Source: a virus. Taken from it: a DNA stretch of 23,934 nt. The stretch covers positions 1 to 23,934 of the IMG/VR virus record IMGVR_UViG_3300006101_000068. One strand, given 5' to 3'. Positions 1 to 23,934 of the stretch are shown in pieces; position 1 is the stretch's first letter, and every line of letters starts with the position of its first letter. The translations under genes were made by a program, and so were the position numbers. The notes under the pieces are model-generated. The model was not told the origin of the DNA. It saw nothing but the letters and a program-made list of their open reading frames with translations, and made no database searches.

Positions 1-11
1 TCTTTAGTCAT
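1..11 (-). CDS. start of a downstream gene, cut by the window edge
   Basis: The stop TGA of the preceding gene (10-8) overlaps an ATG at 11-9, giving the ATGA junction used throughout this operon. Only the codons for Met-Thr-Lys are visible before the window ends. The call rests on the junction pattern alone; nothing can be said about the product. Confidence 0.4.
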
Positions 12-262
12 TTCGCATCCTCCCAAATCCATCCCAACAATTCAGTTGTGTTTTTGATTTGTTTATCCGTTGGTTTTTGAAACATTGCAAATTTTGTTGT
101 AGGCCCACCACCATACAAACACCAATAACCAACTGGGTCAGGAGGTTTGTAAAAGGTAACAACTCCTTTAGCCGTTCCTATGCCTACATCCCCAGTTACA
201 GGGTCTATTCTTAACCTAGTGTCTAACTCACCATTTTCTTTATATGTTGGTAATGGATTCAT
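8..262 (-). CDS. hypothetical protein, 84 aa
   Basis: A small soluble protein of unknown function. I chose the ATG at 262 because a very good ribosome binding site (AGGAGA, 6 nt spacing) precedes it; the open frame extends upstream to about 313 but has no such signal there. The protein opens with MNPLPTYKENGEL, has a Gly/Val-rich middle (DPVTGDVGIG) and an aromatic Gly-rich stretch (YWCLYGGGPTTKF) near residue 50. I see no membrane segment. It overlaps the end of the tiny zinc-ribbon gene upstream by 23 nt. CAG/CTG is more frequent here than in most of the window, so it may be a newer arrival, but the sample is small. Confidence 0.75.
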   Translation of the reverse strand: MNPLPTYKENGELDTRLRIDPVTGDVGIGTAKGVVTFYKPPDPVGYWCLYGGGPTTKFAMFQKPTDKQIKNTTELLGWIWEDAK

Positions 263-362
263 GTTTTTTCTCCTTGCATTTATGAAACGGCATAACACGA
301 CCAATCCAGCCAATCAATTCACCACATTTTTGGCAACAATAAGATGGATAATTGGTTTTCAT
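240..362 (-). CDS. tiny zinc-ribbon-like protein, 40 aa
   Basis: A 40-residue frame starting at the ATG at 362-360, which overlaps the stop of the preceding gene as ATGA. Visible metal-binding candidates are the CCQKCG knuckle (C9, C10, C13) and H28-K-C30 near residue 30, with GWIGR between them. This CxxCG...HxC layout fits a minimal zinc-binding fold. Such very small Cys proteins recur in phage early operons, but I cannot name a family. The start codon, operon position and cysteine pattern support a real gene; partners and function are unknown. Confidence 0.6.
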   Translation of the reverse strand: MKTNYPSYCCQKCGELIGWIGRVMPFHKCKEKKHESITNI

Positions 363-583
363 TCTTGTCCCCTTGCTCGGATTCGACTAGCCATTACACG
401 TTCAAAATATTCTTCACATAATTTTGCACATTCCTCACGCTCTGCCAAAACCGCCAATCGGATCATTTCGTCAATTTCCCATCGGCGCAATGAAACCAAT
501 TGGCTGTCTTTAGATGGCGTAAGTTGTAAATCAATCTTTGCAAGCATACGCTCAAATTCCTCATTTTCCGGCGTTTTTTCCAT
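359..583 (-). CDS. hypothetical helical protein, 74 aa
   Basis: Starts at ATG 583-581, three bases after the TGA of the SSB-tailed gene, so translation is probably coupled; a TTG two codons upstream is the alternative start. The product is highly charged and mostly helical: an acidic start (MEKTPENEEFERML), then the helix WEIDEMIRLAVLAEREECAK and a basic C-terminus (RIRARGQE). The AEREECAKLCEEY segment is a common short motif in small phage early proteins of unknown function. I see no catalytic motif or membrane segment. Confidence 0.75.
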   Translation of the reverse strand: MEKTPENEEFERMLAKIDLQLTPSKDSQLVSLRRWEIDEMIRLAVLAEREECAKLCEEYFERVMASRIRARGQE

Positions 584-585
584 GA

Positions 586-849
586 TCAAAACGGCACATC
601 GTCATCCATAGCACTTACCCCACGCCCCATTGGCCGGCCGCCTTGTGGGGCCGCGTAAGGCGTTTCTATGGGGTCATTCATGTAGGCCCATCCATCCCAA
701 CCGCCAACCGGCACGCAATCGATTTTTAACATTGCGCCGTTTTTAGTATCAATCACCGATCCAATCTTTTGATAGCGGTTTTTCTGTTGGCCATCCTTGT
801 TGGTATAGGTTCCGCTTATAACTTTGATTTCCTTTAATACCTTGCTCAT
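586..849 (-). CDS. small SSB-like protein with acidic DDDVPF tail, 87 aa
   Basis: The last six residues, DDDVPF, closely match the C-terminal tip of bacterial single-stranded-DNA-binding protein (DDDIPF in E. coli), the peptide that docks SSB partners. The body is short: a beta-rich N-terminal part with TNKDGQQKNRYQKIGSV and a Trp-rich stretch (GGWDGWAYM) around residues 50-57, followed by a Gly/Pro/Arg-rich linker. At 87 residues it is about half the length of cellular SSB, so a full OB fold is not assured. It lies directly after the YqaJ-type exonuclease (4-nt overlap) with a good ribosome binding site (AAGGA), which suits a role in recombination or replication. The tail is observed; ssDNA binding is inferred. 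Confidence 0.7.
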   Translation of the reverse strand: MSKVLKEIKVISGTYTNKDGQQKNRYQKIGSVIDTKNGAMLKIDCVPVGGWDGWAYMNDPIETPYAAPQGGRPMGRGVSAMDDDVPF

Positions 850-1457
850 TTGAATTTCCTTAATATTTCAACTTTTTTCGTAACTTCATCCAAAAACTGT
901 GTAATTTCTAATTCCAACATCCGCACATACGTTGGATCGTATTCAACCCTTTCAATAAATATTTGTAGATTTTCCGGAAACCGCGGATCATAGCTAACAA
1001 AATCACACCAATTGCGGCCGGTGCAAGCCATTTGCCACATCATTTGTGGAATGTATTTAGCCGGCACCTTTTGCGTTAGCATGGTTTCCATGTGTGTGGC
1101 GCTATTGGGGCATTTCACCTCGATCAACCCATCCATGCCCACCAATCCATCGGGGCTTGCGCCTGACATTTCTATTGTTGGGTGATCCACAAAGCCGGTT
1201 TCGTTAACAAATAGCCCACGTTTCAATTCATAGGCTTGCCGCGCCATTGGTTCCGTTTCCGTGCCCCATTGCATCGCGGCATTGGTGTAGCTTTCCGCTT
1301 GTTTGTTGGTTAGCCTTTCCAACACCAATTGTGTTGAATAGTTTTCGCGGCTTGCGCTTGGGCCGGTTTTTGTCTTTGCAATCACATCCGCCACGCGGCT
1401 TGCGGTTACTTTTCCAAGGCGTGCGGCAAACCATTCATCCGATCTTTGTTCCATCAT
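846..1457 (-). CDS. YqaJ-type viral recombinase / lambda-exonuclease-like nuclease, 203 aa
   Basis: Predicted 5'-3' double-strand exonuclease that makes 3' overhangs for single-strand annealing. The N-terminal QRSDEWFAARLGKVTAS is the typical YqaJ/lambda-exonuclease opening. The PD-(D/E)xK metal site is visible as SPDG (D103) followed by LIEVKCP (E113 and K115). A hydrophobic KYIPQMMWQMA helix follows, as in the family, and the length is normal. I start at 1457 because that ATG overlaps the previous stop as ATGA and has GAGG upstream; the frame is open further upstream without a better signal. In the same operon as ERF and the SSB-tailed protein, it likely works in a Red-like recombination pathway. 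Confidence 0.9.
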   Translation of the reverse strand: MMEQRSDEWFAARLGKVTASRVADVIAKTKTGPSASRENYSTQLVLERLTNKQAESYTNAAMQWGTETEPMARQAYELKRGLFVNETGFVDHPTIEMSGASPDGLVGMDGLIEVKCPNSATHMETMLTQKVPAKYIPQMMWQMACTGRNWCDFVSYDPRFPENLQIFIERVEYDPTYVRMLELEITQFLDEVTKKVEILRKFK

Positions 1458-1798
1458 AGTAACCTCATTATGTGAATTCCATCTTTCTTGCACTTGTATG
1501 TATACGATCCAACGCCCCAATTATCCGATGCGTATCCGCAAATAGCGCCCGATAGCCGGTCTTTATCGTAATTGTTATAGGGCACACATATTTCAATGCC
1601 CGTTAACAATTCGTTTAAATAAGGCGATATGTAGGTTTTCAATTCGCCCCATTTGTATTTGAATGATCTTTTCTTTTGGGGGATCGATTCAATGTTTCCA
1701 AATCTATGGCCATCGGGTGTGATGATTAGATATTGCACATTTAGGTTTTTTAATATCCTATCCGTTTTTCTAATTTGATCATCAAACAATGTTTTCAT
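1454..1798 (-). CDS. hypothetical protein, 114 aa
   Basis: An unrecognised soluble protein between two recombination genes. The N-terminal part is helical and charged. The segment YLIITPDGHRFGNIE around residues 23-37 looks like a beta hairpin, followed by the basic stretch PQKKRSFKYKWGEL and a C-terminal half with SGAICGYASDNWGVGSYTY. The mix of basic patches and aromatics would suit nucleic-acid binding, but there is no diagnostic motif. The start overlaps the upstream gene by 17 nt and the stop overlaps the YqaJ gene as ATGA. Similar small proteins occur in related early operons, but I know of no assigned function. Confidence 0.75.
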   Translation of the reverse strand: MKTLFDDQIRKTDRILKNLNVQYLIITPDGHRFGNIESIPQKKRSFKYKWGELKTYISPYLNELLTGIEICVPYNNYDKDRLSGAICGYASDNWGVGSYTYKCKKDGIHIMRLL

Positions 1799-1997
1799 TT
1801 TCCATATCCCTATAAATGTTTAATTCGGCAACAACCATATCGATCACATCGTATCTTTCAATTTCCATGAAATTTGACACACCAACCATTGTTTCAATCA
1901 ATGCCGCCAACGTGGTTGACATTTCTTGCCCCACAAATAATTGCATAATTTCTTCGTGCAATTGTTCTTTTGTTTTTTGTTTAACTTTTTTCATCAT
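1782..1997 (-). CDS. hypothetical acidic helical protein, 71 aa
   Basis: A short, mostly helical protein. It has a basic start (MMKKVKQKTKEQL), a Met-rich amphipathic middle and an acidic end (YRDMENENIV). The first ATG at 1997 overlaps the preceding stop as ATGA; a second Met codon follows at once. There are no cysteines, no membrane segment and no known motif. Its only context is the recombination/early operon. Confidence 0.7.
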   Translation of the reverse strand: MMKKVKQKTKEQLHEEIMQLFVGQEMSTTLAALIETMVGVSNFMEIERYDVIDMVVAELNIYRDMENENIV

Positions 1998-2323
1998 TCG
2001 GCCAATCTTAATTTGGGTTTTTTAACGGTGCGGTATTCAAAAATATCCGCATATCTAGGATTCATCAAGGCAAACAATCGGCAAAGATAAGGCGTGTGGT
2101 TGTTGTTCAATTTCCAAATCCCATTTTCGCTAAGTGCCGAATGGTGCCTTAACACCTCCAAGATCGTGCGCCCCGAATAGTGCTTATAGCCTTTGCGAAT
2201 GATTTTCATTGTTTCGTGTTGAAAAGCATCGTAAATGTGTTCGTTGTTCGGAAACCAACTAAAGAATTCATCACTAAATTGGCTTTCGTGATACAACATG
2301 ATTTGGATTCTTTCATCAATCAT
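1994..2323 (-). CDS. conserved-type phage hypothetical protein, 109 aa
   Basis: The start at 2323 is supported by GAGG six bases upstream; the frame runs further but without a signal. Visible features are FFSWFPNNEHIYDAF near the N-terminus, HYSGRTILEVLRHHSAL in the middle and NNNHTPYLCRLFALMNPRY towards the end. This pattern of aromatic and His-rich helices recurs in small proteins of phage early regions, and HYSxRTI...LRHH looks like a helix-turn-helix-sized unit. I know of no experimentally assigned function. The basic tail TVKKPKLRL could contact nucleic acid. The gene overlaps both neighbours. Confidence 0.75.
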   Translation of the reverse strand: MIDERIQIMLYHESQFSDEFFSWFPNNEHIYDAFQHETMKIIRKGYKHYSGRTILEVLRHHSALSENGIWKLNNNHTPYLCRLFALMNPRYADIFEYRTVKKPKLRLAE

Positions 2324-2465
2324 CGTTAACCTCGCATTTTTCGCATCCGGGGTGATCCGGATCAAGGCAATGTGGGTGCTTTAGCAATTCGTTTCGATAC
2401 GCGTTTTCGATTGCATCTTGTTCGCGCCAATAATCGCTTTCCGCGGCGTAATCACTATTCATCAT
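2316..2465 (-). CDS. small Cys/His protein, 49 aa
   Basis: A 49-codon frame that fills the gap between ERF and the 109-aa gene. Its ATG at 2465 overlaps the ERF stop as ATGA, and AAGG lies 7 nt upstream. The N-terminal half is acidic and aromatic (DYAAESDYWREQDAIE); the C-terminal half carries a compact metal-site candidate, HPHCLDPDHPGCEKC, with C33, H38, C41 and C44. Its stop overlaps the next start by 8 nt. Overlaps on both sides and the Cys/His cluster argue that it is real. Function unknown. Confidence 0.65.
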   Translation of the reverse strand: MMNSDYAAESDYWREQDAIENAYRNELLKHPHCLDPDHPGCEKCEVNDD

Positions 2466-3031
2466 GCGGGCACCTTTTCTTTCATTTCGTCTTTAACGGC
2501 AATCACGCGATCTTGGTGTGCTTTTTCGCTTTGGCACGCCTGAAATGCTATTCGATACGATGCCACTAATTGTTCCTGATTTTCCGCGTGGCGCATCTTT
2601 TCGATTAGCTTATCCAATTCTTTAACATTAACGTGGCTAACAATCTTTGTTTCCACTTTCTTGGATGCGTGGTTTCCGTCATCATCTTCCGGTGCAATCC
2701 CGCACGCGGCCATAAGCGAATAGCGCCGCGCATAGGTTAATGCCGATGCGTAGCCCTGTGGATCGGCCTTAACGGCGGGGAAATGCAACATACCGCATTC
2801 CAATCTTTCGCCGCTTTCGTGGATAAAGATTGTTTCCACAATCACGCCATCCGCACATTCGTAGGTTTTTTGTAATAAGAATATTCCGTTATCGTTTAGC
2901 GCATCAATCACCGCCTCCACACACCCCGCCAAATCAACATAGCGTGATTTAAAGTGTGGGTTGATGGATTGCTTTAGCGCGGGGTTAAATGCCTTTTGTG
3001 CTTTAACCAATGCTGTTGAAATGTTTTTCAT
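2462..3031 (-). CDS. ERF-family single-strand annealing recombinase, 189 aa
   Basis: Predicted to anneal complementary single strands, the role of P22 Erf, lambda Bet and RecT. Diagnostic ERF features are visible: AxKAFNPALK at the N-terminus, the HFKSRYVDLAG core around residues 26-36, the ERLECG strand, and the GYASALTYARRYSLMAACGI helix around residues 93-112, followed by an acidic PEDDDGN turn. The rest is a charged helical tail. AAAGGA lies 6 nt before the ATG. It is followed in the operon by a YqaJ exonuclease and a protein with an SSB tail, together a complete Red-like toolkit. Confidence 0.93.
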   Translation of the reverse strand: MKNISTALVKAQKAFNPALKQSINPHFKSRYVDLAGCVEAVIDALNDNGIFLLQKTYECADGVIVETIFIHESGERLECGMLHFPAVKADPQGYASALTYARRYSLMAACGIAPEDDDGNHASKKVETKIVSHVNVKELDKLIEKMRHAENQEQLVASYRIAFQACQSEKAHQDRVIAVKDEMKEKVPA

Positions 3032-3222
3032 GCGAAATCCTTTGTTATTTCTTTGATTTGCTCAATCGTTGATTCCAATTCCTGTTGCAAAAATTCAATT
3101 TCCTTGCAAAGTGATTCAACTTGTAATTTGTAATATCCGCTTTCAAATGCGTAATTGCTTTTGAATTGGTATTGGGCCATTGCGTCATCGCAATTTTTAA
3201 CAATGTTTTCAAATCTATTCAT
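3028..3222 (-). CDS. hypothetical coiled-coil protein, 64 aa
   Basis: The start at 3222 has GGAGG 8 nt upstream. The C-terminal two thirds form a probable coiled coil, with heptad-like spacing of Leu/Ile in LQVESLCKEIEFLQQELE and ESTIEQIKEI. The N-terminus contains NCDDAMAQYQFKSNYAFESGYY. Its stop overlaps the ERF start as ATGA, so the two are translationally coupled. It could be an oligomerising partner of ERF, but only position suggests this. Confidence 0.7.
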   Translation of the reverse strand: MNRFENIVKNCDDAMAQYQFKSNYAFESGYYKLQVESLCKEIEFLQQELESTIEQIKEITKDFA

Positions 3223-3223
3223 T

Positions 3224-3304
3224 TCATGGCCTCCACACAAACATATCTAACATAATGACAACAATTGCAATTGCGTATGCAAACAATTCAAGTTTCGTAA
3301 ACAT
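3224..3304 (-). CDS. candidate 26-aa single-pass membrane peptide
   Basis: A 26-codon frame fills the otherwise empty 65-nt gap between two genes. It overlaps the upstream gene's end by 17 nt and ends just before the next start. The peptide MFTKLELFAYAIAIVVIMLD followed by MFVWRP has one hydrophobic stretch of about 16 residues, enough for a membrane helix, and a short basic/Pro end. No strong ribosome binding site is visible, so translation would rely on coupling. The GGAGG of the next gene lies inside its last codons, so the region may simply be spacer. Confidence 0.4.
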   Translation of the reverse strand: MFTKLELFAYAIAIVVIMLDMFVWRP

Positions 3305-3491
3305 CTTGCGAATCGGTTTCTCTATGCAAGCCCCATATTCCATAGTATTCGGAAATGCGTCTTTCGTTGTTCTGTGGTATCTTTCCATTTAAATCACCTG
3401 TGATTGTTAGTGCTTGGTTGATGATGTGTGCGGGATATTGAATGCCAACCCGCACTTGATCTAGGATTAGGTTGGCTTGTTCTTTTGTCAT
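3288..3491 (-). CDS. hypothetical protein, 67 aa
   Basis: Small protein whose ATG shares its A with the preceding TAA (TAATG junction), so coupled translation is likely. It begins MTKEQANLILDQVRVGI, a helix, then QYPAHIINQALTITGDL and a polar C-terminus with two Tyr and Trp residues. There is no membrane segment, no cysteine and no recognised motif. It belongs to the short-gene cluster behind the second leftward promoter cassette. Confidence 0.65.
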   Translation of the reverse strand: MTKEQANLILDQVRVGIQYPAHIINQALTITGDLNGKIPQNNERRISEYYGIWGLHRETDSQDVYET

Positions 3492-3715
3492 TAATAATCT
3501 TGGCCATTGCGTGCGGGCGCGGCACCTAAGAATTCAACATTCAAAGGCGCATCGTATTTCCAAGAAACCGGTGTTTTATTTTCTTTAGATGTAAACATAA
3601 TAAAAGGGCGATTGCCTTTTAATAATTCACGGGCGCTATCTAAAGCATCTTGCACAGTTGCGTATTCAAAATGTTGCAATGTGTCTTGTGTTTCTAAAAT
3701 GTATGATTTTTTCAT
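3491..3715 (-). CDS. hypothetical protein, 74 aa
   Basis: First gene after the second leftward promoter/leader cassette (3727-3794). The N-terminal strand MKKSYILET is followed by the helix VQDALDSARELLKGNRPF and a second half with MFTSKENKTPVSWKYDAP. The alternating beta-alpha-beta look would suit a small single-domain protein; I recognise no family. The ribosome binding site is weak (AAAG), so the leader structure upstream may affect its translation. Confidence 0.7.
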   Translation of the reverse strand: MKKSYILETQDTLQHFEYATVQDALDSARELLKGNRPFIMFTSKENKTPVSWKYDAPLNVEFLGAAPARNGQDY

Positions 3716-3726
3716 CTTGCTACTTT

Positions 3727-3794
3727 CTTAAAAGACCGCTTACGATGTGTTGCGGCATGATTGTTATTGTATAGCCATCTAAACATCTAAACAT
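3727..3794 (-). promoter_or_regulatory. leftward promoter and leader, copy A
   Basis: Contains a -10 box TACAAT (3771-3766) within a block that matches copy B (4852-4873) at 20 of 22 positions. The -35 is weak (ATGTTT at 3794-3789, 17-bp spacer). Two CTAAACAT units follow each other with an 8-bp period inside the spacer/-35 region, a likely regulator site. Downstream, GCCGC (3756-3752) can pair with GCGGT (3739-3735) around a 12-nt loop, directly followed by CTTTTAAG. This lies in the 107-nt gap between the methyltransferase and the 74-aa gene and should drive the genes from 3715 leftward. Confidence 0.65.
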
Positions 3795-3822
3795 AGGACA
3801 AACCCTAATTTTTTAAAATAAA

Positions 3823-4809
3823 TTAAATATTGTTGTTTTTTTCACTATCGTTGATTTTTTGTGTTGCCTTGCGCCAATCGCCCTTGCAAAACACCAAAAC
3901 GTTTTGATGCACTTTGGCCATCTTTCGGCCTATTTCAAATTGCTTTGTCACGCGCATGGCGGCCGATCCAACCGATGTCGCTAGTATCGCCTCGTTATAT
4001 AGCCGTGCCCCGCATATTTCAAAGGCATTAATTGTTTCGCTAACAAAGTTTCTATAAAAGCCCTTTTTATCGCGGAAATCGCCCACCACAAAGCACGCAA
4101 ACGAATCATCCTTTAGCGCCCTAACGGATCGCCAAATAATCCGCCTATAAGCCGCTAGAAAGGCGTGGAAATCCATGTTTGATAAATCTTGTGGGTGATC
4201 CGAATACACCTCCAAATCGCCATAAGGCGGGCAACTAAAGATGAAATCCGCATCCGGCAATTTCGTTTCCATGCTATCGCCACAAACCCATTGGGGCTTA
4301 ATTTTTGTATTAATATCGTTGGCTTGGATGATATTGGCATCAATTTGTTCTTGCCTTAAATCACACCCCCAATAATTCCGCCCCATAGCACCCGCCACAA
4401 TCCCCCGCACCGATCCACCGGCAAAGGGATCAACCACTAAGCCGCCCAAAGGGCAAAACCATTTGTAGGCCAATTCCGATAGCACCGGATCAAACACCGA
4501 TGTTGCCCCAAGCCCTTGGGCACCGCCGCTTAGATCATTCTTTTTGATCCAATCCGTTGTATTAAATGTGTGCGCGTATTTTTTCCGGTTGTGATACCAA
4601 ATGGTGCTTTCGCTAGATTCCATTAGGTTTTCCCCCCGCCCCACCTCCGATTTAATCCCCAACGCAATCCACGCCCTTTTTCTTTCTTGCCATTCGCCCG
4701 ATTGGGCATTTAATATTGTGAATGGCGGCAATATAAAACGTTGGTTAATAACGCTTTCCGCATTAGGCTTAACAACATCGCCGAATAAATCAACACCATA
4801 TAAATCCAT
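3823..4809 (-). CDS. phage DNA methyltransferase (N6/N4 amino type), 328 aa
   Basis: Predicted S-adenosylmethionine-dependent DNA methyltransferase. Motif I for cofactor binding is VVDPFAGGS (residues 125-133) and the catalytic motif IV is FSCPPYGD (191-198), of the S/DPPY type used by N6-adenine and N4-cytosine enzymes. The order is motif I before motif IV. The N-terminal ILPPFTILNA...W.ERKRAW block and SVFDPVLSELAYKWF before motif I recur in a phage methylase family. There is no restriction partner, so protection from host restriction or regulation of phage DNA is more likely than a restriction-modification pair. I start at 4809 (AAGGA 7 nt upstream); the frame is open to about 4872, but that would run into the promoter. 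Target sequence unknown. Confidence 0.88.
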   Translation of the reverse strand: MDLYGVDLFGDVVKPNAESVINQRFILPPFTILNAQSGEWQERKRAWIALGIKSEVGRGENLMESSESTIWYHNRKKYAHTFNTTDWIKKNDLSGGAQGLGATSVFDPVLSELAYKWFCPLGGLVVDPFAGGSVRGIVAGAMGRNYWGCDLRQEQIDANIIQANDINTKIKPQWVCGDSMETKLPDADFIFSCPPYGDLEVYSDHPQDLSNMDFHAFLAAYRRIIWRSVRALKDDSFACFVVGDFRDKKGFYRNFVSETINAFEICGARLYNEAILATSVGSAAMRVTKQFEIGRKMAKVHQNVLVFCKGDWRKATQKINDSEKNNNI

Positions 4810-4817
4810 TTTGATTT

Positions 4818-4849
4818 CCTTAAAAAGACCACGATATGTGGATTGTGGT
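4818..4849 (-). promoter_or_regulatory. leader hairpin of the leftward operon, copy B
   Basis: ACCAC (4849-4845) can pair with GTGGT (4832-4828) around a 12-nt loop, followed at once by CTTTTTAAGG, which includes the methyltransferase ribosome binding site. Copy A at 3727-3756 has the same layout with changed but still pairing bases. A shorter alternative stem CCAC/GTGG with a 5-nt loop (4841-4829) is also possible. If transcription starts about 7 nt after the -10, part of the long 5' arm would not be transcribed, so the shorter stem may be the RNA form. It may act as an attenuator or a 5' mRNA stabiliser. Confidence 0.5.
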
Positions 4850-4851
4850 GT

Positions 4852-4880
4852 ATTGTATAGCCTACTAAACATCCATGCAA
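4852..4880 (-). promoter_or_regulatory. leftward early promoter
   Basis: TTGCAT (4880-4875), a 17-bp spacer and TACAAT (4857-4852) make a good sigma70-type promoter reading into the methyltransferase and the recombination operon. CTAAACATC lies in the spacer. The -35 is only three bases from the -35 of the divergent cro-type promoter, so one bound repressor could cover both. Confidence 0.75.
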
Positions 4881-4883
4881 TAG

Positions 4884-4912
4884 TTGATTTGTATATTTAA
4901 CTAAACTATAAT
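4884..4912 (+). promoter_or_regulatory. rightward promoter of the cro-like gene
   Basis: TTGATT (4884-4889), 17 bp and a perfect TATAAT (4907-4912). The expected start of transcription, about 7 nt on, falls at 4919-4920, the first base of the ATG at 4920. TAGTT (4881-4885) and AACTA (4899-4903) form an imperfect inverted repeat over the promoter, and a further CTAAAC unit lies at 4901-4906; both are operator candidates. Confidence 0.75.
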
Positions 4913-4919
4913 ATGGCTT

Positions 4920-5078
4920 ATGACATTAAACAAAGCAATCGAATGTGCCGGATCAAAGGCGGAATTGGCGCGTATCCTTGGAATAACTAGGGGCGCGGTT
5001 AGCCAATGGGTTGAAATCCCTATGGCCCGTGTGTGGCAATTACAACTTTTACATCCGGAATGGTTTTTGTTTAGTTGA
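4920..5078 (+). CDS. Cro/YdaS-like helix-turn-helix repressor, 52 aa
   Basis: A 52-residue DNA-binding protein of the Cro/YdaS type. The helix-turn-helix is plain: SKAELARILGITRGAVSQW (residues 12-30), with the classic Ala in helix 2, Gly in the turn and VSQW in the recognition helix. After it, IPMARVWQLQLLHPEWF is the usual second part of this family. It lies between divergent promoters, where lambdoid phages keep cro, and probably represses one or both of them. No Shine-Dalgarno can be placed, and the -10 ends 7 nt before the ATG, so the mRNA seems leaderless. An ATG at 4913 is out of frame and soon stops. No CI partner is seen in the window. Confidence 0.85.
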   Translation: MTLNKAIECAGSKAELARILGITRGAVSQWVEIPMARVWQLQLLHPEWFLFS

Positions 5079-5084
5079 TATAAT
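5076..5084 (+). promoter_or_regulatory. extended -10 promoter before the replication operon
   Basis: TGATATAAT is a perfect extended -10 (TGnTATAAT); its TGA is also the stop of the cro-like gene. No good -35 stands at the right distance, as is usual for this class. Transcription would start near 5091 and enter the structured leader at once. It would let the replication genes be transcribed independently of the upstream cro-type promoter. Confidence 0.55.
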
Positions 5085-5095
5085 GATTTGAAACG

Positions 5096-5153
5096 CGGCT
5101 AGGGTAGCTCCCGAAAAGACGATTCGTTACCGTCCTGCCGATGTTTTCTTTTT
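5096..5153 (+). promoter_or_regulatory. structured leader RNA with U-rich tail (attenuator candidate)
   Basis: The 102 nt between the cro-like and replication genes can fold into a nested structure. CGGC (5096-5099) pairs with GCCG (5137-5140), AGG (5101-5103) with CCT (5134-5136), GTA (5104-5106) with TAC (5128-5130), and CGAA (5112-5115) with TTCG (5123-5126) around a 7-nt loop. A T-rich run (5142-5153) follows within 2 nt, as in intrinsic terminators. It could be an attenuator, an antitermination RNA or a small RNA. The pairing was found by eye; no energy was computed. Confidence 0.5.
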
Positions 5154-5180
5154 AACGCAAACCGAAAAACGTAAGGTTAT

Positions 5181-5891
5181 ATGCACTATTACAATTTCCA
5201 TATTGGGGATTACAAATCCCACACCCATCATTTAACGATCATTGAAGATATAGCTTTTCGGCGTTTGCTTGATCATTACTATTTACATGAAGCGCCGATT
5301 AAGCAAAGAAATATTGCTAGGCAAATTGGAATGCTTGAATACGAACAAGATGTTCTTTCCGTTTTAAATGAATTTTTTCACGATACACCCGATGGATATA
5401 TTCACCCGCGGGCGGATGAGGAAATTGCAAAATATCGTGAGTTAAGTAACGCCGGTAAACGTGGTGCGGCTAAACGTTGGAATAGCCCCCCCATAGCCCC
5501 CCTATGGCCACCCCATAGCCCCCCCAATGCCACCCCAATAGCAACCAATAACCAAGAACCAGTAACCAATAACCATATATATACGGATTTTGAAAAAGTT
5601 TTAAAAGCCAAAAACAAAACACTAACCGAAACATTGATCGCATCAATTCAGGCGGAGGCGGCCAAAGCCAACTTGACCATAGATGAGGTGATCAAGATTT
5701 GTTGTGAGCGTGGTTGGTCAACATTCAAAGCCGAATGGGTTTTGCCAAAAGTTGATGTTATTCACCAAACGGTGCCTAGCACGATTGGGCGCGATCCAAT
5801 CCTGATTAAGTTAGAAAACGATGCTAAAAACGCCGTGGCCATGCCCGATGATGTGAAAGCAAAATTTAAAATGATCAAAAACAATGCTTGA
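5181..5891 (+). CDS. DUF1376 (YdaU-like) replication initiation protein, 236 aa
   Basis: The N-terminal 95 residues are a DUF1376 domain: YYNFHIGDYKSHTHHL, then DIAFRRLLDHYYLHEAPI and a winged-helix-like segment ending DGYIHPRADEEIAKYRE. These proteins stand at the start of phage replication operons, in the position of lambda O, and are thought to bind the origin. A basic turn (AGKRGAAKRW) leads into a Pro/Asn/Thr-rich linker (about residues 101-133). The linker DNA is a 22-bp repeat array, not a protein-level repeat. The C-terminal part is helical, with WSTFKAEWVLP. AAGG lies 4 nt before the ATG. The gene is followed by coupled small genes and RusA. Confidence 0.85.
   Translation: MHYYNFHIGDYKSHTHHLTIIEDIAFRRLLDHYYLHEAPIKQRNIARQIGMLEYEQDVLSVLNEFFHDTPDGYIHPRADEEIAKYRELSNAGKRGAAKRWNSPPIAPLWPPHSPPNATPIATNNQEPVTNNHIYTDFEKVLKAKNKTLTETLIASIQAEAAKANLTIDEVIKICCERGWSTFKAEWVLPKVDVIHQTVPSTIGRDPILIKLENDAKNAVAMPDDVKAKFKMIKNNA
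5489..5576 (+). repeat. 22-bp repeat array inside the replication gene (candidate origin)
   Basis: Four consecutive 22-bp units (5489-5510, 5511-5532, 5533-5554, 5555-5576). Units 1 and 2 both begin CCCCATAGCCCCCC, unit 3 begins CCCCAATAGC, and units 3 and 4 both contain AACCAATAACCA. Similarity declines across the array. The 22-bp period is not a multiple of three, so the frame shifts at each unit and the encoded residues do not repeat; the selection appears to be on DNA. Directly after it comes an AT-rich stretch (5574-5625). This matches the lambda pattern of iterons inside the initiator gene next to an unwinding region. Confidence 0.6.
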
Positions 5892-6060
5892 TCCGGTTGA
5901 ACATTACGCGCGTTTAGCACTTAAGCCCGGTTGGATTGATTACGTTAGGCAACGCGTGAAAGAGTTGGAAAACGATCCAACCGGAATGTTTAAGGGATTG
6001 GGAATAGCAATTAAACAAAGAATGGATGAATTAAATGTTTCATGTGACATTTCGGGTTGA
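5884..6060 (+). CDS. hypothetical protein, 58 aa
   Basis: A 58-codon frame whose ATG at 5884 lies in the last codons of the replication gene and which overlaps the RusA start by 26 nt. The peptide opens MLDPVEHYARLALKPGWIDY, continues with charged helix (VRQRVKELENDPTG) and ends with a Cys. It looks like a compact helical protein. Its place between the initiator and the resolvase suggests a replication accessory, but there is no motif to prove it. Confidence 0.65.
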   Translation: MLDPVEHYARLALKPGWIDYVRQRVKELENDPTGMFKGLGIAIKQRMDELNVSCDISG

Positions 6061-6454
6061 TGGCCAACCGCACGGAAAGGGCCGCCCACGCTTTACACGC
6101 CAAGGCGGATTTGTTAGGGCATACACCGATGCTAAAACGCTATCCTATGAAAGCATAATTCGATTGGCGGCACAAAAATCAATGGGCGCATCAATGCCGC
6201 TTACAACGGCGTTAGACGCGTTTGTTTACATATCCTTGGCCATCCCATCAAGCTATTCTAAAAAACGCAAGGAATCGTGTTTAAACGGCTTGGAAAAGCC
6301 AATTAAAAAGCCGGATATCGATAACGTGGCCAAAAGCGCGTTAGATGCTTGCAATGGTGTGATTTTTGTATCTGATAGCCAAATCGTTAATTTGTTTGTG
6401 GCTAAGCGATATGGCGATCCGCACATAGAGGTGTTGATAAGGGAGACGGAATGA
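6035..6454 (+). CDS. rusA: RusA-type Holliday junction resolvase, 139 aa
   Basis: Predicted to cut Holliday junctions formed during phage recombination and replication. RusA hallmarks are present: GKGRPRFTRQGGFVRAYTD near the N-terminus, KKPDIDNVAKSALDACNGV with the two catalytic Asp residues of PDIDN and the conserved Lys, and FVSDSQIVNLF with the third Asp. The usual DDSQ is SDSQ here; the retained D is the one expected to bind metal. Length is typical. It overlaps the 58-aa gene upstream and the tiny membrane gene downstream (ATGA), so translation of the operon is coupled. Confidence 0.93.
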   Translation: MFHVTFRVDGQPHGKGRPRFTRQGGFVRAYTDAKTLSYESIIRLAAQKSMGASMPLTTALDAFVYISLAIPSSYSKKRKESCLNGLEKPIKKPDIDNVAKSALDACNGVIFVSDSQIVNLFVAKRYGDPHIEVLIRETE

Positions 6455-6558
6455 ATACTTTACTGATTATTCTTATGCTTTTTCTAGGATCAATTGCGTT
6501 ATTAATGATTTTGATCGCCACTTGGGCGGTGATAGAGGAATTATCGAATGACACCTGA
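6451..6558 (+). CDS. 35-aa single-pass membrane peptide
   Basis: The ATG overlaps the RusA stop as ATGA and has a strong GGGAGA ribosome binding site. The peptide starts MNTLLIILMLFLGSIALLMI and continues hydrophobic to about residue 27, giving one membrane helix, then an acidic polar tail (EELSNDT). Its stop overlaps the next start by 11 nt. A real product is likely given the ribosome binding site and overlaps. Function unknown; it could be an accessory lysis or superinfection peptide, which is only a guess. Confidence 0.6.
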   Translation: MNTLLIILMLFLGSIALLMILIATWAVIEELSNDT

Positions 6559-6874
6559 AAGACACGCACAGTTTATCTATGACAACGCAACGGCGTATGC
6601 AAAGGCCAAATCCATTCGGATTGGGTGCGAATTAAAGTTAAAAAGTGCCAAAGCCATTTGTATGCGATCCGTTGCCGGTGAATTCACGCAAATAGCGGCG
6701 CAGGAAAGGGAGGCGCTATGTGATCCGGAATATTTGGGATTAATTGAAGACTTGGAAAACGCGGTGTTGACGGAGGAGACGCTAAAATATCAGCTAGAGG
6801 CATCGAGGCTATCGATTGATATTTGGCGCACAAGGGAGGCATCCGAGCGCCTTGGGATAAGGTCACACGAATGA
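6548..6874 (+). CDS. hypothetical helical protein, 108 aa
   Basis: All-helical, charged protein: YDNATAYAKAKSIRIGCELK, then KSAKAICMRSVAGEF, EREALCDPEYLGLIEDLENA and TLKYQLEASRLSIDIWRTRE. The AxEREAxxxPEYLxLxEDL stretch with a final IDIWRTRE recurs in small proteins found next to rusA and nrdR-like genes in phage replication operons. No enzymatic motif is visible. It ends in an ATGA overlap with the zinc-ribbon gene. It may be a structural partner within the replication operon, but the role is unknown. Confidence 0.75.
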   Translation: MTPERHAQFIYDNATAYAKAKSIRIGCELKLKSAKAICMRSVAGEFTQIAAQEREALCDPEYLGLIEDLENAVLTEETLKYQLEASRLSIDIWRTREASERLGIRSHE

Positions 6875-7095
6875 AATGCCCCACCTGTGGATTAATCGGA
6901 AAAATACTAGAAACACGCACCAATGATGATGAATCCAAGCGGCGGCGATATGAATGCAAAGGCGGGCACCGATATAGCACCCGTGAAATCATATCCAAAG
7001 ATGAATTACATTCGCAACAAATCCTTATTAAAAGTAGTGGCGGCGATGTCTTGTCAACGGTGTGGTCACCACGAATCTCAGGCCGCGCATTCTAA
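6871..7095 (+). CDS. NrdR-like zinc-ribbon protein, 74 aa
   Basis: Starts MKCPTCGLIGKILETR and continues with SKRRRYECKGGHRYSTRE, the layout of the NrdR zinc ribbon (CxxC, then basic RRRxEC and a second ligand pair). The second half-site reads C-K-G-G-H, so a His takes the place of the last Cys. The ATP-cone domain of true NrdR is missing, so this is a stand-alone ribbon likely to bind DNA or RNA. The ATG overlaps the previous stop as ATGA, with AAGG 8 nt upstream. The last 32 codons overlap the HNH-type gene in another frame. Confidence 0.75.
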   Translation: MKCPTCGLIGKILETRTNDDESKRRRYECKGGHRYSTREIISKDELHSQQILIKSSGGDVLSTVWSPRISGRAF

Positions 7096-7315
7096 TTGGC
7101 ACGGCGGCAAGGGCCGCGGGATTAAGGCATCCGATAATTATGTTGCCGCGCTTTGCCAACCTTGCCATCAAGAAATTGATAGCGGCCATCTTATGACAAA
7201 GGCGGAAAGAATGCACGCGTGGTATCTAGCGCACATTCAAACCATACACTATCTACAAATTACTAACCAATGGCCCAAAGGCGTGCCACTAACCGATCTG
7301 TATTTAAATCGTTAG
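7001..7315 (+). CDS. HNH-type nuclease-like zinc protein, 104 aa
   Basis: Cys and His residues fall as in small phage HNH-like nucleases: C18-QR-C21-G, then AAHSNWHGGKGRGIKASD with H30, then ALCQPCHQEID with C52, C55 and H56. The YIRNKSLLKVVAA opening is also usual. It may be a structure-specific endonuclease acting on phage DNA, as proposed for proteins in NinG-like positions. I start at 7001 (MNYIRNKS); the frame is open to 6923 but those residues have no family resemblance. No good ribosome binding site is seen, and the gene overlaps the zinc ribbon by 95 nt. Last gene of the rightward operon. Confidence 0.8.
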   Translation: MNYIRNKSLLKVVAAMSCQRCGHHESQAAHSNWHGGKGRGIKASDNYVAALCQPCHQEIDSGHLMTKAERMHAWYLAHIQTIHYLQITNQWPKGVPLTDLYLNR

Positions 7316-7536
7316 CCCTTACGCATATTGGGCAATGGTGCGCTTGGTTGTTTCATCCCCGCATCATGCGAATGGCTAGGGTGTGCGTGTGAAATATCCG
7401 TTTTTTCATGCTTTTTTAATTCTTTTTCAATCCGCATAACGTGCTCACGCTCTTTTTGCCATTCCTTTTTAACCACAAAATGTTTATCCATTTCGTGTTT
7501 AGTTTCGCCTTTGGTGAATTTAAAATTCGTTGCCAT
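7312..7536 (-). CDS. small basic His-rich protein, 74 aa
   Basis: Last visible gene of the leftward late operon, with a perfect AGGAGG ribosome binding site 6 nt before the ATG at 7536. The product is highly basic and helical (KHEMDKHFVVKKEWQKERE, RIEKELKKHEK), with a His-rich segment (SHAHPSHSHDAGM) and a Pro-rich end. I see no signal peptide or membrane segment. The His cluster could bind metal. It starts just after the endolysin stop and its 3' end overlaps the convergent HNH gene by 4 nt. Function unknown. Confidence 0.75.
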   Translation of the reverse strand: MATNFKFTKGETKHEMDKHFVVKKEWQKEREHVMRIEKELKKHEKTDISHAHPSHSHDAGMKQPSAPLPNMRKG

Positions 7537-7537
7537 C

Positions 7538-8131
7538 TTATCCTCCTAAAACCTGTAATGCTTTTGCCGATTGGGCGATTCTATCTTGTAGGCCAATCAA
7601 ACCGCCATTGATTCTTTTGCACAATGTTTCCGCGTTATCAACCAATTTACCACACCCGTGCGTTTCCCAAAACCATCCGGCCGATAGCGCGGCAAACATC
7701 GGTGTGGCGATTAAATCCGGATTCATCACAAAATCTTGGCCTAATGCCTTTCCGCAATGCCAATAATTATCGTGGCCGGTTAACTGAAAAAGCCCACGGC
7801 CGCGAAAACGAAACCCATCCCCGCTTTGTTCATCCCGATTCCCCATCCGATTGCTATAAATATGATTGGCAATCAATTGTGGGTTTCTTGCGTATTTATT
7901 GGCATCATCCATTGTTGGAAACCGCTTAGGCCATAGTTTCATTAGGGTTTCGGCACGGTAATTTAAGTTTTCCTCCAATAGCCTAAAATGCCCCGATTCG
8001 TGGCTTGCTTGGCCAATAAACGCGGCTTGTTCTTTTGGCGTATTCATGCCAAATTTGACAAACGTTGTTGTCAACGGCTCAGACCACTCCGGCGCAATCC
8101 CTAATGCGTGTAACTTTTCGGCACTAATCAT
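7538..8131 (-). CDS. GH19 endolysin (lysozyme/chitinase fold), 197 aa
   Basis: Predicted to cut the peptidoglycan glycan backbone at lysis. The glycoside hydrolase 19 pattern is clear: QAAFIGQASHESGHF with the first catalytic Glu at about E45, EENLNYRAE with the second acid at 53-54, RFPTMDDANKYARNPQLIAN, and the substrate-cleft motif GDGFRFRGRGLFQLTGHDNY. Length is normal for a single-domain phage GH19 enzyme. There is no signal peptide, so it needs a holin for export. Its start overlaps the i-spanin stop as ATGA, so the lysis genes are coupled. Confidence 0.93.
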   Translation of the reverse strand: MISAEKLHALGIAPEWSEPLTTTFVKFGMNTPKEQAAFIGQASHESGHFRLLEENLNYRAETLMKLWPKRFPTMDDANKYARNPQLIANHIYSNRMGNRDEQSGDGFRFRGRGLFQLTGHDNYWHCGKALGQDFVMNPDLIATPMFAALSAGWFWETHGCGKLVDNAETLCKRINGGLIGLQDRIAQSAKALQVLGG

Positions 8132-8697
8132 TTCACCCCCGCATTTACTATTTGCATCACTTGGTTGTATTGGGCAATGCAGGCGTTGAGGTTGGTGATG
8201 GCGGTGTCACCATCGGCGGCGATGGCGATAATATCTTTAGTAGCCTGTCTGTTAGATTGGCTTGCATCGGTTTGATTTCCATCGGCGGCACCTGAATCGG
8301 CTTGTAGGGAACAACCGGAGGGGAGGCGCAATTCGCCAGAATCAACGCGGGCGTTAAGACTAACCACTTTGGCTTGAATGTCATTTTTTGCCTTTCTTAA
8401 AGCACCATTGGCCTTGTCAATCTTGGCCGTTAATTCGGCTTCTTTGGCCCTAGCCTCTCCATTAAGTCTGTCAATTTCTGCTTGATCCTCCGCAACACGG
8501 CGGTTATAGCCAGTTTCATCCGCAACATAATATCCCCCTAAAACAATCAACACAATTCCCACCACTTGAATGATCAACGCGTGGGGCTTTAGCATGGGCA
8601 AAAATCCCACTAAATAGCTAATTGCATACGCGCCAAATCCTAGAATTAGCGCAAATAAAGCCAAATAATGCAAAAGATGTGCAAAAAAATCAAACAT
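8128..8697 (-). CDS. i-spanin (Rz-like) with two N-terminal membrane segments, 189 aa
   Basis: Inner-membrane spanin subunit of the lysis cassette. Hydrophobic segments stand at about residues 8-32 (YLALFALILGFGAYAISYL) and 40-58 (IIQVVGIVLIVLGGYYV), followed by a charged coiled coil (AEIDRLNGEARAKEAELTAK) and a C-terminal NLNACIAQYNQVM as in Rz proteins. The Rz1 lipoprotein gene is nested inside in another frame, which confirms the call. Classical Rz has one membrane segment, so the second is unusual. I start at 8697 (MFDFFAH), which overlaps the upstream stop; the frame continues upstream without sense. Confidence 0.85.
   Translation of the reverse strand: MFDFFAHLLHYLALFALILGFGAYAISYLVGFLPMLKPHALIIQVVGIVLIVLGGYYVADETGYNRRVAEDQAEIDRLNGEARAKEAELTAKIDKANGALRKAKNDIQAKVVSLNARVDSGELRLPSGCSLQADSGAADGNQTDASQSNRQATKDIIAIAADGDTAITNLNACIAQYNQVMQIVNAGVK
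8157..8384 (-). CDS. o-spanin lipoprotein (Rz1-like), nested in Rz, 75 aa
   Basis: Outer-membrane spanin lipoprotein, entirely inside the Rz gene in another frame. A signal peptide (MTFKPKWLVLTPALI) leads to the lipobox LANC with C19 as the lipidation site. The mature part is Pro-rich (PPVVPYKPIQVPP, PSPPMVTPPSPTSTP), the mark of Rz1. AAAGG lies just upstream of the ATG. It would join the Rz coiled coil across the periplasm to fuse inner and outer membranes at lysis. At 75 residues it is somewhat longer than lambda Rz1. Confidence 0.88.
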   Translation of the reverse strand: MTFKPKWLVLTPALILANCASPPVVPYKPIQVPPMEIKPMQANLTDRLLKILSPSPPMVTPPSPTSTPALPNTTK

Positions 8698-9175
8698 TTT
8701 TGGTGCTATCCCTTGCGTGCGCCATTCTTTCCCGCTCCTCCTCATCCTCCAACACCGGCGGCCCCGATGGCGGCGGCGGCGGCACCCACGATTCATCAAA
8801 CCTCGGGTTGGTAAACGTTGGCATAGCGCCGAATGCTTGGCCGCTTTGGGGCATTGCTTGGGGCATTCCATAACAACCGCCCATCATGGGAATCTGTGGG
8901 CTTGTGGCTTGTTTTATAGCCCCTATGGTGCCCGCAACGCCGCCCGCCACTTTCTTGCCCGCCACACCCCCAATTGCGCCCACGATTAGCAAAACAATAT
9001 CGTTTAGCATCTTGGTGTAGGCTTGATCGATGGGGGCCATTGCTTTGATCGGTTGCACCACAAAAGTAACCGAATACAAAAGCGCAACAACAATGAAAAA
9101 TAGAATAGCGGTGATGGCCAACACCACGATGGCCCACACCCTCACCTCGATTTCGTCACTTGTTAACTTGTTCAA
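8690..9175 (-). CDS. membrane protein, holin candidate, 161 aa
   Basis: Upstream of the spanins and endolysin, in the usual holin position. One long hydrophobic segment (AIVVLAITAILFFIVVALLY, about residues 15-42) and a second (DIVLLIVGAIGGVAGKKVAGG, about 60-80) are separated by a short polar part. The long C-terminal tail is Met/Gly/Pro-rich with PPPPPSGPP and ends in an acidic-basic stretch. The tail is longer than in classical holins. I chose a TTG start at 9175 because GGAG stands 7 nt upstream; the frame is open to 9199. Holin function is inferred from topology and position. Confidence 0.7.
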   Translation of the reverse strand: MNKLTSDEIEVRVWAIVVLAITAILFFIVVALLYSVTFVVQPIKAMAPIDQAYTKMLNDIVLLIVGAIGGVAGKKVAGGVAGTIGAIKQATSPQIPMMGGCYGMPQAMPQSGQAFGAMPTFTNPRFDESWVPPPPPSGPPVLEDEEERERMAHARDSTKNV

Positions 9176-9341
9176 CCTTTTTCTCCAACACCGGTGCAAC
9201 TAAATATTCGGGGCACGTTTGGCTAAATTCGCACTTAGGGTGCACGCAATCCTTGTCATTAAAGTGATCGGGGTCTTGGCATAGATACCGGTATCTATCA
9301 TCACACCCCGCCAACAACAATAACAAAAAAAGATATTTCAT
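9156..9341 (-). CDS. small Cys-rich lipoprotein, 61 aa
   Basis: A very short signal (MKYLFLLLLLAGC) with lipobox LAGC makes C13 the lipidation site. The mature part carries four more Cys (C21, C32, C37, C43) and an acidic stretch around QDPDHFNDKDC, so disulfides in the periplasm are likely. It starts in an ATGA overlap with the gene upstream. Possible roles are lysis support or superinfection exclusion at the envelope; neither is shown by the sequence. Confidence 0.75.
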   Translation of the reverse strand: MKYLFLLLLLAGCDDRYRYLCQDPDHFNDKDCVHPKCEFSQTCPEYLVAPVLEKKVEQVNK

Positions 9342-9574
9342 TTGCTTTCGATCTTTGCAAGTGCCTTGTTAACCCTAATTTCCATGATCTTGATATCAAT
9401 AAACATCCACGCCATGATTGGCAATAAGAATAGCAAAGTGGTCATTAGGCAAACGACCGTGATGATGTAGAAAGAGCGATCATCATCGCCCACACCCACG
9501 CTATCATCAGAAAAGTTACCGTTGTTATTATTATTCGATCCGTAACTTGATCCGCTTTTTGTCGTTTTAGCCAT
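9338..9574 (-). CDS. small membrane protein, 78 aa
   Basis: A Ser/Asn/Asp-rich, poorly ordered N-terminus (SSYGSNNNNNGNFSDDS) is followed by one long hydrophobic helix (IITVVCLMTTLLFLLPIMAW, about residues 37-60) and a charged amphipathic tail (IKIMEIRVNKALAKIE). GGAAAG stands before the ATG. The first 130 nt lie inside the upstream 230-aa gene in another frame. It ends in an ATGA overlap with the lipoprotein gene. It could be an antiholin or accessory lysis protein, judged only by position. Confidence 0.7.
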   Translation of the reverse strand: MAKTTKSGSSYGSNNNNNGNFSDDSVGVGDDDRSFYIITVVCLMTTLLFLLPIMAWMFIDIKIMEIRVNKALAKIESK

Positions 9575-10137
9575 GCCGCTTTCCGTTTCTTATCCAATTC
9601 CGCCTTTCTTGCTAACGCCTGTTGATTGGCGATGTGGCCAACCATCTTATTCACACGGCTATACAAATCCTTCATCTCCTCCGGCACATGGTAAACCATG
9701 TATTCCCGCATTTCCTCATTTAACTTTTCCATCTGTAAGTTAGCAATAACCAACTTAATCGCAATATCTTGTCCTTCCTCGCCTGATGCCGTCAAAGCAA
9801 TTTCTTCTTGTTCCTTGGCGTAATTCTTTAGCCCGTTATAGGCGTGAAAGAATTTTGTTAGTGCATCGGCTACTTGCGCGTAGATTTGGTTTTCATCAAA
9901 TTCAACCTTTTGTTTTGCCTTTTTAGTGGGCTTTTCAACAATTTTTTGTTGATTTTCTTGTTTAACACCCCCAAAAAGACCCGTCAAAAACGCCCAAATG
10001 CCCTTTGCGTCTTTTTGTATTCCTTTTACATCTTTGACAACGCCATCAATCTCTTTCTTGGCATCAACAACAAATTGCCTTCCCTCCTTGTACATCTCGC
10101 AGGATTCTTTGACGAGCTTGAAGGCCGAAGTAGCCAA
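9445..10137 (-). CDS. C-terminally anchored membrane protein with coiled coils, about 230 aa
   Basis: The N-terminal part (SAFKLVKESCEMYKEGRQF) runs into a long helix (VKDVKGIQKDAKGIWAFLTG), a Lys-rich linker, then helices (LQMEKLNEEMREYMVYHVPE) and a single membrane segment near the C-terminus (IITTVTFLMIAWVWAMMIAL, about residues 203-222). No ATG gives a full-length product: the first plausible start is TTG at 10137, without a clear ribosome binding site. The frame stays open upstream, so an ATT start near 10158 cannot be excluded. The function is unknown; the gene lies between tail and lysis genes. Confidence 0.7.
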   Translation of the reverse strand: MATSAFKLVKESCEMYKEGRQFVVDAKKEIDGVVKDVKGIQKDAKGIWAFLTGLFGGVKQENQQKIVEKPTKKAKQKVEFDENQIYAQVADALTKFFHAYNGLKNYAKEQEEIALTASGEEGQDIAIKLVIANLQMEKLNEEMREYMVYHVPEEMKDLYSRVNKMVGHIANQQALARKAELDKKRKAAWLKRQKADQVTDRIIITTVTFLMIAWVWAMMIALSTSSRSFA

Positions 10138-10163
10138 AGCAACAAGTGTGAATGGATCAATTT

Positions 10164-10358
10164 TTACAACCCAAAAAATTTATGGAAAAACGCACCCGCA
10201 ACGCCGGGGCCAAGTAAAACTAATAGCATCACGCCATAGATCAAAAATTCGATCTTGGTCATGCGCCGTTCGCCATCTCGCAAACATTGTTCTATGCGGC
10301 GATATCTTTCATCGCAAACGGCAACGTGAACGGCCAAGTCTTGTTCTGTGTTGCTCAT
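10164..10358 (-). CDS. small membrane protein of XhlA/holin-like plan, 64 aa
   Basis: The N-terminal half is a charged helix (CDERYRRIEQCLRDGERRMT), and the C-terminal half is one hydrophobic segment (FLIYGVMLLVLLGPGVAGAF) ending HKFFGL. This soluble-helix-plus-membrane-anchor plan resembles XhlA-type haemolysin and class III holin-like proteins. It begins in an ATGA overlap with the collar gene. It could be the holin or an accessory, in competition with the protein at 8690-9175. Confidence 0.7.
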   Translation of the reverse strand: MSNTEQDLAVHVAVCDERYRRIEQCLRDGERRMTKIEFLIYGVMLLVLLGPGVAGAFFHKFFGL

Positions 10359-10906
10359 GTCTTTTGAATAAATGCTAATGCGTAATAAAGTGGATTGTTG
10401 GTGCCGCTAGATGTAACAACACCGCTAGATGCAAATCCGCCATTGTTTCCAACCGAATAGCTATTGCCCGCGCCAACGATAAATCGATCCCTTAAATCGG
10501 GCGTGCCATTTGATCCATTGCAAAGCACATAGCCGGTTGGGATTCCGCCGATTGATCCTGACCACATGATGATCCCACCGGCGGGCACCGCGCTAACGGC
10601 GGGGCTTGTGCCAATGATTCCATATAAGTTATCCAAGGTTTGAATAACATTGTTGCTTGCATCGGTTAACACAAATTTATATGAATATCCGCTTGTTAGC
10701 CAAATTTCATTGGCGGGGCGGCCATCCGTGCCTAACACGATTGGGTTGGTATTGGCGGTGTTTCCGGTGTTGTCCGTGTAAGTGTTTAGCGGTGTGCTTG
10801 TGCCCGCTTGGTAGGTGTAGATATATCCACCGGCCAAAGGCACATTAGGAATGGTGCTTGATAGAAATTGAAATCCGTTTCCTACGGGTGAAAGATTAAC
10901 GCTCAT
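10355..10906 (-). CDS. tail collar-type fibre protein, 183 aa
   Basis: The N-terminal 90 residues, with PNVPLAGGYIYTYQAGTSTP, NTYTDNTGNTANTNPIVLG and GRPANEIWLTSGYSYKFVL, form the attachment-type module seen at the start of many podovirus fibres. The C-terminal part, PAGGIIMWSG...PTGYVLCNGSNGTPDLRDRFIVGAG, is a phage tail collar domain, as at the tip of T4 gp12-like fibres. It ends with ALAFIQK. The start overlaps the previous stop as ATGA. A short tail fibre or receptor-facing protein is the likely role. Confidence 0.85.
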   Translation of the reverse strand: MSVNLSPVGNGFQFLSSTIPNVPLAGGYIYTYQAGTSTPLNTYTDNTGNTANTNPIVLGTDGRPANEIWLTSGYSYKFVLTDASNNVIQTLDNLYGIIGTSPAVSAVPAGGIIMWSGSIGGIPTGYVLCNGSNGTPDLRDRFIVGAGNSYSVGNNGGFASSGVVTSSGTNNPLYYALAFIQKT

Positions 10907-13302
10907 GGTTGGCCCTTAATGTTAATTGTCCCAATCGGCGTGATACCCGCCGTTGGTGAAATGCGTCTTTGCAATTCAAGTGCTTTTTGTGCTTTTTCCG
11001 CCTCCAACAACGCCTTTTCTTGGCGTGCTTTAAACATCGGTTTCAATACTTGGCCAACAACACCGCTTGCGCCGCCGGTCTTGACATTCAATGCCGCCTC
11101 GCCAATCCCAATCGCAACATCACGCGCCGCACGTTTAGCCGCCTCTGTTTCCGTCAAAATGCCCGATTGTGAAACGTTTGCCGATCCACCGGCACGATTT
11201 CTAACGTGTTCGCTTAGCCGCGCCACATCACCGATGTTACGCAATCTATTCGCCACCTCCGGCCCCGCAATCAAATCCAAATTAGGCCCAAGTTTATTCA
11301 ATTCTTTGTTTAATGCCGCTTGGCTAACATTGCCTTTGTCATCAATAACACCGGCTTTTTGTTTTAGATGATCGGCTAATCCGGCAATGATTTCGTGATG
11401 TGCCGGTGTATTGCGGCCAACCAAATCGATTGCACGGCTTAAATCCGCGGGTGTTGTTTTGTTACCCGCGATAAAGTTTTCAAAAAATCCCTTGGATGCC
11501 GGATGCGCCACGTTTCCGGTTTCTATTTCCAACGGCGTGCGATTATCCTCATACGCCATCGAATACAATTTATTATATGTTGGCTTTTTCGTGTCTAACA
11601 ATTCCTTTTGCCGCCTAAATAAACCCCGTGCCGTATCCGCCGCATCTTTGAATTCAATTGCGGTTTCATCCGTTAGCGGCAATTCTTCTAACGCATCTTT
11701 TATGTGGCCAATAGCATTTCTGATATTTCCATTACTTTCCCCGCGTATTGCCGTTGCCAATTGCGTGCGTAAATGTTCAAATTTATTTAGGTTTAAATCT
11801 TTTTCACCGCTTGCATAATCATCAAGTCTTTTTTTCCAAGTATCGGGTAAAAAATCAATATCATCCTTTTCATTTAATTTTTCAAGTGCATTTTGTGCAA
11901 CTTTTTTAGCATCTAACGGAAATTTACCATTGTTTAATTGTTCTAAGTTTGTATAAGCATTCTTGATGTTTTGATTGTCAACCTCAACATTATTCTTTTT
12001 AACGTGTTCTAAAATATTGTTGGCTTTGCCTTGTTGGCCAACGCCGGAATGTTCCGCCGCAAATTCATCTTTGATATTGTTGAATCCTTTGATCAACATC
12101 GGATCGCGTTCTTCAAATTTAGCCCTTAACGCTTCATTGCCCTCGTGCGATTTCTGATTGTATTCATCCGATAGCTTGGCCACATCTTGTGTTGCTTGCC
12201 CCTCGGTTGGGATAAATTCCGGATCAACTTTTGCAAATTTATTGTGGATTTCAATAGCTTGCAAATCTTTGGGCGTGATTGTGTTGATTGGGCGATTGGC
12301 CAATTCCGCTTGCATATCCGGCCTTGCCTCTGAAATAGCTTGTCTAACCGCTTGTTCATGTTGCACCGCGGCCGCACCGCCACTTTGTAATCCGCTTAAT
12401 GGCGTTACTTGTGCTTGCGGTTGTTTTGCTTGGAATTGTTGGGCCATTTGTGATTTAACATCACCCAATTCCGATCCAACGGCTTTTAATCCTTTTGCGC
12501 CTAATGTAATTCCTTTGGGGGCCAACATTGCCGCACTTTGCATCATGTGGCGCACATCCTCAACCGGCAAACCCGTGGCTTGGCTAAGTTTTTCCGCACC
12601 CAAATTAATATTTTCGCCAATGTATTTCATCGCCTGTTGCGATGCCTCACCCTTATACCCCGGTGATTCAATAACATTGGTGCCGGTTAAATATCCGGCG
12701 GTTTTACCAAATGGCTTTTCTAATGCGCTTGTCACCGTTTGCCCTATTTCCTCCGCCCTTTGTGGCGTGGTAAATGGGCGCGATAAGCCTTGTGCAACAT
12801 ATCCCGCCATTGGCAACACGCCACCAACCGTTATATCGGCCAATGATGCTAATCCTTGCCCCGTGCGTTTAGCCGCATCAATTAAATCTTGTGGATTCAA
12901 TTGTTGTTGTTGGGCAATAGCTTGTTTGCTACGAATTTGCGGTGTTTTAATATATGGCTTGGTTAGATCAACTTGGGCTTGTTGTTCTATCGGCACGCCC
13001 ATAGCCTGTTTAACACTTGTGGGCGCTTTAATGCTTGCAACATCGGGATCAAAATCTAATGGATCAACATTTGAATTTGGATTGATTTGAATCGTTTTGC
13101 CATCGGGGCGATGCAATCCGTGTTCCGCAAGCAATTGATCGCTTGCTTTGTTTACATCGGTTAATTCTTTGCCGGTTAATTCACGGTGCCTTTGTTTTAA
13201 AACATCTAGGCGTTGTTGCAATTCCGGATTTGTGCCGGTTTTAGGTTTGAATTTTTCAAAGAATGCAACATCTGGGTCTTGATCTAATACGGTTGTTGTC
13301 AT
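10903..13302 (-). CDS. large internal virion / DNA-ejection protein (gp16 position), 799 aa
   Basis: A long, mostly helical, Gln/Lys/Ala-rich protein with no catalytic motif I can see. It begins MTTTVLDQDPDVAFFEKF, has a Pro/Gln-rich first 150 residues, then a Gly/Ala-rich stretch that could meet membrane (LADITVGGVLPMAGYVAQGL), then long coiled-coil-prone regions, and a Gly-rich end (NVKTGGASGVVGQVLKP). By order (gp4, gp10, small, large, large, large) it takes the place of P22 gp16, which is ejected with DNA. The sequence alone does not prove homology. It starts in an ATGA overlap. Confidence 0.65.
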   Translation of the reverse strand: MTTTVLDQDPDVAFFEKFKPKTGTNPELQQRLDVLKQRHRELTGKELTDVNKASDQLLAEHGLHRPDGKTIQINPNSNVDPLDFDPDVASIKAPTSVKQAMGVPIEQQAQVDLTKPYIKTPQIRSKQAIAQQQQLNPQDLIDAAKRTGQGLASLADITVGGVLPMAGYVAQGLSRPFTTPQRAEEIGQTVTSALEKPFGKTAGYLTGTNVIESPGYKGEASQQAMKYIGENINLGAEKLSQATGLPVEDVRHMMQSAAMLAPKGITLGAKGLKAVGSELGDVKSQMAQQFQAKQPQAQVTPLSGLQSGGAAAVQHEQAVRQAISEARPDMQAELANRPINTITPKDLQAIEIHNKFAKVDPEFIPTEGQATQDVAKLSDEYNQKSHEGNEALRAKFEERDPMLIKGFNNIKDEFAAEHSGVGQQGKANNILEHVKKNNVEVDNQNIKNAYTNLEQLNNGKFPLDAKKVAQNALEKLNEKDDIDFLPDTWKKRLDDYASGEKDLNLNKFEHLRTQLATAIRGESNGNIRNAIGHIKDALEELPLTDETAIEFKDAADTARGLFRRQKELLDTKKPTYNKLYSMAYEDNRTPLEIETGNVAHPASKGFFENFIAGNKTTPADLSRAIDLVGRNTPAHHEIIAGLADHLKQKAGVIDDKGNVSQAALNKELNKLGPNLDLIAGPEVANRLRNIGDVARLSEHVRNRAGGSANVSQSGILTETEAAKRAARDVAIGIGEAALNVKTGGASGVVGQVLKPMFKARQEKALLEAEKAQKALELQRRISPTAGITPIGTINIKGQP

Positions 13303-14900
13303 TGAAATTCACCCCTTTCAATGCGTTTCATCATCTTTTGTTTGCGTTGCAATTCCTTAGCCTCATCCGGCGTTAAATCACCAAATAGCTTTGCCCTTTC
13401 AAATTCTTTTTGCATTGGCGAAAGATTAGATTTATTAATGTTTTGCAACATAAAGTTTCTAATATCGTAATTAGCGTTGAATTCGGCACGATAATTTTGT
13501 TCGTGTATTGGGCCGTTGTATGGGCCATGCTTGGCCATAAACGCCTTTAAACCCGCCGTGTAGGCGTGTGCCGCGGTGTTTGTTGCATAGGCACGATCCG
13601 CAATGCTTTTCAATGCCTTTGGATCAATATCGGGTGATCCGCTTATGTTATTTACGGTTTCGCGTGCCGCGTTGGTTGGTGCGCCAAATATTGATTCATT
13701 ATTCAATTGTTGCATAGCCAAGTTTTTAGCTAATTCATTTAGGCTAGGATTTCCAACAAGTGATGTTTGCAAATTACGCACCACTTGGCCCAATTGGCTA
13801 CCTGTGGCGGCACCAAGGTTTTCGTAAATCTTGCGAATGTTTTGATCGCTTTCGCTTGCCACTTTATCGGCCGCAATAGACGCATCTTTTCTAGCCATTC
13901 CCGCCTCATATCGCGCTTGTTGTTGCGTGTTTAATTGCGGTATCGGGCCGGGGGCAACCGGCATATCCAACGATATTTTAGGAATATCGGCCGATGGTTT
14001 TGTTGCCCCTACATTTGGCATACCGGCGGGGATTCCCGCGGGCGGTGCGCCGGTTGCGGGCGGCAAATTAAAGTTATCCGGCAATGGCCCATTTGGTTTG
14101 GTTTGGGCGTTTGCTTGCGTGTTTGCTTGGGCATTTGCTTGGGCTTGCCCCATTGTCACCGGCGTTAAAACGCCACCGGGGCCAACCTGATAAGTTATAT
14201 TATTAATGGTTTGGAATGTGCCCGGTGCGGGATTGATATTTAATGATTGCGGTTGGCGATTAGGTTGAAACAAAGATTGTGGCATCAATGTTGTTTGTGA
14301 TCCTTGGCCGATTGCGGTAGGTGCCAAATTAGCTTGTGCAAATTGTTGCGTGTTTTGGCCACGTTGCACAATATTCGTTAATGCTTGCCCCAATGCTTGC
14401 GGCTTTTCATCAATTAAAGTATAGATTGGCCGTAAATGCGCCTCAACCGATGCCTTATCAATCCCACGGCCAACCAATCTTTCTTGTGCCGCAATCACCG
14501 CATCTTTAGCGGCTTTAACCGATTTAGGGTCTTTTGGATTGATGTTTTGAATATCTTTGTTGGGGATCAAGGCACCCAATTCGTCATTCATGTGTTCGGC
14601 TTGGGTGCCGGTTAAATCATATTGTGCCTTGCGTGCCTCAATTTCGGCTTTCCGCGCCGCTTGTTCCGCAACGGTAATATTGGGTTGTTCTTTCCCGCGT
14701 TGTTCCCTAGATAGCGATTTGCTTCTTTCAATCTCTGATTCTTGCGTTGCTTGTTGTCTTTCTAATTCCAAGCGTGCTTTTTCCAATTGCAACGGCATCA
14801 ATTGTTGCGATTGTTGATATTGTTGTAAGGTGTTTAAATTCCCCAACATATCGCTTAATGTTGTTGGCTTGCTAACGGCATAATCGGTAAATACGGGCAT
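13299..14900 (-). CDS. internal virion / DNA-ejection protein (gp20 position), 533 aa
   Basis: Rich in Gln, Ala and Asn. The first 110 residues are a long charged helix (LQQYQQSQQLMPLQLEKARL, SREQRGKEQ), followed by a Pro/Gln/Asn low-complexity middle with a short tandem repeat (QANAQANTQANAQT) and a helical C-terminal third. This composition is like P22 gp20, and the gene takes its place in the order. AAGGA stands 7 nt before the ATG. Injection into the host with DNA is inferred from synteny only. Confidence 0.65.
   Translation of the reverse strand: MPVFTDYAVSKPTTLSDMLGNLNTLQQYQQSQQLMPLQLEKARLELERQQATQESEIERSKSLSREQRGKEQPNITVAEQAARKAEIEARKAQYDLTGTQAEHMNDELGALIPNKDIQNINPKDPKSVKAAKDAVIAAQERLVGRGIDKASVEAHLRPIYTLIDEKPQALGQALTNIVQRGQNTQQFAQANLAPTAIGQGSQTTLMPQSLFQPNRQPQSLNINPAPGTFQTINNITYQVGPGGVLTPVTMGQAQANAQANTQANAQTKPNGPLPDNFNLPPATGAPPAGIPAGMPNVGATKPSADIPKISLDMPVAPGPIPQLNTQQQARYEAGMARKDASIAADKVASESDQNIRKIYENLGAATGSQLGQVVRNLQTSLVGNPSLNELAKNLAMQQLNNESIFGAPTNAARETVNNISGSPDIDPKALKSIADRAYATNTAAHAYTAGLKAFMAKHGPYNGPIHEQNYRAEFNANYDIRNFMLQNINKSNLSPMQKEFERAKLFGDLTPDEAKELQRKQKMMKRIERGEFQ
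14105..14140 (-). repeat. three 12-bp tandem units within the gp20-position gene
   Basis: Units at 14105-14116, 14117-14128 and 14129-14140 share the TTTGCTT core on the + strand. They encode the Gln-Ala-Asn/Thr repeat in the disordered middle of the protein. The 12-bp period keeps frame, so this is a protein-level repeat, unlike the 22-bp array at 5489. Confidence 0.7.
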
Positions 14901-14910
14901 GATTTATTCC

Positions 14911-17097
14911 TTATGCGGCTGTAAGTTTCAATGTGGTTGTTGCCGGTGTTGGCGCAAATGCGGTTACCGCGGCATTCGTCAAATTGCTTAACAAATTGGT
15001 TTGGTTTTGTGCGTTGGCAACTTGTTGGCCCGCCGCACTTGCCGCCAATCCCGTGGTGACATTTCCATACGTTTGCGCCAATCCACCGCCTAGGCTACTT
15101 AATTGTGCGTTAGCGTTTTGGCCTAATCCGGCTTGGCCCGCCAATGTGTTATAGATATTGTTGCGTTGGGTTTGGTAATTAGTAAACGCATTTTGATACG
15201 CGCCTTGTGCGTAATTCTGTGCGTATGTGTTAAGCCCTTGTAAAGTATTTCCGCTTAATAACCCACCGCCAACATTGGCCGCGTTTTGCGATTGGCCCAA
15301 TCCTTGTTGTAATTGGAATTGATAATTCGGTGCTAATTGTGCGGTTAAATCTTGGTTGTTAAATTGGTTGGTTAGATAGCCCGATCCGGTGCCCGTGCCC
15401 GTGACACCGCCCGTGGGTGACATAACGTTATAGGTGCCCGATCCAAGCGATCCTAACGTGTTTAAAGCATTCACACCCGCCTGTTGATAGGGCGATTGCA
15501 ATTGGCCTTGTTGGGTATATAGCCCTTGAATCAAATTTTGTGCGTTTTGGCCTGCGGCGGCTTGTGTGGCGGCCGCACTATTGTTTGCGTTTGTTAATGT
15601 ATTTGAATTAACTAGGCTAACACCGGCGGCGGCCAAAGCGGCAATTTGTGCGGCGGTTAAACCCGTTGCGGCGGCGGCCGCGGCGGGTGCAACACTTGAT
15701 GCGGCGGGCGCGGCGGCGGGTGCGGCGGCGGCGGCGGCCGCGGGCACAATCGATGTTGATGGTGTTAAATTGGTTGTTGTATTAACCGGCGTGCCACTTG
15801 GCAAACCCGTGGAATTAACAATTGGGCTTGTGGCATTCGGTGTTATTGGTGCGGTTGATGTCACCGATGTTGATGTGGGCGAAACACCAACCATATTTGT
15901 AAATGGCACGGGCGTTGGGGTTGTTGGCACGGATGCCGTGCCGGTGCCCAACGATGAAAGATTTGTTAAATCGCCCGGTTGGGGCGTGTTGATAAAGTTT
16001 GGATTTAAAACCGATCCCGGCAATTGTTGGGCGTTTGCCAAATTGCCTAATGATGCACCGCCCGTTGGTGTTGTTGGTGTTGTATTAGTTGGCGTTGTTG
16101 GTGCAACATTTGATAACGTTGTTCCATCACTTGGTGTGCTTGGCACATCGGTTGATGATGTAGGATTATCCGCGGGCGCATTGGGATTGATTCCCAAGCC
16201 ACTTTTAACGGATTGCACCAAAGGCGAATCGGGATTAAATCCCGCGTAAGACACGGCCGCACTAATCAATGCCGCACCATATTGGCCTTTGCTTGCCGCA
16301 TCGGCGGCGTTATAAGCGGCGATATAGGGCACTAAAGCGGGGAATGCAATCGCTAAAGCGGGCACCGCGGCCGATGTTAATGCGCCCGTGCCACCGGCAA
16401 ATCCGCCAGCACCCGCATTCAAGCCAACGTTTTGCACATTGGCGGCGGTAACCGGCGCAATCGTGCCACTTTGATCGGTTTGTGCGGTGACTTGAATCAT
16501 CCCATTCCCGCTAGGAATGTTGATTCCGGTGCCGTTTGGCCCTACTTGCACTTGATAATTTCCGGCGATTGGTGCGCCCGTTGTCTTGTTGATTAAGTTA
16601 TATGTGCCGGTATCCGCGTTGTAATTAACCGCCGCATTTCCGCTTATCAATGCTTGTGATAATTCCGGATTGGCTTGTTGCGCCGCACTAATCATATTGC
16701 CCGATGCTTGGCCATAGCTTGTGCCAACCGCGCCCGGTGCGGCCGATCCCACAAATTGCGGTGCGGCCATGCTAGAAAGTGATGTGCCCAAATCGGTTGG
16801 CGTGGCCCCCGATCCTGTTGTTGATGGCGTGCTTTGTGATGCGCCGGTTGTAATTCGTCTTGTGGGTGCCGGTTGCGCCACCGCTTGCACCTGTTGGGGT
16901 GTGATATTCATCCCCGTTGCGGTGCTAACAATGCTTGCAATTTGCGCGGGGTCTGTAATTCCAATCGATGCGGCCGCTTGCAAAATAGCCTGTTGGCCTT
17001 GGGGCGTGCCGATATTAGCGTTAATAAAATCGCTTGTGCCCGCCGGTAATCCGGCCATAGCATCTTGCACGGCGTTATTTATTGCGGTTGTTGTCAT
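14911..17097 (-). CDS. DNA transfer / ejection protein (gp7 position), 728 aa
   Basis: Very rich in Ala, Thr, Asn, Gly and Gln. The C-terminal third carries LLSGNTLQGLNTYAQNYAQG, then AYQNAFTNYQTQRNNIYNTL and AGQAGLGQNANAQLSSLGGG, the layout of phage proteins annotated as DNA transfer proteins. The middle has Thr/Pro linkers and a poly-Ala block (residues about 450-480). A Gly/Ala-rich segment (AVPALAIAFPALVPYIAAYN) could enter membrane. GGGGGAAAA precedes the ATG. Within the P22-like order it stands where gp7 does, though P22 gp7 is only about a third as long. Confidence 0.75.
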   Translation of the reverse strand: MTTTAINNAVQDAMAGLPAGTSDFINANIGTPQGQQAILQAAASIGITDPAQIASIVSTATGMNITPQQVQAVAQPAPTRRITTGASQSTPSTTGSGATPTDLGTSLSSMAAPQFVGSAAPGAVGTSYGQASGNMISAAQQANPELSQALISGNAAVNYNADTGTYNLINKTTGAPIAGNYQVQVGPNGTGINIPSGNGMIQVTAQTDQSGTIAPVTAANVQNVGLNAGAGGFAGGTGALTSAAVPALAIAFPALVPYIAAYNAADAASKGQYGAALISAAVSYAGFNPDSPLVQSVKSGLGINPNAPADNPTSSTDVPSTPSDGTTLSNVAPTTPTNTTPTTPTGGASLGNLANAQQLPGSVLNPNFINTPQPGDLTNLSSLGTGTASVPTTPTPVPFTNMVGVSPTSTSVTSTAPITPNATSPIVNSTGLPSGTPVNTTTNLTPSTSIVPAAAAAAAPAAAPAASSVAPAAAAAATGLTAAQIAALAAAGVSLVNSNTLTNANNSAAATQAAAGQNAQNLIQGLYTQQGQLQSPYQQAGVNALNTLGSLGSGTYNVMSPTGGVTGTGTGSGYLTNQFNNQDLTAQLAPNYQFQLQQGLGQSQNAANVGGGLLSGNTLQGLNTYAQNYAQGAYQNAFTNYQTQRNNIYNTLAGQAGLGQNANAQLSSLGGGLAQTYGNVTTGLAASAAGQQVANAQNQTNLLSNLTNAAVTAFAPTPATTTLKLTAA
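15661..15743 (-). repeat. GC-rich poly-alanine-coding low-complexity block
   Basis: Runs of GGCGGC/GCGGCG on the + strand encode Ala stretches with Pro and Ser in the gp7-position protein. It is the most GC-rich short block of the window and also leaves open a 227-codon frame on the + strand that I regard as an artefact. Confidence 0.8.
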
Positions 17098-17108
17098 TTT
17101 TCCCCCAT

Positions 17109-17342
17109 TTATACATTGTAATACGGCACTTTAAAATGTTGCCCGTTTACCGTGATATTTATGAAACCAACCGGATGCGCGGGCAATGTGCCCGATCCCG
17201 TGGTTGCCGTGGTGCTAGGGGTAAAGTTCAACAAATTCAAAAAGAATTGTTGCCATGCCCGTGTAGGCCGATTCGATGCCTTATCCAAAAATTCACTTTG
17301 TGGATAAGGTTGTAATTGTGATGTATTAGTGGTAATTGTCAA
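17109..17342 (-). CDS. small virion-region protein, 77 aa
   Basis: Short protein between the gp10-like and gp7-position genes, where P22 has gp26 and gp14; I see no likeness to those. It has [20 protein letters not shown] (a helix with a WQQFFLNLL patch), a Ser/Thr/Gly linker, and a beta-rich end [16 protein letters not shown]. The start is probably TTG at 17342, whose TTGA overlaps the previous stop, with GGGGGTG upstream. A structural role in the tail or ejection apparatus is likely by position. Confidence 0.7.
17279..17309. repeat. perfect 8-bp inverted repeat, 15-nt loop, inside a coding region
   Basis: CCTTATCC (17279-17286) and GGATAAGG (17302-17309) can form a hairpin about 35 codons-worth of bases after the TTG start of the 77-aa gene and shortly after the end of the gp10-like gene. 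It is not followed by a T-run, so it is not a terminator in form. Confidence 0.6.
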
Positions 17343-19300
17343 TTTTCACCCCCACTTGCCTTTAAGTTAGCGGAAACAATAACGGCCTTGACGGGATCGG
17401 TCACCACCACCTCAAACACCCGATCACGCGCTTGGCCCAATCGCCGCCAAATTGCGCGGTTTTGATATTTTCCGGTTTGGCCGATGCCGACCCAATGTTC
17501 CTTGGACCATGTTGATCCGCCATCGTCTGACCAACGCAACATAGCTTGCGGGTTAGTGGTTGTTGTCTGTTGGCTAATTGCGCTTTGCGTGCCCAAAACA
17601 ACGGTTTGTGTGGCCGGAATCGTTAGCGTGGCCGTTGGCGCAATGTAATAGGGTGATTGTATATAAAGAAATTGATTTTGGCTAAGGCCCGTTGTTCCCA
17701 CACCGGGTTGAAATTGAATCTGAAATTCCTCGAAATACTGCCGTTGTAAATCCGAAACCAAATGCGGTGCGCGTCTTAGCCGCCTAATGTTATTTCCATC
17801 ATCCGTGTAGTTGGTGTTGTCCAACTCATATATCTTTCCGTTGGCGTAATCACCCACCAACACCATATTTTGGAATACACACGAACAATTTCCACGGTGC
17901 CGCGTGTATTGTGATCCGGTGTAATAAAGCCATTTATACCATAGCCCCGTTGTGGAATCGAAAGCCCAAGTGATGTTAATTGTAGGAAACGAAACAACAT
18001 AAACCTCATGGCCTTCCAATTGATAAGTCCACGCAACCGCATCCTCAATATACTGATTCACCAACGTGTTTTCCACCGCGTGCGTGCTTATTCTTTGCGG
18101 AATATAGCCATTCATTTGCATGATTTGGCCTTGGCCGCGTAGGTTTCGGCTTACATAGGCAAAACTATTGGCTAGGCGTGAAACACTATTTTGGGCAACA
18201 ATTCCGTGTTGGGTGCTAGTGCCCGGTATGCGTTGGAATGGAAACGGAAACAAGCCCGCATCCACCCACACCTCCGAACTCGCCTCGCCCATTAGGTAAA
18301 CTTCCCTGTGATCCACAATCAACGCAACCAATTGATCCGGTGCGCCATCCTTGGATGCAAAAGATAATTGTTGCGATATGGGGCTTAGCGCATCCGATGA
18401 TCCCCATTGTTGGCTAGATGGGCGTGAATAAACAAAATAGTTATCAATCACATCCACCGTTGTTCCGCCGCTAAATGCCCCATCGGTGCTAGGCAACACC
18501 GTGAAATCTAGCGCATACATGGTTTCCGATCCAACCGTGGTGTTGCTACTTAGCGTGTAAGAATTGTATCCACCGCTAGGCGTGTTGATGGCGATCACCA
18601 CCGAATCCACCGGCACGCTAGTGCCTTGAATGGTTTGCCCCAAATACAATGTTGATGTGGTTAACAATGTGCTATTGGTTGATCCCGATGCGGTTGATCC
18701 GGTAAAACTAGCCGTATTTAATGAATTCATCAATGTGGATGCAACCGTTTGCGATATATTCAACGTCCACGTCGTGCCCGATCCGCCCGTGATCACCGTT
18801 TCTTGTGACACACCAACACCAAACAAAACTTGCCCAATAGCAATTGTGCCGCTTTGAATGTTGGAAACCGTTAGCGTTGTGCCCGATATTGATCCGGTAA
18901 ATATGGCCGTTGTGGGCGTTGTAATGCGCCATGAATAGCGATAAGACCCATCCACAATGTAGGCATACAAGCCATTATCAACAAGCCCCACACGGCCGCT
19001 TGTGCTATTTAAGATTCCCACAATCGTGGGCGTTAGCGTGCTTGATAAAAGATACACATAAGCGCCACAAACCGCTATTGCCTGCGTCCCGCCGCTAAGT
19101 GTTCTAAGGCCACGGATTTCGGCACCGGCGGGCAACACCAATTGCGTGGTTAGGCCCGGCGTTGGGTATAGCGCAACAACTCCCCTATCGCCTTGTTGTT
19201 TAGTGGGATCGATTTCCGGATAGAAATTAATACACTCCTGCGCATCCTGATAGATGCTAGGTGCGGTGTAGCTTGCCCCAACAAAACCAAAGTCCGGCAT
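17339..19300 (-). CDS. packaged DNA stabilisation protein, gp10-like, 653 aa
   Basis: Tail hub component that closes the portal after packaging, as P22 gp10. The diagnostic N-terminus is [20 protein letters not shown], followed by [12 protein letters not shown] and [10 protein letters not shown]; later come [31 protein letters not shown] and the [20 protein letters not shown] segment typical of this family. At 653 residues it is much longer than P22 gp10 (472). The excess is mostly a Thr/Ser/Gly beta-rich insert at residues about 132-265, made of two copies of a domain also found in the next gene upstream. AGGA stands before the ATG. Confidence 0.88.
18506..18907 (-). repeat. two tandem copies of an inserted beta-rich domain in the gp10-like protein
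   Basis: Copy 1 (residues 132-194) and copy 2 (197-265) both open with FTGS and contain the G-Q-x-[LI] core of the repeat; copy 1 has [20 protein letters not shown] and copy 2 [18 protein letters not shown]. Copy 2 is more diverged. GATCCGGTAAA is preserved on the + strand at the beginning of both copies (18891-18901 and 18696-18706) and in the gp4-like gene. Confidence 0.7.
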
Positions 19301-19309
19301 TTTCTAGTC

Positions 19310-20281
19310 CTATCTGAAGAAGCCTCCGCTCAAAATCCAGCCCGCATCGCGTTGGCGTGATGTCAAGATCGCGTCTTGATAGGCGGAATTTTGCACGGGT
19401 TTCATGTTGGTGCGCTTGATTGTGCTTTTCCCCTGTGCGGCAAAGGCATTAATCATCTGTATTTGCGTTGCGCTTGCCTTTCCATATGCGGGCATTAATC
19501 TTTCCGCTAGGCACCATTCCAACGCCATTTCATAGCCTTGGGGCAATATGATCGGATCATTAATCGTCACATAATTGCTAAATAAAGTATCGCAAAATAA
19601 GTGCATTTCGCCTTGCGATGGGTTTGGCCACACAAAGATGTTTCCCAATGGATCACTTGGTTGGTAATAAACCGCCTTTGGCCACGGGCCGTTTAGCGTC
19701 TTTAAGCCAATCATGTTGTAGTTTTCTAGATTCAACACGGCAACGGGATAATCCAATCCGCCGTTAATAATGGGCACGCCATTGGAATTGGTGTTGATTC
19801 TAACGAATGATGAATTAATGCTTAGTGGGCGTTGATAGAAAGCATTGATTGTGGTGCTTGAAACATTTTGGCTAATGTTAAGCAAATAGGTGCCTAATTC
19901 GTTAACATTTCCGCCCGCGCCGGTTGCAAAACCATTGATCTTGGTGCCCGTGGTAATTCCGGTGCCGCTTAGTGTCATCCCAAGGGCTATTGCACCGCTT
20001 GTGATCGCGGTAACCGTCAACACGTTATTGGTGATTGATCCGGTAAAAACCGCGCCAATTTCACCACCGGGGCCGATGGTGTATTGGGTTTGGCCGGGTG
20101 TGATCGGAAAAATGACCTCGGTTTTGTAATAAACCATCATTTGTTCGTTTGACCATTGATCGATCATTCGATTCATCATCACAAACGCGTCTTGTGCGGA
20201 TGCCGGATCGGGCGTTTCACCGGCCGCCAATGCGCCAATATCCTTTAAAGCGGAGCTAATAATATCTATTGGCGCGGTCAT
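19310..20281 (-). CDS. gp4-like tail accessory factor / head completion protein, 323 aa
   Basis: Predicted to bind under the portal and join head to tail, as P22 gp4. The N-terminal half has [38 protein letters not shown] and [16 protein letters not shown], typical of this family in environmental podoviruses. Then an inserted domain (residues 78-148) precedes [12 protein letters not shown] and the rest of the family fold, with [20 protein letters not shown] near the end. It is about twice the P22 gp4 length (166); the insert explains 71 residues of this. GAGGAG stands 5-6 nt before the ATG. Confidence 0.82.
19838..20050 (-). repeat. inserted beta-rich domain in the gp4-like protein
   Basis: Residues 78-148 open [20 protein letters not shown] and contain the [15 protein letters not shown] and [15 protein letters not shown] cores. 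Copy 1 in the gp10-like protein reads [35 protein letters not shown] and [13 protein letters not shown] at the same spacing. GATCCGGTAAA at 20037-20047 matches the copies in the neighbour gene at DNA level. Confidence 0.75.
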
Positions 20282-20292
20282 GGTTTCTCCTC

Positions 20293-20451
20293 TTATGCGG
20301 GCACTACAACGTGCCCATCATCGGCGGGTTTTGGTTGTTGCTCATTGCCTTGGCGTTGGATTTCTTCCATCGTCTGTGCAATTAATTCTTGATTACGTTG
20401 CAATGCAACAAAAATCGTGTTTACTTGTGGGATTGAAAGTTCTAGTTTCAT
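20293..20451 (-). CDS. hypothetical protein, 52 aa
   Basis: Starts at ATG 20451, which overlaps the preceding stop as ATGA; the frame is open ten codons upstream. [20 protein letters not shown] is one helix, followed by a second with [14 protein letters not shown] and a disordered polar end with VVVPA. Small helical proteins of this kind stand among tail genes of many phages; the role is not known to me. Confidence 0.7.
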
Positions 20452-20732
20452 AGCTTGGGTGTAAAGGTTTGTGGAAGCCAAGGAGGAACGGCTTTCACGG
20501 GTTGGTTGGATTGTTCCTCTAGCCGTGATTCTATTATGTTCTTTCCATCAAGCATAGATGCCGATTTGATCCAATCAATCACGTTTTGTTCGGTCACTTG
20601 ATCATAAGGAATATCACCCTTTTCGGTGAAATACCAATTCCCCTCGGTGTCTACTTTGCCGTTGGAAACATAGTATTTGGCCGATGTGATTTGCCCATCC
20701 TTATGCTCAACCTCTAAGATTTTCCAATCCAT
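20448..20732 (-). CDS. small tail-region protein, paralogue of its upstream neighbour, 94 aa
   Basis: Starts at ATG 20732, which shares its A with the preceding TAA. The protein begins MDWKILEVEHKDGQITSAKY and has IPYDQVTEQNVIDWIK in the middle and PVKAVPPWLPQTF at the end. The gene just upstream has FVPYAQLTQATVIGWVQ and PVSPITQPLPW at the same relative places, so the two are tandem duplicates that have diverged. Both fit a small beta-plus-helix domain found near tail-fibre genes; function unknown. Base composition here is backbone-like (CAG/CTG rare). Confidence 0.75.
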   Translation of the reverse strand: MDWKILEVEHKDGQITSAKYYVSNGKVDTEGNWYFTEKGDIPYDQVTEQNVIDWIKSASMLDGKNIIESRLEEQSNQPVKAVPPWLPQTFTPKL

Positions 20733-21073
20733 TAGGCCACCCAAGGCAATGGTTGTGTTATTGGAGAAACTGGAGGATTAGCCATGCTATTAATCTGGCC
20801 TTGCACGTTGGCTTCAAAGTTAGCAATACCTTGCTCTCCCAAAGATGCTTGCACCCAACCAATGACTGTGGCTTGAGTGAGTTGAGCATAAGGTACAAAG
20901 CCTGCCTGAGCATCAGATACGGGGTATTGAGTGTTTCCACCAATACTTGCGGTTTGTGTGCCGTCTGTGCCTGTTAGAGTCCAATTGACGTTGACAACAT
21001 AGCCAGCGTTTGTACCGCTAGGCCATTGTTGCATTGATTGAATTGTCCATGTCCATGAATTTACTTGTGCCAT
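20732..21073 (-). CDS. small tail-region protein, tandem paralogue, 113 aa
   Basis: GGAG stands 7 nt before the ATG at 21073. The protein starts MAQVNSWTWTIQSMQQWPSG, has a beta-rich middle (YVVNVNWTLTGTDG) and the segment VPYAQLTQATVIGWVQASLG shared in pattern with its downstream neighbour, and ends PLPWVA. It lies at the edge of the compositional island: CAG/CTG is common here and GATC is absent, unlike the paralogue. A role linked to the adjacent tail fibre, for instance in its assembly, is possible but not shown. Confidence 0.75.
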   Translation of the reverse strand: MAQVNSWTWTIQSMQQWPSGTNAGYVVNVNWTLTGTDGTQTASIGGNTQYPVSDAQAGFVPYAQLTQATVIGWVQASLGEQGIANFEANVQGQINSMANPPVSPITQPLPWVA

Positions 21074-21075
21074 GT

Positions 21076-22803
21076 TTATGCTCCTACTTTTGCTTTAAGG
21101 GATTGAACTTCTGCGTTTAGCTCTTTAATTGCGTTGACTAAATGCCATATCACATTAGATGAATCTACAGACATAACGCCAGTAGATTCTGTTTTTACGC
21201 AATCTGGTAAAACTTGTATAAGTTCTTGTGCTATTGGCCCAAGCTGAACGCCTTTAATATTAATAGCACTATGTTTTGGTAAATCTGTCACTTCATCTTC
21301 TGTGCGGTATTCAAAATTACGCACTTTGATTTGTGTAACAGCAGACAATCCTACTGTATTGTCTACAATGTTTTTCTTTAGTCTTTCGTCTGATGTAATA
21401 GTCCAAAGCGTTGAGTTGTTACCTTGATATACACCACCACCATTGGGGTTAATAAATCCAGTAGAACTGCCTTTTCCTGCACTTGCTTGTGTGTTTATGT
21501 TTATTTCATTATTTGCACTAGCTGATGATGCTTGTGGTGAACCAGAACCAATATAAATATTTGAAGAACCAGTAGTTATATTGCTTCCAGCTTGAAACCC
21601 TATTGCTGTATTGTTAGATGCTGTGGTGTTGTTGGCTAAAGATTGAAAACCTATTGCAGTATTACTAGAGCCAGTACTACTGTTTGAGCTAACCGCAAAG
21701 CTGCCCAGATAAGTGTTATATGAACCAGTTACACCGTAACCAGCAGCAAAACCCCCAAAAAAGTTATTTGCTCCTATTGTATTGTTATACCCCGCCTGAT
21801 ATCCTACTGCTGTGTTATTTGCACCAGATGTTGTACTATACCCTGCTTGATGCCCAATATAAGTATCTGCGTTATTACTGTTGACTGAGTTATTGAGAGA
21901 GTAACCTGCTTGATATCCAATCAAAGTCAAACCATCTGGTCTGTTTATGGAATAACCAGCCTGATAACCAATAATAGTAGAGCCAACCGAACCAGTAAAT
22001 GAAACGTAGCCCGCTTGATAACCAATAGTTACAGCGTTTGAATTACCCGCTCCACCATTTACACCATAGTTGGCTTGATAACCTACTGCTGTGTTATTGG
22101 ATGCTGTGGTGTTGAAATTAAGTGCTTGAACACCAACTGCAACATGAGAGCCACCAGAATTATCATTTGTCAAAGCGTTGTATCCAACAGCTACGTTTGT
22201 ACCGCCTGACCCAACTTCAGAAGATAAAGCACCAGAACCAACAGCAGTAGATTTTCCTCCACCTCCTTGATAAAGTGCGTTATAACCTATTGCCGTTGCA
22301 TCAGAATATGTGGTTGTGGTGTTACCCGCTAAAGCCAAATTACCCAATGCGGTGTTTCGAGCGCCTGTTGTGTTGGCGTTCAAAGCACTAGCACCCAAAA
22401 CAGTATTAGTCGATATTGACCCCGCACCTTGTCCAACAGTCAATCCATGAATAGTGATGTCATTGGTAATTGCGCTTGATGACCCACCCAATGATATAGA
22501 TGTGCCACCAATTGTGATTGAACTATTAACTAAACCTGAATTCGGTAATCCTGTGGCATTGGTTAAAACAATAGTCGATGGCGTTCCCAATGCTGGTGTC
22601 ACCAATGTAGGGCTAGTGGCCAATACAACCGCACCCGATCCTGTGGTGCTTGCCAACATGGTTGTCGTTACTGTGCCCGTGTCACCCGTTGTTACAAAAG
22701 TGCCCGATACGGCGGGAACGGCAATCGTAAAACTAGATGCGGTGTTTGGGCCACTTACGGCCACTTGACCGCCTGATGCCGCTTGAAAGACTAGATTTCC
22801 CAT
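21076..22803 (-). CDS. tail fibre with YadA-like repeats and S74 chaperone domain, 575 aa
   Basis: A trimeric receptor-binding fibre. The first 110 residues are a Thr/Ser/Gly linker shared in part with the next fibre upstream. Residues about 140-440 are some 16 repeats of the form NTAVGYQAGY (for example NVAVGYNAL, STIIGYQAGY, NTAIGFQSL), the left-handed beta-roll repeat of YadA-type trimeric adhesin heads. The C-terminal 110 residues are an S74 intramolecular chaperone: SDERLKKNIVDNTVGL, NFEYRT, GVQLGPIAQEL, then a final coiled coil; this domain cuts itself off after trimer folding. AAGGGG stands 6 nt before the ATG. Most of the gene after residue about 120 has unusual composition for the window. 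Confidence 0.9.
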   Translation of the reverse strand: MGNLVFQAASGGQVAVSGPNTASSFTIAVPAVSGTFVTTGDTGTVTTTMLASTTGSGAVVLATSPTLVTPALGTPSTIVLTNATGLPNSGLVNSSITIGGTSISLGGSSSAITNDITIHGLTVGQGAGSISTNTVLGASALNANTTGARNTALGNLALAGNTTTTYSDATAIGYNALYQGGGGKSTAVGSGALSSEVGSGGTNVAVGYNALTNDNSGGSHVAVGVQALNFNTTASNNTAVGYQANYGVNGGAGNSNAVTIGYQAGYVSFTGSVGSTIIGYQAGYSINRPDGLTLIGYQAGYSLNNSVNSNNADTYIGHQAGYSTTSGANNTAVGYQAGYNNTIGANNFFGGFAAGYGVTGSYNTYLGSFAVSSNSSTGSSNTAIGFQSLANNTTASNNTAIGFQAGSNITTGSSNIYIGSGSPQASSASANNEININTQASAGKGSSTGFINPNGGGVYQGNNSTLWTITSDERLKKNIVDNTVGLSAVTQIKVRNFEYRTEDEVTDLPKHSAINIKGVQLGPIAQELIQVLPDCVKTESTGVMSVDSSNVIWHLVNAIKELNAEVQSLKAKVGA

Positions 22804-22812
22804 GATTTCCCC

Positions 22813-23934
22813 TTATGGCGCAATATAAATTGCGGAAACATACAACGCACCCGTGGATGGGTTATATTTTAACTTTGTTGATGATGTTGTGGCGGGATTA
22901 TTTCCGCTTGAATTTGATACAAACACGGGATAATACGTTGCGTTGGTGCTTGTGTTATCCGTGATCGCTATATTCGTTGCATTTGTGGCCGTGGTTGCCG
23001 TTGTTGCGCTACTTGCATTTCCCGTTAAAGCGCCCACAAACGTGGTGCTAGTAACCGATACAAGCCCCGCAATCGTTGTGGCCGATGATCCCAACGAAAT
23101 AGCCGTTGTCCCAACTGTCACACTAGAATTATTAAGTGCCGAATTGGGAATAGATGTTAGCCCCGCACCCGATCCGCTAAATTGTGTGGCCGTAAATACG
23201 CCCGTGCTAGGGTTAAATTGTAGCTTGGTGCTAGATGTGTATTCGGTGCTTAAATTACCCGCCGTTTGGTTGGCAAATAATGGGTATCGCGTGCCGTTTG
23301 TTGTGGTGTCATCGGTGACTGTTGCGTAGGCCGTTGGTGACACCCAACTAGGCGCACTTGATCCGTTGGATTGTAAGACTTGGCCACTTGTGCCCGCCGC
23401 CGTGAATCCGTAAGCCGTGCCCGTTCCGTAAGCAACCGCACCCGCCGTGGGTGTTGCCGTGCCGTTTGTGCCGCCATTCGTTATAGCCACTTGGCCAACA
23501 ATATTGCCCGCTTGAACCGACAAATTGCTTTTGTTGACGTAAATTTGGCCACTAGAATTTACATAAGAAACTGTGCCAATTTTGACGGCATAGCCCGTGG
23601 GCGGTATGGTGTTTTGATAATAGCCCGCCGAATAAGGCGATAAATAAAGCGTGTCACCAACTGTATAAGTGCCCGTGTTAACACCCGATACAACCCCAAT
23701 CGTGGTCACATAGCCCGCCGTGCCCGTTGGAATAGCCTGATTTGCCAATCCAATCACGTTGGCCGTGGTTAGGCTATTAGCAATGGCCAAAGCCACGCAA
23801 GGATAAATAAATCCGCTAGATGTGCTAGTGATGTAAACGGGTTGGCCAACATTGATTGTTGATCCCGTGTTGTTGTAAACCTTTAATTGAATTTCTTGCC
23901 CAATGTGCAATTCATTATTCGTTACGCCGTTGTA
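22813..23934 (-). CDS. tail fibre protein, 5' end outside the window
   Basis: The frame is open to the window edge (at least 373 residues), and the residues before the first internal start candidate continue the same sequence style, so the start is beyond 23934. It carries LKVYNNTGSTINVGQPVYIT and GYVTTIGVVSGVNTGTYTVG, a beta-rich module frequent in phage fibres, then Thr/Ser/Ala/Gly-rich repeats such as TSSTKLQFNPSTGVF and its later copy TSSTKLKYNPSTGAL. A stretch IPNSALNNSSVTVGTTAISLG matches the N-terminal part of the next fibre. No chaperone domain is seen at its end, so it may be the proximal part or an alternative fibre. Confidence 0.8.
   Translation of the reverse strand, partial: YNGVTNNELHIGQEIQLKVYNNTGSTINVGQPVYITSTSSGFIYPCVALAIANSLTTANVIGLANQAIPTGTAGYVTTIGVVSGVNTGTYTVGDTLYLSPYSAGYYQNTIPPTGYAVKIGTVSYVNSSGQIYVNKSNLSVQAGNIVGQVAITNGGTNGTATPTAGAVAYGTGTAYGFTAAGTSGQVLQSNGSSAPSWVSPTAYATVTDDTTTNGTRYPLFANQTAGNLSTEYTSSTKLQFNPSTGVFTATQFSGSGAGLTSIPNSALNNSSVTVGTTAISLGSSATTIAGLVSVTSTTFVGALTGNASSATTATTATNATNIAITDNTSTNATYYPVFVSNSSGNNPATTSSTKLKYNPSTGALYVSAIYIAP

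What the first reader, a model, noticed from the sequence alone, without database searches (positions are those of the whole stretch)
3727..4880. Duplicated leftward promoter-leader cassette with a covarying hairpin
Seen: 3766-3787 and 4852-4873 match at 20 of 22 positions (ATTGTATAGCC, two changed bases, CTAAACATC), covering the -10. Downstream, both leaders place an inverted repeat with a 12-nt loop before CTTTT(T)AAG. The arms are GCCGC/GCGGT in copy A and ACCAC/GTGGT in copy B: two positions differ, but pairing is kept in each. This is what a selected RNA (or symmetric protein site) would show. Inference: an attenuator, a polymerase-binding antitermination RNA of the HK022 put kind, or a 5' stabilising hairpin, shared by two early transcripts. 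Caveat: in copy B the likely transcription start lies within the 5' arm, and a shorter stem is possible.
Basis: partly seen in the sequence, partly recalled or inferred. Interest (0 to 1): 0.72.

Follow-up and report, generated by a model that had tools for sequence, protein, structure and literature searches.

The report
Shared hairpin leader of phage early genes
Two early genes of this uncultured phage start with the same repressor-controlled promoter followed by a small RNA hairpin that evolution has kept paired in well over a hundred related environmental phages, probably as a cap-like structure at the very front of the message that protects it from decay.

Summary
Both copies match at 20/22 positions. 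That block is a Cro-type operator dyad (TGTWTAG-N4-CTAWACA) fused to the -10 box. Downstream lies a short hairpin, then a U-rich stretch, a Shine-Dalgarno and the ATG.

Relatives anchored on the adjacent P22-Cro-like gene, not on the leader, carry the hairpin at 67 of 70 loci. Its third pair is C-G, A-U, G-C or U-A in 75 distinct sequences with no break; the inner helix covaries too (shuffles 0/500). The stem starts 9-10 nt after the -10 and ends mostly 15-19 nt before the ATG.

When Cro and its operator change, the hairpin stays. It also sits behind several other operator types and before dozens of unrelated small early genes. The U-tract is often broken, so an attenuator is unlikely. A put RNA has two stem-loops in ~70 nt, so this is not one.

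Best reading: a portable 5'-terminal mRNA hairpin, most likely stabilising; a conserved A-N3-C pentaloop leaves protein recognition open. It is absent from Rfam and, at the sensitivity used, from GenBank phages and sampled genomes.

The parts
3768..3785 (-). Copy A operator dyad TGTTTAG-ATGG-CTATACA overlapping the -10
   Evidence: Sequence; class I operator co-segregates with the Cro recognition helix across relatives
3766..3771 (-). Copy A -10 hexamer TACAAT (predicted); predicted RNA start about 3758-3759
   Evidence: Stem start lies 9-10 nt after TACAAT in the family; TSS inferred, not measured
3736..3755 (-). Copy A hairpin CCGC-A-AC-ACATC-GT-AA-GCGG (outer 4 bp, inner 2 bp, pentaloop ACAUC)
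   Evidence: Fold, R1 hit at 3719-3774 60.5 bits, covariation
3723..3735 (-). Copy A U-rich stretch UCUUUU and Shine-Dalgarno AAGAAAG
   Evidence: Sequence
3491..3715 (-). 74-aa early ORF behind leader A
   Evidence: ORF list; no Pfam or PHROG hit
4854..4871 (-). Copy B operator dyad TGTTTAG-TAGG-CTATACA overlapping the -10
   Evidence: Sequence
4852..4857 (-). Copy B -10 TACAAT, with TTGCAT 17 nt upstream as -35 (read by eye); predicted RNA start about 4844-4845
   Evidence: Sequence; spacing
4829..4841 (-). Copy B hairpin CCAC-ATATC-GTGG (corrected register)
   Evidence: Fold of the isolated arm region, R1 hit at 4812-4860 48.5 bits, sibling L019/L162
4816..4828 (-). Copy B U-rich stretch UCUUUUU and Shine-Dalgarno AAGGAA
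   Evidence: Sequence
3823..4809 (-). DNA N6/N4 methyltransferase gene behind leader B
   Evidence: PF01555 E 8.8e-11; PHROG 498 E 1.9e-74
4890..4907 (+). Third, degenerate operator TGTATAT-TTAA-CTAAACT in the spacer of the cro promoter
   Evidence: Sequence; promoter TTGATT-17-TATAAT at 4884-4912
4920..5078 (+). P22-Cro-like regulator, 52 aa; -10 ends 7 nt before its ATG, so its mRNA is probably leaderless
   Evidence: PF14549 E 7.5e-11; spacing conserved in relatives

Best explanation
Each copy is a compact early-expression cassette: a sigma-70-like promoter whose -10 is embedded in the operator of the phage's Cro-like protein, then a ~42-nt 5' UTR made of a short hairpin, a U-rich linker and a Shine-Dalgarno sequence. 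Shown: the dyad, the hairpin with covariation, fixed spacing from -10 to stem and from stem to ATG, and conservation across operator types and unrelated downstream genes. Inferred: the transcript begins 2-4 nt before the stem, so the hairpin caps the 5' end; it impedes 5'-end-dependent decay (RppH/RNase E pathway) and thereby gives early mRNAs a longer life, whatever gene follows; the Cro-like protein represses both leftward promoters and its own, probably leaderless, message.
For: Covariation: in the cro-anchored set pair 3 is CG 57, AU 7, GC 6, UA 5 with no broken pair among 75; inner helix GC/AU and CG/AU, 100% paired; shuffles 0/500; partners slid by 1-3 columns pair in only 26-64% of cells on the two sets. 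Switches occur inside several Cro clades. Position: first stem C 9 or 10 nt after TACAAT in 75 leaders, the remainder mostly alternative folds of the same sequences; stem end to ATG mostly 15-19 nt. Gene-independence: leaders precede dozens of clusters of unrelated small early ORFs. Operator-independence: same leader with TGTWTAG..CTATACA, GTTAA..TTAAC, CACAATTGTG, TTAAGCTAGCTTA, TATAAG..CTTATA and other dyads. Structure rather than sequence: some copies use CCC-GCAA-GGG or CCC-UUCG-GGG, known as very stable tetraloops. Literature: a 5' hairpin can stabilise mRNA in E. coli and impedes RppH; purified B. subtilis RppH needs at least two unpaired 5' nucleotides (PMC3997798).
Against: No start site is mapped. 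A few copies without a visible promoter lie between genes (L082:4553, L098:8278, L112:1485, L047:2417), so an extreme 5' position is not universal; there the hairpin could act so only after cleavage upstream. The loop is more conserved (A...C at its ends in 64 of 74) than a mere cap would need. Folding energy is only mildly below shuffles (mean z -0.54). Half-life effects cannot be computed.
Confidence: 0.5

Rival explanations
1. The hairpin is a binding site for a phage or host RNA-binding protein that reads the A-N3-C pentaloop and marks early phage messages, for translation control or for a nut-like effect on RNA polymerase.
For: Predicted loops begin with A and end with C in 64 of 74 distinct leaders, and 57 of 74 loops are exactly 5 nt; the loop was not part of the Cro-protein search. 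The element is shared across immunity groups, as a common factor would require.
Against: Promoterless copies carry GCAA, UUCG, UAAC or UUU loops. The loop middle is free, and no candidate protein was identified. The U-rich stretch resembles a boxA core only loosely and is replaced by TAATTAAG or TACTTTAAGG in relatives.
Confidence: 0.22
2. Translation element: the hairpin ends at about -17 relative to the ATG, near the upstream edge of the ribosome footprint, and keeps the U-rich ribosome-binding site insulated or acts as a standby site.
For: Stem-to-ATG distance mostly 15-19 nt; U-rich linker before the Shine-Dalgarno; found also in front of internal genes without promoter.
Against: Predicted openness of the -14..+3 region is the same with and without the hairpin (0.61 vs 0.63).
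Confidence: 0.15
3. Promoter-proximal attenuator: the hairpin plus U-tract is a weak intrinsic terminator controlled during infection.
For: In 50 of 75 leaders at least four consecutive T fall in the 8 nt after the stem.
Against: The other 25 lack it while the stem is kept; stems can be 3-4 bp; L189/L207-type leaders have TAATTAAG after the stem. The terminator scan finds no terminator on the minus strand here.
Confidence: 0.06
4. RNA-only antitermination of the HK022 put kind.
For: Sits directly behind the leftward early promoters, as putL does.
Against: put RNAs are ~70 nt with two stem-loops (PMC9378689); here there is one short hairpin followed at once by the ribosome-binding site.
Confidence: 0.04

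Closest known systems
5'-terminal stabilising stem-loops of bacterial mRNAs (ompA, papA type)
   Same: Short stem-loop at the predicted extreme 5' end, gene-independent action expected
   Different: Here a conserved family of hairpins repeated across phages and operons with a shared loop signature; stabilisation not measured
HK022 putL/putR
   Same: RNA element directly behind an early promoter
   Different: put has two stem-loops in ~70 nt and binds RNA polymerase; here one 13-25-nt hairpin
lambda-type nut sites (boxA/boxB) and rrn boxB-boxA
   Same: Hairpin with a pentaloop next to a UCUUUUA-like stretch, in early leaders
   Different: Order is hairpin first; loop is A-N3-C rather than GNRNA; the boxA-like stretch is not conserved (nut and rrn features from my own knowledge)
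P22 Cro / lambdoid immunity operators
   Same: Cro-like protein (PF14549), divergent early promoters, dyad operators overlapping -10
   Different: No S24-type repressor and no integrase found in 20 related contigs

Membership tests
Conserved structured RNA (covarying hairpin) | Compensatory changes that keep pairing across relatives | tested here: met
   23 and 59 cells changed on both sides, shuffles 0/500; pair 3 in four Watson-Crick types with none of 75 broken
5'-terminal stabilising stem-loop | Stem within a few nt of the 5' end | tested here: inconclusive
   Stem starts 9-10 nt after the -10, implying 2-4 unpaired 5' nt; start sites not mapped; a few intergenic copies lack a promoter
5'-terminal stabilising stem-loop | Prolongs mRNA half-life | not testable with these tools
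   Needs experiment
HK022 put RNA | Two stem-loops in about 70 nt | tested here: not met
   One hairpin, then SD and ATG 15-19 nt on; definition from PMC9378689
Intrinsic terminator / attenuator | GC-rich stem followed by a U-tract | tested here: not met
   U-tract missing in 25 of 75 leaders; no minus-strand terminator called in the window
lambda-type nut site | boxA followed by boxB with a GNRNA-like pentaloop | tested here: not met
   Hairpin precedes the boxA-like stretch, loop A-N3-C, stretch variable
Cro-type operator regulated promoter | Operator specificity follows the regulator's recognition helix | tested here: met
   Site I found in 50 and site II in 13 of 66 distinct loci, never both, split by Cro clade; binding itself not tested
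Rfam families | Match to a curated covariance model | tested here: not met
   No hit at either leader even at E up to 5

The most novel reading that the evidence does not exclude
A phage-specific RNA leader, independent of immunity type and of the gene it serves, whose pentaloop is read by a dedicated factor, so that early messages of a large uncultured phage group carry a common RNA tag that sets them apart from host messages for stability, translation or antitermination.
Probability: 0.22. Interest if true: 0.75.

Novelty: new variant of a known kind. Interest (0 to 1): 0.55.

Why it matters
It is, as far as I could check, an undescribed structured RNA motif found in well over a hundred environmental phage contigs. 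It is kept while operators and downstream genes are exchanged, which shows that phages of this group carry expression signals as interchangeable modules. If it stabilises messages, it gives a natural series of 5' caps for testing 5'-end-dependent decay, and a ready-made portable leader. It also marks early genes of uncultured phages for annotation.

Tried and rejected
Third copy in the window: none.

Cellular relatives: the cassette pattern in 84,980 genomes gave a Pseudoalteromonas locus and scattered matches that lack the hairpin-SD-ATG layout. R1 found none in 369 class-level genomes and the operator-free pattern none in 399 phylum-level genomes. Both samples are small and carry no positive control.

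GenBank phages: the consensus leader found only chance-level hits, and R1/R2 found no leader in the nearest records MW202520, MW202674, MEP301, P26218, MW202462 and Vibrio K242.

The GCCGC..GCGGTCTTT pattern alone returned many unrelated contigs and was not used as evidence.

A 5'-AUG leaderless mini-ORF (AUGCCCUAG/UGA) was considered; it is not kept (AAGCCC, CAGCCC and CAAUCC leaders).

MAFFT misaligned some cro-anchored hairpins (A4), so A3 was counted instead; A3 was fitted to the model's structure and leans towards it, whereas A1 was not.

The hairpin does not make the ribosome-binding site more open in silico.

A paper search for a phage leader hairpin of this kind returned nothing matching by title or abstract.

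Full report
The window is a 23.9-kb virus record with a P22-like head-closure gene, a rightward block (P22-Cro-like gene 4920-5078, DUF1376 replication gene, RusA) and a leftward block (methyltransferase, 74-aa ORF, ERF annealing protein, YqaJ nuclease). The nearest GenBank phages by protein are uncultured Manatee Spring phages, Methylophilales phage MEP301 and Rhodoferax phage P26218. A betaproteobacterial host is therefore likely, as an inference.

Observation. The two 22-nt blocks match at 20 of 22 positions and are the only two in the window. They read GATGTTTAGnnGGCTATACAAT on the minus strand. TGTTTAG-N4-CTATACA is an imperfect dyad of 7-bp half-sites. A degenerate version (TGTATAT-TTAA-CTAAACT) fills the spacer of the rightward cro promoter TTGATT-17-TATAAT. 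The duplicated block is therefore best read as an operator fused to the -10.

The hairpin in copy A is CCGC-A-AC-ACAUC-GU-AA-GCGG.

Relatives. The exact 22-mer pattern finds 7 IMG/VR stretches. A looser operator plus GGTCTTT pattern finds 77, many with two or three copies. By my estimate only a few would be expected by chance; the same pattern on 257 Gb of genomes gave 41, most of them one unrelated Pseudoalteromonas locus. A set of 36 non-redundant leaders, in which only the GGTCTTT side was fixed by the search, has an invariant CC opposite GG, and pair 3 as CG 22, GC 5, AU 4, UA 3, UG 1 and one mismatch.

To remove the search bias, loci were fetched with the Cro-like protein instead (161 relatives, 80 kept). 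The model finds a leader in 67 of 70 distinct loci, usually on the divergent strand about 100-150 nt before cro. Two of the three missed loci (L189, L198) show the hairpin by eye. On 75 distinct leaders pair 3 is CG 57, AU 7, GC 6, UA 5 with none broken. The two inner pairs covary (GC/AU and CG/AU) with none broken. 59 cells change on both sides against 15 in shuffles, 0 of 500 shuffles reaching it. That alignment was fitted to the model, so the unfitted A1 result is the cleaner test; both agree. The changes recur within several Cro clades. Relatedness still inflates counts.

Anatomy. In nearly all leaders with TACAAT the first stem C lies 9 or 10 nt after it; the outliers are mostly alternative folds of the same sequence. 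The ATG follows the stem by 15-19 nt as a rule. With a start 7-8 nt after the -10 the transcript would begin 2-4 nt before the stem; this is inferred. The loop is five nt in 57 of 74 and begins with A and ends with C in 64 of 74. The tail is less constant: TCTTTTTA, TCTTTTAA, TCTATTTA, TCTTTAAG, TACTTTAA and others, with four consecutive T in 50 of 75. Contigs G002 and G003 (45 and 47 kb) have three copies each, all on one strand within a few kb.

Independence from operator and gene. Cro proteins with the TR[AGM]AV[HNS] type of helix go with class I operators (50 of 53 loci by the patterns used). The NQ.KLAKILG clade (helix mostly ..AVC[QR]W, with AVSQW and AVNRW members) goes with GTTAA..TTAAC operators (13 of 13). 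No locus has both. The hairpin persists in both. The upstream dyads include CACAATTGTG, TTAAGCTAGCTTA, TATAAG..CTTATA and TGTTAA..TTAACA; 18 of 104 have a perfect 6-bp or longer dyad against 4.4% in shuffles. The downstream ORFs form dozens of unrelated clusters, mostly 30-120 aa. A few copies lack a visible promoter and sit between genes, with minimal stems closed by GCAA, UUCG, UAAC or UUU.

Mechanism. An attenuator is disfavoured by broken U-tracts and 3-4-bp stems. put is disfavoured by architecture (PMC9378689). A specific DNA-binding site for the arms is disfavoured by sequence and spacing variation. Insulation of the ribosome-binding site is not visible in silico. A 5' cap against decay fits the fixed distance to the start, the independence from operator and gene, and the replacement of loops by stable tetraloops. 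A 5' hairpin is known to stabilise mRNA and to impede RppH (PMC3997798). The conserved loop ends and the promoterless copies are the main points it does not explain; a loop-binding factor and a translation role therefore stay open.

Novelty. The leader has no Rfam match, no GenBank phage match at blastn sensitivity, and no match in the sampled genomes (no positive control). A paper search gave nothing matching. The kind, a short structured 5' leader, is known; this family and its modular spread across phages are, as far as I could check, undescribed.

Limits. There are no transcript data; the contigs are metagenomic and partly fragments; the host is unknown; the cro-anchored set covers close relatives of one Cro family.

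Noticed in passing
window 5092-5158 (+): int-alpA RNA (RF02996, 43.8 bits) lies between the cro-like gene and the replication gene; it recurs behind cro in 7 of 20 relatives scanned. It may be part of the same early circuit.
   Followed up: partly
window 4907-4920 (+) and the cro promoters of L159-L238: The -10 of the cro promoter ends 6-7 nt before the ATG in most relatives (TATACT+6 in 39 loci), so the cro mRNA is probably leaderless, in contrast to the hairpin leader of the divergent transcript.
   Followed up: partly
window about 3793-3808 (-); most L159-L238 loci: A second inverted repeat, TTAGGG-N4-TCCTAA or alike, lies upstream of the leftward promoter in copy A and in most relatives: perhaps a site for another regulator.
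   Followed up: no
20 related contigs of 22-67 kb: No tyrosine integrase (PF00589) and no S24-type repressor (PF00717) was found, although a Cro-like regulator is present: perhaps Cro without lysogeny.
   Followed up: partly
L082:4553-4590, L098:8278-8315, L112:1485-1522, L047:2417-2454: Promoterless intergenic copies follow directly after a second hairpin with a UUCG loop (such as CGGGGCTTCGGCCCC), giving two stable hairpins in tandem between genes.
   Followed up: no
leaders of L079, L205, L168 and others: The predicted 5' end AUG-CCC/CCU followed by UAG, UGA or UAA would spell start-proline-stop at the very 5' end in several leader classes, but not in all.
   Followed up: no
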